Part shown: piece after piece, positions 1-64,000 of the stretch
Position numbering within the stretch: the stretch's first letter is position 1
Layout of the letters: each line of letters begins with the position of its first letter
Source of the DNA: an uncultured Bacteroidia bacterium
GTDB lineage: Bacteria > Bacteroidota > Bacteroidia > Bacteroidales > UBA932
Direction of reading: 5' to 3'
Length of the DNA: 64,000 bases
Assembly (NCBI GenBank): GCA_902789245.1
Contig: CADAND010000002.1
Span: 1-64,000 of the forward strand
The notes under the pieces: model-generated
Seen by the model: the letters and a program-made list of their open reading frames with translations, nothing else
What the model was told of the DNA's origin: nothing
The model's database searches: none
Program-made: the position numbers and the translations under genes

Positions 1-31
1 CGATGTAGAGAATCTGCTGATTGTTTCTCAT
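1..31 (-). CDS. possible 5' end of a minus-strand gene, cut by the window edge
   Basis: An ATG at 31-29 on the minus strand opens ten codons (MRNNQQILYI) that continue out of the window without a stop. The gene to the right (386-697) is on the same strand. Too little is visible for a family call, and no convincing TAnnTTTG box lies directly upstream, so this is only a possible gene start. Confidence 0.2.
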   Translation of the reverse strand, partial: MRNNQQILYI

Positions 32-385
32 ATGTTTAGTGTCGGGCCGGGGATGGTTTGTCCGAGCCGTGGGGCTAAAATGCGAAAAGAAACAATGCAG
101 CTTAGTAAGATTCGTATTTTTAACTTTCGTCGCTTTAAAGAATGATGGAAATCTTTTAATTCTTGCATAGATATCCATATGTCGCCTGTTTTGCGTCAGC
201 CGGTGGGGGAGCCGTGCGTGGGCCTGTGGACGTTTGCCTGTGCTGTCGGGGGGTGTGCGGGAGCCGTGTGTGGGGAGCGGCTGACGCGGCCTTCGGAGCC
301 GATTAGAGCGGCAGGGTGGCGGCGGACGGGCATTTTTCTGCCCGTACGGCGGCAGCCCTGCCGATCCCGGCGGAGAAGGTGGTGG
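32..385. other. non-coding stretch with an imperfect hairpin
   Basis: No convincing gene is seen. The left 150 bases are AT-richer than the surroundings. Around 311-364 lies an imperfect inverted repeat: outer arms GGCAGGG and CCCTGCC, inner arms ACGGGCA and TGCCCGT separated by a short T/C loop. It sits just downstream of the antitoxin gene on the minus strand but has no T-run in that direction, so it is not a clear terminator. Confidence 0.4.
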
Positions 386-697
386 TTATCTTCCCGTTGC
401 TGCCGGGACGAATTCGATTTCGTAGCCGAGTGCGTTGACGATCCGGAAGAAGGACGTGGCCGTGGGGACAATCTGGCCTCGTTCGACGCGGGAGATGTAA
501 CTCTTGGTGGCACCGATTCGTTCTGCCACCTGCGCTTGCGTCATTCGGGCTCTCTTGCGGGTCTCCAGTAAGATCTCAGCGTTGTATTCAGCCCAGGCCT
601 GTTCAATGGCCTTGTTCCACCCGGCGGAACCTACCGGACCGAACTCCTGCTCAAGCTCGGCGCTGACGTCATAAAGGTTCTTATTTGCTTTCTTCAT
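386..697 (-). CDS. HigA-like XRE-family antitoxin
   Basis: This 103-residue protein has an XRE helix-turn-helix at about residues 48-95; MTQAQVAERIGATKSYISRV is the recognition region. Such proteins neutralise a RelE/HigB mRNA interferase and repress their own promoter. It overlaps the 3' end of a toxin reading frame (681-919) by 17 bp, the usual toxin-first order of higBA loci. That toxin frame is broken, so the antitoxin now stands alone. The N-terminal segment with GWNKAIEQAWAEYNAEILLE is typical of HigA-type antitoxins in Bacteroidetes. It could also act only as an orphan regulator. Confidence 0.8.
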   Translation of the reverse strand: MKKANKNLYDVSAELEQEFGPVGSAGWNKAIEQAWAEYNAEILLETRKRARMTQAQVAERIGATKSYISRVERGQIVPTATSFFRIVNALGYEIEFVPAATGR

Positions 698-919
698 ATT
701 CTCTCTTCAGTTTATTGGCCTTTTCAATCTCTTTCTTTGGCGTTTTCCGAGTCTTCTTAACAAAACAGTTAAATAATACTACCATTGTCTCACCATCATA
801 GATGAAGAAGATTCTTGCTTCACGGGTTGGCAGCGTGATTCTCAACTCAAATGCTCCTCTCGGCTCAAGGATGCCATAAAGTCCCTGTAGTAGGACTTAA
901 AAGCAACGATTCTCTTCAT
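681..919 (-). pseudogene. broken HigB/RelE-type toxin gene (internal deletion with frameshift)
   Basis: Reading leftward from the ATG at 919, one frame gives MKRIVAFKSYYRDFMASLSR and stops a few codons later (TGA). A second frame then encodes GAFELRITL, RIFFIYDGETMVVLFNCFVK and KTPKKEIEKANKLKREYEES before TAA at 683-681. Both parts match the two ends of a HigB/RelE-family toxin of about 110 residues. The middle (roughly 25 codons, by comparison with the family) is missing and the frame is not restored. The stop overlaps the antitoxin start, as in intact loci. A sequencing error alone would not explain the missing middle. Loss of function is inferred. Confidence 0.8.
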
Positions 920-1001
920 TCTGATACAAAAATAAGAAAAGTTTCAATAGATTACAACTTTTGAAGCATTCTATCTCAAATGCTGACTGATGACGAAGAT
1001 G

Positions 1002-1084
1002 GGAACAGAATCTGCCCTAAAACTGTTACGGAATCAGAAATTCTTGATTCTGGGACAGAATCTACCCGTTTTCTGTTACGGATT
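1002..1084. repeat. pair of imperfect 33-bp direct repeats
   Basis: Copy one starts at 1002 (GGAACAGAATCTGCCC...CTGTTACGGAAT) and copy two at 1052 (GGGACAGAATCTACCC...CTGTTACGGAT). They differ at a few positions and are about 50 bp apart. The spacer also repeats the GATTCT motif. They are non-coding and lie directly upstream of a palindromic repeat. Confidence 0.65.
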
Positions 1085-1090
1085 GGGAGA

Positions 1091-1118
1091 TGCCCGATCA
1101 GGCCGGGCATGACGAGGA
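1091..1118. repeat. REP-like palindromic repeat, copy 1
   Basis: Arms TGCCCG and CGGGCA flank ATCAGGC, followed by ATGACGAGGAAGGC. The core and right flank closely resemble the copy at 2188-2220, and the core is shared with copies at 27713, 41106 and 42011. Confidence 0.7.
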
Positions 1119-1213
1119 AGGCTACCGCAGCTCTGCCGCTCCCGGCGGAGAATCGGCGGAGGGAGAACTTTTGCAGCGTCAAAAAGTATTTCGTAGTTTT
1201 GTGGGACAGAGAT

Positions 1214-1516
1214 ATGAAGACAGATCAAGATATGCTGACGCGGGTCCGCGAGATGGAGGACCGCTACGACGAGCTCACCCGGGTCCTGGCCGGACTCGAT
1301 GAGGCCATTTCAGAGTATAAAGACTACAAATCTGATTTGATGGCCTTGAAGGAGTACATGGAGTCCGGCCAGTGGAAGAAGGATTACGAAGCCGATGAGG
1401 CCGGACTGATCCCGAAGGACATGAAGCGGGGAGTCCTCTCCGAAGATGGGCTGTACGATCTCCTGCAGGGGGCCGACAAGATCCTGAAGCTGGCCAGAGA
1501 GGTGCTGTCGGAGTAA
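1214..1516 (+). CDS. DUF4298 domain-containing protein
   Basis: This acidic 100-residue protein starts at MKTDQDMLTRVREMEDRYDE. It is largely helical: an N-terminal coiled-coil segment (about residues 1-40), the motif EYKDYKSDLMALKEYMESGQ, then GQWKKDYEADEAGLIPKDMK and RGVLSEDGLYDLL. This is the whole of the small DUF4298 family, whose function is unknown. The frame is open upstream to 980, but the preceding codons run through the repeats and do not look like protein, so the ATG at 1214 was chosen. It ends a few bases from the convergent Rpn remnant. Confidence 0.75.
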   Translation: MKTDQDMLTRVREMEDRYDELTRVLAGLDEAISEYKDYKSDLMALKEYMESGQWKKDYEADEAGLIPKDMKRGVLSEDGLYDLLQGADKILKLAREVLSE

Positions 1517-1520
1517 CGAG

Positions 1521-1916
1521 TTATAGTGCCTTGATTTGGTCCTCAGTTAGGCCGGAGTACTTGACGATCTTCTCGATTGGCTCGTTGTCTTCCAACATCC
1601 GCCGGGCGACTTCAAGTGCTCCTTGTTTCATGCCTTCCTCTCGACCTTCCTCTCTGCCTCGGGCAAGGCCCTTCTGCTCGGCAAACTCGATGGAATTGTC
1701 GTAATCCCACTTCTGCTTCATCGAGGCGATGTAGGCTTCCTGCTCCTCGAAAGACATGCTGGCGAATGTAGCTTGCTCCATAAACTCGTTGAAATAAGGG
1801 TCATCCCACAACTCGGGCTTCTCGACAAAGGTAGGTAAATTCTTCATCATCCACAAGAAACGCTCCTCGAAGGTCTCGCACTCATCTTTGGCCTTGTCGA
1901 ACCGGTCGACTTCCAT
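1521..1916 (-). pseudogene. C-terminal remnant of an Rpn-family PD-(D/E)XK nuclease/transposase
   Basis: The 131 residues from MEVDRFDKAKDECETFEERF onward match the C-terminal half of the Rpn (recombination-promoting nuclease) family. That includes the basic/acidic GLARGREEGREEGMKQGALE tract and a final helix GLTEDQIKAL. The nuclease domain that should precede it is absent. Codons directly upstream of 1916 continue as FAFRL..., which has no family resemblance, so the gene was cut near 1925 and the ATG is probably fortuitous. The DNA upstream is repeat-rich, consistent with rearrangement. It is unlikely to be active. Confidence 0.7.
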
Positions 1917-2225
1917 GAAAGCGAAGCGCAGCGCCTCCTGACAGCAGAGCCGGGAGCGGAGAGGGCCTTCAGCGCTCCCGGAACACGATTATTTCGACTT
2001 CCGGGAGCAAATACCGGCCTTTCTGCTCCCGGCGGCTCTCTGGCAACGGGTCTGGGGCAGGAGATGCCCGGCGGCTCCGGCAGCAGGACTGGAATGGGGC
2101 GCAAAACAGGGCTATTTTGCACCCCGATGCCGGTTGAAACTGGTTTTGGGGTGCAGGAATGGGCGGTTTTGCACCCTGACAGCGGGTTGCCCGATCAGGT
2201 CGGGAATGATGAGGAAGGCGGCCGT
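1917..2225. other. repeat-rich intergenic stretch
   Basis: No gene is supported. A nested inverted repeat lies at 2118-2155, with outer arms TGCACCCC and GGGGTGCA and inner arms CCGGTT and AACTGG. A second TTTTGCACCC stretch occurs at about 2167-2176. Copy 2 of the palindromic repeat is at 2188-2220. Confidence 0.5.
2188..2220. repeat. REP-like palindromic repeat, copy 2
   Basis: Arms CCCGA and TCGGG flank TCAGG; then AATGATGAGGAAGGC, nearly the same right flank as the copy at 1091. It lies just beyond the 3' end of the winged-helix gene (2226-3269, minus strand). Confidence 0.7.
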
Positions 2226-3269
2226 TTATTTGCTGAGGAATCGGGTGTACCGGGCCGTCTCCTTCTCCAGCGCACACGCATCAAGGCTGAGCTCCGGGTG
2301 GAAGCGCTCGGTTTGCATCTTGCCGCCGAAAGGGGACCAGTTGCCCACGGCCTGGCCGTCCTGGAGGACAATCGGCCAGAAAATGCCGTTGCCGCTGTGC
2401 GCACGATGCATATGGTCCTGATGGACAGCCACATGGCGGCTCTTGTAGCCAATCAGGTATTCGTCGTAGGGAGGCAGCAGCGTCACCGTCCCGCTGCGGA
2501 ATCCGCGGGTGCGGGAATCCCGGTGGCGGAAGAAAGAAAGCCCTTTCCAGCGCACCTCGATGAGCTCGCCCTTGATGGCGTCCATCCCTTTCCTGCAATC
2601 CCCGATGTTGAGGCCGCTCCACCACACGAAGTCTTCCAGCGAGGCGGGACCGTGGCTGCGGAAGTAAGTCCTCGCCAGCCTGGCGGTGGCTTCCTCTTGG
2701 GTCATGGGGCTTGCCTTCGGCAGCTTACCAGCCGCAAGGGCATAGCTTGGCTTCATCGGGAAAAGGTCCCCGCTGCAGAGGAGGCCGCTGTACTCCGCCA
2801 GGCGGATGTGATAGGAGAGCCGTTGATCATCCATCAGGATCCCTCTCTGCTCGAGCGCTGCCGCGAAATCGGCCTTCAGGGCTGTCCGGCTCGCGGACAA
2901 GTGGTCCTGGAAGATCTGCTGGATGGCTTCCTGCTCTGCCCGGGGGATGTCCACGCCGTTGGCGTGCATCCATCCCGCCATGCCCCTCAGGGCGTTGTCC
3001 CGGCACAGGCTCAGCATCCAGCCCAGGTCCTCGCCGGCCACCAGCTGCCAGGTCGTGCGGAAGAGGTGTGCCCTGACGATCTGCCCTTCATTGTACGCCT
3101 GCTCGAAAGCCCTTGCCGACGGCCGCTTCGTGCGCATCCCAACGGCCCAGCGCATCATCCTGTACTCCTGCGCCTGCATGGCACCCATCCATGCCACCAC
3201 ATCGTGCGGACGGGTGAACTGCGGGCAGATAAGCTGCTGGTTCAGCAGGCGCTGGGAAATAGGATTCAT
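2226..3269 (-). CDS. winged helix DNA-binding domain protein (PF06224/AlkZ-like superfamily)
   Basis: This 347-residue protein belongs to the HTH_42 (PF06224) superfamily, which includes the DNA glycosylases AlkZ/YcaQ. The opening ISQRLLNQQL, the VVAWMGAMQAQEYRMMRWAV stretch (about 25-45) and VRAHLFRTTWQLVAGEDLGW (about 65-85) are the usual family signatures, followed by ARTYFRSHGPASLEDFVWWS and LLPPYDEYLIGY near the C-terminus. Glycosylase activity is known for some relatives only and is not shown here. It is transcribed alone, divergent from the ion channel, with a TATCTTTG box at 3305-3298 about 30 bp upstream of its ATG. Confidence 0.8.
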   Translation of the reverse strand: MNPISQRLLNQQLICPQFTRPHDVVAWMGAMQAQEYRMMRWAVGMRTKRPSARAFEQAYNEGQIVRAHLFRTTWQLVAGEDLGWMLSLCRDNALRGMAGWMHANGVDIPRAEQEAIQQIFQDHLSASRTALKADFAAALEQRGILMDDQRLSYHIRLAEYSGLLCSGDLFPMKPSYALAAGKLPKASPMTQEEATARLARTYFRSHGPASLEDFVWWSGLNIGDCRKGMDAIKGELIEVRWKGLSFFRHRDSRTRGFRSGTVTLLPPYDEYLIGYKSRHVAVHQDHMHRAHSGNGIFWPIVLQDGQAVGNWSPFGGKMQTERFHPELSLDACALEKETARYTRFLSK

Positions 3270-3297
3270 CGGGCCGGGGGATGCTGATTATATGGCT

Positions 3298-3305
3298 CAA
3301 AGATA
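3298..3305 (-). promoter_or_regulatory. -7 promoter box for the winged-helix gene
   Basis: TATCTTTG on the minus strand fits the Bacteroidetes TAnnTTTG -7 element. No clear -33 TTTG is seen. Confidence 0.5.
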
Positions 3306-3334
3306 AGTATTTTTCCTTTTCCGCCATCTTTTGC

Positions 3335-3342
3335 TAAATTTG
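3335..3342 (+). promoter_or_regulatory. -7 promoter box for the ion channel gene
   Basis: TAAATTTG matches TAnnTTTG and lies 25 bp upstream of the ATG at 3368, back to back with the minus-strand box at 3298-3305. Confidence 0.5.
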
Positions 3343-3367
3343 CGAAGATTAACTGAAAAATACCCCA

Positions 3368-4141
3368 ATGCGAAAAAAGATCTATGAGATAATCGAGCTG
3401 AACCAGAAGGGCATCAGCGTGAGCCTCTTGTATGATATCCTGATGCTGATCACGATCTCCGCCAGCATCTTCCCCCTGATGTTCATGGAGGAGAAACCCG
3501 CGTTCCACACCATCGAGTGGATCACCGTGTCGATATTCATCTTCGACTACCTGATGCGCTGGCTGACTGCGGATTACCGCATGGGGAAGGGGAAGTGGTC
3601 CTTCGTGCTGTATCCGTTCACCGCATGGGCCATCATCGACCTGCTGTCCATCCTCCCGGGCCTGAGCCTGATCGGGAAAGGATTCAAGATATTCAGGGTC
3701 ACGCGTCTGCTCCGCATCCTGCGGCTGTTCAAGTTCATCCGCTATTCGGGCCGGATCCAGGTGCTGGTGAGCGTGATCCGCAAGGAAAGGAACGTCCTGC
3801 TGTCGGTGCTGGTCATCGCGATGTTCTACGTCTTCCTCACGGCCCTGATCATGTTCAATGCGGAGCCGCACATCAATCCCGAGACCGGAGCGGCCACCTT
3901 TGACAGTTTCTTCGACGCGCTCTACTGGGCGACCGTGACGCTGACGACCGTGGGATACGGCGACCTCTGCCCCGTGACGGACCTGGGACGCTGCGTGAGC
4001 ATGCTGTCCTCCCTGTTCGGCGTGGCCATCATCGCGCTGCCTTCCGGCGTGATCACGGCGAGCTACATGGACGAACTGCGGGAGCGCAAGATCAAGCGTG
4101 CCGAAGAGGAGGGGAAAAACGATCCGGAGTCCGGAGAATAA
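3368..4141 (+). CDS. voltage-gated-type potassium channel (ion transporter family)
   Basis: This 257-residue inner-membrane channel has the 6-TM Kv-type layout. Hydrophobic segments lie near residues 20-40, 50-68 and 80-100. An S4-like segment with regularly spaced arginines (FRVTRLLRILRLFKFIRYSG, about 112-132) is followed by S5, a pore helix and the selectivity filter TVGYGD at about 194-199, then S6. The C-terminal tail is short and charged, with no cytoplasmic nucleotide-binding or RCK domain. It probably allows K+ efflux or membrane-potential control. It is followed 41 bp later by a gene with its own promoter box. Confidence 0.9.
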   Translation: MRKKIYEIIELNQKGISVSLLYDILMLITISASIFPLMFMEEKPAFHTIEWITVSIFIFDYLMRWLTADYRMGKGKWSFVLYPFTAWAIIDLLSILPGLSLIGKGFKIFRVTRLLRILRLFKFIRYSGRIQVLVSVIRKERNVLLSVLVIAMFYVFLTALIMFNAEPHINPETGAATFDSFFDALYWATVTLTTVGYGDLCPVTDLGRCVSMLSSLFGVAIIALPSGVITASYMDELRERKIKRAEEEGKNDPESGE

Positions 4142-4168
4142 GCGTTTTTGAAATTGCCGCGTTTTTCG

Positions 4169-4176
4169 TACATTTG
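4169..4176 (+). promoter_or_regulatory. promoter for the HIRAN-like gene
   Basis: TACATTTG at 4169-4176 with TTTG at 4147-4150 (18-bp gap). The ATG at 4183 begins only 7 bp beyond the box, so the transcript would be nearly leaderless. Confidence 0.6.
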
Positions 4177-4182
4177 TAGGTA

Positions 4183-4905
4183 ATGTTCTACGTTATCTAC
4201 ATTTTCGTCATCGCCTTTGCGTTATACCTCATCTTCCACGACCGCTTCGGGGAGGAGGGACAGCGCAAAAGCCTGTCCTCCGGTCCGTCCGCCCACACCA
4301 TCCCGCCGGAGCCCCAGGCCCGGGTCCCGCTGAGCCCGGAACGTCCTGAACAGCAGCCCGTCAAACCGGCGCCGCGGTCCGTCAGAGAGGCCCCGAAGCC
4401 CGGGAAACCGAACACCGTCCCGACGAATCCGGCGCCCCGGATCGTCCCGCCGGCACCGGCCCGCCCGGCCGTGCCGACCTACGTGGTCCAGGAACCCGGG
4501 GAGCGGGAGCTGTCGTGGTCGTACCTGTACAAGCTGGAATACGACGAGGCCCTCGTCGGCGACGTGATGGAGACGGAAGTCACGGGCATGCGCCACTACT
4601 GCACCCTGGCGGACCTGGGCCCCGTGAACGGCGTCATCCAGCCGGAGCCGGAGAACCCCCACGACCCGCAGGCCCAGGCGGTGATCCGCTCGGACGGCAA
4701 GAAGATCGGCTACATCGCCCGCAATACCCTGCCGCAGTACCAGAACTTCAACCCGACGAACGCGGTCTGTCCCTTCGCCGGCCGCGTGAAGGTCACGCGC
4801 CAGGGCTACCTCTGGGCGGAGATCCTGGTGGCGCTCCCGATGGACCGGGACTTCGTCAAAGAAGAGCTGACGTCCTACCTGGAGGCCATTCCCTACGAAT
4901 CCTAG
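4183..4905 (+). CDS. membrane-anchored HIRAN-like domain protein
   Basis: The 240-residue protein starts with one hydrophobic helix (MFYVIYIFVIAFALYLIF), followed by a long proline-rich linker (about residues 30-110). The C-terminal domain (about 125-225) contains DVMETEVTGMRHYC, PENPHDPQAQAVIRSDGKKI and GYIARNTL. The pattern of N-x-x-D-x-x-A followed by GKKIGYIAR is that of HIRAN domains, which bind DNA 3' ends in other proteins. A DNA-binding role for this membrane-tethered version is not established. It lies 15 bp upstream of nhaC and may be cotranscribed with it. Confidence 0.6.
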   Translation: MFYVIYIFVIAFALYLIFHDRFGEEGQRKSLSSGPSAHTIPPEPQARVPLSPERPEQQPVKPAPRSVREAPKPGKPNTVPTNPAPRIVPPAPARPAVPTYVVQEPGERELSWSYLYKLEYDEALVGDVMETEVTGMRHYCTLADLGPVNGVIQPEPENPHDPQAQAVIRSDGKKIGYIARNTLPQYQNFNPTNAVCPFAGRVKVTRQGYLWAEILVALPMDRDFVKEELTSYLEAIPYES

Positions 4906-4920
4906 CCGCCGCGAACCGCC

Positions 4921-6372
4921 ATGCAGGGAACAATCACCGACACCAAGCGAACGCTCATCGCGCTCATCCCGCTCGGGGTGCTGATGGCCCTGCTGGCCCT
5001 CGATATCGCCATCTTCGGGGCGGACTCCATCCTGGGCGCCTCGCAGGTGTCGCTGCTGGTGGCCTCGGGCGTGTGCATCGCCCTGTCCGTCTGGCTGTAC
5101 GGATCCCGCTGGAAGGACTTTGAGCGGGCCATCGCCGGGAACGTCGGCGACGTGGCGCCCGCCATCCTGATCCTGTTCCTGATCGGTGCCATCTCCGGCA
5201 CCTGGACGATGAGCGGCGTGGTGCCGACCTTCATCTGCTACGGCATCAAGCTGATCCATCCGAAGGTGTTCCTGCTGACCTCGTGCGTGCTCTGCGCCGT
5301 GGTCTCGCTGATGACGGGCTCGTCCTGGACGACCATCGCCACGGTGGGCGTGGCCCTGATCGGCATCGGCCACGCCGAGGGCTTCTCCGACGCCGTCACG
5401 GCGGGCGCCATCATCTCCGGCGCCTACTTCGGCGACAAGATCTCGCCCCTGTCGGACACGACGGTGATGGCCTCGTCCGTCAACCGCGTGGGACTTTTCG
5501 ACCACATCCACTACATGTACCTCACGACGGTGCCGTCGATGCTGGTCACGCTCGTGATCTTCACGGTCATGGGCCTTACGCATACGGCCGTGCCGGACGT
5601 CCGGATGGCCGCTTACTCGGAGGTGCTCTCCGAGCATTTCCATATCACCCCCTGGCTGCTGCTGGTGCCGGCCTTCACGGTATGGCTCATCCTGCGGCGC
5701 AAGCCCGCGATCGTGGTGCTCTTCCTGTCCGTGCTCGTGGCGTCGGCCGCCGCGCTGGTCTTCCAGCCGGACGTGGTGCGCGCCATCGGGGAGGGCGTGA
5801 CGGAGGGCTCCGCCGCCAGGATCGGCTTCGCGGGCGTGGTGCGGATGATCTTCGACACGGTGGGCGTGGACACGGGCAGTCCGGAGGTGAACCCGCTCGT
5901 GACGAGCCGCGGCATGGTGGGCATGCTCAACACCGTGTTCCTGATCCTGTGCGCCATGTGCTTCGGCGCGTGCATGAAATCCAGCGGGATGATCGCCGAC
6001 CTGGCGCGCATCCTCCGCCCGCTCACGCGCTCGCGCTCCGGCCTCGTGGGCGCCACCGTGGCCACGGGCACGGTCCTGAACGGCATCGTGTCCGACCAGT
6101 ACCTGTCGATCATCCTCACGTCAGACATCTACCGCAAGTCCTTCGAGGACGAAGGCTACGAGGCGCGGCTGCTCAGCCGCAGCGTCGAGGACTCCGCCAC
6201 CGTCACCTCGCCGCTGGTCCCATGGTCCAGCTGCGGCATGACCCAGGCCACGATCCTGTCCGTCTCCACGCTCTCCTACGCGCCCTTCTGCTTCTTCAAC
6301 ATCATATCGCCGCTGATGTCCATCCTGATGGCCGTCATCGGCTGGAAGATCGTCCGCAGACCGATGGAATAA
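4921..6372 (+). CDS. nhaC: Na+/H+ antiporter, NhaC family
   Basis: A 483-residue integral membrane protein of about 11-12 hydrophobic segments that exchanges Na+ for H+ across the inner membrane. Family marks include LMTGSSWTTIATVGVALIGI and GAIISGAYFGDKISPLSDTT in the middle third and SVEDSATVTSPLVPWSSCGM near the C-terminus. Length is normal for NhaC. It begins 15 bp after the HIRAN-like gene and ends 32 bp before the GH31 gene. It may help maintain the Na+ gradient that the downstream sugar symporter uses, but that link is an inference from proximity. Confidence 0.9.
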   Translation: MQGTITDTKRTLIALIPLGVLMALLALDIAIFGADSILGASQVSLLVASGVCIALSVWLYGSRWKDFERAIAGNVGDVAPAILILFLIGAISGTWTMSGVVPTFICYGIKLIHPKVFLLTSCVLCAVVSLMTGSSWTTIATVGVALIGIGHAEGFSDAVTAGAIISGAYFGDKISPLSDTTVMASSVNRVGLFDHIHYMYLTTVPSMLVTLVIFTVMGLTHTAVPDVRMAAYSEVLSEHFHITPWLLLVPAFTVWLILRRKPAIVVLFLSVLVASAAALVFQPDVVRAIGEGVTEGSAARIGFAGVVRMIFDTVGVDTGSPEVNPLVTSRGMVGMLNTVFLILCAMCFGACMKSSGMIADLARILRPLTRSRSGLVGATVATGTVLNGIVSDQYLSIILTSDIYRKSFEDEGYEARLLSRSVEDSATVTSPLVPWSSCGMTQATILSVSTLSYAPFCFFNIISPLMSILMAVIGWKIVRRPME

Positions 6373-6404
6373 TATATTTTAACACAATACAACCAATGAC
6401 CAAC

Positions 6405-8729
6405 ATGAAGAAAACCGTTTTTATCTGGTTCCTGGCCCTGGGTGCGGCCCTGTCCGCGGGGGCGCAGGAGACCGTGTCGGTGCAGTTCTACACCCCGACG
6501 ACGGTGCGCATCGTCAAGGGCGGCGAGGCGCCCTCGGGCAGCTTCGCCGTGACGGCGGCCCCGCAGGAGGTCTCCGTCCGGAAGACCTCCGCCCGCGGCG
6601 GGGTGACCTACGACAGCGGCGCGCTGCGCGTGAGCGTGGCCGCCGACGGCACGGTCCGCTTCCTCACTCCGGCCGGCAAGCTCCTGCTCAAGGAGGGCCC
6701 CTGGGGCTTTGAGACGCGCACGGAGGGCCCGGACAAGGGGGCCCGCATCGTGCGCCAGACCTTCCTGCCGGAAGCGGACGAGCCGTTCTACGGCCTGGGC
6801 ATCCTGCAGGACGGCGCCCTGTCGCTGCGCGGCAAGACGCGCCGCATGATCCAGGGCAACACCGAGGACTTCGTCCCCATCGTCCAGTCCGTCAAGGGCT
6901 ATGGCATCTTCTGGGACAACCCCTCGCCGACCGTCTTCCGAGACGACGAGTCCGGCATGCACTTCGAGTCCGAGGTGGGGGAGGCCGTGGACTACTACTT
7001 CCTCTACGGCGGCAGCGCCGACGGCGTGATCGCCGGCATCCGTGCGCTGACGGGCCACGTGCCGATGCTCCCGCTGTGGAGCTACGGCTTCATGCAGAGC
7101 CGCGAGCGCTACAAGAGCAGCCGCGAACTGCTCGACGCGCTGCACGGCTACCGCGAGCGCGGCATCCCCATCGACTGCATCATCCAGGACTGGCAGTACT
7201 GGGGCAACAACTACCAGTGGAACGCCATGGAGTTCCTGAACGATGACTTCCGCAACGCGCAGGCGATGATCGACGAGGTGCACGCGCAGAACGCCAAGCT
7301 GATGATCTCCATCTGGGCCTCCTTCGGCCCGATGACCAAGGCATACCGCGAGCTGGCCCCGAAGGGCCTGCTCTTCGACTTCCAGACCTGGCCGCAGTCC
7401 GGCCTGTCCGACTGGCCGCCGCGGCTCGACTACCCGTCGGGCGTTCGTCCGTACAACCCGTTCTCCGCGGAGGCTCGCGACATCTACTGGAAGAACCTCC
7501 TCCGCCTGGAGAACATGGGCATCGACGCCTGGTGGATGGACTCCACCGAGCCGGATCATATTGATTTCAAGGAGAGTGACCTGGATGTCGAGACCGGCTT
7601 GGGCTCTTTCCGGAAGGTGCGCAACGCCTTCCCGCTCGTGTCGGTGGAGGGCGTGGCGGACAACCAGAAGAAGGTGTCCGACCGCCGCGTGATGATCCTC
7701 ACGCGCTCGGCCTGGGCTGGCCAGCAGCGCACGGGTGCGAACACCTGGAGCGGCGACGTCAACTCCTCGTGGGAGTCGCTGCGCGCGCAGATCCCCGCCG
7801 GGTTGGGATTCGCCCTGACGGGCAACCCGAACTTCAACTCCGACTGCGGCGGCTTCTTCCCGTACGGCTATAACCGCCGCGGCGAGCTGGCCTCCTGCTC
7901 GCGCAACCCGCTCTTCCAGGAGCTCTACGTGCGCTGGCTGCAGTACGGCGCCTTCTGCCCGATGATGCGCAGCCACGGCGAGAGCTCGCGCCGTGAGATC
8001 TGGGAGTTCGGCGCGCCGGGCGAGCCGGTCTACGATGCCATCGCCTCGACGATCCGCCTGCGCTACGCGCTGCTGCCGTACATCTACGCCGTATCTCATG
8101 AGGTGACGGCGGCGGATGGCACTTTCCAGCGGGCGCTGGTGATGGATTTCCCGGCCGACAAGGCCGTGTGGGGCTGCGCCGACGAATTCATGTTCGGCCA
8201 CAGCCTGCTCGTCGCCCCCGTCGTGCACGCCCAGTACACGCCGGAGAAAGTCGCCTTCGACGACACGCCGGTGGACTTCGCCGCCGCGCGCAGCACGCAG
8301 GTCTATCTCCCGAAGGGGAGCGACTGGTACGACTTCTGGACTGGCGAACGCCTGAAGGGCGGCCGGACCGTGACGCGCGAGACGCACCTCGACACGGTGC
8401 CCCTCTACGCCCGCGCCGGCGCCATCATTCCCCTTGGTCCGGACGTGCAGTACAGCGGCGAGAAGCCCTGGGACGACCTGGAGGTCCGGGTCTATCCCGG
8501 CGCGGACGGCCGCTTCGTGCTCTATGAGGACGAAGGCGACACGTACCGCTACGAGCAGGGCGCCTGCTCGACCATTGAATTCACCCTTCGCGGCCGCACG
8601 CTGAGCATCGGTGCGCGCAGCGGCGCCTTCCCGGGCATGCCGGAGCAGCGCCGCTTCCGCGTGGTGACGCCCGACGGCGCCGTGCGCGAAGTTTCCTATG
8701 ACGGTTCCGCTCTCAAAATCCAACTGTAA
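6405..8729 (+). CDS. GH31 glycoside hydrolase, secreted (alpha-xylosidase/alpha-glucosidase type)
   Basis: A 774-residue secreted enzyme with a signal peptide ending ...AALSAGAQ. An N-terminal beta-sandwich precedes the catalytic barrel. The nucleophile is Asp379 in DAWWMDSTEPD and the proposed acid/base is Asp451 in NTWSGDVNSSW. GH31 enzymes cleave alpha-linked xylose, glucose or galactose; the exact substrate cannot be read from sequence. The ATG at 6405 gives the best signal peptide; an in-frame ATG at 6396 would add three residues. The stop overlaps the start of the GH127 gene by one base, so the two are translationally coupled, which suggests action on arabinose-containing plant glycans. 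Confidence 0.9.
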   Translation: MKKTVFIWFLALGAALSAGAQETVSVQFYTPTTVRIVKGGEAPSGSFAVTAAPQEVSVRKTSARGGVTYDSGALRVSVAADGTVRFLTPAGKLLLKEGPWGFETRTEGPDKGARIVRQTFLPEADEPFYGLGILQDGALSLRGKTRRMIQGNTEDFVPIVQSVKGYGIFWDNPSPTVFRDDESGMHFESEVGEAVDYYFLYGGSADGVIAGIRALTGHVPMLPLWSYGFMQSRERYKSSRELLDALHGYRERGIPIDCIIQDWQYWGNNYQWNAMEFLNDDFRNAQAMIDEVHAQNAKLMISIWASFGPMTKAYRELAPKGLLFDFQTWPQSGLSDWPPRLDYPSGVRPYNPFSAEARDIYWKNLLRLENMGIDAWWMDSTEPDHIDFKESDLDVETGLGSFRKVRNAFPLVSVEGVADNQKKVSDRRVMILTRSAWAGQQRTGANTWSGDVNSSWESLRAQIPAGLGFALTGNPNFNSDCGGFFPYGYNRRGELASCSRNPLFQELYVRWLQYGAFCPMMRSHGESSRREIWEFGAPGEPVYDAIASTIRLRYALLPYIYAVSHEVTAADGTFQRALVMDFPADKAVWGCADEFMFGHSLLVAPVVHAQYTPEKVAFDDTPVDFAAARSTQVYLPKGSDWYDFWTGERLKGGRTVTRETHLDTVPLYARAGAIIPLGPDVQYSGEKPWDDLEVRVYPGADGRFVLYEDEGDTYRYEQGACSTIEFTLRGRTLSIGARSGAFPGMPEQRRFRVVTPDGAVREVSYDGSALKIQL

Positions 8730-11116
8730 TGAAAAAGATCCTTATATCCATGCTGGCCCTGCTGTGCTGCAGTGCCGCCCTGCCTGCGCAGGATAAACTT
8801 TATGCGGATGAATTCCCCCTCGGGGACGTGGTCCTGCTGGACGGTCCGCTCAAGCACGCACGCGACTTGAATATCCACACCCTGCTCGAATACGACGTCG
8901 ACCGCCTGCTGGCCCCGTACCGCAAGGAGGCGGGCCTGGAGCCCAAGGCGCCGACCTATCCCAACTGGGACGGTCTGGACGGCCATGTGGCCGGGCACTA
9001 CCTCACCGCGATGGCCATCAACGCCGCCACGGGCGATGCGGAGTGCCGCCGCCGGATGGAGTACATGCTCTCCGAGCTGCAGCTGGTGGCCGACACGAAC
9101 ACCAGGGAGCACCCCGAATGGGGGCTCGACTACGTGGGCGGCTTCCCGGGCAGCGCTGCGCTGTGGACCGACTTCCGGAACGGGGAATTCGGGCGCTATT
9201 TCAGCGCCTGGGCACCGTTCTACAACCTGCACAAGATGTTCGCCGGCCTGCGCGACGCGTGGGTGTACTGCGGCAACGAGCAGGCGCGCGACCTGTTCCT
9301 GCGCTTCTGCGACTGGGCGGTGTGGATCACCGCCGGCCTGGACGATGAGCAGATGGAGCGGATGCTCGGCAACGAGCACGGCGGCATGAACGAGGTGCTC
9401 GCCGACGCGTACGCGATCAGCGGCGACGAGTCGTACCTGTACTGCGCCCGCCGCTTCTCGCACAAACTCCTGCTGGACGCGATGCGCGACCACAACGACA
9501 TCCTGGACAACATGCATGCCAACACGCAGGTCCCCAAGGCCGTGGGCTTCACGCGCATCGCGGAGCTCTCCGGCGACGAGGGCTACCTCGAGGCGGGACG
9601 CTGGTTCTGGGAGAACGTGACCGGCGGGCGCAGCCTCGCGTTCGGCGGCAACAGCCGCCGGGAGCACTTCCCGAGCGTGGACGCCTGCATCGACTTCGTC
9701 CGCGACATCGACGGCCCGGAGTCCTGCAATACGTATAACATGCTCAAGCTCACGGAGGACCTGCACCGCCTGGAGCCGGAGGCGCGCTACGCCGACTTCT
9801 ACGAGCGTGCGCTCTTCAACCACATCCTCTCCACCCAGCATCCCGAGCACGGCGGCTACGTGTACTTCACCTCCGCGCGGCCGCGTCACTACCGCAACTA
9901 CTCCGCCGCCAATGAGGCCATGTGGTGCTGCGTGGGCACGGGCATGGAGAACCACGGCAAGTACGGCCAGTTCATCTACACGCACGGCGGCACCAAGTCG
10001 CTGTACGTCAATCTCTACGCCGCTTCCGAGCTGACCTGGCGCGAGAAGGGCGTCACGCTCCGCCAGGAGACGGACTTCCCGTACGGGGAGAGCGCCACGC
10101 TGCGCGTCACGGAGGGCCGCGGGCGCTTCGCCCTGCTGCTCCGCAATCCGGGCTGGGTGAAGAAAGGCGCCTTCGAGGTGCGTGTGAACGGCCGCCTGCG
10201 CAAGCGCCTGGGCATGAAGCCGTCCTCCTACTTCCGCATCAAGCGCACCTGGAAGGCCGGCGACGTGGTGGAGATCCGTTTCCCGATGGAGAACCGGGTG
10301 GAGCACCTGATCAACGTGCCGCAGTACGTGGCCCTGATGCACGGCCCCATCCTGCTGGGCATGAAGACCGGCACCGAGGATCTGGCGCACCTGATCGCGG
10401 ACGACAGCCGCTTCGGGCAGTACGCGAGCGGGGCGAAGCTCCCCATCGCCGAGGCTCCCTTCTTCGTCTCCGACGACATCGACGGCCTTGGCGCGCAGCT
10501 GGAGCCCGTACCCGGGAAGCCGCTGCACTTCCGCCTGACGGCCGAGCTGCACAACCCCATCGAGGGAGAGCTGCAGCCCTTCTTCGAGATCCACGACGCC
10601 CGCTACATGATGTACTGGCTGGCCCTGACCCCCGACGGCTATGCCTCCTACCTGGAGGAGACGGCGCGCGAGGAGCAGGAGCGCGCCGCACTGGACGCCC
10701 GCACCGCTGACCGCGTGCAGCCGGGCGAGCAGCAGCCGGAGACGGACCACCGGATGGAGACCGACGGCTCCGTGACGGGCAATGACAATGACGTCTTCTA
10801 TCGCGACGCCCGCAACGGGCGCTTCTTCAGCTACCTCCTGCAGACCGGCGGCAAGACCGACCTGTCCGTCTACCTGAAGTACTGGGGCGTGGGGGAGTGG
10901 AAGACCCGCGAATTCGATATCTACGTGGATGACACGCTGTTGCAGTCGGTCAACAATACCGGCCGCTGGAACACCTCTGCCTTCATTCCGGAGGAATTCC
11001 CGATCCCCGAGGCGCTGCTCGCCGGCAAGAAAGCCGTGCGCGTGAAGATCGTCGCGCATCCGGGCAAGCAGACCGGCGGCATCTACGAAATGCGCCTTGT
11101 GGACACGAAGATTTGA
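8729..11116 (+). CDS. beta-L-arabinofuranosidase, GH127 family
   Basis: This 795-residue secreted protein (signal peptide ending LPAQ) has the DUF1680/GH127 fold and removes beta-linked L-arabinofuranose. The zinc-cysteine active site described for HypBA1 is visible: Glu331-Ser-Cys333 in GPESCNTYNML, and Cys400-Cys401 in EAMWCCVGTGMENHGKYG. By analogy Cys400 would be the nucleophile. A C-terminal beta domain (about 670-790) has GNDNDVFYRDARNGRFFSY. GH146 is a related alternative. Its ATG overlaps the TAA of the GH31 gene. The promoter of the next gene overlaps its last codons. Confidence 0.9.
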   Translation: MKKILISMLALLCCSAALPAQDKLYADEFPLGDVVLLDGPLKHARDLNIHTLLEYDVDRLLAPYRKEAGLEPKAPTYPNWDGLDGHVAGHYLTAMAINAATGDAECRRRMEYMLSELQLVADTNTREHPEWGLDYVGGFPGSAALWTDFRNGEFGRYFSAWAPFYNLHKMFAGLRDAWVYCGNEQARDLFLRFCDWAVWITAGLDDEQMERMLGNEHGGMNEVLADAYAISGDESYLYCARRFSHKLLLDAMRDHNDILDNMHANTQVPKAVGFTRIAELSGDEGYLEAGRWFWENVTGGRSLAFGGNSRREHFPSVDACIDFVRDIDGPESCNTYNMLKLTEDLHRLEPEARYADFYERALFNHILSTQHPEHGGYVYFTSARPRHYRNYSAANEAMWCCVGTGMENHGKYGQFIYTHGGTKSLYVNLYAASELTWREKGVTLRQETDFPYGESATLRVTEGRGRFALLLRNPGWVKKGAFEVRVNGRLRKRLGMKPSSYFRIKRTWKAGDVVEIRFPMENRVEHLINVPQYVALMHGPILLGMKTGTEDLAHLIADDSRFGQYASGAKLPIAEAPFFVSDDIDGLGAQLEPVPGKPLHFRLTAELHNPIEGELQPFFEIHDARYMMYWLALTPDGYASYLEETAREEQERAALDARTADRVQPGEQQPETDHRMETDGSVTGNDNDVFYRDARNGRFFSYLLQTGGKTDLSVYLKYWGVGEWKTREFDIYVDDTLLQSVNNTGRWNTSAFIPEEFPIPEALLAGKKAVRVKIVAHPGKQTGGIYEMRLVDTKI

Positions 11117-11143
11117 CTTTTTCGAGAGAAATAGCTATCTTTA
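11112..11143 (+). promoter_or_regulatory. promoter for the mutarotase gene
   Basis: TTTG at 11112-11115 and TATCTTTA at 11136-11143 are separated by 20 bp, a good fit to the Bacteroidetes promoter. It overlaps the last codons and stop of the GH127 gene, and the ATG at 11150 is only 7 bp past the -7 box. Confidence 0.65.
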
Positions 11144-11149
11144 CACGAT

Positions 11150-12235
11150 ATGAAAACTAATAAAATCCTCCTGCTGGCGCTTTGCGCCGTCGCCGCCTTC
11201 TCCTGCAACAGGGAGCAGGGCGACCGTTTTTACAAACTGAGCAACGCTTCCGGTATGGAAGTGACCGTGACCAATTTCGGCGGCCGCATCACCGCCATCG
11301 TGCTGCCCGACAGGGACGGCGTGAAGCGCGACGTGGTGCTGGGCTTCGACAAGGTCGAGGACTACTACCCGGAGAACAACCAGACTGACTTCGGCGCATC
11401 GATCGGCCGCTACGCGAACCGCATCGCCCAGGGCAAGTTCACCCTGGACGGCGTGGAGTACGATCTGCCGAAGAACAATTTCGGCCACTGCCTGCACGGC
11501 GGCCCGACCGGCTGGCAGTACCAGCCTTACAAGGTCGTGGAAGCGGATTCCCGCCACATCAAGCTGCGCATGGACTCCCCGGACGGAGACAATAACTTCC
11601 CGGGCGCCGTCACGGCTTTCGTGACCTACACGCTCACCGACGACAACAAGATCGACATCGCCTACGAGGCCACTTCCACGGCCCCGACGATCATCAATAT
11701 GACCAACCACTCCTACTTCAACCTGTCCGGCGACCCTGCCAACCACAGCATCTGCGACGATGAGCTGTACGTGAACGCCTCCGCCTTCACCCCGGTGGAC
11801 GACACGTACATGACCACCGGCGAGATCCTCCCCGTGGAGGGCACCCCGATGGACTTCACCGTGTCCCACAAGGTCGGCGACTTCATCAACGACTTCTCGT
11901 TCGAGCAGCTCAAGAACGGCAACGGCTACGACCACAACTGGGTCCTGGACACCAACGGAAGCATGGAAGAGGTGGCTGCCGAGCTGTACTGCCCCACGAC
12001 GGGCATCGATCTCAAGGTCTACACCGACGAGCCGGGCATCCAGGTTTACAGCGGCAACTTCCTCGACGGCACCGTGACCGGCAAGGGCGGCGTGGTCTAT
12101 CAGCAGCGCACCGGCATCTGCCTGGAGACGCAGCACTATCCCGACAGCCCCAACAAGCCCGAGTGGCCGTCCGTGGTGCTCCGCCCCGGCGAGACCTACC
12201 ACAGCCACTGCGTGTTTGCCTTCAGCGTGAAATAA
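11150..12235 (+). CDS. galM: aldose 1-epimerase (mutarotase), lipoprotein form
   Basis: The 361-residue protein interconverts alpha and beta anomers of aldoses. It has the GalM beta-sandwich with the catalytic His187 in NHSYFNLSG and the general base Glu326 in GICLETQHYPDSPN. A signal sequence ending in the lipobox AAFSC (Cys at about residue 19) indicates a lipid-anchored periplasmic or surface enzyme rather than the cytoplasmic form. That fits mutarotation of released arabinose before import by the symporter encoded 18 bp downstream. It has its own promoter inside the end of the GH127 gene. Confidence 0.9.
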   Translation: MKTNKILLLALCAVAAFSCNREQGDRFYKLSNASGMEVTVTNFGGRITAIVLPDRDGVKRDVVLGFDKVEDYYPENNQTDFGASIGRYANRIAQGKFTLDGVEYDLPKNNFGHCLHGGPTGWQYQPYKVVEADSRHIKLRMDSPDGDNNFPGAVTAFVTYTLTDDNKIDIAYEATSTAPTIINMTNHSYFNLSGDPANHSICDDELYVNASAFTPVDDTYMTTGEILPVEGTPMDFTVSHKVGDFINDFSFEQLKNGNGYDHNWVLDTNGSMEEVAAELYCPTTGIDLKVYTDEPGIQVYSGNFLDGTVTGKGGVVYQQRTGICLETQHYPDSPNKPEWPSVVLRPGETYHSHCVFAFSVK

Positions 12236-12253
12236 ACCAAAACCAATCTGAAT

Positions 12254-13975
12254 ATGTTGAATTTCCTGCCCCTTCAGGCTGCGGACCTGAACCGCATCTC
12301 CCTCGCGTCCTGGGACTGGATCGTCATCGGTCTGTTCTTCCTCGCGATGATCTGGATCTGCTGGGACGTCTCCCGTAAGAAGAAAGAGACTTCCGGCGAC
12401 TACTTCCTGAGTGGCCGTTCGGCTACGTGGATCGCCATCGGCGCATCCATCTTCGCTTCCAACATCGGCTCCGAGCACCTCATCGGTCTGGCCGGCACCG
12501 GCGCTTCCGCCGGCATGGCCCAGGCCCACTGGGAAATCCAGGGCTGGATGATCCTTATCCTCGGCTGGGTCTTCGTGCCGTTCTACGAGCGCAGTATGGT
12601 GTACACCATGCCTGAGTTCCTCGAGAAGCGTTACAACAAGGAGAGCCGCGGCATCCTGACCTGGCTGTCCCTGGCCAGCTACGTGCTCACCAAGGTGTCC
12701 GTGACCGTCCTCGCCGGCGGCCTCGCGCTGAACACCCTCCTCGGCATCAACTTCTGGGTGGCCGCCCTGGCCCTCGTGATCATCACCGCCATCTACACCG
12801 TCATCGGCGGCATGGAGTCGGTCCTCAAGACCTCGGTCCTGCAGACCCCGATCCTGCTGATCGGCTCGCTGGTGATCCTGTGGCTGGGTCTGCGCGAACT
12901 CGGCGGCTGGAACGCCATGATGGACATCTGCAACGCCCAGCCTGTCAATGAGTACGGCGACACGATGACCGACCTGATGCGCAGCGGCCAGGATCCGGAA
13001 TTCCCGTGGTACGGCGCCCTCTTCGGCTCCGCCATCATCGGCTTCTGGTACTGGTGCACCGACCAGTTCATCGTCCAGCGCGTCCTCTCCGGCAAGGATC
13101 AGAAGGAAGCCCGCCGCGGTACCATCTTCGGCGCCTACCTCAAGCTCCTGCCGGTGTTCCTGTTCCTCATCCCGGGCATGATCGCCTTCGCGCTCACCAA
13201 GCACCCTGAGTCCGCCATCGGCCAGCAGCTGGCCGTCGCGCTCGGCGTGCAGGCCGACGGCACCGTCGCCAACCCGGACATCGCCTTCCCGATGCTCGTC
13301 AACACCCTCCTGCCGGTGGGTCTGAAGGGTGTCGTGATCTGCGGTATCCTGGCTGCCCTGATGAGCTCCCTGGCTTCGCTGTACAACTCCTCCGCCATGC
13401 TGTTCACCATCGATATCTACAAGCCCAAGCACCCCGATGTGAGCGAGAAGAAGCTCGTCTCCATCGGCCGTATCGCCACCATCGTGGTGGTCGTGCTCGG
13501 TGTGCTGTGGATCTTCGTGATCCAGAGCATGGGCAAGAGCCTGTACAACTACATCCAGAGCGTCCAGAGCCTCCTCGCGCCGGCCATCGCCGCCGTGTTC
13601 CTCATGGGTATCGCCTGGAAGAAGACCTCCCCGAAGGCCGGTATGTGGACCCTCATCGTGGGCCTGGTGCTGGGCTTCACGCGACTGATCACCATGATCA
13701 TCAACCCGGAGGGCCACAACGTGTTCACCTTCATCTTCAACGAGCTGAACGTGTACGCCTTCTGCGTCTGGATGTTCCTCTTCTGCATCTGCCTCGCCAT
13801 CGTGGTGTCCCTGCTGACCCCGAAGCCGAAGGAGGAGCAGGTGCAGGGTCTGTGCTTCGGCACGGCTACGCCTGAGCAGAAAGCCGCCACGCGCGCTTCC
13901 TGGGGCACCTGGGATATCATCCACACCTGCATCATCCTGGCCTTCACGGTCGCGTTCTACATCTACTTCTGGTAG
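12254..13975 (+). CDS. sodium/sugar symporter (SSS family)
   Basis: A 573-residue transporter with about 14 hydrophobic segments. SSS/SGLT signatures include SGRSATWIAIGASIFASNIG, GSEHLIGLAGTGASAGMAQA and FYERSMVYTMPEFLEKRYNK near the N-terminus and FWYWCTDQFIVQRVLSGKDQ in the middle. It couples Na+ entry to sugar uptake. Its place between galM and araD argues for L-arabinose as substrate, though SSS specificity cannot be read from sequence. A strong hairpin with a T-run follows the stop codon, just before araD. Confidence 0.9.
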   Translation: MLNFLPLQAADLNRISLASWDWIVIGLFFLAMIWICWDVSRKKKETSGDYFLSGRSATWIAIGASIFASNIGSEHLIGLAGTGASAGMAQAHWEIQGWMILILGWVFVPFYERSMVYTMPEFLEKRYNKESRGILTWLSLASYVLTKVSVTVLAGGLALNTLLGINFWVAALALVIITAIYTVIGGMESVLKTSVLQTPILLIGSLVILWLGLRELGGWNAMMDICNAQPVNEYGDTMTDLMRSGQDPEFPWYGALFGSAIIGFWYWCTDQFIVQRVLSGKDQKEARRGTIFGAYLKLLPVFLFLIPGMIAFALTKHPESAIGQQLAVALGVQADGTVANPDIAFPMLVNTLLPVGLKGVVICGILAALMSSLASLYNSSAMLFTIDIYKPKHPDVSEKKLVSIGRIATIVVVVLGVLWIFVIQSMGKSLYNYIQSVQSLLAPAIAAVFLMGIAWKKTSPKAGMWTLIVGLVLGFTRLITMIINPEGHNVFTFIFNELNVYAFCVWMFLFCICLAIVVSLLTPKPKEEQVQGLCFGTATPEQKAATRASWGTWDIIHTCIILAFTVAFYIYFW

Positions 13976-13986
13976 TCGTTCATTTT

Positions 13987-14015
13987 ATCCCCGGCTCCGT
14001 CCGGGGATCTTTTTC
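13987..14015 (+). terminator. hairpin terminator/attenuator between the symporter and araD
   Basis: Arms ATCCCCGG (13987-13994) and CCGGGGAT (14001-14008) with a 6-base loop, followed by CTTTTTC. The araD ATG is only 6 bp beyond, and no promoter fits between the two, so partial termination (attenuation) is plausible. Confidence 0.8.
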
Positions 14016-14020
14016 AAGCT

Positions 14021-14755
14021 ATGTTAGAAGAACTTAAAGAAAAAGTCTGCCGGGCCAATCTCGATTTGGTCCGGCATGGCCTTGTCATCTTCACCTGGGG
14101 CAACGTCTCCGCCATCGACCGCGCGAGCGGCCTGGTGGTCATCAAGCCCTCCGGCGTGAGCTACGACAACATGAAGCCGTCCGACATGGTCGTCGTCGAC
14201 CTGGACGGCAAGGTCGTGGAAGGGGAGTTGAACCCCTCTTCCGACACGCCCACGCACGTGGAGCTCTACAAGGCTTTCCCGAATATCGGGGGCGTGGTCC
14301 ACACGCACTCGACCTACGCCACCGCCTGGGCCCAGGCCGGCCGGGACATCCCCAGCCTCGGCACCACGCACGCGGACTACTTCCACGACGACATCCCCTG
14401 CACGCGGGACATGAGCAAGGAAGAGGTCTTCGGCGAGTACGAGAAGGAGACCGGCAAGGTGATCGTGGAGCGCTTCAAGGGGATGAACCCCGACGACACG
14501 CCCGCGGTGCTGGTCAAGAATCACGGCCCCTTCGCCTGGGGCACGGACGCCGACAACGCGGTGCACAACGCCGTGGTGCTGGAGGCCGTGGCCAAGATGG
14601 CCTTCGTGGCCCTGTCGGTCAACGACAGCTTCACCGGCGCGAAGCGGAACCCGTACCAGTCGGAGACCGCCCCGTCGATGAACAAACTCCTCATTGAGAA
14701 ACATTACAGCCGCAAGCATGGCCCCAACGCCTATTACGGCCAGAAGAAAAAGTAA
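14021..14755 (+). CDS. araD: L-ribulose-5-phosphate 4-epimerase
   Basis: The 244-residue class II aldolase-like enzyme converts L-ribulose-5-phosphate to D-xylulose-5-phosphate, the last step of arabinose catabolism. Visible marks are the N-terminal [29 protein letters not shown], the zinc-site histidines in [31 protein letters not shown] and [20 protein letters not shown]. Length is close to the family norm. It starts directly after a terminator-like hairpin and is followed 22 bp later by araA. Confidence 0.93.
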
Positions 14756-14777
14756 AACACTAAAACAAAGAAATTGT

Positions 14778-16316
14778 ATGAAAGCATTTGAGAATTGCGA
14801 ATTATGGTGGGTGACCGGCGCCCAGCTCCTTTATGGCGGAGATGCGGTGGTCGCCGTGGACGGACACTCCAAGGAAATGGTCGAGGGCCTGAACGCCTCC
14901 GGCAATATTCCTGTCAAGATTGTATATAAAGGTACGGCCAACAGCAGCAAGGAGGTCGAGGATGTCATGAAGGCGGCCAACAACGATCCCAAGTGCGTCG
15001 GCATCATCACCTGGATGCATACCTTCTCTCCGGCGAAGATGTGGATCAAGGGTCTCCAGGCCCTGGAGAAGCCGCTGCTTCACTTCCACACCCAGTACAA
15101 CGCCGAGATCCCCTGGGATAAGATCGACATGGACTTCATGAACCTGAACCAGAGCGCCCACGGCGACATCGAGTTCGGCCACATCTGCACCCGCATGCGC
15201 ATCCAGCGCAAGGTCGTGGTCGGCTACTGGAAGGAGAAGGCCGTCCAGAGCCAGATCGCCGTGTGGGCCCGCGTGGCCGCCGCCGTGGCGGACGCCAAGA
15301 ATCTCCGTTGCCTGATGTTCGGCATGAACATGAACAACGTCGCCGTGACCGACGGCGACCGCGTGGAGTTCGAGCAGCGCCTCGGCTACCATGTGGACTA
15401 CTACCCGGTGTCCTCCCTGATGGAGTATTATAAGAATGTCACCGACGCCGACACGGACGCGCTCGTGGAGGAGTACAAGAAGCTCTACACGATCAAGATC
15501 GACGAGTCCGGCGAGAAGGTGTACTGGGAGAAGGTGCGCAATTCCGCGAAGGCGGAGATCGCCCTGCGCCGCGTCCTGAAGGACGAGGGCGCCACGGCCT
15601 TCACCACGAACTTCGACGACCTCGGCGACGCCAACATCGACGCCCCGGACTTCTTCGGCTTCGACCAGATCCCGGGTCTCGCTTCGCAGCGCCTCATGCA
15701 GGAGGGCTACGGCTTCGGCGCCGAAGGCGACTGGAAGACCGCCTGCCTGTACCGCACCCTCTGGGTGATGTCCCAGGGCCTGCCGACGGGCTGCTCCTTC
15801 CTCGAGGACTACACGCTCAACTTCGCCGGCGACAAGAGTTCCGCCCTGCAGAGCCACATGCTCGAGGTCTGCCCGCTGATCGCGTCCGACAAGCCGAAGC
15901 TCGAGGTCCACTTCCTCGGCATCGGTATCCGCAAGCAGCAGACCGCCCGTCTGGTGTTCACCTCCAAGACCGGCCCCGGCATCAAGGCCACCGTGGTGGA
16001 CCTCGGCAACCGTTTCCGCCTGATCGCGCAGGACGTGGAGTGCATCGAGCCCAAGCCGATGCCCAAGCTCCCCGTCGCCTCCGCCCTCTGGGTTCCGCAG
16101 CCGACCTTCGAAGTCGGCGCCGGCGCCTGGATCCTCGCCGGTGGCACGCACCACTCCGCCTTCAGCTACGACATCACCGCCGACTACTGGGATGATTTCG
16201 CCGAGATAACCGGCATCGAGTTCGTCCACATCAATAAGAACACCACCATCCCCGAGTTCAAGAAGGAGCTCAAGATGAACGAGGTGTACTACATGCTCAA
16301 CAAGGCGCTCAAGTAG
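14778..16316 (+). CDS. araA: L-arabinose isomerase
   Basis: This 512-residue enzyme interconverts L-arabinose and L-ribulose using a divalent metal. The start at MKAFENCELWWVTGAQLLYG matches the family N-terminus (an upstream in-frame ATG inside araD is ignored). Metal/active-site regions are EGYGFGAEGDWKTACLYR and SFLEDYTLNF (the two glutamates) and the histidine in ILAGGTHHSAFSYDITAD. It lies 22 bp after araD and only 3 bp before the kinase, so the three form one transcription unit. Confidence 0.95.
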   Translation: MKAFENCELWWVTGAQLLYGGDAVVAVDGHSKEMVEGLNASGNIPVKIVYKGTANSSKEVEDVMKAANNDPKCVGIITWMHTFSPAKMWIKGLQALEKPLLHFHTQYNAEIPWDKIDMDFMNLNQSAHGDIEFGHICTRMRIQRKVVVGYWKEKAVQSQIAVWARVAAAVADAKNLRCLMFGMNMNNVAVTDGDRVEFEQRLGYHVDYYPVSSLMEYYKNVTDADTDALVEEYKKLYTIKIDESGEKVYWEKVRNSAKAEIALRRVLKDEGATAFTTNFDDLGDANIDAPDFFGFDQIPGLASQRLMQEGYGFGAEGDWKTACLYRTLWVMSQGLPTGCSFLEDYTLNFAGDKSSALQSHMLEVCPLIASDKPKLEVHFLGIGIRKQQTARLVFTSKTGPGIKATVVDLGNRFRLIAQDVECIEPKPMPKLPVASALWVPQPTFEVGAGAWILAGGTHHSAFSYDITADYWDDFAEITGIEFVHINKNTTIPEFKKELKMNEVYYMLNKALK

Positions 16317-16319
16317 GCT

Positions 16320-17906
16320 ATGGACGCAAGACAGTGTATCGAAAGCGGCAAGGCGGTCCTCGGCATCGAGTTCGGCTCCACCCGCATCAAGGCGGTGCTG
16401 GTGAACGAGCTCAACGTGCCGATCGCCCAGGGCAGCTACGAGTGGGAGAACCAGCTCGTGGACGGCCTGTGGACCTACAGCAAGGAAGTCATCTGGTTCG
16501 GCCTGCAGCAGTGCTATTCCGACATGCGTTTCGACGTGCAGAAGCGCTATGGCGTGGAGATCGAGAATCTCGCCGCCATCGGCATCAGCGCGATGATGCA
16601 CGGCTACATGCCTTTCAACAAGGAAGGCCACCTGCTGGCTCCGTTCCGCACCTGGCGCAACACCAACACCGGTCCCGCCGCCGCGGAGCTCTCCAAGCTC
16701 TTCGTCTATAACATCCCGCTCCGCTGGAGCATCTCGCACCTGTACCAGGCCATCCTGAACGATGAGCCCCACGTGCAGGATATCGGCTACCTGACCACCC
16801 TCGCCGGCTACATCCACTGGAAGCTGACCGGCGAGAAGGTGCTGGGCGTCGGTGATGCCTCCGGCATGCTGCCGATCGACCCGGCCACGGGCAACTACCG
16901 CGCCGACATGGTCGAGAAGTTCGAGCAGCTGGTCGCGCCGAAGAATTATCCCTGGAAGCTGCGTGACATCCTGCCGAAGGTGCTCAGCGCCGGCGAGCTG
17001 GGCGGCCGCCTGACGGAAGTCGGCGCCAAGCGCCTGGACGTCTCCGGCCACCTGAAGGCCGGCATTCCGCTCTGTCCGCCGGAAGGCGATGCGGGTACCG
17101 GCATGGTGGCGACGAACGCCGTCCGTCCCCGTACGGGCAACGTCTCCGCCGGCACTTCCTCCTTCTCGATGATCGTCCTGGAGAAAGAGCTGTCCAAGCC
17201 CAACGAGATGATCGACATCGTGACGACCCCGGACGGGAACCTCGTCGCGATGGTGCACTGCAACAACTGCACCTCCGAGCTGAACGCCTGGGTGAAGTTG
17301 TTCCGCGAGTACGCCGGGCTGCTGGGCGTGTCGGATGACGACATCTACGGCAAGCTCTACACGCACGCCCTCGAGGGCGGCGCTGACTGCGGCGGCCTGG
17401 TGGCCTTCAACTACGTCTCCGGCGAGCCGGTGACGGGCTTCGCCGACGGGCGGCCGCTGTTCGTGCGCGGCGCGAACGACAGTTTCTCGCTCGCCAACTT
17501 CTTCCGCGCGCAGCTCTACGGCTCCATCGCGGTGCTGAAGATCGGCAACGACGTGCTCTTCCGCGAGGAGAACGTGAAGGTGGACCGCATCACCGGCCAC
17601 GGCGGCCTGTTCAAGACCCCGGTCGTGGGACAGCGCTTCCTGGCTGCCGCCCTGAACTCGCCGATCTCCGTGATGGAGACGGCCGGCGAAGGCGGCGCCT
17701 GGGGTATCGCCCTGCTGGCCAACTACATGGTGAACAACGACATCAGACTGAGCCTGCCCGATTATCTGGACAAGGTCGTCTTCGCCGGCAACACCGGTAC
17801 CGAGATCGCTCCCACGCCTGAGGACGTGGCCGGTTTCGAGGCCTACCTGGCGAACTACAAGGCCGCGTTCCCGATCGAGGAGGCTGCCGTGCGCTACAAG
17901 AAATAA
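16320..17906 (+). CDS. araB: ribulokinase-type FGGY carbohydrate kinase
   Basis: This 528-residue FGGY kinase is expected to phosphorylate L-ribulose. The phosphate-binding motif [18 protein letters not shown] is near the N-terminus. [20 protein letters not shown] and [16 protein letters not shown] are in the C-terminal ATPase lobe, with [18 protein letters not shown] between them. By sequence alone xylulokinase is possible, but its position 3 bp after araA and after araD supports ribulokinase. The next gene starts 6 bp after its stop and there is no terminator, so transcription probably continues into housekeeping genes. Confidence 0.88.
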
Positions 17907-17912
17907 TTTGCA

Positions 17913-18317
17913 ATGGAGCAGATCTGGGACCCGCTCCGCAAACGAGAAGTCACTGCCACACCCGAGGAACGGGTGCGGCAGTGGTTTATCGTGCAGCTCC
18001 GTGACACGTTCGGCGTGCCGGAGCACCTGATGATGAGCGAGGTGGGCTTCAAGTTCGGCGCCAAGTCCTGGCGGGCGGACATCGTGGTCTATGACCGGAG
18101 CGCCGCGCCGCTGGCGGTGGTGGAGTGCAAGCGCCCCGACGTGGCGATCGACGCGCACGTCGTGGAGCAGGCCATGCGCTACAATTCCGTGCTTTCCGTG
18201 CGCTATTTGTTCCTGACGAACGGAAAAAAGACGTATCTTTACGCCCTGGAAGGGGAGCGCTTCGTCCCGATGGACCGCATCCCCGGCTATGAAGAAATGC
18301 TGCTATGTCCACGATAA
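17913..18317 (+). CDS. HsdR N-terminal-like nuclease domain protein
   Basis: The 134-residue protein consists only of the HsdR N-terminal (PD-(D/E)XK-like) domain. The likely active-site elements are the Asp in WRADIVVYD and Glu/Lys in AVVECKRPD, followed by QAMRYNSVLSVRYLFLTNGK. There are no helicase, HsdM or HsdS genes nearby, so it is not a restriction system. Free-standing versions are common in Bacteroidetes housekeeping clusters and have no established role. It starts 6 bp after araB and overlaps cca by 13 bp. Confidence 0.75.
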   Translation: MEQIWDPLRKREVTATPEERVRQWFIVQLRDTFGVPEHLMMSEVGFKFGAKSWRADIVVYDRSAAPLAVVECKRPDVAIDAHVVEQAMRYNSVLSVRYLFLTNGKKTYLYALEGERFVPMDRIPGYEEMLLCPR

Positions 18318-19729
18318 CCGCCCAGTTCCTGGATCGTCCGATCTTCCGCATCGTCAGCGAAGTCGCTGCCGAGCGGGGGGTGCGTGCGTTCGTGATCGGC
18401 GGCTTCGTGCGCGACTGCTTCCTGGGGCGCCCGCGCGCCGATATCGACATCGTCGTGGAGGGGAGCGGGATCGATTTTGCCAAGGCCGTGGGGCAGAAGA
18501 CGAAGCAGCATGTCTCCTATTTCAAGAATTTCGGCACCGCGATGCTGCATTTTCGCGGCGACGAGGTCGAATTCGTGGGTGCGCGCAAGGAGTCGTACCG
18601 CCGCGAGTCGCGCAAGCCCATCGTGGAGAACGGCACCCTCGAGGACGACCAGCAGCGCCGGGATTTCACCATCAACGCGATGGCCTTCTCGCTGCAGGCG
18701 GAGGACTTCGGGACGCTGGTGGACCCCTTCGGGGGCATTCGCGACCTCAATGACGGCATCATCCGCACGCCGCTCGACCCGGATACGACCTACTCCGACG
18801 ACCCGCTCCGGATGCTGCGCGCCGTGCGTTTCGCGACCAAGCTCTCTACGCCGGAGCATCCCTTCCGCATCGTCCCCGAGTCGATGGCATCGATGCGCAG
18901 GATGGCGGACCGCCTGAGCATCCTCTCCTGCGAGCGCATCGCCGAGGAGCTGAACAAGATGCTCGCGGCCGACGACCCCGCGATGGCTTTCCGCCTCATG
19001 GACGAGGCGGGTCTGCTGGGCCACGTCCTGCCGGAGCTCCTCGCCCTGAAGGGTGTCGAGACCGTGGATGGCAGGGGACACAAAGACAACTTTGCCCACT
19101 CGCTCGCGGTGCTGGACAACGTGGCGCGTGCTTCTGATAAATTGTATTTACGTTGGGCGGCGCTGCTGCACGATATCGGCAAGCCGGCCAGCAAGCGCTA
19201 CGATCCGGCCGCCGGCTGGACCTTCCACGGCCACGAAGTCATCGGCGCCCGGATGGTGCCGAAGATCTTCGACCGGCTGCGCCTGCCGCTCGACGAGATG
19301 AAATACGTCCAGAAGCTCGTACGGCTCCATTTGCGGCCCATCGCGCTGGTGGACGATGAAGTTACCGACAGCGCCGTTCGGCGCCTGTTATTCGACGCGG
19401 GAGACGACATAGACGACCTGATGGTCCTCTGCAACGCCGACATCACCTCGAAGAACGAGGCGAAGGTGGCGCGCATCCGCGCCAATTTCGAGCTCGTCGC
19501 GCGCAAGCTCGTGGAGGTGGAGGCGAAGGACGCCATCCGCAATTTCAAGAACCCCATCGACGGGGAGTACGTCATGCAGGTGTACGGCGTCCCGCCGTGC
19601 CGGCAGATCGGCCAGATCAAGGAGATGGTCAAGGAGGCCATCCTGGACGGAATTATCGGCAATAACTTCGAGGAGGCGGACGCCTTCATGCGGCAGCACG
19701 CTTCCGAGCTTGGCCTGCATGAAGTATGA
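18305..19729 (+). CDS. cca: CCA tRNA nucleotidyltransferase with HD domain
   Basis: This 474-residue enzyme belongs to the tRNA CCA-adding/poly(A) polymerase head-domain family and would complete or repair tRNA 3' ends. The nucleotidyltransferase signature FVIGGFVRDCFLGRPRADID carries the two metal-binding aspartates (about residues 30-52). RDFTINAMAF and DPLRMLRAVRFATK follow. An HD phosphohydrolase domain with HDIGKP lies near residue 288. It overlaps the upstream nuclease-domain gene by 13 bp and the downstream recombinase by 4 bp, so all three should be translated together. Confidence 0.9.
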   Translation: MSTITAQFLDRPIFRIVSEVAAERGVRAFVIGGFVRDCFLGRPRADIDIVVEGSGIDFAKAVGQKTKQHVSYFKNFGTAMLHFRGDEVEFVGARKESYRRESRKPIVENGTLEDDQQRRDFTINAMAFSLQAEDFGTLVDPFGGIRDLNDGIIRTPLDPDTTYSDDPLRMLRAVRFATKLSTPEHPFRIVPESMASMRRMADRLSILSCERIAEELNKMLAADDPAMAFRLMDEAGLLGHVLPELLALKGVETVDGRGHKDNFAHSLAVLDNVARASDKLYLRWAALLHDIGKPASKRYDPAAGWTFHGHEVIGARMVPKIFDRLRLPLDEMKYVQKLVRLHLRPIALVDDEVTDSAVRRLLFDAGDDIDDLMVLCNADITSKNEAKVARIRANFELVARKLVEVEAKDAIRNFKNPIDGEYVMQVYGVPPCRQIGQIKEMVKEAILDGIIGNNFEEADAFMRQHASELGLHEV

Positions 19730-20685
19730 TCGAGCGCTACCTGACATACCTCGCCACCATCCGCCGCTATTCGCCTCGGACCGTCGACATCTATCGTTCA
19801 ATCCTGGAAGAGTTCTTTTCTTTTGTTTCTGAAGCTCCGCGCAGCCACGGTTCTGCTGGGCAGACCCTTGCTGCCGCTTCGCTGCAAGAAATTCTGACTG
19901 TCCAGACGGTCCGGTCGTACGAGGTGTATCTGATGGATGAGAAAGGGGAGAGCGCGAAGACGGTGAGCCTCCACCTGAGCGTGCTGAGCGGCTTCTGCAA
20001 GTTCCTGATGAAGGAGGGCGTGCTGACGGGCAACCCGGTGCGCCTGGTGAGCCGCCCCAAGCAGGAAAAGCGCCTGCCGGTGTTCTACCGGGAGGAGGCG
20101 ATGCAGGAGTACTTCGAGCAGACCAAAGGCGTGCTCGAATACGGGAAATACGAAGCCCAGCTGGAGCGGATGATCCTCGGCCTGCTGTACGGCACGGGCC
20201 TGCGCCGCAGCGAACTCATCGCCCTGAACCGCGATTCGCTCGACACCGCGCGCCGCGTGCTGCGCGTCCGCGGAAAAGGCGACAAAATGCGCGAAATTCC
20301 GCTGACCCCTTCGCTTTGTGAAGAAATTTCGTTATATTTACAATCGCAAGGCTCTTTGAAATGCGCGGACCAGGCCCCGGAAGCCCCGCTCCTGCAGACC
20401 CCTCGCGGCGCCCGGCTGTATCCGGTCTATGTGGACCGGGCGGTCAAGGCAGCCCTCGGACAGGTCGGCAGCATCAGCGGCCGCAAGTCTCCGCATGTCC
20501 TGCGGCACACGCTGGCGACGGAGCTGCTGGACGGGGGAGCGGACCTCAATTCCATCAAGGAACTGCTGGGCCACAGCTCCCTGGCGGCGACCCAGGTCTA
20601 TACGCACAATTCCATCGAGCGGCTGCAAAAAGTTTATAAATCCGCCCATCCCAGGGCAAAAAACGATGGTAACCATGGAGATTAA
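19726..20685 (+). CDS. xerC: tyrosine recombinase XerC/XerD type
   Basis: A 319-residue site-specific recombinase. The N-terminal SAM-like DNA-binding domain covers about residues 1-105. Catalytic residues are visible: Arg160 in GTGLRRSEL, His257 and Arg260 in HVLRHTLATELLDGG, the GHSSLAATQVYTH box, and the nucleophile Tyr292. It probably acts in chromosome dimer resolution rather than as a mobile-element integrase, because it is embedded in a housekeeping operon between cca and hpf. Whether it is the XerC or XerD partner cannot be settled here. Confidence 0.88.
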   Translation: MIERYLTYLATIRRYSPRTVDIYRSILEEFFSFVSEAPRSHGSAGQTLAAASLQEILTVQTVRSYEVYLMDEKGESAKTVSLHLSVLSGFCKFLMKEGVLTGNPVRLVSRPKQEKRLPVFYREEAMQEYFEQTKGVLEYGKYEAQLERMILGLLYGTGLRRSELIALNRDSLDTARRVLRVRGKGDKMREIPLTPSLCEEISLYLQSQGSLKCADQAPEAPLLQTPRGARLYPVYVDRAVKAALGQVGSISGRKSPHVLRHTLATELLDGGADLNSIKELLGHSSLAATQVYTHNSIERLQKVYKSAHPRAKNDGNHGD

Positions 20686-20968
20686 ATTCAAAGCCCTCAA
20701 GTTCGAAGCCGGCGAGAAGCTCACCGAGTTCGTAGAGAAGAAAGTCTCACGCCTGTCCCGTTTCTGCGAAGACCTGGCCAATGAGATCGAGGTAGCGCTC
20801 GAAGACCATCTCAAACAAGGCAAGCTGGCCAAGATCCAAATCCACATCCCGGGCGAAGAGCTCATCATCGAGCGGGAGGCCGACACCTTCGAGAATGCAA
20901 TCACGGAAGCCGTGGATGCGATGAAGGAAAAGCTCACCCGCGTCAAAGAAAAGAAATTCGAGAATTAA
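20675..20968 (+). CDS. hpf: ribosome hibernation factor HPF/RaiA family
   Basis: The 97-residue protein is a short HPF/RaiA-type ribosome-associated factor expected to bind the 30S subunit and inactivate ribosomes in stationary phase. It begins MEIKFKALKFEAGEKLTEFV, with basic ribosome-contact residues in VEKKVSRLSRF and a conserved end ITEAVDAMKEKLTRVKEKK. The ATG at 20675 is preferred; an in-frame ATG at 20666 adds MVT. It overlaps the end of xerC by 11 bp and is the last gene before a strong terminator. Confidence 0.85.
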   Translation: MEIKFKALKFEAGEKLTEFVEKKVSRLSRFCEDLANEIEVALEDHLKQGKLAKIQIHIPGEELIIEREADTFENAITEAVDAMKEKLTRVKEKKFEN

Positions 20969-20986
20969 TCATTCTCCCTCCCTTTC

Positions 20987-21014
20987 AAGGCCGCCCTCCG
21001 GGACGGCCTTTTTT
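20987..21014 (+). terminator. Rho-independent terminator after hpf
   Basis: Arms AAGGCCG (20987-20993) and CGGCCTT (21004-21010), extended by CC/GG across one mismatch, with loop TCCG and a TTTTTT run. It ends the long araDAB-hsdR-N-cca-xerC-hpf unit. The minus-strand side has no T-run, so it is not obviously bidirectional. Confidence 0.85.
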
Positions 21015-21038
21015 ACTCGCCGGCGTCGGCTTCCGGAT

Positions 21039-22085
21039 CTAGAGATTCAAGAGTTTCGCGGTTAGTTCCGTGAGGAGTTCGCCGTCGGAGACGAGCGTGG
21101 TGCCGTCGCCGCCCTTGCCGAGGTAGTCGTAGTCGCAGAGCAGCGAGACGGCGGCCATGGCCTTGGGGACAGGGTAGTTGCGTACGGCGGTGTCGTATTC
21201 CTTGTAGAAGTAAGGGTTGACGCCCGCGAGGGCGCGCGCCTTGTCCTCGGGCGAGGGGTAGCCGCCCCGGCCGAGCAGGGCGCCGTATTTGAGGATGCGG
21301 CTGAAGTGCGTGAAGAGGGCGCTGACGGCCATCGGCATGGCGAATTTGGCGCTGTTGCCCAGGTGCGCGGCGATCTTGAGCGCCTGCGCGGCGTGCTTGT
21401 AGGAGAGCTCCTTGGTGAGCTCGAAGACGCTGAACTGCCGGGAGATGCCCACGTTGCGCTCGATGTCGGCGACGCTCACGCGCGTGGCGCCTTCGGGGAG
21501 GGCCTTGGTGAGCTTGTCCGTCTCCACGACGATCTTGGAGAGCTCCGTGCCCACGGACTCGGCGAGCAGCGCGGCCGCCTGCGGCTCGATCTGCAGGCCG
21601 CGCGAGCCGTAGTAGGAGAGGATCCAGTTGGGGACTTCGTAATCCCGCAGGGCGGGGGAATCGACCACCACGCCCACCTTCTGGGCGGCCTTGTAGAAGG
21701 CCTTGCGCTTGTCCACGGAGGCGCCGTGCAGCAGGACCACCAGCACGGTGCTGTCCAGCGGCTCGGCGCAGTAGAAGGCCAGCTCTTCGATGCCCTTCAT
21801 CTGCTGGGCTTCCTTGACGACCACGAGCTGCCGCTCGGCCATCATCGGGAAGCGGCGGGCGGCCGTGACCACCTGCGCGGCCGTGACCTCGCCGCCGTAG
21901 CAGATCGTCTCGTTGAAATCCTTCTCCTCCTCGGGGATACAGGCCTGGACGATGGCGTCGCAGACGAGCTCGGGGTAGTAGGGCTCGTCGCCCATCAGCA
22001 GGTAGAGCGGGCTGAAGCGCCCCTCGCGCACGTCGGAGAGGATTTTCGCGCATTGCGCGTCGATATTGACGGATACTTTGGCCAT
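21039..22085 (-). CDS. holA: DNA polymerase III subunit delta
   Basis: The 348-residue clamp-loader subunit delta opens the beta clamp. The start [20 protein letters not shown] is followed by the family motif [20 protein letters not shown] (about 25-45), in which GDEPYY is diagnostic. [20 protein letters not shown] and [11 protein letters not shown]-like C-terminal elements follow. The upstream in-frame ATG would lie inside the divergent promoter region, so the ATG at 22085 was chosen. It is transcribed alone, divergent from the GH51 gene, and converges on hpf. Confidence 0.9.
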
Positions 22086-22092
22086 GGCAGCA

Positions 22093-22122
22093 CAAAAATA
22101 CGCAAAAATCTTCTTACATTTG
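22093..22122. promoter_or_regulatory. divergent promoter region between holA and the GH51 gene
   Basis: A minus-strand TATTTTTG (22100-22093) lies 8 bp from the holA ATG. A plus-strand TACATTTG (22115-22122) lies 28 bp upstream of the GH51 ATG. No clear -33 element is seen for either. Confidence 0.5.
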
Positions 22123-22150
22123 TCCTGATGCAACCACAAAAACCATTCAT

Positions 22151-23698
22151 ATGAAGAAAATCATCACCCTGCTTGCAGGTGTCTGCCTGCTCGCTTCCGC
22201 GTCCCTGCTCGCGCAGGACGCCACCGTCCGCGTCCACGACGCCGGCACCGGCCAGACCATTCCGGCCGAGCTCTACGGTCAGTTCTCCGAGCACCTCGGA
22301 CGCTGCATCTACGGCGGCCTCTGGGTCGGCAAGGATTCCTCCGTGCCCAACATCGAAGGCTATCGCAAGGACGTCTTCGAGGCCCTCAAGACCCTGAAAG
22401 TCCCCGTGATGCGCTGGCCGGGCGGCTGCTTTGCCGACGACTACCACTGGATGGACGGCATCGGCCCGCAGGAGAAGCGCGGCTACCTGACGAACAACAA
22501 CTGGGGCGGCACGCTGGAGGACAACAGCTTCGGCACGCACGAGTTCCTGAACCTCTGCGAGATGCTCGGCATCGAGCCGTACATCAGCGGCAACGTGGGC
22601 AGCGGCAGTGTCGAGGAGATGGCGAAGTGGGTCGAGTACATGACCTCCGACGCCAAGACCCCGATGGCCGACCTGCGCCGCGCCAACGGCCGTGAGAAGC
22701 CCTGGAAGGTCAAATACTTCGGCATCGGCAACGAGGCCTGGGGCTGCGGCGGCAACATGACGCCGGAGTACTACAGCGACCTCTTCCGCCGCTACGGCAC
22801 CTATCTGCGCGACCAAGGCGACAACCGCCTCTACAAGATCGCCAGCGGCGCCTCCGACTACGACTACAACTGGACCCGCGTCCTGATGAAGAACCTCGAG
22901 GGCAAGGGCATGGCCGGCATCTCCCTGCACTACTACACCTGCAAGGGCTGGACGGGCAGCAAGGGCTCCGCGACGAAGTTCACGGACAAGGATTACTGGT
23001 GGACCCTCTCCAAGACCATCGAGGTCGAGCCGGTGCTCCGCAAGCACATCGAGATCATGGACGAGCTGGATCCTTCCGGCAACGTCGGCCTGCTGCTCGA
23101 CGAGTGGGGCACCTGGTTCGACGTGGAGCCGGGCACGAACCCGGGCCACCTGTATCAGCAGAGCACGATGCGTGACGCCATCGTGGCCGCGCTCAACTTC
23201 GACATCTTCCACAAGTACACCCGCCGCTTGAAGATGGCCAACATCGCCCAGGTGGTCAACGTGCTGCAGTCGATGATTCTCACCAACGAGACCGAGATGG
23301 TCCTCACCCCGACCTACCACGTCTTCGAGATGTACAACGTCCACCAGAACGCCGAGTTCATCGACTCCGAGGTGCTGACCGCCCATGTGAAGACCGAGCG
23401 CGAATGCGCCGTGCCGGAGGTGGACGCCACCGTGTCCCGCAAGGACGGCGAGATGCACATCTCCCTGGTCAACACCGATCTCAAGAAGGCCAAGAAGGTG
23501 CTTGTGACCTTCGACGAGGCCGGCGTGAAGAACATCCTCTCCGCCCGCGTGCTGACCTCCAAGGACGTGCACGACTACAACGATTTCGGCAAGGCTGATG
23601 TCGTGAAGCCCGTGGCGTTCAAGGACTTCAAGCTCACCAAGGCCGGCCTGGAAGTGACCCTGCCGCCGTGCTCCGTGGTCGCGATTGCCGCGAAATAG
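22151..23698 (+). CDS. alpha-L-arabinofuranosidase, GH51
   Basis: A 515-residue secreted enzyme (signal peptide ending ASLLAQ) that removes alpha-linked L-arabinofuranosyl groups from arabinan or arabinoxylan. The catalytic barrel has the acid/base Glu195 in [12 protein letters not shown] and the nucleophile Glu318 in [10 protein letters not shown], followed by [40 protein letters not shown] near residue 80 is a typical GH51 substrate-site segment. A C-terminal beta domain ends at [11 protein letters not shown]. It should supply arabinose to the upstream import and catabolic genes, though it is a separate unit with its own promoter and terminator. Confidence 0.93.
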
Positions 23699-23722
23699 GC
23701 GGCTCTCCCCGCAACGCATTGA

Positions 23723-23753
23723 ATCGCCCCGCTTTGCCGGGGCGATTTTTTTG
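23723..23753 (+). terminator. Rho-independent terminator after the GH51 gene
   Basis: Perfect 9-bp arms ATCGCCCCG (23723-23731) and CGGGGCGAT (23738-23746) with a 6-base loop, then a run of seven T. Confidence 0.9.
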
Positions 23754-23781
23754 TTTTTCTGCAACATTCCAGTTAAATTTG
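23750..23781 (+). promoter_or_regulatory. promoter of the ABC exporter operon
   Basis: TTTG at 23750-23753, a 20-bp gap and TAAATTTG at 23774-23781. It directly abuts the GH51 terminator and lies 23 bp upstream of the ATG at 23805. Confidence 0.65.
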
Positions 23782-23804
23782 TGGGATTCTACTCATAGTG
23801 TATT

Positions 23805-24665
23805 ATGGCAATTATAGAATGTAAGAATGTCTGCAAGAATTTCGGGGAGAAGGTGGCTCTCGACCACGTCAGCCTCGAGATTCCCGAGGGTCAGATTTTC
23901 GGCCTGCTCGGCCCGAACGGCGCCGGTAAGACGACGCTGATCCGCATCATCAACCGCATTACAATTCCCAATGGAGGTGAGGTCCTCTTCAACGGCCGTC
24001 CCATCACGCAGGACGACGTGGCGCGCATCGGCTACATGCCTGAGGAGCGCGGCCTCTACCGCAAGATGAAGGTCGGCGACCAGGCCATGTACCTGGCCCA
24101 GCTGAAGGGCATGTCCGCCGCGGACGCCCGCGCCGCCCTGAAGGACTGGTTCGTGCGCTTCGGCATCCAGAGCTGGTGGGACAAGAAGGTGGAGGAGCTC
24201 TCCAAGGGCATGGCCCAGAAGCTCCAGTTCATCACCACCGTGGTCCACAAGCCGTCCCTGATGATCCTTGACGAGCCCTTCTCCGGCTTCGACCCGGTCA
24301 ACGCCGAGGTCATCCGCCAGGAGATCCTGCGCCTCAAGAACGAAGGCGCCACCATCATCCTGTCCACGCACAACATGGAGTCCGTGGAGGAGCTGTGCGA
24401 CAACATCGCCCTGATCAACAAGTCCCGCCTGGTGATCACCGGCGGCGTGGAGCAGATCCGCCGCGACTATGGCAACAACAACGTCGAGCTCGTCTGGACC
24501 GACGCGAACGGCCGCCACACGGAGGTCCTTCCGCGCGAGACGGACGGCACCTCGACGCTCCGTACCTACCTGGAGAAGGACGGCGTGCAGATCAACTCCT
24601 ACAAGGAGCTGATGCCGCGCATGAACGACATTTTCATCAAACTTGTAACGGAAGGGGAGGAATAG
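23805..24665 (+). CDS. ABC exporter ATP-binding protein (NatA-like)
   Basis: The 286-residue ATPase has Walker A GLLGPNGAGKTTLIRIIN, ABC signature VEELSKGMAQKLQF, Walker B SLMILDEPFSGFDPVNAEV and the switch histidine in ILSTHNMESVEELCD. The extra C-terminal segment of about 70 residues is typical of NatA/DrrA-type exporter ATPases. It works with the permease encoded 3 bp downstream. NatAB exporters move Na+ in Bacillus, but this pair's substrate is unknown. Confidence 0.9.
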   Translation: MAIIECKNVCKNFGEKVALDHVSLEIPEGQIFGLLGPNGAGKTTLIRIINRITIPNGGEVLFNGRPITQDDVARIGYMPEERGLYRKMKVGDQAMYLAQLKGMSAADARAALKDWFVRFGIQSWWDKKVEELSKGMAQKLQFITTVVHKPSLMILDEPFSGFDPVNAEVIRQEILRLKNEGATIILSTHNMESVEELCDNIALINKSRLVITGGVEQIRRDYGNNNVELVWTDANGRHTEVLPRETDGTSTLRTYLEKDGVQINSYKELMPRMNDIFIKLVTEGEE

Positions 24666-24668
24666 GCC

Positions 24669-26024
24669 ATGAATTTCAAGACGATAGGCATTGTCATCAG
24701 CCGCGAGTACCTCAATAAGGTCAAGAAGAAGAGTTTTATCTGGACGACGCTCCTGGTCCCCATCCTGGTGGCCGGCCTGACCATCGGCGTGATGGTGGCC
24801 CTGATGAACACCAAGGAGAAGACCAAGAACATCGCCGTCGTGGATGCTTCCGGCATCGTCCTGCCGTACCTGGAGGACACGGAGACCGTGCACTACACGG
24901 ACCTGTCCGCCATGCCGATCGACAGCGTCAAGGCCAACCTGGCCGCGCTCGGCTACGACGGCGTGCTCTCCGTGGGCGAACTGAACCTCGATGAGAAGAC
25001 GGTCCCCGCCGACCTCTATTCGCCGAAGCCCTTCGGCATGGAGCTGACGGACAACATCAGCTCCCGGATCAACCGGGCCGTGGAGGACTACCGCATTTCT
25101 ACGTACAACATCGAAGGCCTCGACCAGATCCTCAAGGACGTCAAGGCCAACATCCACCTGCGCTCCTACACGGTGAGCGACGACGGCGAGGAGAAGATCT
25201 CCGAGGCCGGCGTCTACAGCATCGTGTCCATGGTGCTGGGCATCTTCCTGTTCATCTTCGTGACGATGTTCGGCAGCATGGTGATGAGCTCCGTGATCGA
25301 GGAGAAGGCCAGCCGCGTGGTGGAGGTGCTCGTCAGCTCCGTCAAGTCCACCGAGCTGATGTTCGGCAAGATCATCGGCATCGCGCTCGTCGCGCTGACC
25401 CAGTTCCTGCTCTGGATCGTGCTGTCCGTCGCCATCATCAGCGTGGGCGGCGCCGTGATCGGCCTCGACAAGCTGGGCGGCAACAACCCGACCGAGCTCG
25501 TGAGCACGATGGGTGGCGTGGATGCCGCCCAGGTGGAGGAGATGACCGCGCAGCTCGCCGACCAGGGCGAGATGGGCACGGTGATCAGCTCCCTGGCGAA
25601 TCTGCCGTACGGCCAGATCCTCGGCCTCTTCTTCGTGTACTTCATCTTCGGCTATCTGCTGTATGCGTCGCTCTTCGCGGCCATCGGCTCCGCCGTGGAG
25701 AACGAAGGCGACACGCAGCAGCTGCAGCTGCCGCTGACGATCCCGCTGATGCTGGGCTACATGATCGCCCTGTACGCGTTCCGCGCGCCCGACAGCTCGA
25801 TCGCCTTCTGGGGCTCCATCATCCCCTTCACCTCGCCGATCGTGATGATTTCGCGCCTGCCGTTCGGCGTGCCGGCGTGGGAGATCATCCTGTCCGTCGC
25901 GCTGCTGGTCGCCACCTTCGCGTTCTGCGCCTGGGCCTCGGCCAAGATCTACCGCGTCGGCATCCTGATGTTTGGCAAGAAATCTACCTGGAAAGATCTA
26001 TGGAAATGGTTAAAGCAAAAGTAA
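24669..26024 (+). CDS. ABC-2 type permease (NatB-like)
   Basis: The 451-residue membrane partner of the preceding ATPase. It has one N-terminal hydrophobic segment (about residues 25-48), a large extracytoplasmic domain (about 50-180) and five or six C-terminal membrane segments starting at YSIVSMVLGIFLFIFVTMFG. EEKASRVVEVLVSSVKSTEL is the characteristic coupling motif of NatB/ABC-2 permeases. Export of Na+, a lipid or a small toxic compound is possible. Its 3' end overlaps the next lipoprotein gene by 25 bp, so all four genes to 27666 look like one operon. Confidence 0.88.
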   Translation: MNFKTIGIVISREYLNKVKKKSFIWTTLLVPILVAGLTIGVMVALMNTKEKTKNIAVVDASGIVLPYLEDTETVHYTDLSAMPIDSVKANLAALGYDGVLSVGELNLDEKTVPADLYSPKPFGMELTDNISSRINRAVEDYRISTYNIEGLDQILKDVKANIHLRSYTVSDDGEEKISEAGVYSIVSMVLGIFLFIFVTMFGSMVMSSVIEEKASRVVEVLVSSVKSTELMFGKIIGIALVALTQFLLWIVLSVAIISVGGAVIGLDKLGGNNPTELVSTMGGVDAAQVEEMTAQLADQGEMGTVISSLANLPYGQILGLFFVYFIFGYLLYASLFAAIGSAVENEGDTQQLQLPLTIPLMLGYMIALYAFRAPDSSIAFWGSIIPFTSPIVMISRLPFGVPAWEIILSVALLVATFAFCAWASAKIYRVGILMFGKKSTWKDLWKWLKQK

Positions 26025-26848
26025 TTGCGTTGGCAGCCGTGGCGCTGCTGGCCTGCTCCTGCGAGTACACCTACACGTGGGAGAAGTACCGGATGGACGG
26101 CCACCGCACCGGCGTGACCGCCCCCAATGCCGAGAATGTCCCCCAGGCACTCGGCACGGTGAATGACTCGACCTACCTGGCCCCGAACGGCACGGTCTGG
26201 CAGAAGGGGAGCGCCACGTACGCCGTGGCGAACGACCTGATCGCCGTGCAGCCGCTGATGAAGGACCTCAAGACGGTGGTCGGCTTCGCGCCCCGCGAGA
26301 TGGTCTCCCGCGCGCCGGAGAGCGAGCTCTCCAACTGGTGGGTGGACAACACGATGGCGGAGGTGGCCCGGCTGACCCGGAAGAAGGTCGACGTGGGCAT
26401 CCTGAACTTCGGCGGCATTCGCACCAACCTCGCCGAGGGCGATATCATGCTGGACGACTTCGTGTCGATGTTCCCGTTCAAGAACGACCTTGTGTATGTG
26501 GCTCTTAAGGGATCCGACCTGCAGGAGGTGTTCAACACCATCGCCGCTTCCCGCCCGTTCGTGCTGGGCGGCGTGAAGATGGCCGTGACGCAGCACCGCA
26601 TCGACACCCTGCTGGTGGGCGGCCGTCCCATCGACCCGAACAAGGTCTATGGCGTGGCCACCGTGGACTTCCTGCTGGAGGGCGGTGACGGCCTGACCAT
26701 CGCCAAGAATGCCAAGGAGCTGATCGACACGGACGTCCGCGTGATCGACGCCGTGCTCACGGACGTGTATAAACTGCAGGCCGCCGGCAAGCCCGTGGAG
26801 TACTTCACGGACGGCCGTCTGGCCTTTGATGTATGGGAGGAGGAATAA
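26000..26848 (+). CDS. 5'-nucleotidase C-terminal domain lipoprotein
   Basis: A 282-residue lipoprotein (lipobox LLACSC) consisting only of the C-terminal, substrate-binding domain of UshA-type 5'-nucleotidases. Marks are NWWVDNTMAE, VGILNFGGIRTNLAEGDIML, DDFVSMFPFKNDLVYVALKG and GVATVDFLLEGGDGLTIAKN. On its own it has no catalytic metal site. The metallophosphatase domain is encoded by the next gene, so the two probably assemble in the periplasm. An in-frame ATG at 26006 is an alternative start. It overlaps the permease gene by 25 bp. Confidence 0.85.
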   Translation: MEMVKAKVIALAAVALLACSCEYTYTWEKYRMDGHRTGVTAPNAENVPQALGTVNDSTYLAPNGTVWQKGSATYAVANDLIAVQPLMKDLKTVVGFAPREMVSRAPESELSNWWVDNTMAEVARLTRKKVDVGILNFGGIRTNLAEGDIMLDDFVSMFPFKNDLVYVALKGSDLQEVFNTIAASRPFVLGGVKMAVTQHRIDTLLVGGRPIDPNKVYGVATVDFLLEGGDGLTIAKNAKELIDTDVRVIDAVLTDVYKLQAAGKPVEYFTDGRLAFDVWEEE

Positions 26849-26850
26849 GT

Positions 26851-27666
26851 ATGAAGAAGTCTCTGATCATCCTCGCAGCGGCCCTGGCGGCCTTCTGCGC
26901 CTGCAGCCAGCAGCCTAAGCTGGTCATCCTGCATACCAACGATACCCACAGCCATTTCGAGCCCCTGCGCGGCGGCTCGGACGACGGGGTGGGCGGCGTG
27001 ATCGAGCGTGCGGCGTATGTGGATTCCATCCGCAACGCCTACGGCGCCGACCGCGTGCTGCTCCTGCATGCCGGCGATTTCAGCCAGGGCTCTCCGTATT
27101 TCACGGAGCTGGGCGGCGTGCTGGAGATGAATACGATCAACGATTTCGGCTACGACTGCCTGACCCTGGGCAACCACGAGTTCGACAACGACATCGAGGC
27201 CATCACCGAGCGCGTCAAGATGCTCCGGCCCGGGATCAAGGTCGTCTGCGCGAACCTCGACCTGTCTCCCTTCGAGCTGGGCGAGTATGTCAAGCCGTAC
27301 GCGGTTTTCGAGCGCGGCGGCATGAAGATCGGCGTCATCGGCCTGGAGGCCGACATTTCCACGGCCGTGGCGAAGGCGGTTTCCTCCCGCATGCAGCAGC
27401 TCGACAATGTCGAGGTGACGAACAAGTGGGCGGACTACCTGCACGAGACCCAGAAGTGCGACCTGATCATACTCCTCTCGCACGCCGGCTACGATGTGGA
27501 CCAGACGATCGTGCCCCAGACCCGCTGGGTGGACCTGGTGATCGGCGGCCACACGCACACCTTCGTGGATGATTTCCTCTACGTGAACAACGCCCGCGGC
27601 AAGCAGGTCCCCATCATCACCGACGGCAAGTGGGGCCTGGAGATGGGCATGATCAAGGTCGAATAG
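26851..27666 (+). CDS. metallophosphatase lipoprotein (5'-nucleotidase N-terminal domain)
   Basis: This 271-residue lipoprotein (lipobox AAFCACS) carries the calcineurin-like metallophosphatase domain of 5'-nucleotidases. Metal ligands are visible in ILHTNDTHSHFEP, LLHAGDFSQGSPY, TLGNHEFDN, ILLSHAGYDVD and VIGGHTHTFVDD. It should hydrolyse extracellular nucleotides or related phosphoesters together with the C-domain protein encoded 2 bp upstream. The ATG at 26851 gives a proper signal sequence. It is the last gene of the plus-strand operon before the minus-strand zinc-finger gene. Confidence 0.88.
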   Translation: MKKSLIILAAALAAFCACSQQPKLVILHTNDTHSHFEPLRGGSDDGVGGVIERAAYVDSIRNAYGADRVLLLHAGDFSQGSPYFTELGGVLEMNTINDFGYDCLTLGNHEFDNDIEAITERVKMLRPGIKVVCANLDLSPFELGEYVKPYAVFERGGMKIGVIGLEADISTAVAKAVSSRMQQLDNVEVTNKWADYLHETQKCDLIILLSHAGYDVDQTIVPQTRWVDLVIGGHTHTFVDDFLYVNNARGKQVPIITDGKWGLEMGMIKVE

Positions 27667-27712
27667 TTTCCTTGACGGAGTAGTAACTCTGGCGGAGACG
27701 CTTTGCTGACGC

Positions 27713-27725
27713 CCGACCTGATCGG
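27713..27725. repeat. REP-like palindromic repeat, copy 3 (degenerate)
   Basis: CCGACCTGATCGG: arms CCGA and TCGG around CCTGA, the same core as the copies at 2190 and 41106 but with shorter arms. It lies in the short convergent gap between 27666 and 27739. Confidence 0.55.
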
Positions 27726-27738
27726 AGTGGATTTTTGA

Positions 27739-28122
27739 TTACGGCTGGTCCGCGGCCTTCCTGCGGAGGTGAAAGATGCGGGTGTCGGTGCGGTAGTACC
27801 AGATGTCGAAGCAGGCGTATTCGTCGTGCCGGAAGTGTCCGCGCCGGTGCCCCGTCACGTAGGCGGGGTCGAAACCCAGCTCCGTGAGCTCTTCGAGTCC
27901 CGCTCCTGTTTTCCCTTCTTTGAGCAGCGCTTCCAGGATGGCATAGTTTCCTGTGAGCGCTGCGATGGTTTGGGCGCGCAGCTGGCGTTTGACCATCTGC
28001 GCGCGGTTGTTGTACTTGTTCTTGCAGCTCAGGCTGCAGAAGCGTTTGTCTCTCCGGCCGCTGATGGCCGTTCCGCATTCCAGGCAGTTGCCTTCTTCTT
28101 CGATGTGCAGTTTGTAGCTCAT
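27739..28122 (-). CDS. hypothetical protein with N-terminal zinc finger
   Basis: The 127-residue protein has a treble-clef-like zinc site at residues 13-34: NCLECGTAISGRRDKRFCSL followed by SCKNKYNNR. Its CxxC...CxxxC spacing and trailing NKYNNR resemble small DUF2116-like zinc ribbons. The rest (about 45-127) is a basic helical part with GFDPAYVTGHRRGHFRHDEY and IWYYRTDTRIFHLRRK; no family is recognised. The zinc finger and basic charge suggest nucleic-acid or ribosome binding, which is a guess. It is transcribed alone. Confidence 0.65.
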   Translation of the reverse strand: MSYKLHIEEEGNCLECGTAISGRRDKRFCSLSCKNKYNNRAQMVKRQLRAQTIAALTGNYAILEALLKEGKTGAGLEELTELGFDPAYVTGHRRGHFRHDEYACFDIWYYRTDTRIFHLRRKAADQP

Positions 28123-28426
28123 GGCCCAAAGATGATGCGTTGCTTTGACATCTCCAAGGCTTTTGACGGCCGGGACGTGAAGTTCTGACGTATTTTACAG
28201 ATTCTGATTTATTTTACGGCCGTAAAATAAATCTTACAGCGAAAGAAATCGCAGACATTTTCCGGCCTCGGACCGAAAGAAACCGATGCAGGCGGAAAGA
28301 TTCGTATTTATTTGCCCCTTCCCGGGGCGGACAGGTTTTACGCTTGCCCGAAAGCTTGTTCCTTTGTGTACGGGACTCGGACCGCGCGGCCGGGATCCCG
28401 CAACCTTACAACAAAGAAAAACTATT
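28123..28426. other. divergent intergenic stretch upstream of ssb
   Basis: About 300 bp without a supportable gene between the zinc-finger gene (minus) and ssb (plus). A perfect 28-bp palindrome lies at 28206-28233. No TAnnTTTG box of good quality was found close to ssb, so its promoter is uncertain. Confidence 0.5.
28206..28233. promoter_or_regulatory. perfect 28-bp palindrome, candidate operator
   Basis: The left half GATTTATTTTACGG is followed by its exact reverse complement, centred on CGGCCG with AT-rich arms. Further TTTTACAG and CTTACAG motifs flank it. No T-run of terminator type follows. Its place between divergent genes suggests binding by a dimeric regulator. Confidence 0.6.
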
Positions 28427-28774
28427 ATGGAACAACTGAATCGAGTAGAACTCAAGGGGATTGTGGGCAATGTCCGCATCCAGACGTATGACGAGAACAA
28501 GATGGCCCGCATCGGCCTGGCGACCAATTTCGCTTACAAGGATCGGGAGGGGACGGCCGTGATCGACACGAGCTGGCACAACGTGATCGCGTGGGAAGGC
28601 CGCAATATCCAGGGCCTGGACAAGATCGAAAAAGGGACCAAACTGCACGTCCTCGGCCGCATCCGCTATCAAAATTATACGGGTGTGGACGGCATCGACC
28701 GCATTGGAACGGACATCCTGGCCAGTCAGATCAAAGTGATTGACGATCCTTCCCAGATGTCCTATGAGATGTAG
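28427..28774 (+). CDS. ssb: short single-stranded DNA-binding protein
   Basis: A 115-residue OB-fold SSB beginning MEQLNRVELKGIVGNVRIQT, with LATNFAYKDREGTAVIDTSW, HNVIAWEGRNI and a final strand DILASQIKVID. It lacks the long acidic C-terminal tail of the main replicative SSB, as do the small Bacteroides paralogues, so it is probably an accessory SSB. The in-frame sequence upstream of 28427 is not protein-like. Its end overlaps the first fimbrial-locus gene by 11 bp. Confidence 0.85.
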   Translation: MEQLNRVELKGIVGNVRIQTYDENKMARIGLATNFAYKDREGTAVIDTSWHNVIAWEGRNIQGLDKIEKGTKLHVLGRIRYQNYTGVDGIDRIGTDILASQIKVIDDPSQMSYEM

Positions 28775-29372
28775 GACGCTTTTCCTGTTCGCCGCCTGCC
28801 TGCTGGCCGGCCCTGTCGCGCAAGCGCAGGCGCCCGCCGGCCCGCCGGCGGGCAGCCAGCAGGCGCTCGAGCGCCGGGCCCGCGTGGCGGTGGACCAGAA
28901 CCTGGCGGATTACCTCTTCCTCGGCACGGTGAACGCTGCGCTGCAGTACTCCGTGCACCGGAACTGGACGATCGGACTGGGCGCCCGCTACAACAACTGG
29001 ACGTGGCGCCACCGGCAGGATGCGCAGTTCCAGTCCCGGCAGCAGACCTATTATGTAGGCGCGCGCTGGTGGCCCTGGTACACCTATTCCGGCTGGTGGG
29101 CGGGAGGAAAACTCCAGTATCAGGAGTACAACCGGGGAGGAATCTTCGGCCCCGAGACCGAAGAGGGCGACGCCCTCGGCCTCTCGCTGGGTGGCGGCTA
29201 TGCCGTACACGTAAACCATTGGCTTAATGTGGATTTCGGCCTTTACGGCTGGGGAGGCGTGACGCGTTATGTCTCCTATGCCTGCCCGTATTGCGGGCAG
29301 CGCACGGGCGAGGGCGTCAAGGCTTTCGTCCTGCCGGACGAGGTCCGGGTATCCCTCCAATTCATCTTCTGA
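28764..29372 (+). CDS. DUF3575 family outer-membrane protein of the fimbrial locus
   Basis: A 202-residue secreted protein (signal peptide ending VAQAQA) predicted to be a small beta-barrel. Alternating strands are seen in NWTIGLGARYNNWTWRH, YYVGARWWPWYTYSGWWAGG and LNVDFGLYGWGGVTRY, and it ends RVSLQFIF with a terminal aromatic. DUF3575 proteins regularly open Mfa/Fim-type fimbrial loci in Bacteroidales; their role is not defined. The start ATG lies within the end of ssb, and its stop overlaps the next start by one base (TGATG). Confidence 0.78.
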   Translation: MRCRTLFLFAACLLAGPVAQAQAPAGPPAGSQQALERRARVAVDQNLADYLFLGTVNAALQYSVHRNWTIGLGARYNNWTWRHRQDAQFQSRQQTYYVGARWWPWYTYSGWWAGGKLQYQEYNRGGIFGPETEEGDALGLSLGGGYAVHVNHWLNVDFGLYGWGGVTRYVSYACPYCGQRTGEGVKAFVLPDEVRVSLQFIF

Positions 29373-31381
29373 TGGGACGCAGGACAATCAGGTACGTGCT
29401 GCCGCTGCTGCTGGCGGCGACCCTGCTCCCGGCCTGCGGCACCCGCCGCAAGGCGCACGAAGTGTACCGCAGGCAGCTGGCGGCCTCGCTCCAGCTGCCC
29501 CGGCAAGTGGATTATCTCCCGGAATACAAGGACGTGAAGACGCCCCGGCGGGATACGATCCGCGTGACGGACCTGGATGGCCGGGAGATGATTCTGATGA
29601 AGGCGGTCCGTGACGAGGAAAGCGGAGAGATGGTGGCGGCGGAGATGCTGGATGCGGCCATGGTGACCGCGCGTTTCCGAAACATCGCCGAGCGGAATGG
29701 CAAGATCGACCTGGAGTTCCAGGTGCTGGTGCCGCCCGAGATGCAGGATTCGCGCTGGCAGCTGCGGCTGCATCCGGACATGTTCGTGCTGGAGGACAGC
29801 CTGCGGCTGGACGATGTCGTGGTCACGGGCGCGGAATACAGAAAGGCGCAACTGCGTGGTTACCAACAGTATGAGCGCTTTCTGTCCCGGATCGTCACCG
29901 ATACGCTGGCCTTCGTGGACCTGCGCAACCTGGAGATTTTCGTCGAGCGGAATATCCCGCAGGTCTACGCGCTCAAGACGGATACGACCTTCGTGTCCGA
30001 CGAGGTGTTCGAGAGCTACTTCGGCGTGTCGGAGCAGGAGGCGATGGAACACTATACCAACAAGTTCCTGCGCTGGCGCAACGAGTGGCGCAAGGCCAAC
30101 CGGCAGAAGATGTACGAGAAGTATGTCAAGGTCCCCATCGTCACGGACGGCATCCGGCTGGACACCGTGATCCGTTTCGACAACGGCACCTTCCTGTACA
30201 ATTATGTCCAGACAATCAACACGCGCCCCAGGCTCCGCAAGGTGGACGTGGTGCTGTCCGGCGAGATCTTCGAGCGGGAGAAACAGCTCTACACCGTACC
30301 CCGATGCGAGCCGCTGACTTTTTACATTTCGTCCGTGTCGGCCTTCGTGGACGGGACGGAGCGCTACAAGACCGTGGTGGTCTCCCGCAACGTGGAGGCG
30401 AACACCGTCTGCAATATCGATTTCCGGACCGGCCGCCATGACATCGACGAGCGCCTGGGCGGGAACGCCCGCGAGATTGCCTTCATCAAGGAGAACCTGC
30501 GCAACCTGCTGCTGAACGACAGTTTCGAGCTGGACAGTGTGACGATTGCGGCATCCGCTTCGCCGGAAGGCTCGCTGGCCGCCAACAATGCCCTGACCCT
30601 GCGGCGCTCCCGGGCTGCGTCGGACTACTTTGAGAAGTATATCCGCTTTGTCCGGGATTCGGTGCGGCGCGAGGACGGCCTCTTCCTTACGGTGGGGGAT
30701 GACCTGCGCGAGGGGACGCTTCGCGGCACCGGACGTGCCCGCAAGGACATCCCCTTCCTGTCGCGCCCGGGCGGGGAAGACTGGCCGAAGCTGGACGCCC
30801 TGGTGGCTGCCGATACGCTCCTGACGGATGAGCAGAAGGCCCGCTACGCGGAATTCGCTGCGCTGGGTGATCTGGACGAACGGGAGAAGCGCATGAAGGG
30901 GGAGTCCTGGTACCGCCACGTCGTGGACACGCATTACCCGCGCCTGCGCACGGTCCGTTTCTCGTTCGCCCTGCACCGCAAGGGCATGGTGAAGGACACC
31001 ATCCATACGACAGAGTTGGATACCGTGTACATGAAGGGCGTCCAGGCCATCCGCGACCACGATTATCAGGCGGCGCTGGCCTTCCTGGCGCCCTACCACG
31101 ACTACAACACCGCCGTGGCGTACGTAGCCCTGGACCGCAATCTCTCGGCCCTCGAAATCCTTGAACCCCTGCCGCGTACGCCCCAGGTCAACTATATGCT
31201 GGCCTTGCTGTACGCCCGCCGGGGAGACGACCAGGCGGCGGTGCAGCACTATCTCAACGCCTGCGGCCAGGACCGCAGCTTCGTCAGCCGCGGCAATCTG
31301 GATCCGGAGATTTCCGCACTCATCAAACGCTACGACCTGCACAAGGAACCGGAGGAGGATTGGGGAGACCTCATTCAATGA
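29372..31381 (+). CDS. OmpA-like lipoprotein of the fimbrial locus (DUF3868-like role)
   Basis: This 669-residue lipoprotein has a lipobox ending LLPAC. Residues about 20-390 form beta-rich domains without a recognised catalytic motif. An OmpA-like peptidoglycan-binding segment follows at about 370-470 (VTIAASASPEGSLAANNALT, LRRSRAASDYF). The C-terminal 110 residues are TPR-like (DYQAALAFLAPYHDYNTAVA, VNYMLALLYARRGDDQAAVQ). Proteins of this layout follow DUF3575 in fimbrial loci and probably anchor or support assembly at the cell wall. Assignment to DUF3868 itself is not certain. It overlaps the preceding gene by one base. Confidence 0.7.
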   Translation: MGRRTIRYVLPLLLAATLLPACGTRRKAHEVYRRQLAASLQLPRQVDYLPEYKDVKTPRRDTIRVTDLDGREMILMKAVRDEESGEMVAAEMLDAAMVTARFRNIAERNGKIDLEFQVLVPPEMQDSRWQLRLHPDMFVLEDSLRLDDVVVTGAEYRKAQLRGYQQYERFLSRIVTDTLAFVDLRNLEIFVERNIPQVYALKTDTTFVSDEVFESYFGVSEQEAMEHYTNKFLRWRNEWRKANRQKMYEKYVKVPIVTDGIRLDTVIRFDNGTFLYNYVQTINTRPRLRKVDVVLSGEIFEREKQLYTVPRCEPLTFYISSVSAFVDGTERYKTVVVSRNVEANTVCNIDFRTGRHDIDERLGGNAREIAFIKENLRNLLLNDSFELDSVTIAASASPEGSLAANNALTLRRSRAASDYFEKYIRFVRDSVRREDGLFLTVGDDLREGTLRGTGRARKDIPFLSRPGGEDWPKLDALVAADTLLTDEQKARYAEFAALGDLDEREKRMKGESWYRHVVDTHYPRLRTVRFSFALHRKGMVKDTIHTTELDTVYMKGVQAIRDHDYQAALAFLAPYHDYNTAVAYVALDRNLSALEILEPLPRTPQVNYMLALLYARRGDDQAAVQHYLNACGQDRSFVSRGNLDPEISALIKRYDLHKEPEEDWGDLIQ

Positions 31382-31404
31382 TGTCGATATTAAATTGTAT
31401 TGCT

Positions 31405-32448
31405 ATGAAAATCAGATTGTTGTTATTATTTTTATTATCCTTTTCATGGTGCTCCTGCCAGCGGGAGGGTGCTTCCGACGACGGGGGCCGACTCACCGTC
31501 AACCTGGCGGGGATGTCGCCGACCAAGGCCCTCGTCGGGGCCAGCCCCGCCGAGATGCAGGTGAATTCGCTCAACCTGTATGTCTTCGATGCCAACGGGA
31601 TGCTTGACCTCTCGCACGCCTGTACGGGAGAAGAACTGAGTGCCCGGCAGGCCGTCCTGTCGGTCAAGACGGGCGGCAAGACGGTCTATGCGCTGGCCAA
31701 TTTCCGGGGGACGCCGCTCGAGGCAGCCAACGCCTGTGCGACGCGCGCGGAGCTGGAGCAGGTGGCGTTCCGGCTGGGGGACAACCTGCCCGACGGCTTG
31801 CTCATGACGGCTTCCGCCTCGGCGACGGTTGCGCCGGGCAGCGGCGGGAGCGCGACGCTGGAGTTGACCCGCCCGGTGGCGCGCGTGGCGCTGGGCTCCG
31901 TGACGAACAGCCTGCCTGCGCCCTATGGTACGGTGCGGGTCCTGCGCGCCTTTCTGTGCAATGTGGTCGGCAACCAGGATGTGGGCGGAATGGCAGATTC
32001 CGGCGTCTGGTACAACCCGAACGCCACGCCCGACAACGTGGCGGGCCACGTGATCGGCACGGCCGGCTATCCCGCCCAGGAGGCGGCGCTGACCTATCTG
32101 TCGCTGGACCAGGATCTTGCCCTGGGCGCATCGCACACCTTTTCGCAGAAATACTGCTATGCGTTCCCGAACGCGCTGACCAACCCGAACAACGGCCACA
32201 CCGCGAATTTCACGCCCACGGCGACGGTCCTGATGGTCGTCGTGCAGATTCGCAACGTGCCGTACTACTATCCCGTCGCCCTGACCCGCACGCTGGAGCG
32301 CAACAAAGATTACAAGGTGGATCTGACCCTGGTCGGCCTGGGCAATACGGAAGACAGGCCGTTCGATAAAATCGAAAAGTCGTACCTCACGGCCCAGGTA
32401 CGCGTCAGCGACTGGTCGGACGGCGCCACTTACAACGAAACACTTTAA
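31405..32448 (+). CDS. fimbrillin family lipoprotein (FimA/Mfa1-like), first copy
   Basis: The 347-residue precursor has a lipobox (SFSWCSC) at the N-terminus. The Mfa1/FimA fold is indicated by VNSLNLYVFDANGMLDLSHA, GGKTVYALANFRGTPLEAAN and LTRPVARVALGSV in the first half. The C-terminal half ends VPYYYPVALTRTLERNKDYK, VDLTLVGLG and RVSDWSDGATYNETL, the usual final strand. Such subunits polymerise by donor-strand exchange after Rgp-type cleavage near an N-terminal arginine. The ATG at 31405 gives a proper signal sequence; ATGs at 31378 and 31381 are possible. Confidence 0.8.
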   Translation: MKIRLLLLFLLSFSWCSCQREGASDDGGRLTVNLAGMSPTKALVGASPAEMQVNSLNLYVFDANGMLDLSHACTGEELSARQAVLSVKTGGKTVYALANFRGTPLEAANACATRAELEQVAFRLGDNLPDGLLMTASASATVAPGSGGSATLELTRPVARVALGSVTNSLPAPYGTVRVLRAFLCNVVGNQDVGGMADSGVWYNPNATPDNVAGHVIGTAGYPAQEAALTYLSLDQDLALGASHTFSQKYCYAFPNALTNPNNGHTANFTPTATVLMVVVQIRNVPYYYPVALTRTLERNKDYKVDLTLVGLGNTEDRPFDKIEKSYLTAQVRVSDWSDGATYNETL

Positions 32449-32460
32449 CCTATTGAGAAT

Positions 32461-33567
32461 ATGACGATGAAGAACATGCTATTATTTTGCCTGGCCGTGT
32501 GCGCCCTGCTGTTCGGCTCCTGCGGCAAACTGAATCCGGACGGGCAGGGCGGAACCATCCCGGGAGAAGTTCAACTGTCCGTCCGCTTCGACGCGCCTGC
32601 CACCAAGGTGAGTACGCAGAGCGTTTCCAACGAGAAAGCCATCCAGAATGTCCAGATTTTCGTTTTCCGGGCCGGGAACGGCGCCGATGCCGGGAATCTG
32701 GAGATCGCGGCTTCGGCCGGTTTTGACAGTCCCCTTGGCGTCACCGGCGGCACGTATGACGGGATGACCCTGAGGTGCTCCACCGGCCAACGGGAAATAT
32801 GGGCGGTGGTCAACGATTCCGAGGACCGCACCGCCACCCCCGGAGCCGTGACCACGAAATCCGAATTCCTGGCGCTGACGCACGAACTGCAGCGCTCCAC
32901 CGCTACGAAGCTGCTCATGATCGGCCATTCCGGGACGGATGCGGCGCCCGCCGTGATGCTCCACGAAGGCCGGGAGGAGCTCAGCATCAGCGTGCATCGG
33001 CTGGCGGCGTCCGTGATCCTGGAGAGCGTGAAAAACGATTTCAGCTCGCCGGCTTACCAGAAGGCGGACATGTTCCGGCTGGAGAGCTGCTACCTGATCA
33101 ATGTCCCGGGACGCATCAATTTCGGACAGACGTCCGAACCGTCCGCCCTCCCGGCGGAGCAGTGGTACGCCCGTCTGGCGGCCGAAACGGCCTCGCCCAA
33201 GGCGGACCTGCTGTACGACGCGCTCTCCGGGCAGATAGTAAACTATTCGACGACCTACACCGTGCCGCACACCTTCTATACCTATCCCAACAACTGCGCG
33301 GTCAGCGAAGACGCCTCCTGGTGTGCGCGGGCTACGCTCCTGGTGCTGGAAGCGTCGATCCTCTATCCTTCCGGCTGGGTGAAGTACTATTATCCCGTCC
33401 AGCTGGGCGCCGGCCCGCTGTGCTCGAACAAGCAGTACCGCGTGAACCTGATCATCCACCGTCCCGGCTCGCTGGATCCCAACCGGCCGGTCGCCTTCGA
33501 TGACGTCACGCCGGTCATCCGCGTGACGGACTGGGAGAGCGGCGACAGCTACGACCGGGAAATCTAA
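32461..33567 (+). CDS. fimbrillin family lipoprotein (FimA/Mfa1-like), second copy
   Basis: A 368-residue lipoprotein with lipobox ALLFGSC. Like its neighbour it has the fimbrillin pattern: IQNVQIFVFRAGNGADAGNL, a QREIWAVVNDSEDR strand, SISVHRLAASVILESV and a C-terminal block WVKYYYPVQLGAGPLCSNKQ, YRVNLIIHRPG and VTDWESGDSYDREI. The two copies are clearly different in sequence, so one may be the stalk and the other an accessory or minor subunit. It begins 12 bp after the first fimbrillin. A second ATG at 32467 is possible. Confidence 0.8.
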   Translation: MTMKNMLLFCLAVCALLFGSCGKLNPDGQGGTIPGEVQLSVRFDAPATKVSTQSVSNEKAIQNVQIFVFRAGNGADAGNLEIAASAGFDSPLGVTGGTYDGMTLRCSTGQREIWAVVNDSEDRTATPGAVTTKSEFLALTHELQRSTATKLLMIGHSGTDAAPAVMLHEGREELSISVHRLAASVILESVKNDFSSPAYQKADMFRLESCYLINVPGRINFGQTSEPSALPAEQWYARLAAETASPKADLLYDALSGQIVNYSTTYTVPHTFYTYPNNCAVSEDASWCARATLLVLEASILYPSGWVKYYYPVQLGAGPLCSNKQYRVNLIIHRPGSLDPNRPVAFDDVTPVIRVTDWESGDSYDREI

Positions 33568-33578
33568 GCGCTTGTGTC

Positions 33579-34409
33579 ATGGCCGGAATCAGATATCTTG
33601 CGACGCGTGCCATCCTCGTGATGGCGGTGCTCTCGCTTGCGCCGGGGTGCAGCGTCAAGGAAGACCGGATCGAGTGTCCGGTCTATGTGACCGTCCTGAC
33701 GGACGAATTTGTCCGCCTGGGCATGAATGAAGGCCTGGTTTCCTTTTCGGGTACGCGTGTCATCGACCGGGAGGACGTCAGTTTCCTGTCCATCCTGCGC
33801 AGCGGATACAAGCAGGCCTGTCCGCGGGAATTCGCGCGTGCCGCCGTGTTCAGCGGTGCGGAGAATTACATCCTGGTCGAAGAATCGATGCGGGTGCTTC
33901 CGGGCTGCCAGGCCGGATTGCTCTGGGCTTATGGCGAGAGTTTCTCCGCGAAGTCGGACGAATACGTGATCGATGCGACCCCGCACAAGCAGTACTGCCT
34001 GGTGCAGTTCCTGTTTGACGATTCGCCGACGGCCGCTCCGGATTACCCGTGGCGCTTCCGGATCCGGGCGGCCTGCTCGGGCATGGATATCTACACGCTG
34101 GAGCCGCTGGAGGGGGATTATTCCGCTTGTGTAGGCCCGAATGCGGTAGGTGCGTGGTATGGCGTGATTCCCCGTCAGAAGTCGAACGACCTGCTGCTGG
34201 AAGTCTATCTTCCGGAGGAGGGCCACGAAGACCGGGGGCGGATCGACTATGTGATCGACCTGGGGGCGAAATTCGAAGCGATGGGCTACGACTGGACGGC
34301 CGAGGACCTGCGTGATGTCTCCGTCAAGGTGGGCTTCGCCTCTGCCGGCATCACGGTCAGCGTGCAGGACTGGGAGGGAGACAACAGTTATGAAAACATT
34401 GAGATTTAA
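33579..34409 (+). CDS. FimB/Mfa2-like fimbrial anchor lipoprotein
   Basis: The 276-residue lipoprotein has lipobox LSLAPGC and the opening SVKEDRIECPVYVTVLTDEF, resembling the CxKEDxxxCP start of FimB/Mfa2 subunits, which cap the fimbrial base and anchor it in the outer membrane. VDYVIDLGAKFEAMGYDW-like text and SVQDWEGDNSYENIEI end the protein as in fimbrillins. It lies 11 bp after the second fimbrillin. An Mfa4-type accessory subunit is an alternative. Confidence 0.65.
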   Translation: MAGIRYLATRAILVMAVLSLAPGCSVKEDRIECPVYVTVLTDEFVRLGMNEGLVSFSGTRVIDREDVSFLSILRSGYKQACPREFARAAVFSGAENYILVEESMRVLPGCQAGLLWAYGESFSAKSDEYVIDATPHKQYCLVQFLFDDSPTAAPDYPWRFRIRAACSGMDIYTLEPLEGDYSACVGPNAVGAWYGVIPRQKSNDLLLEVYLPEEGHEDRGRIDYVIDLGAKFEAMGYDWTAEDLRDVSVKVGFASAGITVSVQDWEGDNSYENIEI

Positions 34410-34410
34410 T

Positions 34411-37400
34411 ATGATGACAAGAATGAAACGATATTATCCGCTCGTCGCCGCGCTGCTCTGCCTGCTGGCCCTGGGCGCCTGCAGACCGGAAACGCTGATC
34501 ACCTGCTTCACGCCGGAGCAGGCATCGGAGGACGGGCAGGCGAGCTGGGTGGATATGCCCTTGACGCTGGGGCCGGCGCCGGAGGACCCCGGCACCAAGG
34601 CGTCCCTGCTCCGGGATGTGGAGGCGCGCGGGACCGGCGCGCTCGTGCTGGTGTTCCGCAGCGAAACGCGCCAGCTGGCCACCTCCCGCTTTTTCCGGCA
34701 GGAGGAGTTGGACAAGCAGGCGCAAGTGCCGTTGAGCATGCGCGTGCCGCTGGATCTGTGCGATTTCTACATCCTGGGCAACCTGAATGCCATCCGCAAG
34801 TCGGACGGCGCCGCCGTGAATCTGCAGGACGCGCTGGATGCATCTTTCCCCGTTGAGGAAACCGCGCTGGAGGCCCTGGTCTATCGCCTTGACGGCGGCG
34901 ACCTGGTCAGCGGCTACCGTCGGGAGGCTTTTGCGGATGTCGCCGCCTGCGGCATCCCGTATGCGTTGATCAAGAGGAACGTCAACACCGCCAGCCTCGT
35001 GGGCTCCGGACAGGGGCTTCCCGATGCGGACCGGTGCTGTCGCCTGTTCAGCAAAGTGACCGTCCGCATCGACCACGGTGCGTTCGACGGCGGTGGTGCG
35101 AATCCGGAGTTCTTCGTGAACTCCCGGCTTTACCTCCGCCAGGCGAACGGGCGCCTTCAGCCTTTCTCGGATATGCCGCAGAAGGCAGTGGAGACGGCCG
35201 ATGTGCTGGTGCAGAGCGATTACGACCCCGACATGCAGTCCGCCAACGCTTCTGTCACCACCTTCAGTTTCTATGTGCCGGAGAACATGCAGGGGACGCT
35301 GCTGCCGGGGAATACGGACAGCCGCCTGAAAACCCGGGACCAGCTGATCGCCAGGAATTTGAGCGCTGTCGAACCCTATCTGACCTACGTAGAATTCTGC
35401 GGGCGCCTGGATCCCGCGGCCGGCGGCTACGGCGGAGATGTGACGTATCGTTTCTACCTGGGCGCGGATAATTGCTCGAACTTCGATCTGCAGCGGGGGC
35501 GGGAGTACAAGGTGTCCCTGTCGTTCAAGGTGGGGAGCATTTTCGATTCCGACTGGCGCGTGGAGCCGGTGCTGACGGATTCCCGGACCTTCGCGCTGAC
35601 GGCGGACGCTGCTTTCCGGACAGACATCGGTACGGTGAACGACAGCCGGCTGGTGGCTGTCCGGAAATCGCGCCCCGGGGCCTTCTACGTATATATGAAT
35701 CCGCTTGGGGCGCTGGGAGGCACGAACCTGCTCCTGGGCCGGGAGGCCAGCAGTTCCGCCACGTTTATCCCGGCGAGCCTGTCGGACTGCTCCTGGTACG
35801 GCGCCTTCCTGCAAAGCGGCACGGAAGATGCCGAGTGGTTGGCGGCGCATGGGATCAGCGCATCCTGGGACAAGGCCTCCGGCCGCCTGGCCTTTGCGGT
35901 CACGGACGCGGCGAAATTCGACGCCCGCAAGGGGGATCCCGCGCGGACGTTCACCCTGCGGCTGCTGCCGGGCGGCACCATCACGGCGGATTTCCGGATC
36001 GGCCTGTACGACGACCTGAACGTGTCCGTCGCTGACGGGAAGTCCCTAACGGACGAGTTCTACCTCGGGCAGAAGCGGACCGTGACGGTGTCTGGCTTTG
36101 CCGGCGGCACCGTCAAGTATGCTGCCGTACAGCCGGACTGCGGCGGGAAGAGCGGCAACCAGATGTGGAAGACTTCCTCCGGCGCCTCCGCCGCGTTTCC
36201 GGGCTGTGCCCGCGATGCGGCGGGGCAGCCGCTGCTGGACGTGCACAACGCCGCCTATGCTGCGCAGACCTACCTGGGCCCCCTGGATGTGTACGCTTTC
36301 TATCCGAACCGTTTCCAGCCTGGCCACGGCTGGGATTCCCGACCCGGCAAGATCGTATTCTTCACGGAGGACTGGCTGAACGATTCGCTGGAGCTGGACG
36401 TGCAGATCAGCGAACCGTACCTGGAAAAGTCCGTCAACACGCGGGATCTGCCCCTCCCGCTGGACGGTACGCCGCAGACGGTGCCGGCGTTCGGATATAA
36501 GGATTATGCGGGTTCGGCCTGGCTGGACCGGGCTTCGTTCGATGATGCGCTGTACGAGCGGCTGCTGGCTTTCCTGCCGGCGTCCGGCGTGAAATATGGG
36601 GCCTTTGTCCGGGTGGATCCCACGAACTTTACGGTGTGCTGCTGCAAGACCATCGACTCCGGCGTGGACCTGCTGTCGCTGGATTACAACAATCTTGGTG
36701 TTTCGAATCTGGGGTCGGGCCGAACCGTTTACTGCAACACAAATCCGGCCACGGGCCTATACTCAGGCCCGGCTTTCCAGCAGAGCATCCAGTTCTCGAA
36801 GCCCGTGCTGGGGCATATTTCCACAGAGCGCAACTCCGGATACGCTAGTCCTGGCGCCACGACCACGGTCAAGATTTGGGGCTATTTTTCTTCGGGCTTT
36901 ACCCATGTGCAACACTTCGATGTCCTGAACGAAGACAATCAGATGAATATCTATGTCAAGTATAATTTCCGGGGCTCAGACCTTTCGACCGTCACGCTGG
37001 ACTGGACGGGACCGAAGACGACCTATACATCCTCGCACGGCGAGACCTTTGGACCGGTGTGGGATGTGGAAATGGTCGAGGCCGACTACGGCAGCAGCGG
37101 CGGCAAGATGCGTTGGACCTTCGACGAGGCGCACCAGGCCAAGAAGGACAGTTACAACGAGCCTGTTCCTGGCGGCCTGCTCGTTCCCTATGGGGCGCAG
37201 ACCGTGCGGTTCATTTACAGCAACCGCTGGGAGACCGGCAGGACGCTCTACGAGTCGGTGAGTTTCCGGCTGAAGTATGAGGTGGAGTGGGTGCTGTTCA
37301 TCGGTGCCACCATGTCCGGCCCCGCCGAGTTGCACCTGGTCACCCCGAAGCACGCCCGGTATCTGAAAGCTCTCTCCTCGCAGCTTGGCCAGGCCGGCCG

Positions 37401-37827
37401 GACGTTCATGACGAAGTTTGCAGGGGGGTACTATTGGGCAAATAAATACGATATTAGTAGGGCATATGGAGAATCCGATATGGACATGGTTTATAAACAT
37501 TATCGTATAAACTACGATCCTGATGCGCATTTCCCGCTGTATGATTTCTTGTCCTCTTATGTCAGTACTCAATCGTCCTGGAATCAGGAGATCCTGAATA
37601 AGGTGCTGTCTGGCCAGGCGAAGCCGGTAGATTATTCCTTGTTCCCCTGGTATATCCTGGATTCCAATCTGCCTCAGACGAACATGGAGGGAGGGCCAAT
37701 CTATTATGCGCCCGGGGAGCAGTTCGGGACCTTGCTTGGTTATTGGCAGGGCCCGAGCGGCATGGCAGCAAGGCAGTACCTGCAAGGCGCTTATGTCTCA
37801 ATTAACGAAAACTTTACGAAGCATTGA
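34411..37827 (+). CDS. large fimbrial tip-type lipoprotein (DUF4906-like)
   Basis: This is the biggest gene of the locus: 1138 residues with a lipobox ending LLALGAC. The first 400 residues look fimbrillin-like (TGALVLVFRSETRQLATSRF, LCDFYILGNLNAIRKS, YKVSLSFKVGSIFDSDWRVE). The remainder is a long beta-rich region with no enzyme motif. Size and last position match DUF4906 tip adhesins of Bacteroidales fimbriae. Base composition falls towards AT in about 37420-37830 compared with the rest. Starts at 34390 and 34423 are also possible; 34411 follows the upstream stop directly. Confidence 0.65.
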   Translation: MMTRMKRYYPLVAALLCLLALGACRPETLITCFTPEQASEDGQASWVDMPLTLGPAPEDPGTKASLLRDVEARGTGALVLVFRSETRQLATSRFFRQEELDKQAQVPLSMRVPLDLCDFYILGNLNAIRKSDGAAVNLQDALDASFPVEETALEALVYRLDGGDLVSGYRREAFADVAACGIPYALIKRNVNTASLVGSGQGLPDADRCCRLFSKVTVRIDHGAFDGGGANPEFFVNSRLYLRQANGRLQPFSDMPQKAVETADVLVQSDYDPDMQSANASVTTFSFYVPENMQGTLLPGNTDSRLKTRDQLIARNLSAVEPYLTYVEFCGRLDPAAGGYGGDVTYRFYLGADNCSNFDLQRGREYKVSLSFKVGSIFDSDWRVEPVLTDSRTFALTADAAFRTDIGTVNDSRLVAVRKSRPGAFYVYMNPLGALGGTNLLLGREASSSATFIPASLSDCSWYGAFLQSGTEDAEWLAAHGISASWDKASGRLAFAVTDAAKFDARKGDPARTFTLRLLPGGTITADFRIGLYDDLNVSVADGKSLTDEFYLGQKRTVTVSGFAGGTVKYAAVQPDCGGKSGNQMWKTSSGASAAFPGCARDAAGQPLLDVHNAAYAAQTYLGPLDVYAFYPNRFQPGHGWDSRPGKIVFFTEDWLNDSLELDVQISEPYLEKSVNTRDLPLPLDGTPQTVPAFGYKDYAGSAWLDRASFDDALYERLLAFLPASGVKYGAFVRVDPTNFTVCCCKTIDSGVDLLSLDYNNLGVSNLGSGRTVYCNTNPATGLYSGPAFQQSIQFSKPVLGHISTERNSGYASPGATTTVKIWGYFSSGFTHVQHFDVLNEDNQMNIYVKYNFRGSDLSTVTLDWTGPKTTYTSSHGETFGPVWDVEMVEADYGSSGGKMRWTFDEAHQAKKDSYNEPVPGGLLVPYGAQTVRFIYSNRWETGRTLYESVSFRLKYEVEWVLFIGATMSGPAELHLVTPKHARYLKALSSQLGQAGRTFMTKFAGGYYWANKYDISRAYGESDMDMVYKHYRINYDPDAHFPLYDFLSSYVSTQSSWNQEILNKVLSGQAKPVDYSLFPWYILDSNLPQTNMEGGPIYYAPGEQFGTLLGYWQGPSGMAARQYLQGAYVSINENFTKH

Positions 37828-37834
37828 TCTGATA

Positions 37835-37865
37835 AAGGGCGCCCTGACAGGGACGCCCTTCTTTG
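37835..37865 (+). terminator. terminator after the fimbrial operon
   Basis: Arms AAGGGCG-CCCT and AGGG-(A)-CGCCCTT form an 11-bp stem with one bulged A and a 3-base loop, followed by CTTTG. The T-run is short. Confidence 0.65.
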
Positions 37866-37870
37866 TGGTG

Positions 37871-38935
37871 CTATTTTCTTAATTGCATAATGTCGGCCTG
37901 TCTTATCGAAATAAAACCGTCGTCCCCTTGTTTTAGAATACTCCACCTGAATTCTATTTGACCGCAAAAACCATTCATAAAGTCGTTTCTCATGCGCGTA
38001 TAATAGACTTTTGTGTGCCGTTCACGGAGATCATTGAAATTAACCTTGATGGCTTCATCTGACAGAAAACCTGTTTCTGAAGGAAGGCATTGAGTACTCA
38101 GCCAGCGGAACTCCGGCCAGAAGGTCTTCAGGTCCTGATAGGTGTAGGAGAGAAACCAGGGCTTGTCGTTATTGATCAGGCCGTCATCGGTCATCAGCGG
38201 TTGCCCGTTTCCTTCCTCGTCGACTCGGAAGAGCGCGGCGGTAAGCCAGGTCCGAATGAATTCCTCTTCCTGGAGTGTGGCGTTGAGCGGCGTAGGGACG
38301 AGTTCGAAGGTAGGGAGGTCTTCCCATTTCGCGCCGGCGGGGAACTGTTTCAGCAGGTTGAACTCTTCTTTCTGTCCGAAGCCTGTGTGAACCATCTGGT
38401 AGAGCTCCCCGTCGATGCGGAACTTGATGGTCTCGATGGGGATATGGGCCTTGGAGGTGGCCTGGAAGGAGATTTCTTTGCGGGTGGCCCCTTCGCCGTT
38501 CCAGAAGGTGATGGTGGATTCGCCTTCGGCGACGTATTCGAGGTGGTAGCGGGTATGGTCGGCTCCGTCCTGGACGATGTTGATGCAGCGGGAGGAGCTG
38601 GAGGCGTTCACGCCCTCGAAGCCGGCGGCATCGGAGGAGATGCGGAACTCGATCCGGTTCCTGCCGTCCGGGAGGATGTTCGGGGTCATGGGGTCGAGCT
38701 TCCAGTAGCCGAAGTAGAAGGCGTTCTTCTTCCAGACTCCCTCGAAGCAGTAGACGGAGTCCTTGTCGTAGCCCTTCTCGTGATCGAGCAGGGTGACGGC
38801 GAAGTCGGAGGCCTGCAGGTTCACTTCCGCGGGGTTGTTCTTGTTGGGAGCGAGGGGGTTGTTCTTGTCGCAGGAGACAAGGCCGGCGGCGCCCAATAAA
38901 AGGGCGGCTGCAGCGGCGAGGTGATGTTTTTTCAT
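37871..38935 (-). CDS. hypothetical lipoprotein
   Basis: A 354-residue lipoprotein: signal sequence MKKHHLAAAAALLLGAAGLV then SCDKNNPLAPNKNNP, a flexible asparagine-rich linker typical of surface-exposed Bacteroidetes lipoproteins. The body is beta-rich, with FRISSDAAGFEGVNASSSSR (about 100-120) and a TTFWNGEGATRKEISFQ-like immunoglobulin-type stretch. The C-terminal part has FWPEFRWLSTQCLPSETGFL and ends IRQADIMQLRK. No family was recognised. It is not in the fimbrial operon (opposite strand) and is divergent from tcdA. Confidence 0.65.
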   Translation of the reverse strand: MKKHHLAAAAALLLGAAGLVSCDKNNPLAPNKNNPAEVNLQASDFAVTLLDHEKGYDKDSVYCFEGVWKKNAFYFGYWKLDPMTPNILPDGRNRIEFRISSDAAGFEGVNASSSSRCINIVQDGADHTRYHLEYVAEGESTITFWNGEGATRKEISFQATSKAHIPIETIKFRIDGELYQMVHTGFGQKEEFNLLKQFPAGAKWEDLPTFELVPTPLNATLQEEEFIRTWLTAALFRVDEEGNGQPLMTDDGLINNDKPWFLSYTYQDLKTFWPEFRWLSTQCLPSETGFLSDEAIKVNFNDLRERHTKVYYTRMRNDFMNGFCGQIEFRWSILKQGDDGFISIRQADIMQLRK

Positions 38936-38962
38936 AATTCTAACGATCAATAATTGTTTGTA

Positions 38963-38999
38963 TAAAGATAAGGATTCTGCGCCAAAAATCCTATCTTTG
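38963..38999. promoter_or_regulatory. overlapping divergent promoters (lipoprotein / tcdA)
   Basis: Minus-strand TATCTTTA (38970-38963) and plus-strand TATCTTTG (38992-38999) form an inverted repeat, AAAGATAAGGATT...AATCC-TATCTTT. The tcdA ATG is 9 bp beyond its box. Each -33 region falls inside the other promoter. Confidence 0.6.
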
Positions 39000-39008
39000 T
39001 CCCGTTTT

Positions 39009-39755
39009 ATGCGTACAGAAAAAGCATATCTGGAGCGCGTGGGCCTGCTGGTGGGCGAGGATGTCCTCGCACGCCTGGGCGAGGTGCGCGTGTTGCTGTT
39101 CGGCGCCGGGGGCGTCGGGAGCTGGTGCGCCGAGGGGCTGGTCCGCTCGGGCGTGCGGCATCTCACGCTCGTGGATGCGGACGTGATCAGCGAGAGCAAC
39201 GTGGGCCGTCAGCTGATGGCGACGCCGCGCACGGTCGGCCAGGTGAAGGTCGAGGCGCTGCGCGACCGCCTGCTGGAAGTGGTGCCGGATGCCGAGATCA
39301 CGGTGCTCCACAAGGTCTTTTCGGCCGAGACGGCCGGCGAATTTGCGATGGAGGGCTATGACTATATCCTCGACGCCATCGATTCGCTCAAGGACAAGGG
39401 CGAGCTGATCCTGCGCGCGACGCGTACGCCGGCGAAGTTCTTCTGCTCGATGGGCGCTGCCTGCAAGGTGGATCCGACGCAGGTGAAGGTGGGGGAGTTC
39501 TGGAACGTCCGGGGCTGCCCGCTGGGCGCGGCCCTGCGCAAGAAGTTCAAGCAGAACCATACCTGGCCGGGCCACAAATTCCGCTGTGTGTACGATGAGG
39601 AGGTGCTGCCCAACCGGGGCGGCGAGGGCGAGGCGGAGACCGACCTGTTCAACAAGGCGCAGATCAACGGCGCGCTGGTGCACATCACCGCGATTTTCGG
39701 GATGACGCTCGCCGGGCTGGTGATCGAAGACGTTTATCATCAAATCGTCGGATGA
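39009..39755 (+). CDS. tcdA: tRNA threonylcarbamoyladenosine dehydratase
   Basis: The 248-residue ThiF/E1-like enzyme would cyclise t6A at position 37 of ANN-decoding tRNAs in an ATP-dependent reaction. The Rossmann nucleotide-binding loop VLLFGAGGVGSWCAEGLVRS is near residue 30, with the conserved LVDADVISESNVGRQ after it. The Cys region FFCSMGAACKVDPTQVKVG is in the middle. The start at MRTEKAYLERVGLL matches the family. It overlaps the next gene by 4 bp. Confidence 0.88.
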   Translation: MRTEKAYLERVGLLVGEDVLARLGEVRVLLFGAGGVGSWCAEGLVRSGVRHLTLVDADVISESNVGRQLMATPRTVGQVKVEALRDRLLEVVPDAEITVLHKVFSAETAGEFAMEGYDYILDAIDSLKDKGELILRATRTPAKFFCSMGAACKVDPTQVKVGEFWNVRGCPLGAALRKKFKQNHTWPGHKFRCVYDEEVLPNRGGEGEAETDLFNKAQINGALVHITAIFGMTLAGLVIEDVYHQIVG

Positions 39756-41014
39756 TGGAAGTGCTGGATGTCCGCAAAGGGGAGCACGTGGCTCTGGTGG
39801 GGCCCAACGCCTCCGGCAAGAGCCGCCTCGCGTCCGCATTTGCCGGCCGCGCCGGCGCGAAATTCATCACCTTCCGCGACTCATACGGGAGCTACGGCGA
39901 CCGCAATTTCTTCATGCAGCAGCGCTGGAACCTCTTCACCCTGGAGGGGGAGCCGCCCTCGGCGGGGGAGCAGCTCCGCAAGGAGGCGCAGTCCGACCGG
40001 GACCCGGCGGCGGCCCTTCGTCGGCTCTCCGAGCTGACGGCCCTGTTCGGCCTGGAGAAGGTCCTGGACAAGCCGCTGGTGACGCTCTCGTCCGGCGAGC
40101 TGCGCAAATTCCAGCTCACGCGCGCCCTGCTCGGCGGGCCGCAGATCCTGGTCATCGACAATCCTTTCATCGGGCTGGACCCGCGCACGCGCACCCTGCT
40201 GACGCACCTGCTCGCGTCGCTGAGCGAGCAGACCACGCTGGTGCTAGTGCTCTCCCGCGTGGCGGAGATTCCGCCGTTCATCACGCACGTCGTACCCGTC
40301 GCGGACGGGCAGATGGGGGAGAAAGTGCCTCTGGAGGCCTATCTGGACGCGGTCCTGCCGCCGGCCGTCATCCGCATGCGCGGGGTCACGGTCCGCTACG
40401 GCGAGCGCGTCATCCTCGACGCGCTGGACTGGACGGTCCGGGAGGGGGAGCACTGGGCGCTGACCGGCGCCAACGGCAGCGGCAAGAGCACGCTTCTGAG
40501 CCTGATCTGCGCCGACAATCCCCGGGCCTATGCCTGTGATATCGAGCTCTTCGGCCGGCCGCGGGGGAGCGGGGAAACGATTTGGGACATCAAGCGCAAC
40601 ATCGGCTACGTGAGCCCCGAGCTGCACCGGGCCTTCCAGGTGGACGCCCCGGCGCTGGACATCGTGGCCAGCGGCCTCTTTGACACGGAGGGACTGTTCC
40701 GGCATCCTTCCGAGGAGCAGTATGCCTGCACGCGCCGCTGGATGGCGGAGTTCGGGATTGAAGAGCTGGCCGAAAAGCCTTTCCTGCGCCTCTCCAGCGG
40801 GGAGCAGCGCATGTGCCTGCTGACCCGCGCCTTCGTGAAGGATCCGCGGCTGTACGTGCTCGACGAGCCGCTGCACGGCCTCGACGAACCCCGGCGGCGC
40901 CGCGTCAAGGCCCTGCTGGACCGCTTCTGCGGCGCCCCCGGCAAGACCCTGCTGATGGTCACGCACTATCCCGAAGAATACCCCGCCTGCATCGACCACA
41001 GCCTCACGCTGTAA
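39752..41014 (+). CDS. twin-domain ABC ATPase (ModF-like)
   Basis: A 420-residue protein with two ABC ATPase domains and no membrane segment. Domain 1: Walker A ALVGPNASGKSRL, signature VTLSSGELRKFQL, Walker B ILVIDNPFIGLDP. Domain 2 (from about 205): Walker A ALTGANGSGKSTLLSL, signature LRLSSGEQRMCLLTRAF, Walker B LYVLDEPLHGLDEP. In domain 1, N-P replaces the usual D-E-P of Walker B, so it may be inactive or weak. The layout resembles ModF (PhrA), whose function is poorly defined. No permease lies nearby. It overlaps tcdA by 4 bp and the convergent glycosylase gene by 11 bp. Confidence 0.8.
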   Translation: MMEVLDVRKGEHVALVGPNASGKSRLASAFAGRAGAKFITFRDSYGSYGDRNFFMQQRWNLFTLEGEPPSAGEQLRKEAQSDRDPAAALRRLSELTALFGLEKVLDKPLVTLSSGELRKFQLTRALLGGPQILVIDNPFIGLDPRTRTLLTHLLASLSEQTTLVLVLSRVAEIPPFITHVVPVADGQMGEKVPLEAYLDAVLPPAVIRMRGVTVRYGERVILDALDWTVREGEHWALTGANGSGKSTLLSLICADNPRAYACDIELFGRPRGSGETIWDIKRNIGYVSPELHRAFQVDAPALDIVASGLFDTEGLFRHPSEEQYACTRRWMAEFGIEELAEKPFLRLSSGEQRMCLLTRAFVKDPRLYVLDEPLHGLDEPRRRRVKALLDRFCGAPGKTLLMVTHYPEEYPACIDHSLTL

Positions 41015-41582
41015 ACAGCCGCCGATACGCCTCGGCCTTCTTCTCCAGGGCCAAAGGATAGGCGCGGGAAGTGGAAGGCATGCGCCAGAATTGGACTTTC
41101 CTGTCATTCCCGACCTGATCGGGAATCTCAATCAGCAAACTCTCCCCGACCGCCGGCACCCCGCAGCCGAAGGCCGCGGCGACCACCTCGGCGGCTTTCT
41201 GGCCGGTGGTTATCAGCGCTTTACACTTCGGAATCCGGCGGAGCAGCGCCGGGATGTCCGTGGGCGCAACGACTTCCAGGAAGGCGTCGGAGGCGTTGTC
41301 CTTCAGGCGCCGGACCTCGCAGGCGGTGTCGTAGAAGGCTAGGCCCTCCTGCGCGCAGAAAGCGCGGATGGCCGCCTCGTCAAAGCGCTTTTCGCCGGGG
41401 AGGCAGAAATGGTTTTTATCCTCAAAGAAGATCAGACCGAGGATCCGCCAAAAGTCGTTGCTAAAATTAGGATAGTAGAATGGCATGCTCCAACGGTGCG
41501 GCTGCGGCGGGAAGCTGCCGAGGAAGAGCATACGCGCCTCCGGCGGCAGGAAGGGCTCGAAGGGATGTTTCTCAGTGGGCAT
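41004..41582 (-). CDS. uracil-DNA glycosylase superfamily protein, with an in-frame palindromic repeat
   Basis: This 192-residue protein belongs to the UDG superfamily. MLFLGSFPPQPHRWSMPFYY and NDFWRILGLIFF hold the conserved GSFP active-site region near residue 20. VRRLKDNASDAFLEVV and FWRMPSTSRAYPLALEKKAE hold the C-terminal SR loop. Between GES and FWRMPSTS the residues IPDQVGND are encoded exactly by a copy of the palindromic repeat (41106-41126). Relatives recalled from memory have a shorter loop there. It is the last gene of the minus-strand operon and overlaps the upstream gene by 11 bp. Its base specificity is not known. Confidence 0.8.
   Translation of the reverse strand: MPTEKHPFEPFLPPEARMLFLGSFPPQPHRWSMPFYYPNFSNDFWRILGLIFFEDKNHFCLPGEKRFDEAAIRAFCAQEGLAFYDTACEVRRLKDNASDAFLEVVAPTDIPALLRRIPKCKALITTGQKAAEVVAAAFGCGVPAVGESLLIEIPDQVGNDRKVQFWRMPSTSRAYPLALEKKAEAYRRLFTA
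41106..41126. repeat. REP-like palindromic repeat, copy 4, inside a coding region
   Basis: Perfect 8-bp arms ATTCCCGA (41106-41113) and TCGGGAAT (41119-41126) around CCTGA. It lies in frame inside the UDG-superfamily gene and encodes IPDQVGN on the minus strand. Confidence 0.8.
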
Positions 41583-42297
41583 GGCCGGACAGGTAAAGCT
41601 GCCGCTCGGCCTCCGGGAATTGCTCGATGGCGTAGCGGAGCATCGTGCGAGGCATCCCTTGATAGCGGGGCTGCAGGTAGGCCACCAGGGCGGCCTTGTC
41701 TTTCTTCCCGGCTTCGCGGAGCAGCCAGCCGACGGCCTTGTGGATGAGGTCGTGCGGGTGGTGCAGGAGGATGTCCGCGATGGCGAAGGTGTCCGCCAGT
41801 TGTCCGTGGCGGACGAAAGTCATGGTGCTGACGATGCCGATACGCTGCTCCCAGAGCGACTTGCCGCTGCGCGCCAGCTCGTAGAGCAGGGTGCGGTCCT
41901 TGTCCAGCAGCCATTCGCCCAGCAGCGGATAGCATGACAGGTCCACCAGGTCCCAGTTGTTGATGCGGCCGGTGTGGGCGAGGTAGAAATCGACGCACGC
42001 CGCCTGCGTCATTCCCGGCCTGGCCGGGGATTTCTTCGAATGCCTGAAGACCTCCACCAGCGCGAGCAGCGCGGCGAGCCGCACTTCGTGGAATTCGTTC
42101 CCGATGCACGCTTCGAGCGCCGGGAAGTCCACGCTCCGCCAGCAGTCCTTCACGACGGCGCGCGTCACGGGGACCTTGATGCCGAGGAACTTATCGCCCT
42201 CACCGTACTGGCCGGGGCCGGTTTTGAAGAAGCGCGCCAGGCCCGCTACCTGCGTGTGGTCGGCGTGCGAGAGCATCTGTTCCAGCAGGGGGTTCAT
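41572..42297 (-). CDS. DNA alkylation repair protein (AlkD-like), with an in-frame palindromic repeat
   Basis: The 241-residue HEAT-repeat protein of the AlkC/AlkD glycosylase family should remove alkylated purines. MNPLLEQMLSHADHTQVAGL, FLGIKVPVTRAVVKDCWRSV, GNEFHEVRLAALLALVEVF and HTGRINNWDLVDLSCYPLLG are the characteristic helices; the last contains the catalytic Asp in NNWDLVD. Between RHSKK and DFYLAHTGRINNWD a copy of the palindromic repeat (42011-42031) encodes SPARPGMT. The ATG at 42297 overlaps the stop of the YhfC-type gene, and its end overlaps the glycosylase gene by 11 bp. Confidence 0.87.
   Translation of the reverse strand: MNPLLEQMLSHADHTQVAGLARFFKTGPGQYGEGDKFLGIKVPVTRAVVKDCWRSVDFPALEACIGNEFHEVRLAALLALVEVFRHSKKSPARPGMTQAACVDFYLAHTGRINNWDLVDLSCYPLLGEWLLDKDRTLLYELARSGKSLWEQRIGIVSTMTFVRHGQLADTFAIADILLHHPHDLIHKAVGWLLREAGKKDKAALVAYLQPRYQGMPRTMLRYAIEQFPEAERQLYLSGHAH
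42011..42031. repeat. REP-like palindromic repeat, copy 5, inside a coding region
   Basis: Arms ATTCCCGGCC and GGCCGGGGAT (one mismatch) around a single T. It lies in frame inside the AlkD-like gene and encodes PARPGM on the minus strand. Confidence 0.78.
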
Positions 42298-43073
42298 AGC
42301 TTCTTGGCCAGCATGCAGCCGGCCGCGCCAATGGCGACAGCCATGCTGAAGATGATGATCTCTACAGCGCTGGCACTCACGGACTTGGAGAGCACAACCG
42401 CGCAGGCGTCCACCAGCGCGTGCAGCAGAATGGCAGCCAGGAAAAGCCACAGCCATTTGCCGCCCTTGCGGACCGCCGTCCAGACGAAGACCGACAATCC
42501 CAGGTGGAGCATCAGGGCGGAGATGCGCTCCCACAGGCCCAGCAGAAGCTGGCCGGCATTCAGCTCCTGCAGCTTCATGAACTGCCCCTCCACCTGCTCC
42601 CGCGTTTCGGCCGGGACGGCGGAAAGGATGGTATCCACCTGCCCGGCGTTGATCATCAGCGAGACGACGATATTGGAAATCATCGTGATGCCGAAGATGA
42701 TCAGCATCTCCATGCCGCCGTGGCCGACGCCGTAGGCGACAGCCGGCAGGGCGCCGTCCGGCTCCTTTCTCAGGAGGAACTTCATGCCCAGGAAACGGCC
42801 GCTCTCTTCGAACAGCCCCGCTGCGAGGCCACCGTAAAGCGCATAGTACCAAGTGTTTCCCGTGATCGCTGTGCCGTAGGGCCCCTTTAACACCGCCTGG
42901 TGCAGGACGGGCTCCAGGAGCAGCGCGAAGACGAAGAACACGCCGGCGCCGACCAGGATGGTGCCCAGCCTGGCATGGCGCTTTTTCACCAGCCACCAGG
43001 CCAGCGCGAGGGGCGCGACGATGCCCACCAGGGCACAGACGGCCATCATGGCGAGAGAACTGACCGGGACCAT
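42294..43073 (-). CDS. YhfC-family intramembrane metalloprotease-like protein
   Basis: A 259-residue membrane protein with about seven hydrophobic segments. It carries the conserved polar motifs of the YhfC (DUF2324) family within membrane helices: GLFEESGRFLGMKF (about 87-100), YGVGHGGMEMLIIFGIT (about 115-130) and LLHALVDACAVVLS (about 215-228). The Glu/His sets resemble those of CAAX-type intramembrane proteases, so zinc-dependent proteolysis is presumed but unproven. It lies 3 bp after the TSCPD gene and overlaps the AlkD-like gene by 4 bp. Confidence 0.82.
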   Translation of the reverse strand: MVPVSSLAMMAVCALVGIVAPLALAWWLVKKRHARLGTILVGAGVFFVFALLLEPVLHQAVLKGPYGTAITGNTWYYALYGGLAAGLFEESGRFLGMKFLLRKEPDGALPAVAYGVGHGGMEMLIIFGITMISNIVVSLMINAGQVDTILSAVPAETREQVEGQFMKLQELNAGQLLLGLWERISALMLHLGLSVFVWTAVRKGGKWLWLFLAAILLHALVDACAVVLSKSVSASAVEIIIFSMAVAIGAAGCMLAKKL

Positions 43074-43076
43074 GGG

Positions 43077-43364
43077 CTACAGCATTTTCAACGCCCGGGC
43101 GAGCTGGTCAGGGCAGCTGGTGCCGCGGCCCTTGCAGTTGATGCTCTGCAGGCGGGCGATGACCTCGTCCTTTTTCATGCCGGCGACCAGAGCGCCGACG
43201 CCCTGGAGGTTGCCGTGGCAGCCGCCGGTGTAGCGGACGCTGCGGACGATCTCGCCGTCCAGTTCAATATCGATTTGCTGCGAGCAGACCGCGTCGCAGG
43301 TCAGGAAGGCGGCCTTGCGGATCCCGCCCTCCACGGTGTCGGAGATAAGTGTAACGTCAAACAT
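43077..43364 (-). CDS. TSCPD domain protein (TIGR03905 family)
   Basis: This 95-residue protein is named after its conserved TSCPDQLARAL motif near the C-terminus. Other conserved cysteines are in TCDAVCSQQIDIELDG, TGGCHGNLQGVGAL and INCKGRGTSC. TSCPD domains also occur at the C-terminus of some ribonucleotide reductases, where they may bind a metal; the stand-alone form has no assigned function. The ATG at 43364 starts MFDVTLISDTVEGG. It lies 16 bp after fprA, so redox linkage to that flavoprotein is conceivable. Confidence 0.82.
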   Translation of the reverse strand: MFDVTLISDTVEGGIRKAAFLTCDAVCSQQIDIELDGEIVRSVRYTGGCHGNLQGVGALVAGMKKDEVIARLQSINCKGRGTSCPDQLARALKML

Positions 43365-43380
43365 AAGTGAGAAAGCGTGT

Positions 43381-44571
43381 TTATTCTGCCAGGACGGCGT
43401 CTGCGAGGGCTGCGAGGGCGGGGAGGTCGGCATCCTGCAGGCGGCTGCGGATGGTGACCTTCTCGCCGACGATCTGCACATCTTTCATCGCGGAGAGCAT
43501 CTCCGTCATCACACGGCCGGCGCTGGGCGCCCAGCTGCCGTTCTCGATGACGGCCGCGCGGCGCTTCTGCCAGCCCTTGATCTGCAGATGCCAGAGGAAA
43601 TCGTGCATCGGCGGGAAGAGGCCGGCGTCGTAGGAGGACGCGGCGACGACCAGCGTGCCGTAGCGGAAGGCATCTTCGATGGCTTCGCCCAGGTCGTCGC
43701 GGGTCAGGTCGGAGGTGGCCACCTTCGGGCAGCCCTTGTCGCGGAGCATCTGGGCGAAACGCTCCGCCGCGGCGGCCGTACCGCCGTGGATGGAGGCGTA
43801 CGCCACGAACACGCCCGGCGTCTCGACGCCGTAGCTGCTCCAGATGCCGTAGAGGCGCAGGGCCTCGCCGAGCGTGTCGCGCAGCATCGGGCCGTGCAGC
43901 GGGCAGACCGTCTGCACGCCCAGCGGGGCGACCTTCGCGAGTACGCGCTGCACCTGCGCGCCGTACTTGCCGCAGATGTTGAAATAGTAGCGGCGGGCCT
44001 CACAGGCCCAGTCCGTCTCGGGCGTGCACCAGAGGCCGCCGGTCTGCGCCAGGGAGCCGAATTTGCCGAAGGCGTCAGCGCTGAAAAGCACTTTCTCCGT
44101 CTGCTCGAAGCTCATCATGACCTCCGGCCAGTGTACCATCGGCGCCAGCAGGAACTGCAGGGTGTGCGCGCCCAGCGGGAGCGTGTCGCCCTCGCCGACT
44201 GCGCGGGTGCGGCCTTCCAGCTTCACGCCCGGGAAGAACTGCGGGAGCATCTTGAGAGCCTGGGCCGTGGCGACGAGCGTCAACGAAGGATACTTCTCCA
44301 GCAGCGCCGCGGCGCAGGCGGAGTGGTCGGGCTCCATGTGGTGGACGACGAGGTAGTCGGGCGTCCGGCCGGAGAGGGCCTCCTCCAGATTCCGCATCCA
44401 GGCCTCGCCCGTGCGGCCGTCGGAGCTGTCCAGCACGGCGATTCTCTCGTCCAGGATGATATAGGAGTTGTAGGACATCCCCTCGGGGACATCGTACTGG
44501 CTTTCGAAAAGGTCAAGGTCGTTGTCATCCACGCCGATGTAGCGGATGGCGTCGCTGATGGGTTGAATCAT
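43381..44571 (-). CDS. fprA: FprA family A-type flavoprotein
   Basis: The 396-residue flavodiiron protein reduces O2 (or NO) to water in anaerobes. The N-terminal metallo-beta-lactamase-like domain carries the diiron ligands in VVHHMEPDHSACAAALL (HxExDH) with further ligands around SADAFGKFG and CPLHGPMLRD. The C-terminal flavodoxin domain starts near residue 255 (GVFVAYASIHGGTAAAAERF). Length is typical. It starts 19 bp after the Na/Pi cotransporter gene and is probably transcribed with it. Confidence 0.92.
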   Translation of the reverse strand: MIQPISDAIRYIGVDDNDLDLFESQYDVPEGMSYNSYIILDERIAVLDSSDGRTGEAWMRNLEEALSGRTPDYLVVHHMEPDHSACAAALLEKYPSLTLVATAQALKMLPQFFPGVKLEGRTRAVGEGDTLPLGAHTLQFLLAPMVHWPEVMMSFEQTEKVLFSADAFGKFGSLAQTGGLWCTPETDWACEARRYYFNICGKYGAQVQRVLAKVAPLGVQTVCPLHGPMLRDTLGEALRLYGIWSSYGVETPGVFVAYASIHGGTAAAAERFAQMLRDKGCPKVATSDLTRDDLGEAIEDAFRYGTLVVAASSYDAGLFPPMHDFLWHLQIKGWQKRRAAVIENGSWAPSAGRVMTEMLSAMKDVQIVGEKVTIRSRLQDADLPALAALADAVLAE

Positions 44572-44590
44572 GGGGTTATCGATTTAATTT

Positions 44591-46303
44591 TTATTCTTTG
44601 ACTTTCGCCTGGGAAATGTTGATGATGAAGTCGCCGAGCTTCTCCAGCTCGGAGACGATGTCGATATAGAACACGCCCGTCTGGTAGTTGTAGTCGGGAT
44701 TCTCTTCGATGTTGACGATGTGCTCCTCGCGCAGGGTGTTGCGGCACTCGTTGATGTGGTCCTCCGCGTGCTCCGCGTTGGTGATGTCCTTGAGCGTGCC
44801 GTACGGGGCCTTCAGGTTCTCCAGCATGGCGCGGTACGCCTCGTCCACGTTGTCCAGCATCCGGTTCAGGCGGGCGATCAGGTCCTCGTCGAAGAACTTG
44901 CCATGGGTGCGGGCGCGCTGCAGCATCCGGGAGATGCTCTCGCCGGAATCGCCCAGGGACTCCATCTCGCCGATGATCTTGTACATGCCCTTGATGCGCA
45001 TCGAGGAGCGCTCGGAGATCTCGCCGCGCGAGACCTCGTTGAGATAGCTGGCGATCTCCCGCTCGATGTTGTCGGTGATCTCCTCGTATTTGACCAGCTT
45101 GGCGCGGGCTTCCTCGAAGCGGTCGGCATCCTGCTCGTTGATGGCCTGCCGGATGTATCCGAAGCCCTTGTAGCAGATCTCGCCGAAGTAGATGATCTCC
45201 TTGTTGGCCTCCTCCAGCGAGAGCTCCGCCGTGGAAAGCGGGCCGCCGGAGATGTACTTGAGGCGGTACACCTCGCCTTCGCCCTCCCGGGTCGGGAAGA
45301 TGGCCGTGACCAGCTTCTCGATGAGCGGGATGAACCAGACCAGGATCAGGACGTTGGTGACGTTGAACAGGGTGTGCATCGTACACACGCTGTACAGCAG
45401 GGAAGTGCTGATGACCTCCGCGTTCGAGCTGTCGGTCAGGTCGGCCGTGTTGGGATCGGGCAGGCCGAAGAGCGTCACGATGCTGCCCACGAGCCGGAGG
45501 AAGAACGGGAAGATGCACAGGACCCAGAACACGCCGAACAGGTTGAAGACCGTGTGCGAGAAGGCCGTACGCTTGGCGGCCACATTACCGACGGAAGCGG
45601 CGATGTTGGCCGCGATCGTGGTGCCGATATTCTCGCCCAGGATCATCGCCGCCGCCAGTCGGAAGGGGATGACGCCCGTGGTCACGAGGATCATGATGAT
45701 GGCCATCGTGGCGGCGGAAGACTGGAAGCAGACGGTCATCACGATACTGATCATCAGGAAGATGGCGATCGACCAGCCGCCCAGGTCGGTCCAGGCGTGC
45801 ACGAAGCCGAGCTTCTCCGGGGTGATGAGCACCTGCGCGGTGGCGCGCAGCTGCGCGAAACCGATGAAGAAGAGGCAGAAGCCGATAATGATCTCGCCGA
45901 TGTCCTTGGTCTTCTGCGCTTTCTTGCCCCGCAGCAGGAAGCCGACGAGGAAGAGCGGAAAGGCGAAATCCGCCATGTTGAAGGAGAAGCCGAACACCGC
46001 CATGATCCAGGAGGTGACCGTCGTGCCGATGTTCGCGCCCATGATCACGCCGATGGCCTGTCCGAGCACCAGCAGCCCCGCGTTGACGAAGCTGACCACC
46101 AGGATGGTCGTAGCCGTGGAGGACTGGATGGCGGCCGTGACACCCATGCCGGTGATGATCTGTTTGAAGGGGTTGGAAGTCATCGAGGCGAGGAACGAAC
46201 GGAGTCCGTCGCCGGCCACTTTCTGAAGACCGCCGCTGAGCAGGCTCAGACCAAAGAGGAAGAGCGTTACTGCCCCGAGCAGCGTTAGAATCTGGAGAAT
46301 CAT
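44591..46303 (-). CDS. Na/Pi cotransporter family protein with PhoU-like C-terminal domain
   Basis: A 570-residue inner-membrane protein. Two inverted transport repeats carry the QSS motifs AAIQSSTATTILVVSFVNAG (about 58) and CFQSSAATMAIIMILVTTGV (about 193), each followed by a GANIGTT or GENIGTT motif. The C-terminal 200 residues are a helical PhoU-like domain (EISERSSMRIKGMYKIIGEM, ESLGDSGESISRMLQRAR). It probably imports phosphate with Na+. It is the first gene of a six-gene minus-strand operon and has a TATTTTTG promoter box 24 bp upstream. Confidence 0.9.
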   Translation of the reverse strand: MILQILTLLGAVTLFLFGLSLLSGGLQKVAGDGLRSFLASMTSNPFKQIITGMGVTAAIQSSTATTILVVSFVNAGLLVLGQAIGVIMGANIGTTVTSWIMAVFGFSFNMADFAFPLFLVGFLLRGKKAQKTKDIGEIIIGFCLFFIGFAQLRATAQVLITPEKLGFVHAWTDLGGWSIAIFLMISIVMTVCFQSSAATMAIIMILVTTGVIPFRLAAAMILGENIGTTIAANIAASVGNVAAKRTAFSHTVFNLFGVFWVLCIFPFFLRLVGSIVTLFGLPDPNTADLTDSSNAEVISTSLLYSVCTMHTLFNVTNVLILVWFIPLIEKLVTAIFPTREGEGEVYRLKYISGGPLSTAELSLEEANKEIIYFGEICYKGFGYIRQAINEQDADRFEEARAKLVKYEEITDNIEREIASYLNEVSRGEISERSSMRIKGMYKIIGEMESLGDSGESISRMLQRARTHGKFFDEDLIARLNRMLDNVDEAYRAMLENLKAPYGTLKDITNAEHAEDHINECRNTLREEHIVNIEENPDYNYQTGVFYIDIVSELEKLGDFIINISQAKVKE

Positions 46304-46326
46304 TCGGGAGTTTGGGTTTTACTACG

Positions 46327-46364
46327 CAAAAATAGCAAAAAACTGCAGTTTTTTTATACCTTTG
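46327..46364. promoter_or_regulatory. divergent promoters between the Na/Pi gene and a lipoprotein gene
   Basis: Minus-strand TATTTTTG (46334-46327) and plus-strand TACCTTTG (46357-46364) flank a perfect 18-bp palindrome AAAAAACTGCAGTTTTTT. Confidence 0.6.
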
Positions 46365-46384
46365 CAGCACTAACTAACTAAAAT

Positions 46385-47521
46385 ATGAACCATCGTTTCC
46401 TGTTACTCTCAAGTCTGGCGATGCTGTTGTCTTTTGTCTCCTGCACCCGCAGCGAGTATGATCCTGACGGCGTCAACAGAGAGATGACCCTTTTCGGGGA
46501 AGAGATTTTCGTCCCCATCGGCCAGGTTGGTCCCATCACGGTCAAAGACCTGCTCAGTTCCAACAAATCGATCGCATCCTTGCTCGAGAGCCTCATGAAA
46601 GAGGAGCCCAACGGCACTTTCTATATCGAAAGCCAGGATCAGGTGTTCGCGATGAATGCGTTCCGTGAGCTCATGGACATTCCCGATCCGACCCAGCCAT
46701 ACCACTGGGACATCGGTTCGCAGTCCTGCTCCATCGCTTCAACGGTCGCCCTGCTGCGCATGTTCAACATCGGATTCATGAACCAGCGCCTGTCCCTCTA
46801 CGCCACGAATCCGATCACGGCTCCGCTGACCCTGAATACCGACATCTGGGTCCGCTGCATGGACAACAGCTACACGGAGACTTATTCGAAAGAGTACAAG
46901 ATGGAGGATTTCTCCCTCCGGAGCAGCTATTCCGCGACTTCTCTTTTCAAGTTGGACCTTCCCGTCGAAGTGACCGACCTGGTCACCCGCGTCGAGATGA
47001 ATGACCTGACGCTGGACCTTCCGGCGAACGCCAAGGACCAGGTCCGCCCGTCGGATGATGCCAAGTTCTCGTTCTATACCACTTTCACCAGCAATCTCGC
47101 TCTCTCCGAGAAGTTCTCGATTTCGCAGGCGCTCCCGATCTCGAAGCTGAACGTGCCCCTGGGCAAGTTCAAGCTGCACAAGTGCTATCTGGCCTTCGAT
47201 CTGGAGAATACGCTTCCGCTCGACGTGACGATCAAAAGCATCAAGCTCCGGGACGAAAAGGGGAACGAAATCAAGGATGTCGTCTTCTCCTCGGACGTCA
47301 AGATCATCGGCGGAAAGCCGGGCGCAGCGACCGTGACGCCGATCGTGCTTGAGGTGGAGGCCCTGACGGGGACCATCCCCGACATCCATGAAGCCGTGCT
47401 CGACTTGAAGTTTGAATACTCCAAGACGGCCGGCCTGGTCCCGCTTTCCTCTGCGATGAGTCTTTCGATGAAAACCGCTTCCGTCAAGCTGTACGGTGGC
47501 ATAACCCTCTTCGGCAAATGA
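46385..47521 (+). CDS. hypothetical lipoprotein paired with a DUF5723 protein
   Basis: A 378-residue lipoprotein (lipobox LLSFVSC) of unknown family. It appears made of repeated beta-strand units. A pattern like TSLFKLDLPVEVTDLVTRVE recurs as ALPISKLNVPLGKFKLHKCY and TNPITAPLTLNTDIWVRC, suggesting long, curved, lipid-transport-like or adhesin beta-sheets. Unusually for the class it has no proline/serine linker after the lipidated cysteine. The stop overlaps the next start (ATGA), so it is made together with the DUF5723 protein, which probably sits in the outer membrane. No enzymatic motif is visible. Confidence 0.7.
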   Translation: MNHRFLLLSSLAMLLSFVSCTRSEYDPDGVNREMTLFGEEIFVPIGQVGPITVKDLLSSNKSIASLLESLMKEEPNGTFYIESQDQVFAMNAFRELMDIPDPTQPYHWDIGSQSCSIASTVALLRMFNIGFMNQRLSLYATNPITAPLTLNTDIWVRCMDNSYTETYSKEYKMEDFSLRSSYSATSLFKLDLPVEVTDLVTRVEMNDLTLDLPANAKDQVRPSDDAKFSFYTTFTSNLALSEKFSISQALPISKLNVPLGKFKLHKCYLAFDLENTLPLDVTIKSIKLRDEKGNEIKDVVFSSDVKIIGGKPGAATVTPIVLEVEALTGTIPDIHEAVLDLKFEYSKTAGLVPLSSAMSLSMKTASVKLYGGITLFGK

Positions 47522-48867
47522 AAAAGTTCTTACTCCAGATAGCGCTTTTCCTCAGCGCAGGGACGCTCCTAAACGCGCAGGTGTACCAGCAGGGCTTCTT
47601 CCTGAAGGACTACCGTCCCGTCTACCGCATCAATCCGGCCCTTTTCCCGGACAGTGACTTCATCGGCGGTTTCGAGTTGACCCGCAACAAAGTCCAGAAC
47701 TACGGTGTCTCCACTTTCTATTATCCCGTCGACGGAGGTCTGGTGACGGGCCTGCACGAGTCCATCTCGGCCGATCAGTTCCTGAGCCGGATTCCGAACG
47801 TCGTCGCGCGCAACGGCGAGATCGGGCTCAACCTGTTCTCCTACGGCATCCGGCGCGGCGACGCCTATCATTCTTTTGAAATCGGCTTCCGCCTCCCGAC
47901 GACCATGACGGCGCCCAAGGGCATCTTCGATCTCCTGAAGCGCGGTACTACGGATACCCATTATGACCTGAGCGACCTGGGAGTCAAGGCCCAGGGCTAT
48001 TTCGAATTGAATTACGGCTACGGCCGCAAGCTCAGCGATATCGTCTCCATCGGCGGCCGCGCCAAGCTGCTGATCGCCGAGTACGGCCTGTCCTATCGCT
48101 TCACGCAGTTCGACGTCGAGAAGTCGGACGCGGGCTACACCATCTTCTCGAAAGCGGAGATCGACCTGCCCAGCAGCTTCTACAAGGCTGAAGGATACCC
48201 TGATCAAAAAATCAGCCTGTCGGACATCCACGCCCACCACAAGTTCCCGCGTCCCACGGGCGCCGGCGCCGCCTTTGACCTGGGCGTGGCCGTCACGCCG
48301 AACAAGTACCTGACCCTGTCCGCCGCGATCCTGGACCTTGGCGGCATCGCCTGGCATTACGGCAATGCGGCCGCTTCCTCCGGCTACGTGTATTTTGATG
48401 GCGTGGGCCCCCTCTCATACAATGACCTGAACAAGGACGGTCTCACTAAGCGGGCCACGGAAATCGCCAAGAAGTTCCTGGATGGCGTCTATCCGAAGCT
48501 GCGCTATGACAAGTGGCGCGTCGAGGCGCTGCCGTTCACGGCCAACCTGGGCGTCCGCTACACGATCCCGTCCTGCGACAAGGTACGTGTCGGCGCCATC
48601 GCGCAGTATATTAACTATAAGTACTCACCGTACTGGGAGGCGCGTCTGGGCGCGGACTACAACCCGTTCAAGTGGCTGGACCTGACCGCTTCCTTCGGCC
48701 GCGGTTCTTTCGGTTTCCTGTACAGTTTCGGCGTCTCCGTCCACGTATCCCGGTTCCAGATTTATTATGGCCTCGAGACCTCTACGGCGGGTACGCAGAA
48801 GGATACCACCAGCCCCATCGATCCGACCCACAGGACCTGGTCGTTGGGCCTGACCTACGATTTATAA
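47518..48867 (+). CDS. DUF5723 family outer-membrane beta-barrel protein
   Basis: The 449-residue protein has a signal peptide ending TLLNAQ. Characteristic text is VYQQGFFLKDYRPVYRINPA, LFPDSDFIGG, NGEIGLNLFSYGIRRGDAYH, and late strands WEARLGADYNPFKWLDLTAS and GRGSFGFLYSFGVSVHVSRF, ending WSLGLTYDL. The alternating strands and last aromatic/Leu residue indicate an outer-membrane barrel of the PorV/FadL-like type. Function is unknown. It is coupled by a 4-bp overlap to the lipoprotein gene, and its 3' end overlaps the convergent antiporter gene by 13 bp. Confidence 0.75.
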   Translation: MKKFLLQIALFLSAGTLLNAQVYQQGFFLKDYRPVYRINPALFPDSDFIGGFELTRNKVQNYGVSTFYYPVDGGLVTGLHESISADQFLSRIPNVVARNGEIGLNLFSYGIRRGDAYHSFEIGFRLPTTMTAPKGIFDLLKRGTTDTHYDLSDLGVKAQGYFELNYGYGRKLSDIVSIGGRAKLLIAEYGLSYRFTQFDVEKSDAGYTIFSKAEIDLPSSFYKAEGYPDQKISLSDIHAHHKFPRPTGAGAAFDLGVAVTPNKYLTLSAAILDLGGIAWHYGNAAASSGYVYFDGVGPLSYNDLNKDGLTKRATEIAKKFLDGVYPKLRYDKWRVEALPFTANLGVRYTIPSCDKVRVGAIAQYINYKYSPYWEARLGADYNPFKWLDLTASFGRGSFGFLYSFGVSVHVSRFQIYYGLETSTAGTQKDTTSPIDPTHRTWSLGLTYDL

Positions 48868-51104
48868 GGGAGCGCGCTGGTTTCGCCGGCGATCCATACA
48901 ATGTCACCTGCCCCAAATCGGTAATCCGGTTTGGGGTTTGTGATAAACTCCCCCTCGTGCAGGACGCTGATGACCATGCAGCGGTACTGGCGCATGTTGA
49001 TCTCGCGCAGGACCTTTCCGCTCAGGAAGGAATCTTCGTCGAGCGTGACCGGTGCCACCTCGAATTCCTGCTCGGCGAGCGGCGAGGACTGGGTGTCCGA
49101 CTGCGAAAGCATGGCGCGCAGGGCGTCGATCTGTGTGGATGAGCCGACGGCCAACAGCTTGTCGTACGGGAAGATACGGACGTCACCTGAAGGAATGGTG
49201 ATGCTCTGCGAGCCGCGTTGGATCTTGATCAGGTTGGCGCCCGTCTCGGCGCGGAAGGGGATGTCCTTGAGCTGCTGGCCGATGAAGATGGAGTCGGAGG
49301 AGACCTCCAGCAGCTCCAGGTGCACGTCATAGCCGGCCATCTTGTTGCGGACGGAGTTCGTGATCGGGTGGCGCTTTCGCTCGGCTTCCTCTTTCTCGTT
49401 GAGGTTGCTCAGGAAGCGTTGCTCCAGCGCGGAGTAGCGGTGCATCGTGCTGCGCGAGGCGATTACGAAGACGAGTCCGCCGAGGAAGATGAGCACGACC
49501 GCCCAGCCCGCCAGCGAGAAATGGCTGGCGATGACGCTGAGAATCATGGAGATGGCCAGGAAGGTGCGGGTGAGGACGAGGCCCGCGAGGGGCCACTTGT
49601 TGGCGTTCTTCTCGGTCAGGAGCTTGGCGGCGTGGGCGTTGATGGAGCCGGAGCTGATGGCCATACCGTAAAGGAAAGGTGCCATCGCGACGAGCGTCAC
49701 GGCGACGACCGTGAGGTTGTGGATGAACGGACTCCAGTCCGGGAAGAGCTTGCTGGCCAGCGGCTCCAGGAATTGCTTGGAGCCGATCATGATGGCGACG
49801 AGGATCACGCCGTAGAGCACGATGCGCAGGAAGTAGGCTTGCAGCAGTTTCTTCCACTCGCTCTGCTCGACGGCGGACGCGCGCGATTTCTGTTCCGGCG
49901 CGTCGATGCGGGCGATCCAGCGCTCCGGCAGGACCTTCAGCAGGCCGCCGTAGGCCGGCTCGGCCAGTTTGATCATGTACGGCGTGGTGAAGGTGGTGAT
50001 GACGGACACGGCGATGATGACCGGGTAGATGAAGTCCCGCATGACGCCGAGCGTCACGCCCACGCCCGCGATGATGAAGCCGAATTCGCCGAGCTGCGCG
50101 AGGCTGAAACCCGTGTGGACGGCGTTGCGCAGGCCGCCGCCGGTCATCAGGATGCCCGCGCCGGCGAAGAGGATGTGGGTGAGCATCACCAGCAGGGTGA
50201 TGATGAGGATGGTAAGCCAGTACTCGCCGATGACGGCCGGGGCGACCATCATGCCCACGGAGACGAAGAAGATGGCGCCGAAGAGGTCCTTGATCGGCGC
50301 GACGAGGCGTTCAATATGCTCGCTCTCAATGGTTTCCGCGAGGATGGAACCCATTACGAAGGCGCCGAGCGCGGAGGAGAAGCCCACGGCTTCCGCCAGC
50401 GCGACCATCCCGAAGCACAGGCCGATGCTGACGATGAGCAGGATCTCGTCGTTGAGGAAGCGGCGCGCCCGCTTGAGGATGGACGGGATGACGTAGATGC
50501 CCACCAGGAACCACAGGATGAGGAAGAAGGCCAGTTTGCCCAGGTTGAAGAGCATCTCGCCTCCGGCAAACTGGTTGGAGACTGCCATCGTGGACAGGAG
50601 GACCATGAGCAGGATCGCGATCAGGTCCTCGACCACGAGGGTCCCGAACACCATCCCGGCCCAGGGCCGCCCTTTCAGGCCCATGTCGTCGTAGGACTTC
50701 AGGACCACCATTGTGGAGGACATGGACAGCAGGCCGCCCAGGAAGATGCTTTCCATGGCCGTCCAGCCCATGGCCTGCCCGGTCACGTAGCCCAGCACGA
50801 ACACGCCCAGGAACTTGCTTCCGGCCGTGACGAGGGCGCTGCTGCCCACCTTGAGCAGCTTCTTGAAGCTGAACTCCAGACCCAGACCGAACATCAGGAA
50901 GATGATGCCGATCTCCGACCACTGGTGGACCGTCTCCTCGGAGCTGATGCCCGGGAACCAGGAGATGTGCGGGCCGACCAGGAAACCGGCCAGGATGTAG
51001 CCCAGGATGAGCGGCTGCTTGAGAGCCTTGGATATGATGGTGAAGGCACCGGCGGATACGAGGATAACCGCCAGGTCGCGCACAAGGTTCAATTCTTCAG
51101 ACAT
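48855..51104 (-). CDS. CPA2 cation:proton antiporter with TrkA-C domain (KefB-like)
   Basis: This 749-residue protein has a CPA2 antiporter domain of about 12 hydrophobic segments (residues 5-390; LKQPLILGYILAGFLVGPHI, GLGLEFSFKKLLKVGSSALV, VALAEAVGFSSALGAFVMGS). An unusual second block of four or so hydrophobic segments follows (about 425-560). A C-terminal regulatory region (about 590-749) resembles the RCK-C/TrkA-C ligand-binding fold. It exchanges K+ or Na+ for H+. It is transcribed alone; a TATTTTTG box at 51120-51113 precedes it. Confidence 0.88.
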   Translation of the reverse strand: MSEELNLVRDLAVILVSAGAFTIISKALKQPLILGYILAGFLVGPHISWFPGISSEETVHQWSEIGIIFLMFGLGLEFSFKKLLKVGSSALVTAGSKFLGVFVLGYVTGQAMGWTAMESIFLGGLLSMSSTMVVLKSYDDMGLKGRPWAGMVFGTLVVEDLIAILLMVLLSTMAVSNQFAGGEMLFNLGKLAFFLILWFLVGIYVIPSILKRARRFLNDEILLIVSIGLCFGMVALAEAVGFSSALGAFVMGSILAETIESEHIERLVAPIKDLFGAIFFVSVGMMVAPAVIGEYWLTILIITLLVMLTHILFAGAGILMTGGGLRNAVHTGFSLAQLGEFGFIIAGVGVTLGVMRDFIYPVIIAVSVITTFTTPYMIKLAEPAYGGLLKVLPERWIARIDAPEQKSRASAVEQSEWKKLLQAYFLRIVLYGVILVAIMIGSKQFLEPLASKLFPDWSPFIHNLTVVAVTLVAMAPFLYGMAISSGSINAHAAKLLTEKNANKWPLAGLVLTRTFLAISMILSVIASHFSLAGWAVVLIFLGGLVFVIASRSTMHRYSALEQRFLSNLNEKEEAERKRHPITNSVRNKMAGYDVHLELLEVSSDSIFIGQQLKDIPFRAETGANLIKIQRGSQSITIPSGDVRIFPYDKLLAVGSSTQIDALRAMLSQSDTQSSPLAEQEFEVAPVTLDEDSFLSGKVLREINMRQYRCMVISVLHEGEFITNPKPDYRFGAGDIVWIAGETSALPYKS

Positions 51105-51112
51105 AATTAGAG

Positions 51113-51120
51113 CAAAAATA
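51113..51120 (-). promoter_or_regulatory. -7 promoter box for the CPA2 antiporter
   Basis: TATTTTTG on the minus strand, 9 bp upstream of the ATG at 51104. The rest of the 58-bp divergent gap is AT-rich. Confidence 0.5.
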
Positions 51121-51162
51121 CAAAAAAATACCTATTTTTAAAGACTTAAACCACACATTGCA

Positions 51163-53976
51163 ATGAGAAAACTACCTGCTGCCCTGTTGCTCGCGGCCGC
51201 CTTGCTGATGGCCGCCTGTACGGGTAAAAGTTATGAAATCAAAGGCGGGCAGGTGATTGTCCGCGTCTCCGACCCGCTCCCGGGCGCTGCCTCCGTGGTT
51301 CGCCTGCAGGTGGCCGGGCCGGAACTCATCCGCGTGTCGGCCAGCCCGGACGGTGTGCTGCACGAGCGGACCAGCCTCATGGTCGTGCCGCAGGCCCCCT
51401 TCCGGGATTTCAAGGTCACGGTGGAGAACGGAGAAGTGTGCGTACGCACCTCCGCGCTGACGGCTTCCGTCAGCCTGACCGACGGCGCCGTCCGTTTCCT
51501 GGACCCTTCGGGAAATGAGCTGCTGGGCGGCTCCCGCATGGCGTTCGCGCCCACGGAAGTGGAGGGTAAGCAGGCCTTCTCTACCCGTGTGAGCTTCGAT
51601 TCGCCCGCCGACGAGGCCTTCTACGGCCTGGGCCAGCACCAGAGCGGCGAGCTGAACCACAAGGGCCGCAGCGAGGAGCTTTTCCAGTACAATACGAAGG
51701 TCAGCTTGCCGATGGTGGTCTCCACGCGCGGCTACGGCCTTCTTTTTGACGCCTATTCCTACAGCCGCTGGGGCAATCCCGAGCCGTACCGCCAGCTGGG
51801 CGAGATGTTCACCCTCTACGGGAAGGACGGCAAGACGCCGGGCCTGACCGGCACCTATTCGCCTGCACGCGGTCAGGCGCTGGTCCGCCAGGAGGACAGC
51901 CTCTATTTCGAGAACGAATGGGCCATCCGCGACCTGCCGGAAGTCCCACTGCAGGGGGCGACCGTGGTCTATGAAGGCTTTCTGGAAGCCCCGCAGACGG
52001 CTGATTATCAGTTTATTCAGTACTATGCCGGCTTCCAGCGCACCGTCATCGGCGGGCAGGAAGTGATGGCGCGCCGTTGGCGCCCGGCATGGAATCCCAA
52101 CAGCTATAAGTTCACGGCTCACCTCGAGGCCGGGCAGAAAGTGCCCGTGCGCGTGGAGTGGGAGCCGGACGGCGGCGTCTCCTACCTGGGCCTGCGCGTT
52201 GCACCGCTGCAGGCGGCGGGGGAGGCGGAGCGCCTGGCGTTCGCCTCCGAGTTCGAGCCGCAGCTGGACTTCTGGTTCATCGGCGGCGGCAGCCACGACG
52301 CCGTGATCCGCGGCTACCGGCAGCTGACCGGCAAGGCTCCCGTGATGCCCAAGTGGGCGCTGGGCTTCTGGCAGAGCCGGGAGCGCTACAGTACGCAGGA
52401 TGAGCTCGTGGGCACGCTGCGGCAGTTCCGCGAGCGCGGCATTCCCGTGGACAACATCGTCCAGGACTGGCAGTACTGGCTGGACGACCAGTGGGGGAGC
52501 CACGAGTTCGATCCCGCCCGCTATCCCGATCCCGAAAAAATGCTGGACGACGTGCACGCCATGCACGGACGCTTCATGATCAGCGTCTGGCCGAAATTCT
52601 ACACCAACACCGAGCACTACAAGGAGCTGAAGGCCGCCGGCTATGCCTACACGCATGCCGAGGAGGACGGCCTCGTGGACTGGTTGAATCATCCGCAGAG
52701 CTTCTATGACGCCTACGCTGAGGGCGGACGCAAGATGTTCTGGCGGCAGGTGGACGAGACGCTCTACAGCCGCTACGGCCGCAAGATCGACGCCTGGTGG
52801 ATGGACGCCAGCGAGCCGAACCTGCGCGACTGCCTGCCGATGGATTATTTCAAGTGGCTGATCAGCCCCACGGCGCTCGGCCCTTCGACCGAATACCTCA
52901 ATGCCTACTCGCTCGTCAACGCCGACGCCATCTTCAACGGCCAGCGCGGCGTGGACCCCGACAAGCGGGTCTTCCTGCTGACGCGCAGCGGCTTCCCGGG
53001 CCTGCAGCGCTACTCCACGGCCACGTGGAGCGGCGACATCGGCACCTCCTGGACGGACATGCGCACGCAGATGGCCGCCGGCCTGAATTTCTGTATGAGC
53101 GGCATCCCGTTCTGGGGCATGGACATTGGCGGCTTCTCCGTGATGAGCAAGTTCCACAGCCCGGCGAATGCCGGGGAATGGCAGGAGCTGCAGACGCGCT
53201 GGCACCAGTTCGGCGCCTTCGTGCCGCTGTTCCGCACGCACGGCCAGTGGCCGCAGCGCGAGCTCTGGAACATCGCCCCGGAGGGCTCCCAGGCCTACGA
53301 AAGCATCCTCTGGTACATGCGCCTGCGCTACCGCCTGATGCCGTACCTGTACTCGCTGACGGCTGCCGTGAGCTTCGACGACTACACGCTGATGCGGGCG
53401 CTCCCGATGGACTGGCCGGCCGACCCGGCGGTCCGGGACCTGGACGACCAGTGGATGTTCGGTCCGGCCCTGATGCCCTGCCCGGTCAGCGAATACGGCG
53501 CCCGCAGCCGCAGCGTCTATTTCCCCGAAGGGGGCTGGTATGATTTCTATACCGGCGGCTTCCAGCCGGGCGGCTGCTCGCGTACCGTGGACGCTCCTTA
53601 CGAGCGGATCCCGCTCTTCGTGCGGGCGGGTTCCATCCTCCCGTTCGGTCCCGAGATGCAGTGGTCCGACGAGAAGCCGGCGGAGGATATCCGCCTGTAC
53701 GTCTACGCCGGCGCGGATGCGGAATTCACGCTCTACGAGGATGACGGCCTGACCTACGCATACGAGAAGGGCGCCTGCGCCCGCATCCCGCTCCGCTGGG
53801 ACGATGCGACGCGCACCCTGACGGTCGGGGCGCGCAGCGGCGCCTTCCCGGGCATGCTGCAGCAGCGCCGTTTCACCGTCGTGGTCGTGGACCCGACGCA
53901 TCCGCATGCGTACGATCCCGACGCAGAGGGCGTCGTGCTTGATTATGAAGGAAACACAATTCATCTAACCCTGTAA
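51163..53976 (+). CDS. GH31 alpha-xylosidase-type lipoprotein with PA14 insert
   Basis: The 937-residue lipoprotein has lipobox LLMAAC. After the N-terminal GH31 domain comes an inserted PA14-like domain (about 230-370; VVYEGFLEAPQTADYQFIQY, GGVSYLGLRVA). The catalytic barrel has the nucleophile Asp548 in DAWWMDASEPN and the acid/base Asp625 in TATWSGDIGTSW. The PA14 insertion is typical of alpha-xylosidases acting on xyloglucan fragments in Bacteroides and Cellvibrio. A surface or periplasmic location is expected. The GH3 gene follows 1 bp after its stop, so both probably trim one glycan. Confidence 0.9.
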   Translation: MRKLPAALLLAAALLMAACTGKSYEIKGGQVIVRVSDPLPGAASVVRLQVAGPELIRVSASPDGVLHERTSLMVVPQAPFRDFKVTVENGEVCVRTSALTASVSLTDGAVRFLDPSGNELLGGSRMAFAPTEVEGKQAFSTRVSFDSPADEAFYGLGQHQSGELNHKGRSEELFQYNTKVSLPMVVSTRGYGLLFDAYSYSRWGNPEPYRQLGEMFTLYGKDGKTPGLTGTYSPARGQALVRQEDSLYFENEWAIRDLPEVPLQGATVVYEGFLEAPQTADYQFIQYYAGFQRTVIGGQEVMARRWRPAWNPNSYKFTAHLEAGQKVPVRVEWEPDGGVSYLGLRVAPLQAAGEAERLAFASEFEPQLDFWFIGGGSHDAVIRGYRQLTGKAPVMPKWALGFWQSRERYSTQDELVGTLRQFRERGIPVDNIVQDWQYWLDDQWGSHEFDPARYPDPEKMLDDVHAMHGRFMISVWPKFYTNTEHYKELKAAGYAYTHAEEDGLVDWLNHPQSFYDAYAEGGRKMFWRQVDETLYSRYGRKIDAWWMDASEPNLRDCLPMDYFKWLISPTALGPSTEYLNAYSLVNADAIFNGQRGVDPDKRVFLLTRSGFPGLQRYSTATWSGDIGTSWTDMRTQMAAGLNFCMSGIPFWGMDIGGFSVMSKFHSPANAGEWQELQTRWHQFGAFVPLFRTHGQWPQRELWNIAPEGSQAYESILWYMRLRYRLMPYLYSLTAAVSFDDYTLMRALPMDWPADPAVRDLDDQWMFGPALMPCPVSEYGARSRSVYFPEGGWYDFYTGGFQPGGCSRTVDAPYERIPLFVRAGSILPFGPEMQWSDEKPAEDIRLYVYAGADAEFTLYEDDGLTYAYEKGACARIPLRWDDATRTLTVGARSGAFPGMLQQRRFTVVVVDPTHPHAYDPDAEGVVLDYEGNTIHLTL

Positions 53977-53977
53977 C

Positions 53978-56308
53978 ATGATTAACCAACTGATTTCGAA
54001 GGCTTCGGCCTTCGCCCTGGGCCTTGTCGCCCTCGCTGCCTGCAGCGCTCCTGCCGGCAAGGTGATTCCCGCCATCGCGCCCGATCCGGATGTGGAGGCA
54101 AAAGTAGAAAAGGTCCTCAAGGGGATGACCCTTGAGGAGAAGGCCGGCCAGATGGTCCAGATCTCCATCCTGCAGGTGCAGGACGAGACCGGCGAGAACC
54201 TGGATCCCGCCAAGCTCGAGAAGATCATCGGCGACTACAAGGTCGGCTCCATCCTGAACGTGCTGAACGACCGCGCGCAGAGCCGCGAGAAGACGGCGGA
54301 GCTCGTCCGCCAGATGCAGGAGGTGTCGATGCGCAGAATCGGCATCCCGTGTATCTACGGCCTGGATATGATCCACGGCGCCACCTACCTGACCGACGGC
54401 ACCTTCTTCCCGCAGGAGATCAACCTGGCAGCCACCTTCAACCGTGACTACGCCTTCGAGATGGGCCGTGTGATGGCCTACGAGACCCGTGCCGCCCAGG
54501 TGCCGTGGGTGTTCTCCCCGGTCATGGACCTCGGCCGCGATCCCCGCTGGCCGCGCCACTGGGAGAGCTGGGGCGAGGATCCGTACCTGCAGGCCGAGAT
54601 GGCCCGCGTGGAGACCATCGCCATCCAGGGGGCCGACCCCAATCATGTCGGCCTGGAGAACGCTGCGGTGAGCATCAAGCACTTCATGGGCTACGGCGTG
54701 CCGCTGTCCGGCAAGGACCGCACCCCGGCCTACATCGCCGAGAATGACCTGCGTGAGAAGTTCTTCCGTCCCTTCAAGGAATGCTTCCAGGCGGGCGCGC
54801 TGACCGCGATGGTCAACTCCGCATCCATCAACGGCATCCCCACGCACGCCAACTACGAGCTGCTGACCGGCTGGGTCAAGGAGCAGCTCGGCTGGGACGG
54901 CATGCTCGTGACCGACTGGGCCGATATCGACAACCTCTTCGTGCGCGACCATGTGGCCGCAGACAAGCGTGAGGCCGTGAAAATGGGCATCAACGCCGGC
55001 ATCGACATGATCATGGATCCGTTCGATCCGGAGTGCTGCAACGTGCTCGTGGACCTGGCGAAGAGCGGCGAGATCCCGATGTCCCGTATCGATGACGCCG
55101 TGCGCCGCATCCTGCGTCTGAAGGTCCGCCTCGGGCTCTTCGAGAATCCGACCTGGGACCGCGAGTATCCGGACTTCGCCTCGCCCGAATTCGCGAAGCA
55201 GTCCTACGCCGCCGCGCTGGAGTCCGAGGTGCTCCTCAAGAACGAGGGCATCCTGCCGCTCAAGGGCACGGAGCGCATCCTCGTCACCGGCCCCAACGCC
55301 AACAGCCTGCGCGCCATGAACGGCGGCTGGTCCTACACCTGGCAGGGCTCGGCCGACGACTTCGTGCCGCAGTACAACACTTTCCTGGAAGCGCTCCAGA
55401 AGCGTTTCGGCAAGGTGGTGTACGAGCCGGGCGTGCAGTATGTCAACATCCCGATGGCCTGGGAGGCCGAGGACGCTTCCGGCATCCGCAAGGCCGTGGC
55501 CGCGGCCCGCGGAGTGGACGTGATCGTGGCCTGCGTGGGTGAGAACAGCTATTGCGAAACCCCGGGCAACATGGACGACCTGAACCTGTCGGCTAACCAG
55601 AAAGAGCTGGTGCGCCAGCTCGCCGCCACGGGCAAGCCCGTAATCCTGGTGCTGAACGAGGGCCGGCCTCGCATCATCGGCGACATCGAGCCGCTGGCGA
55701 AGGCGGTCGTGGACGTGATGCTGCCGTCCAATTACGGCGGCGACGCCCTGGCGGCCCTGCTCGCCGGCGACGAGAACTTCTCCGGCAAGCTCCCGTTCAC
55801 CTACAGCAAGCACATCAATGCCCTGCACACGTATGATTACAAGGTCTCCGAGCACCGCGAGGTGATGGAGGGATCCTACAACTACGACGCCGTCATGGAC
55901 GTCCAGTGGCCCTTCGGCTACGGTCTGAGCTACACGACCTTCGCCTACGGCAATCTGGCGTTGAAGACCCCCGCGACGTTCAAGGCGGGCGACGAGATCC
56001 AGCTGAGCGTCGATGTGACGAACACCGGCACGCGCGCCGGCAAGGAGGCCGTGCTGCTCTACAGCTCCGACCTCGTGGCGTCGCTCATCCCGGATGTGAA
56101 GCGCCTGCGCGGCTTCGAGAAAATCGAGCTGCAGCCCGGCGAGACGAAGACGGTGTCTTTCACGGTCCCGGCCGAGGAGCTGGCCTTCGTGGGCGCTGAC
56201 GGCAGGTGGCGGCTGGAGGAGGGCGATTTCCGCCTCAGCTGCGGCGGTCAGTCCGTTATGGTCCGCTGCTCGCAGACCAAGGTCTGGGACACCCCGAATA
56301 TCAACTGA
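53978..56308 (+). CDS. GH3 beta-glucosidase lipoprotein
   Basis: The 776-residue GH3 enzyme releases beta-linked glucose (or xylose) from oligosaccharides. It is a lipoprotein (lipobox VALAAC) with barrel domain motifs IPCIYGLDMIHGATYL and RHWESWGEDPYLQAEMARVE and the nucleophile Asp313 in MLVTDWADIDNL. The alpha/beta sandwich has the RILVTGPNANSLRAMNGGWS stretch and CVGENSYCETPGNMDDLNLS. A C-terminal fibronectin-III-like domain (about 650-760) ends it. Its partner is the GH31 gene 1 bp upstream; together they suit stepwise degradation of xyloglucan oligosaccharides. Confidence 0.92.
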   Translation: MINQLISKASAFALGLVALAACSAPAGKVIPAIAPDPDVEAKVEKVLKGMTLEEKAGQMVQISILQVQDETGENLDPAKLEKIIGDYKVGSILNVLNDRAQSREKTAELVRQMQEVSMRRIGIPCIYGLDMIHGATYLTDGTFFPQEINLAATFNRDYAFEMGRVMAYETRAAQVPWVFSPVMDLGRDPRWPRHWESWGEDPYLQAEMARVETIAIQGADPNHVGLENAAVSIKHFMGYGVPLSGKDRTPAYIAENDLREKFFRPFKECFQAGALTAMVNSASINGIPTHANYELLTGWVKEQLGWDGMLVTDWADIDNLFVRDHVAADKREAVKMGINAGIDMIMDPFDPECCNVLVDLAKSGEIPMSRIDDAVRRILRLKVRLGLFENPTWDREYPDFASPEFAKQSYAAALESEVLLKNEGILPLKGTERILVTGPNANSLRAMNGGWSYTWQGSADDFVPQYNTFLEALQKRFGKVVYEPGVQYVNIPMAWEAEDASGIRKAVAAARGVDVIVACVGENSYCETPGNMDDLNLSANQKELVRQLAATGKPVILVLNEGRPRIIGDIEPLAKAVVDVMLPSNYGGDALAALLAGDENFSGKLPFTYSKHINALHTYDYKVSEHREVMEGSYNYDAVMDVQWPFGYGLSYTTFAYGNLALKTPATFKAGDEIQLSVDVTNTGTRAGKEAVLLYSSDLVASLIPDVKRLRGFEKIELQPGETKTVSFTVPAEELAFVGADGRWRLEEGDFRLSCGGQSVMVRCSQTKVWDTPNIN

Positions 56309-56313
56309 TTTGA

Positions 56314-56445
56314 TGCGTCTGCCGGCCTCTCCCTCCGGATGCCGTCCTGCTGCGCAGGACCCCTCCCACCGCTACGCGGCGGGCCCCTCCCTCTTACGAA
56401 GCCGAGGGTGGCTACGGGCCCCGGAGGGAGAGGCCGGCAGACGCA
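56314..56445. repeat. 132-bp structured inverted-repeat element
   Basis: Perfect 25-bp terminal inverted repeats (56314-56338 beginning TGCGTCTGCC; 56421-56445 ending GGCAGACGCA) enclose 82 bp that fold into three further hairpins: GTCCTGC/GCAGGAC (56344-56360), CCCACCGC/GCGGCGGG with one mismatch (56365-56383), and CCCTC/GAGGG within GGCCC/GGGCC (56382-56420). There is no T-run. It is non-coding, sits between the GH3 gene and the dehydrogenase gene, and has no second copy in this window. Confidence 0.85.
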
Positions 56446-56458
56446 AAACGGTAAAAGT

Positions 56459-57394
56459 ATGATGAAAATTGTTTTTCTGGATGCGGCGACGCTGGGGGAG
56501 ACCCCGCTGAGTGAGATCGCCGCCCTGGGCGAGCTGGTCTGCTACCCGTTCTCGTCTCCGGAGGAGGCGCTGGAGCGGGTGGGGGACTGCGACGTCCTGA
56601 TTGTCAATAAAGTACGGGTGAACGAGGCGCTGCTCTCGCACGCCCCGCGACTGAAGCTGATCTGCGAGGCGGCGACGGGCGTGAACAACATCGACCTGGA
56701 CGCCGCGGCCGCGCGCGGGATCCCCGTGCGCAACGCGGCCGGCTACTCCACGGAGGCGGTGGTGCAGTCCACCTTCGCCCACCTGCTGTCGCTGGCGGGC
56801 TTCTCGCCCTATTTCGACGACTGTGTGAAGAGCGGCCGTTACTCGGCGGGCCGGATCTTCTGCGACATCTCGCACCCGTATCCCGAGCTGGCCGGCAAGA
56901 CCCTGGGTATCATCGGAATGGGGACGATCGGCACGCGTGTGGCGGTCGTGGCGGGCGCTTTCGGGATGGAAGTCATCTATTTCTCGACCTCCGGGACCTC
57001 GCACAACACGGATTATCCGAGCGTATCGCTGGACGAACTGCTCTCGCGCGCGGACGTGGTCAGCGTGCACGCGCCGCTCAACGAGCGAACGAAGGGCCTG
57101 ATCGGCGCCGCTGAGCTCCGGAAGATGCGTCCGGGCGCCTTCCTGCTCAACCTGGGCCGCGGCGGCATCGTGGACGAGGCCGCCCTTGCCGCGGCCGTGG
57201 ATGCGGGCACGATCGCCGGTGCGGCGCTGGACGTGTACGTCACGGAACCGCTCCCGGCGGACAGCCCGCTGCTGCACGTCCAGCATCCCGAGCGCTTCCG
57301 CTTCACGCCCCACACGGCCTGGGCGAGCCGCGAAGCGCTGCTGCGCCTGGTGCACCAGGTGGCCGAAAATATCCGTGGCACGGTTTTGGATTGA
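56459..57394 (+). CDS. D-isomer-specific 2-hydroxyacid dehydrogenase
   Basis: A 311-residue NAD-dependent enzyme that reduces 2-ketoacids or oxidises D-2-hydroxyacids. The nucleotide-binding motif TLGIIGMGTIGTRVAVVAGA is at about residue 147. Catalytic Arg, Glu and His lie in NLGRGGIVDEAAL, the preceding ADVVSVHAPLNERTKGLI region and FRFTPHTAWASREA. It resembles glycerate/hydroxypyruvate reductases, but the substrate cannot be settled. The ATG at 56459 gives MMKIVFLDAATLGETP; the upstream in-frame sequence lies in the inverted-repeat element. A strong terminator follows. Confidence 0.88.
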   Translation: MMKIVFLDAATLGETPLSEIAALGELVCYPFSSPEEALERVGDCDVLIVNKVRVNEALLSHAPRLKLICEAATGVNNIDLDAAAARGIPVRNAAGYSTEAVVQSTFAHLLSLAGFSPYFDDCVKSGRYSAGRIFCDISHPYPELAGKTLGIIGMGTIGTRVAVVAGAFGMEVIYFSTSGTSHNTDYPSVSLDELLSRADVVSVHAPLNERTKGLIGAAELRKMRPGAFLLNLGRGGIVDEAALAAAVDAGTIAGAALDVYVTEPLPADSPLLHVQHPERFRFTPHTAWASREALLRLVHQVAENIRGTVLD

Positions 57395-57449
57395 CAGTAT
57401 CCTGAAGAACAAAATGGATATTAAACAATAAACTGTACTATTACCTAAG

Positions 57450-57482
57450 AAAAGCGGACCCTGTGACAGGATCCGCTTTTTT
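57450..57482. terminator. bidirectional Rho-independent terminator
   Basis: Arms AAAAGCGGA (57450-57458) and TCCGCTTTT (57472-57480), extended inwards by CCTG/CAGG across a mismatch, then further T. The A-run on the left gives a T-run for the minus strand, so it can also stop the convergent HdeD-like gene. Confidence 0.88.
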
Positions 57483-57515
57483 CGTATGGTCCCGGGCTGT
57501 GCGCCCGAAGGATAA

Positions 57516-58061
57516 TTATCTGATGCCGACGGCTTTCTCCAGGCGGCTGACGCCGATCACGGCGAAGATGTTGCCCAGACCGGAGAGGATGAGGGCGATG
57601 CCGATGAAGATGCTGAGCGTGGCGGCGGTGGCGGCCAGATTCCTCATGCCGAAGAAGCCGAGGACGGCGGCGCAGACACCGAGGATGAAGATCAGCCACC
57701 ATTTGCTGAAGCCGGCCTTCTTGTAGTCAAAACTCTGGACGGCGACGCTGATGCCCTCGATGATCACCCAGATGGCGAATACCATCGGAAGCGAAATGGC
57801 CGCGCCGAAGATGTGGAACAGGATAAAGCAGCCGAACATGATGTCAATCAGGCCGCTCAGCATGCGGGTGCCGCTGAAGGGGAGGAAGGCCTGTGTCCGG
57901 AAGGTGAACACCATCTCGGTGATACCCGTGACAATCAGTGCGATGCCGAGGATTTGCGCTGTGGTCAGCATCGTGAGGCTGGGGTTGGAGAAGCAGTACA
58001 CGCCCATGGCAATGAGGAGAATTCCTACAATGCATAGCCAGATTTTTTTACTAGTCTTCAT
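57516..58061 (-). CDS. HdeD family membrane protein (DUF308)
   Basis: The 181-residue protein has six hydrophobic segments arranged as three pairs and no soluble domain. Typical text is GMYCFSNP-like near residue 22 (VYCFSNPSLTMLTTAQILGI) and the repeated DUF308 units GIALIVTGITEMVF and GLIDIMFGCFILFHIFGAAI. HdeD affects acid resistance in E. coli; in Bacteroidetes its role is not known. It is transcribed alone from a promoter that overlaps the one for the envelope operon at 58170. Confidence 0.85.
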   Translation of the reverse strand: MKTSKKIWLCIVGILLIAMGVYCFSNPSLTMLTTAQILGIALIVTGITEMVFTFRTQAFLPFSGTRMLSGLIDIMFGCFILFHIFGAAISLPMVFAIWVIIEGISVAVQSFDYKKAGFSKWWLIFILGVCAAVLGFFGMRNLAATAATLSIFIGIALILSGLGNIFAVIGVSRLEKAVGIR

Positions 58062-58105
58062 TTTTTAAGTGGATTAGTGTTTATTAAAATTAGGTGTTAG
58101 TCCTG

Positions 58106-58142
58106 CAAAGATAGGAAGAATCTAAAATTTATCCTATCTTTG
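58106..58142. promoter_or_regulatory. palindromic divergent promoter pair
   Basis: Perfect 11-bp inverted arms CAAAGATAGGA (58106-58116) and TCCTATCTTTG (58132-58142), 15 bp apart. Each arm is itself a TATCTTTG -7 box: minus strand for the HdeD-like gene, plus strand for the gene at 58170. Each box lies where the opposite promoter's -33 region would be. Confidence 0.7.
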
Positions 58143-58169
58143 TGCCTACCACATTTTAACAATATAACT

Positions 58170-58400
58170 ATGGCCAACGGAAATTCTTTATTTGCATTCG
58201 TGGCCGGCGCCCTGACCGGTGCCGCCCTCTTGTTCCTCGCCAAGACTGAAAAGGGCGAGAAAGTCGTCGAAGAAATCAAGGAAAAAGGCACTGAGGCCTT
58301 CACCAACGGCCGCGCCGCCGTGCTCAAAGGGCTCGACAAGGTCGAGGACGCCCTGAAGGAGAAAAAACAGGCCCGGAGCCGTAAAACAGCGGAAGAATAG
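58170..58400 (+). CDS. YtxH-like small membrane protein
   Basis: A 76-residue protein beginning MANGNSLFAFVAGALTGAAL, with one membrane helix containing the YtxH-type GALTGAALLFLAKTEKGEKV, then a charged helical tail. YtxH proteins are general-stress envelope proteins of unknown mechanism. An upstream start at 58140 is in the promoter region and is rejected. It is the first of three small genes with 2-bp and overlapping junctions. Confidence 0.75.
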   Translation: MANGNSLFAFVAGALTGAALLFLAKTEKGEKVVEEIKEKGTEAFTNGRAAVLKGLDKVEDALKEKKQARSRKTAEE

Positions 58401-58402
58401 CT

Positions 58403-58747
58403 ATGGATATCGACAATTCTCTGGGCATCATCGGCAAGGACGTCCAGGAATACGTGAAGCTGGCGATCGACGAAGTCAAACTCAAGACTACCCGCGCCCT
58501 TTCGAACGCGCTTTCCCGCTTCCTTGCCAGCCTGGTCATCATCTGCACCGCGTCGCTGGTGATCGGATTGCTCTCCATCGCGCTGCTCCAGTGGATCAAT
58601 GGTCTGCTGGGTGCTCCGTGGGGCACGCTGCTGGTCGCCGCCTTCTTCATCGTGGTGCTGATCATCCTGTGCCTGTGCCGGCAGCAGATGTTCCGCGACA
58701 TGTTCGTGAAACTGTTTATTGATGCATTCTACGACGAAGATGAGTAG
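58403..58747 (+). CDS. putative holin-superfamily/YqjE-like membrane protein
   Basis: The 114-residue protein has an N-terminal amphipathic part (ESL-like VKLAIDEVKLKTTRALSNAL) and two hydrophobic helices, SLVIICTASLVIGLLSIALL and GTLLVAAFFIVVLIILCLCR. This is the phage-holin-III/YqjE (PF07332-like) shape. There is no phage context, so a role in envelope stress like E. coli YqjDEK is more likely than lysis. It starts 2 bp after the YtxH-like gene and overlaps the next by 8 bp. Confidence 0.7.
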   Translation: MDIDNSLGIIGKDVQEYVKLAIDEVKLKTTRALSNALSRFLASLVIICTASLVIGLLSIALLQWINGLLGAPWGTLLVAAFFIVVLIILCLCRQQMFRDMFVKLFIDAFYDEDE

Positions 58748-58982
58748 CAAATTCGAGCATATCAAGACTGTCGATGAACTGGAGAAAGCCCTCCTGTACA
58801 TCAAGGCGGAGCAGAAGGCGACCCAAAGGAGCCTTAATCATGAGGCCGGCCGCCTGATGAATTCGCTGAAACCCTCCAACCTGATCAACAACCTGATCCC
58901 GAGTTCTTTTTTGGCGGATGCCGGTCTCGGGCTGGTGCAGGGACTCCGGAGATTCCTGACCGGATCCTGGAAGGCGAAATAG
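58740..58982 (+). CDS. small hypothetical protein of the envelope operon
   Basis: The 80-residue protein starts MSSKFEHIKTVDELEKALLY, has a helical basic part IKAEQKATQRSLNHEAGRLM and a mildly hydrophobic C-terminal stretch around LINNLIPSSFLADAGLGLVQ. It corresponds by position to the third gene of yqjDEK-like operons. No domain is recognised. The ATG overlaps the end of the preceding gene (8 bp). It converges with the acyltransferase gene 6 bp away. Confidence 0.6.
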   Translation: MSSKFEHIKTVDELEKALLYIKAEQKATQRSLNHEAGRLMNSLKPSNLINNLIPSSFLADAGLGLVQGLRRFLTGSWKAK

Positions 58983-58988
58983 CCTGAA

Positions 58989-59897
58989 TCAGAACAGATT
59001 CCGATAGAAGTTCACCAGCCGTTCGAACCCGATATGGAAGGGGATGAAGAGCGGCAGGGCGAAGTGCAGGCCGAAGCGCACGGTGTGCGCCCAGGCCTTG
59101 TCCTGCATGCCGCGCATGATGAGCAGGTAGGGGAGCCAGATGGGCAGCGCGCCGGCGGCGCAGACGGCAAAGAGCGGGAGCGAGAGCACGGCGCCCGCCA
59201 CGCGGAGGACTTTCGGGCCCTGCCGGCGGGGCATCGGCCCGCCGATCAGTGCGAGGTCGCGTTCGCGCAGCTGCTCGCACAGTTCGTGGTAGATCTCCGC
59301 TTCGGTCTTGCCTTCGCGGCGCGCGAACTCTCGGGCAATCTCCATCGGTTCGCCGATGCGCATGCGCACACGCGTCTGGCCGCGGAAGAAATCCTCGTAG
59401 TTGCTCCCGATCGGGACGATGTAAATCGGCTTCCCGAGCTGGTCGGAGGCCATTTTGGCGACGCGGAAGAGGCCCTTCTTGACGGGCAGCATGCCGGGCG
59501 CCGGGTGGTGCGTGCCTTCGGCATACATGCAGAACGGCATGCCGTGGTCCAGGCAGTCGATGATCTCTTTGAAGACTTCAAAATTCTTGGCCACTTCCGC
59601 GAGACCGTTGCGCTCGCGGGCGAGGGGTACGATGCGCATCCAGCGCAGGAGCCTGGCTGTTTTGGGATTCTTGAAGATATCGGAGCGGGCGCCGAAGCCG
59701 ATCGGTCCCGGAATCTGCATCTGGAGCAGCGGGTCCATCAGCGTGGCGCAGTGGTTGGGCGCCAGCAGGACGGCGCTGCCGCGGGGAATGTTTTCCAGTC
59801 CCTCCACGCGCAGGGAGCGGAAGCAGGTGCGGGTGATGAAGTCGGCGTACGCGCGCGCGACTTTGTAGCCGCGATGCTTTTCCCAGATCTTAGGCAT
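58989..59897 (-). CDS. plsC: PlsC-type acyltransferase
   Basis: The 302-residue acyltransferase carries the family motif I NHCATLMDP (NHxxxxxD) near residue 50 and motif III-like FCMYAEGTHH (EGTR variant) near residue 128, with IVPIGSNYE after it. These enzymes add an acyl chain to lysophosphatidic acid in phospholipid synthesis. The C-terminal 80 residues are hydrophobic (VLSLPLFAVCAAGALPIWLP). EGTHH replaces the usual EGTRS, so acceptor preference may differ. It overlaps the transporter gene upstream by 8 bp. Confidence 0.82.
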   Translation of the reverse strand: MPKIWEKHRGYKVARAYADFITRTCFRSLRVEGLENIPRGSAVLLAPNHCATLMDPLLQMQIPGPIGFGARSDIFKNPKTARLLRWMRIVPLARERNGLAEVAKNFEVFKEIIDCLDHGMPFCMYAEGTHHPAPGMLPVKKGLFRVAKMASDQLGKPIYIVPIGSNYEDFFRGQTRVRMRIGEPMEIAREFARREGKTEAEIYHELCEQLRERDLALIGGPMPRRQGPKVLRVAGAVLSLPLFAVCAAGALPIWLPYLLIMRGMQDKAWAHTVRFGLHFALPLFIPFHIGFERLVNFYRNLF

Positions 59898-60852
59898 CTT
59901 TCCTGGCCTTGCGGAATTCGTATCGGTTGAAGATGGTGCTGACGGTCAAGCCGCTGATAATGTGCCAGATGCCCCACCAGGCGGTGATCACGAGCGTGCC
60001 GCCGTGCGGCGGGAAGCCGGCGAAGAGGTTGGTGCCGAGCAGCAGGACGAGGCCCAGGCCGCTGTTCTGGATGCCGGTCTCGATGGTCAGGGTGCGGCGG
60101 TCCTTCTTGGGGACCTTGAAGGCGGAGCCCATGCCGAAACCGATGCTCAGGGCCAGCAGGTTATGGATCAGGACGACCAGGAAAATGTATTTGACGCACT
60201 TCAGGAAGGCTTCGATGTTGCCCATGAAGGAGAGCACCACCATGGCGATGAAGAAGATGATGCTGAACCACTGCATGGGTTTCTTCATCTTTTCGGCGAC
60301 CTTGGGCAGGTACCGGGCGGTCAGGATGCCGAGCGTCAGGGGAATACCTAATAATATAAATATGGTCTTGAAGACATCCCAAAGGGGAATGGCGAGTTGC
60401 GGCACGTCGCCGGCTACTTCGGCGAAGTGCAGGTAGAGGTTGCCGTAGAGCCAGAAATTGAACGGGGTCATCAGAACCGCCATGGCCGTGGTGATGGCGG
60501 TGAGGCTGACGGACAGCTCGATGTTCGCCTTGGAGAGCGAACTCATGAAGTTGGAGATGTTGCCGCCGGGGCAGGAGGCCACCAGGATCATGCCGAGTGC
60601 CATGGTCCAGCTGATCCATTGGCCGAAGGCAAGGGCCAGCAGGAAGGTCAGCAGCGGCAGCAGGATGAGCTGGCAGCAGATGCCGATGATCAGGGACTTG
60701 GGGTTGCCGAAGACCTTGGCAAACATCTTGGGCTTGATGCCGAGAGCCACGCCGTACATCACGAAAGCCAGCACAATGTTGATGGTATTCATGCCGCCGG
60801 CGTTCATCGTGACGTTAATTCCGTCGATAACTGAGGTGATTTCAGGACTCAT
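59890..60852 (-). CDS. bile acid:sodium symporter (BASS) family protein
   Basis: The 320-residue transporter has about nine hydrophobic segments. Family motifs are LGMILVASCPGGNISNFMSS (about 90-110, where the GGN and S residues bind Na+), LTAITTAMAVLMTPFNFWLY and ETGIQNSGLGLVLLL (about 255-270). BASS proteins move bile acids, steroid sulfates or organic acids with Na+; the real substrate here is open. The ATG at 60852 begins MSPEITSVIDGINVT; upstream codons overlap the promoter. A TATCTTTA box lies at 60878-60871. Confidence 0.87.
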   Translation of the reverse strand: MSPEITSVIDGINVTMNAGGMNTINIVLAFVMYGVALGIKPKMFAKVFGNPKSLIIGICCQLILLPLLTFLLALAFGQWISWTMALGMILVASCPGGNISNFMSSLSKANIELSVSLTAITTAMAVLMTPFNFWLYGNLYLHFAEVAGDVPQLAIPLWDVFKTIFILLGIPLTLGILTARYLPKVAEKMKKPMQWFSIIFFIAMVVLSFMGNIEAFLKCVKYIFLVVLIHNLLALSIGFGMGSAFKVPKKDRRTLTIETGIQNSGLGLVLLLGTNLFAGFPPHGGTLVITAWWGIWHIISGLTVSTIFNRYEFRKARKDA

Positions 60853-60870
60853 AGTACACTGTTTGATAGG

Positions 60871-60878
60871 TAAAGATA
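60871..60878 (-). promoter_or_regulatory. -7 promoter box for the BASS transporter
   Basis: TATCTTTA on the minus strand, 18 bp upstream of the ATG at 60852. Confidence 0.45.
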
Positions 60879-61009
60879 TGCAAAAAGAGACAAACTTCAT
60901 TCAAAAAGCGGCAATTTTCAGTCGAAAACCCCTTAAAAAAGATTTTTCTTATCCATAACTTATTGATAATCAGAGAAGAGATAAATTATTAAAAAATTTT
61001 CAAAAAAAA

Positions 61010-61040
61010 TTTGCAGATTCGGTTTTTTGTAGTACCTTTG
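61010..61040 (+). promoter_or_regulatory. consensus promoter upstream of ridA
   Basis: TTTG at 61010-61013, exactly 19 bp, then TACCTTTG at 61033-61040. It is the best match in the window to the Bacteroidetes housekeeping promoter. The next ATG is about 158 bp downstream. Confidence 0.8.
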
Positions 61041-61046
61041 CATTCG

Positions 61047-61161
61047 GGTTGAGCAAGTGACCGTTCTGGCCCATCAACCTATTGGTTATTAGTTTTAGTG
61101 TTATTAATTATGTGGTTAGTATGAGTTGTTGCCGGGATGGTACCAACTCATTTCTTTTTAT
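61047..61161 (+). ncRNA. candidate small RNA or attenuator leader
   Basis: From the predicted start near 61047 to a hairpin ATGAGTTG (61121-61128) / CAACTCAT (61144-61151) followed by TTCTTTTTATG, the sequence is non-coding and ends like an intrinsic terminator. It could be a small RNA of about 115 nt or a leader that attenuates ridA. No known riboswitch or RNA family was recognised. Confidence 0.4.
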
Positions 61162-61197
61162 GCCCATCCTGTCACGAACCAAAAGTGATTTATCTAT

Positions 61198-61575
61198 ATG
61201 AGACCCATCAGCACTTCCAACGCTCCCGCCGCCATCGGTCCGTACAGCCAGGCTGTCGACAGTGGCGCCGGTCTTGTTTTCCTGTCCGGGCAACTGCCCA
61301 TCGATCCCGCCACGGGCGCCTTCCCCGAAGGGGGCATCCAGGCGCAGACGCGCCAGTCCCTGCGTAATGTGCAGGCCATCCTCGCGGCAGCGGGCCTCTC
61401 CCTGGCCCATGTCGTGAAAACGACGGTCTTCCTCTCCGATATGGCCGACTTCGCCGCGATGAACGAGGTGTACGCCACCTTCTTCGCCGAGCCCTTCCCG
61501 GCCCGCAGCGCCGTGGCCGTCAAGGCCCTGCCCAAGGGTGCGCTGGTTGAAATCGAATGTATAGCAGCGAAATAG
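61198..61575 (+). CDS. ridA: RidA family reactive intermediate deaminase
   Basis: This 125-residue protein of the YjgF/RidA family would hydrolyse reactive enamine/imine intermediates from PLP enzymes. Family marks are [33 protein letters not shown] and [20 protein letters not shown], with the active-site Arg in PARSAVAV. Length is normal. The next gene starts 2 bp after its stop. It is preceded by the structured leader and the strong promoter. Confidence 0.93.
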
Positions 61576-61577
61576 CC

Positions 61578-61985
61578 ATGCGTCGTATCCTCTTCCTCCT
61601 CGTGGCGCTGCTGGCCCTGGCCGGCTCCGCCGCCCACGCCCAGACGGTGAAGGCATCGAACTACAGCACCCTGGGCTATATCAAATCCGACGGCACCATC
61701 CAGAACAGCAACTACAGCACCATCGGCCATATCAAGTCCGACGGCACGGTGCAGGACGGGAATTACCGGACGGTCGCTTACCTCAAGGACAACGGCACGG
61801 TTCAGGACGGGAATTACCGGACGATCGGCTATATCAAGAGCGACGGTACCGTCCAGGACTCGTCCTACCGGACCATCGGCTATATCAAGAGCAATGGTAC
61901 GGTCCAGGATTCGTCCTACCGGACCATCGGCTATGCCGAGGGCATCCCGGTCCGCTGGGCAGCCTATTATTTCTTCTTCCGCTAA
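61578..61985 (+). CDS. 5-fold beta-flower type repeat protein, secreted
   Basis: The 135-residue protein has a signal peptide (ending AAHAQ) followed by five 17-residue repeats (residues 27-111) and a partial sixth. The consensus is SNYRTIGYIKSDGTVQD, repeated with few changes. Such tandem repeats form small closed beta structures (the 5-fold beta-flower family known in Bacteroidetes). The DNA repeats are 51 bp. The C-terminal tail is ...WAAYYFFFR. Function is unknown. The start ATG at 61578 lies 2 bp after ridA. Confidence 0.75.
   Translation: MRRILFLLVALLALAGSAAHAQTVKASNYSTLGYIKSDGTIQNSNYSTIGHIKSDGTVQDGNYRTVAYLKDNGTVQDGNYRTIGYIKSDGTVQDSSYRTIGYIKSNGTVQDSSYRTIGYAEGIPVRWAAYYFFFR
61656..61910. 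repeat. five tandem 51-bp repeats within the beta-flower gene
   Basis: Each unit encodes one 17-residue repeat. The third and fourth, and the fifth and its following half, share long near-identical stretches (GAATTACCGGACG; TCCTACCGGACCATCGGCTA), consistent with recent duplication. Confidence 0.8.
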
Positions 61986-61998
61986 CAGACTGAGCGTT

Positions 61999-63549
61999 AT
62001 GGTAAAAAGAATCTTTCTGGCGCTGGCCGCCGTGGCGGCCTTTTGCGCCTGTGCGCCGTCCGATCCGCTGACCGTGCGCACGCAGGCCGGCCTGGTCCGG
62101 GGTATTGAAGAGGAGGGCACGCTGGCTTTCAAGGGTATTCCGTATGCGCGCGTGGAGCGTTTCATGCCGCCGCTGCCCGTGGAGAAGTGGGACACGGTGA
62201 TGGTCTGCGACCATTTCGGTCCGCAGGTGATGCAGGGGAACGGCCGGCGCGAGGTGCCGGAGAGCGTGATGTCCGAGCAGAATTCCTGCGTGCTGAACGT
62301 CTGGACGACGGACACGAAGGCGCGCAAGCCGGTCATGCTGTGGATCCACGGCGGCGGCTTCGACTCGGGCTCCGCCGCCGGCAACCCCGGCATGGGCCTG
62401 GCGAAACAGGACGTGGTTGTGGTGAGCCTGAATCACCGTCTGAATATTCTCGGCTTCCTGGATCTTTCCACCTTCGGGGAGCAGTACAGGCATTCCAACA
62501 TGGTGGGCATGCTCGACATCGTGCAGGCCCTGGAGTGGATCCGTGACAATATCAAGGCCTTTGGCGGAGATCCGTCCAACGTGACGATCTTCGGCGAGTC
62601 CGGAGGCGGCGGCAAGGTGGGCACCCTGATGTGCATGCCTGCCGCGAAGGGGCTCTTCCACAAGGCCATCATCATGAGCGGTACCATCTTGAATGTCAAC
62701 ACGAAAGCGATGACCGAGGAGCTCGGCCGCGCCGTCGTGGCGGAGCTGGGATTCGGGCCGGACGAGGTGGAGAAACTCAAGGATGTGCCGTACGGCGAAC
62801 TGGTCGCCGCCGGCCAGCGGGCCATGGCCGCGAGCATCGGCACCCGCTCGCCGGGCACGCCGATGATGTGGGGCTTCGGCCCCGCGCCGGACGGGGAAGT
62901 GCTGCTTCAGCAGCCGTTCCAGCCCGGTTTTGCGGAGATCTCCTCGGACGTGCCGCTGATGATCGGCACGACCTTCAACGAGCTGCAGCGCCGCGTGTAC
63001 GGCACGCCGATGACGCTTGACGAGGCGAAAGAACAGCTGAAGGCGACCTTCGGCGAGCGCGTGGACGAGTACGTGGCCGCTTTTGCGCAGGCCTGGCCCG
63101 ACTACACGCCGCAGGACCTGCTGTCCGTCGACATGATGTTCCGCCCCAAGACCCTGATCACGGCGGATGCCGTGGCGACGACGCGCAAGGCGCCCCTGTG
63201 GATGTACATGTTCACCTGGAAGTCCCCGGCGGACCAGGGTTCCGTGCACGGCTATGAGCTGAATTTCTGCTTCAATACGCCGAACCTGCACGGCCGCGTG
63301 CTGCCCGAGCCCTCCGAGGCGGACTGGCAGCTGGCGCAGAACATGAGCCGCAGCTGGGCCAATTTCGCCATCTCGGGCGATCCCAACGTGGAAGGCCTGC
63401 CGGCCTGGCAGCCGTACACGCCGGAGAACGGCGAATGCTTCATCTTCGATTACGAGTGCGGGGTGCGCCGCAACTTCGACCGGCCGCTGCAGGGCATCCT
63501 GAACGACTGCTGTTTCAAGCAGTTGGATGCGTTCCGCAGCCGGCAGTAA
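61999..63549 (+). CDS. type B carboxylesterase lipoprotein
   Basis: A 516-residue alpha/beta hydrolase with lipobox AAFCAC. Typical carboxylesterase marks are TLAFKGIPYARVERFMPP, MLWIHGGGFDSGSAAG (oxyanion hole), GFLDLSTFGEQYRHSNMVGM, and the nucleophile Ser201 in VTIFGESGGGGKVGTLMCM. The catalytic His is probably in GSVHGYELNF. It hydrolyses esters of unknown nature, perhaps acetyl or feruloyl groups on plant glycans, which is only a guess from the glycan-rich setting. It follows the repeat gene by 13 bp. Confidence 0.88.
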   Translation: MVKRIFLALAAVAAFCACAPSDPLTVRTQAGLVRGIEEEGTLAFKGIPYARVERFMPPLPVEKWDTVMVCDHFGPQVMQGNGRREVPESVMSEQNSCVLNVWTTDTKARKPVMLWIHGGGFDSGSAAGNPGMGLAKQDVVVVSLNHRLNILGFLDLSTFGEQYRHSNMVGMLDIVQALEWIRDNIKAFGGDPSNVTIFGESGGGGKVGTLMCMPAAKGLFHKAIIMSGTILNVNTKAMTEELGRAVVAELGFGPDEVEKLKDVPYGELVAAGQRAMAASIGTRSPGTPMMWGFGPAPDGEVLLQQPFQPGFAEISSDVPLMIGTTFNELQRRVYGTPMTLDEAKEQLKATFGERVDEYVAAFAQAWPDYTPQDLLSVDMMFRPKTLITADAVATTRKAPLWMYMFTWKSPADQGSVHGYELNFCFNTPNLHGRVLPEPSEADWQLAQNMSRSWANFAISGDPNVEGLPAWQPYTPENGECFIFDYECGVRRNFDRPLQGILNDCCFKQLDAFRSRQ

Positions 63550-63596
63550 CCGGACTTCGAAACGGAAGATTATCTTAACTCATTTCAATGATAACC

Positions 63597-64000
63597 ATGA
63601 AAGCAAAGAAACTCCTTTCGGCTGCGCTGGCGCTCATCGCCGCAGGCGCGCTTTGCTCCGCCCAGACGGAGCAGTCCCAGGTCATCGAAGGTGGCGGCAC
63701 CGGCCCCTACAAGTCCGTCGCCATCGGCGACAAGTCCCTTCCCACGCACATGATCTACCGTCCGGAGAACCTCAAGGCTTACGTCGAGCAGAACGGCCCC
63801 ATCCCCGTGCTGCTCTATGCCAACGGCGCCTGCGCCAACAACAGCCTCGAGATGAGCCGTCTGCTGAGCGAGGTCGCCTCCTGGGGCTATCTCTGCATTG
63901 CCATCGGCCCGTATATGGAAATGCCGGACGAGGCCTTCTACAACCAGTGGAAGGGGGTCGTGCGCGGTTGGTATCCCGAGACCAAGCCCGTGGCCATCAT
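63597..64000 (+). CDS. secreted alpha/beta hydrolase, 3' end outside the window
   Basis: About 134 codons are visible, starting MKAKKLLSAALALIAAGALC with a signal peptide ending CSAQ. The sequence IPVLLYANGACANNSLEMSR, LLSEVASWGYLCIAIGPYM is the oxyanion-region strand and helix of alpha/beta hydrolases; the catalytic serine would lie beyond the edge. It resembles esterases acting on small ester substrates. An in-frame ATG at 63588 is a possible start. It follows the carboxylesterase gene by 47 bp. Confidence 0.7.
   Translation, partial: MKAKKLLSAALALIAAGALCSAQTEQSQVIEGGGTGPYKSVAIGDKSLPTHMIYRPENLKAYVEQNGPIPVLLYANGACANNSLEMSRLLSEVASWGYLCIAIGPYMEMPDEAFYNQWKGVVRGWYPETKPVAI

What the first reader, a model, noticed from the sequence alone, without database searches (positions are those of the whole stretch)
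41004..42297. Palindromic repeats sit in frame inside two adjacent DNA-repair genes
The sequence shows two copies of one palindromic repeat (arms ATTCCCGA/TCGGGAAT at 41106-41126 and ATTCCCGGCC/GGCCGGGGAT at 42011-42031) within the overlapping UDG-like and AlkD-like genes. Each keeps the reading frame and adds short loops encoding IPDQVGND and SPARPGMT. The same core occurs in non-coding DNA at 1091, 2190 and 27713. Palindromic elements that insert in frame are known from Rickettsia (RPE); I know of no such description for Bacteroidales. That they entered by insertion is inferred from relatives recalled as having shorter loops.
Basis: partly seen in the sequence, partly recalled or inferred. 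Interest (0 to 1): 0.8.

Follow-up and report, generated by a model that had tools for sequence, protein, structure and literature searches.

The report
Palindromic repeats recurrently inserted in protein loops
A group of uncultured rumen bacteria carries scores of short palindromic DNA repeats, a quarter to a third of them inside genes without breaking the reading frame, and some protein loops have been hit again and again by different copies, so the repeats seem to act as a continuing source of new loop sequence in ordinary enzymes.

Summary
Window 41103-41127 and 42008-42032 are copies of one hairpin repeat, in frame inside UDG-like and AlkD-like genes; the window has 4 copies against 0.01 expected. 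Site 27713 is only a partial match. The genome has 93 copies with covarying stems; 23 strictly, 33 at most, lie inside genes, at least 9 within a Pfam domain. The repeats match the published CGTC-tagged REP superfamily, known from Bacteroidetes and, in various species, from inside repair genes (PMC3733652): a known kind. What goes further: (1) loops are hit repeatedly: in 61 UDGs the loop changes state at least 23 times by parsimony, and the window and L055, 98% identical elsewhere, carry different REPs; ArgC and AtpG show the same. (2) Two near-identical alkD genes differ by 63 bp, 21 codons, made of a REP pair. (3) A partial 5' copy lies upstream in 34 of 93, commonest spacing 21 bp. No examined RAYT-like gene is immediately flanked by these REPs. 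Best reading: mobile REPs insert, selection keeps in-frame copies in tolerant loops, and loops turn over.

The parts
41103..41127 (+). CGTC-type REP, GTCATTCCCGACCTGATCGGGAATC; read on the minus strand as EIPDQVGND in the UDG-like gene
   Evidence: 0 mismatches to the pattern
42008..42032 (+). CGTC-type REP, GTCATTCCCGGCCTGGCCGGGGATT; read on the minus strand as KSPARPGMT in the AlkD-like gene
   Evidence: 1 mismatch
41004..41582 (-). UDG-superfamily gene, 192 aa, related to DNA-deoxyinosine glycosylase (TIGR04274 41 bits, cut-off 80; Pfam UDG 20.9 bits, cut-off 24.3)
   Evidence: AlphaFold2 model with mean pLDDT 85.6, REP residues 152-160 spanning the turn between strands 147-154 and 160-168
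41572..42297 (-). AlkD-like DNA alkylation repair gene, 241 aa from the ATG at 42297 (the reading frame itself is open further upstream); overlaps the UDG start
   Evidence: Pfam DNA_alkylation, E 4.6e-54
1089..1113 (-). further REP copy, not scored as intragenic
2186..2210 (-). further REP copy (2 mismatches), not scored as intragenic

Best explanation
The two palindromes are copies of a dispersed CGTC-type REP element (tag GTC, 8-bp stem starting AT, 5-nt loop, tail CTC). Shown: 93 copies in the genome, covarying stems, many copies in frame inside genes, and the same loops occupied by different repeats in different species. Inferred: copies are inserted as mobile DNA by an unidentified enzyme; those that break a gene are lost; those that keep the frame and fall in a surface loop or a linker between domains survive. 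By my reading of the two main sequence types, four of the six reading frames have no stop codon, and the most used one encodes a polar peptide (EIPGQARND type). Old copies decay by deletion and new ones arrive, so tolerant loops turn over. In the two window genes the inserts are most likely neutral passengers in loops, not new functions.
For: 93 copies, control 0 and 1. Stem covariation: one pair T-A 63, G-C 18, C-G 6; another G-C 45, C-G 41; a third G-C 50, A-T 37, of 93. 23 copies meet the strict intragenic test and 10 more a weaker one: 33 of 93, in 29 proteins, 26 of 29 with a Pfam match at E 0.001. Comparing coordinates, at least 9 REPs lie inside a Pfam match (UDG, AlkD, MurF, M3 peptidase, glycerate kinase, ArgC, AtpG, MFS, MutY) and others between domains (FtsK, NtrC-like, ECF sigma, MutL, MetH, DsbD). 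Frame counts 18, 8, 4, 3 over the four open frames, p 0.0007 against equal use. UDG loop: at least 23 changes of state over 61 rows; window and L055 98% identical over 174 columns with different REPs, L054 outside them with the window's REP. Same loop hit by different repeats in ArgC and AtpG. A 63-bp in-frame difference made of a REP pair between loci identical at 1488 of 1490 aligned bases. REP residues at a beta-hairpin turn in the UDG model.
Against: No transposition was seen, and no clean empty site with a target duplication was found; the L084/L086 pair looks like a deletion, because the short allele keeps the REP tail. No enzyme can be tied to the REPs. In MutY the REP loop is not longer than in relatives, so insertion is not shown there. 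16 of 61 UDG loops are long without a recognised repeat, so other processes also lengthen this loop. The UDG tree is weakly supported (14 of 57 inner branches starred), and starred branches alone force fewer changes per class (1 to 4). Gene calls rest on codon scores and Pfam, not on expression; some of the 10 weaker copies may lie in overlong reading frames (for example L137, whose REP lies far upstream of its Pfam match). The named relatives are metagenome assemblies.
Confidence: 0.85

Rival explanations
1. Site-preferring insertion: REPs, or the machinery that copies them, favour existing REPs or hairpin-prone DNA, so the same loops are hit repeatedly because an old copy or its remnant marks the site, not only because the loop is tolerant.
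For: A partial head lies upstream of 34 of 93 copies, 27 of the 41 spacings being 18-22 bp. In L055 a new REP seems to sit beside a degraded remnant of the window-type REP (my reading of the DNA). An array of heads ends in one full REP at C4:62060-62150.
Against: Recurrent loops include positions where most relatives show no REP (ArgC; UDG 31 of 61 short loops without a recognised repeat), and many intragenic copies fall between domains or in loops, as tolerance predicts.
Confidence: 0.3
2. Local growth without mobility: repeats arise and spread by slippage, template switching or gene conversion between copies.
For: Direct head repeats with variable spacers; the AlkD REPs of window, L054 and L055 sit at the same site with changed stems.
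Against: 93 dispersed copies on both strands of 21 of the 28 contigs, and different repeat types in the same loop of close relatives, need movement of sequence between loci.
Confidence: 0.15
3. Selected function: the REP-encoded residues or the mRNA hairpins benefit the repair genes (mutator or regulatory effect), as Di Nocera 2013 speculated for replication and repair genes.
For: UDG, AlkD, MutY, MutL and PriA (the last by a Pfam match and a weaker REP call) are among the hit genes.
Against: Equally hit are AtpG, MurF, ArgC, MetH, DsbD, glycerate kinase and others; the UDG loop is not conserved between species. No enrichment test against all genes was made.
Confidence: 0.08
4. The REPs are mobilised by one of the RAYT-like HUH transposases of the genome.
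For: RAYT-like matches are found in 32 of 37 genomes of the genus (own included), mostly several per genome; 24 of those 32 have at least one REP match.
Against: None of the 6 intact RAYT-like genes examined has a REP in its immediate flanks; the nearest is about 770 bp off. 3 of the 6 are flanked by direct repeats of 68-110 bp of another kind. Association in the genus is not significant (Fisher p 0.14). G058 has 21 REP matches and G014 17 without a detected homologue, though G014 is only 70% complete.
Confidence: 0.15

Closest known systems
CGTC-tagged REP superfamily (Di Nocera, De Gregorio, Rocco 2013, PMC3733652; seen: abstract, sections 6, 7, 14, 15, 17 and passages; figures and supplements not seen)
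   Same: GTC tag, 8-bp stem beginning with AT, 5-nt loop, short unpaired tail; dispersed; some copies intragenic, including DNA-repair genes; superfamily reported in Bacteroidetes; no dedicated transposase.
   Different: Tail mostly CTC rather than CCA; base before GTC is C in 39, A in 39, T in 13, G in 2 of 93; head-to-head neighbours not enriched (9 of 93 with an inverted head within 60 bp upstream, background 7.9%); partial heads upstream; repeated hits to the same loops in several genes, of which the paper notes one case (recB of two Xanthomonas species).
Rickettsia palindromic elements (RPE; the 2002 paper looked up is not held, RPEs seen through PMC3733652 and passages of the review PMC10969869)
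   Same: Palindromic repeats in frame in unrelated genes; RPE-4 and RPE-6 are themselves called CGTC REPs in PMC3733652. The ~121-bp element noticed here resembles the longer RPEs (about 150 bp) in size and habit.
   Different: Host is an uncultured Bacteroidales genus, not Rickettsia; replacement at the same loop is seen here across many species.
REP/RAYT systems (passages of PMC6006769)
   Same: Short hairpins with a 5' tag; the genome has RAYT-like genes; the NHVH and YIHRNP letters of the C4 one come close to the motifs given for subclass 2.6, found mostly in Bacteroidetes.
   Different: Tag is GTC, not GTAG; the RAYT-like genes examined are not flanked by these REPs.

Membership tests
CGTC-tagged REP | 5' CGTC tag (TGTC and CCTC variants allowed) outside the stem | tested here: inconclusive
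   the base before GTC is C in 39, T in 13, A in 39, G in 2 of 93
CGTC-tagged REP | stem of 8-9 bp beginning AT, loop of 4-5 nt | tested here: met
   8-bp stem, 717 of 744 cells paired, 5-nt loop
CGTC-tagged REP | 3-nt unpaired tail, mostly CCA | tested here: inconclusive
   tail present but CTC: last two bases T in 80 and C in 79 of 93
CGTC-tagged REP | dispersed repeat family | tested here: met
   93 copies, controls 0 and 1
CGTC-tagged REP | head-to-head dimers predominant (given as typical, not as defining) | tested here: not met
   inverted head within 60 bp upstream in 9 of 93, background 7.9%; dimers further apart were not counted
CGTC-tagged REP | no transposase gene flanked by the repeat | tested here: met
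   6 intact RAYT-like genes examined
GTAG REP/RAYT (REPtron) | GTAG/GTGG tag and flanking RAYT | tested here: not met
   GTC tag; no examined RAYT-like gene flanked by the repeat
Rickettsia palindromic element | palindromic repeat inserted in frame in unrelated genes | tested here: met
   23 strict to 33 of 93 copies, 29 proteins
Rickettsia palindromic element | sequence kinship to an RPE family | not tested
   no RPE sequence was compared

The most novel reading that the evidence does not exclude
In this genus REP insertion and decay form a standing generator of loop diversity: the same loops of core enzymes (UDG, AlkD, ArgC, AtpG) are rewritten repeatedly by different repeat families down to strain level, and the partial heads, most often 21 bp (about two helical turns) upstream, mark the binding or copying site of an undescribed mobilising enzyme for CGTC REPs.
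Probability: 0.3. Interest if true: 0.8.

Novelty: new variant of a known kind. Interest (0 to 1): 0.62.

Why it matters
It shows that in-frame palindrome insertion is common in a lineage far from Rickettsia, with many sequenced species in which gain, loss and replacement can be traced. It also gives a concrete handle (partial heads at about 21 bp, no examined RAYT gene flanked by the repeat) on the open question of what moves CGTC REPs.

Tried and rejected
RAYT association: examined and not supported. An earlier count said that each RAYT-like gene is flanked by its own direct repeats; on recount one search shows this for 3 of 6 (C9:37459, C1:225332, C4:60359), a 30-bp repeat near C9:43264, a 32-bp palindrome near C8:61163, and nothing for C8:80406. 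Solved-structure sequence search for both window proteins: no match at E 0.001. The first UDG loop census used a faulty left anchor that cut some loops short; replaced; its AlkD rows are used. Aligning window blocks with G061 and G062 to find clean empty sites: apart from the UDG loop itself, length differences at REPs lay in intergenic DNA near 56300 without a clean target. A fold of AlkD and a structure search were not obtained, the machine being busy. Hit L152 (3 mismatches) met the strict test but looks like chance; it was dropped, leaving 23 of 24 strict. MutY is kept as intragenic but not as proof of insertion. In the UDG survey one of six search peptides was the REP-encoded EIPDQVGN itself, which can favour REP-bearing relatives; 4 of 65 rows had no readable loop. 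The gene-avoidance p value used an assumed coding share of 0.85 and is not relied on.

Full report
What is there. The window holds four copies of one hairpin repeat, GTCATNCCSGRCYYGRYCSGGNATC, against 0.01 expected in shuffles. Two lie inside overlapping minus-strand genes: a UDG-superfamily protein (Pfam UDG 20.9 bits and TIGR04274 41.1 bits, both below their curated cut-offs) and an AlkD-like protein (Pfam DNA_alkylation, E 4.6e-54). The REPs are read as EIPDQVGND and KSPARPGMT.

Genome-wide. The genome (2.28 Mb, 28 contigs, 95% complete) has 93 copies with up to 3 mismatches, 49 forward and 44 reverse, on 21 contigs; the reversed control pattern gave 0 and 1. The stem pairs in 717 of 744 cells, 65 of 93 stems are perfect Watson-Crick, and three pairs change on both sides together: T-A 63, G-C 18, C-G 6; G-C 45, C-G 41; G-C 50, A-T 37. 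The hairpin itself, not only its letters, is therefore kept.

Inside genes. Scoring codon use on each side of every copy (training on 35 long window ORFs), 24 of 93 have the same best coding frame on both sides, at least 10 bits on each, and read through. I dropped one that looks like chance (L152) and added 10 that score lower on one side, the UDG copy among them because it lies near the gene's end, giving 33 copies in 29 proteins; 33 is the generous count, 23 the strict one. 26 of 29 have a Pfam match at E 0.001; L018, L033 and L136 have none. Comparing REP residues with Pfam coordinates, at least 9 lie inside a matched stretch (UDG, AlkD, MurF, M3 peptidase, glycerate kinase, ArgC, AtpG, MFS transporter, MutY) and several between domains (FtsK, NtrC-like regulator, ECF sigma, MutL, MetH, DsbD). 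Frames used are 18, 8, 4 and 3 over the four that have no stop; the most used is the most polar by my own reckoning.

Recurrent loops. A scan of genome contigs with the UDG protein matched 225 stretches, 64 of which encode a relative, titled Bacteroidales or Bacteroidia (one Bacteroidaceae, one Paludibacteraceae), many from rumen or other gut samples of ruminants. In 61 of 65 rows (window included) the loop before FWRMPS could be read: 31 short (8-17 aa) without a recognised repeat, 14 with a recognised repeat (10 of the window's REP type in at least four readings, 2 of a second type HSERSEES, 2 of a third, FPEAIANP), 16 long and of other make-up. At least one short loop (L064) ends in what looks like a REP remnant. 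On a tree built without the loop the loop state changes at least 23 times (shuffled mean 27.4) and repeat presence at least 9 times; only 14 of 57 inner branches are well supported, and those alone force 1 to 4 changes per class. The window and L055 are sisters (99/92), 98% identical over 174 columns, with L054 outside them (100/99); window and L054 share EIPDQVGND while L055 has VMPGSKTAVMPGTDRAS. The third type was recognised by sequence only; its copy number was not tested. The predicted UDG structure (mean pLDDT 85.6; 78 for residues 151-160) puts the REP residues around the turn between strands 147-154 and 160-168.

Other genes. AlkD: 28 readable loops of 7-84 aa, 7 with a stem of 8 or more (1.0 expected from shuffles), 10 with a REP tag; a second AlkD loop, 17 readable, carries repeats as well. 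ArgC: the window genome has SHSGLDPES, the G008 homologue (84.6% identical) has CHPERSEGS, the second repeat type by my reading, in the same loop, and the other 13 relatives show neither. AtpG: the window genome has VIPGLTRNL and a longer insert; G019 has different REP-like inserts in the same two loops. MutY is inconclusive.

A strain-level difference. L084 and L086, from two assemblies, are identical at 1488 of 1490 aligned bases in the alkD-UDG stretch (98.9% over a longer 2,416) and differ in alkD by one 63-bp segment, 21 codons, holding two REPs head to head and bounded by CCGGCA repeats. The short allele keeps the REP tail, so deletion is the likelier direction. Assembly error cannot be excluded.

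Anatomy beyond the known. A partial head (GTCATNCC, one mismatch allowed) lies within 60 bp upstream on the same strand in 34 of 93 copies, against 7.9% background (p 8e-15), and downstream in 9 of 93; of 41 spacings 27 are 18-22 bp and 13 are exactly 21. With a broader pattern (background 14-19%) the counts upstream and downstream are 36 and 16 of 90 in the own genome, 7 and 2 of 17 in G061, 5 and 0 of 15 in G062, 8 and 2 of 22 in G058 of another family; for G061 and G062 only 15 loci each were held, of 75 and 102 matches. The sections of Di Nocera 2013 that I read do not mention such partial copies; they call head-to-tail dimers negligible.

Distribution and enzyme. With up to 2 mismatches the pattern occurs in 25 of 36 other genomes of the genus, in the own genome, and in 2 of 24 genomes of other families. 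RAYT-like matches occur in 31 of 36 plus own, and weakly in 2 of 24; the association inside the genus is not significant (Fisher p 0.14). None of the 6 intact RAYT-like genes examined has a REP in its immediate flanks, the nearest being about 770 bp off beside the C4 gene; 3 of the 6 are flanked by direct repeats of 68-110 bp of another kind. What moves the REPs stays unknown, as Di Nocera 2013 also concluded for CGTC REPs.

Place among known things. Di Nocera 2013 describes the CGTC superfamily, its presence in Bacteroidetes, intragenic copies, many of them in replication and repair genes, and the identity of RPE-4 and RPE-6 with CGTC REPs. This repeat fits that kind by structure, with differences in tail, dimers and flanking heads. 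Paper searches for the repeat letters and for REPs in Bacteroidetes or Bacteroidales and for in-frame palindromes listed no title or abstract reporting recurrent loop insertion in this group; some searches showed only the first 10-12 of 57, 93 and 37 papers, and the library holds only open-licence papers.

Verdict. The added value is the repeated rewriting of the same loops across species, and probably within one.

Noticed in passing
G000 C4:94358-94478 (AtpG), C13:5025-5194, C5:118265-118387, C15:14376-14497, C8:96744-96864, C9:27629-27735, C1:233784-233879, C8:29537-29612, C15:18434-18527, C8:29424-29494: A second dispersed element of about 121 bp, 10 full or partial copies; 6 of 10 read through with some coding signal on both sides, one of them in AtpG (about residues 58-104).
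   Followed up: partly
G000 C4:60359-61291, C8:80406, C8:61163, C9:43264, C9:37459, C1:225332; C22 split in two frames: Several RAYT-like HUH transposase genes in the own genome and in most genomes of the genus; 3 of the 6 intact ones examined are flanked by direct repeats of 68-110 bp unlike the REPs.
   Followed up: partly
L102, L088, L090, L079, L093, L081, L068 and the own genome: A second repeat, GTCATTCTGAGCGNAGCGAAGAATC, with arms that vary together, 5-32 matches per genome in 8 of 8 genomes searched (16 in the own genome), in some loops read in frame as HSERSEES.
   Followed up: partly
window 41014-43366: The UDG-AlkD segment is inverted in G062 relative to the window; no REP was seen at the ends printed.
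   Followed up: partly
L065, AlkD loop: A tandem repeat of short units (SVQSGQ, SFRSGQ) lengthens the AlkD loop to 84 aa without a recognised REP.
   Followed up: no
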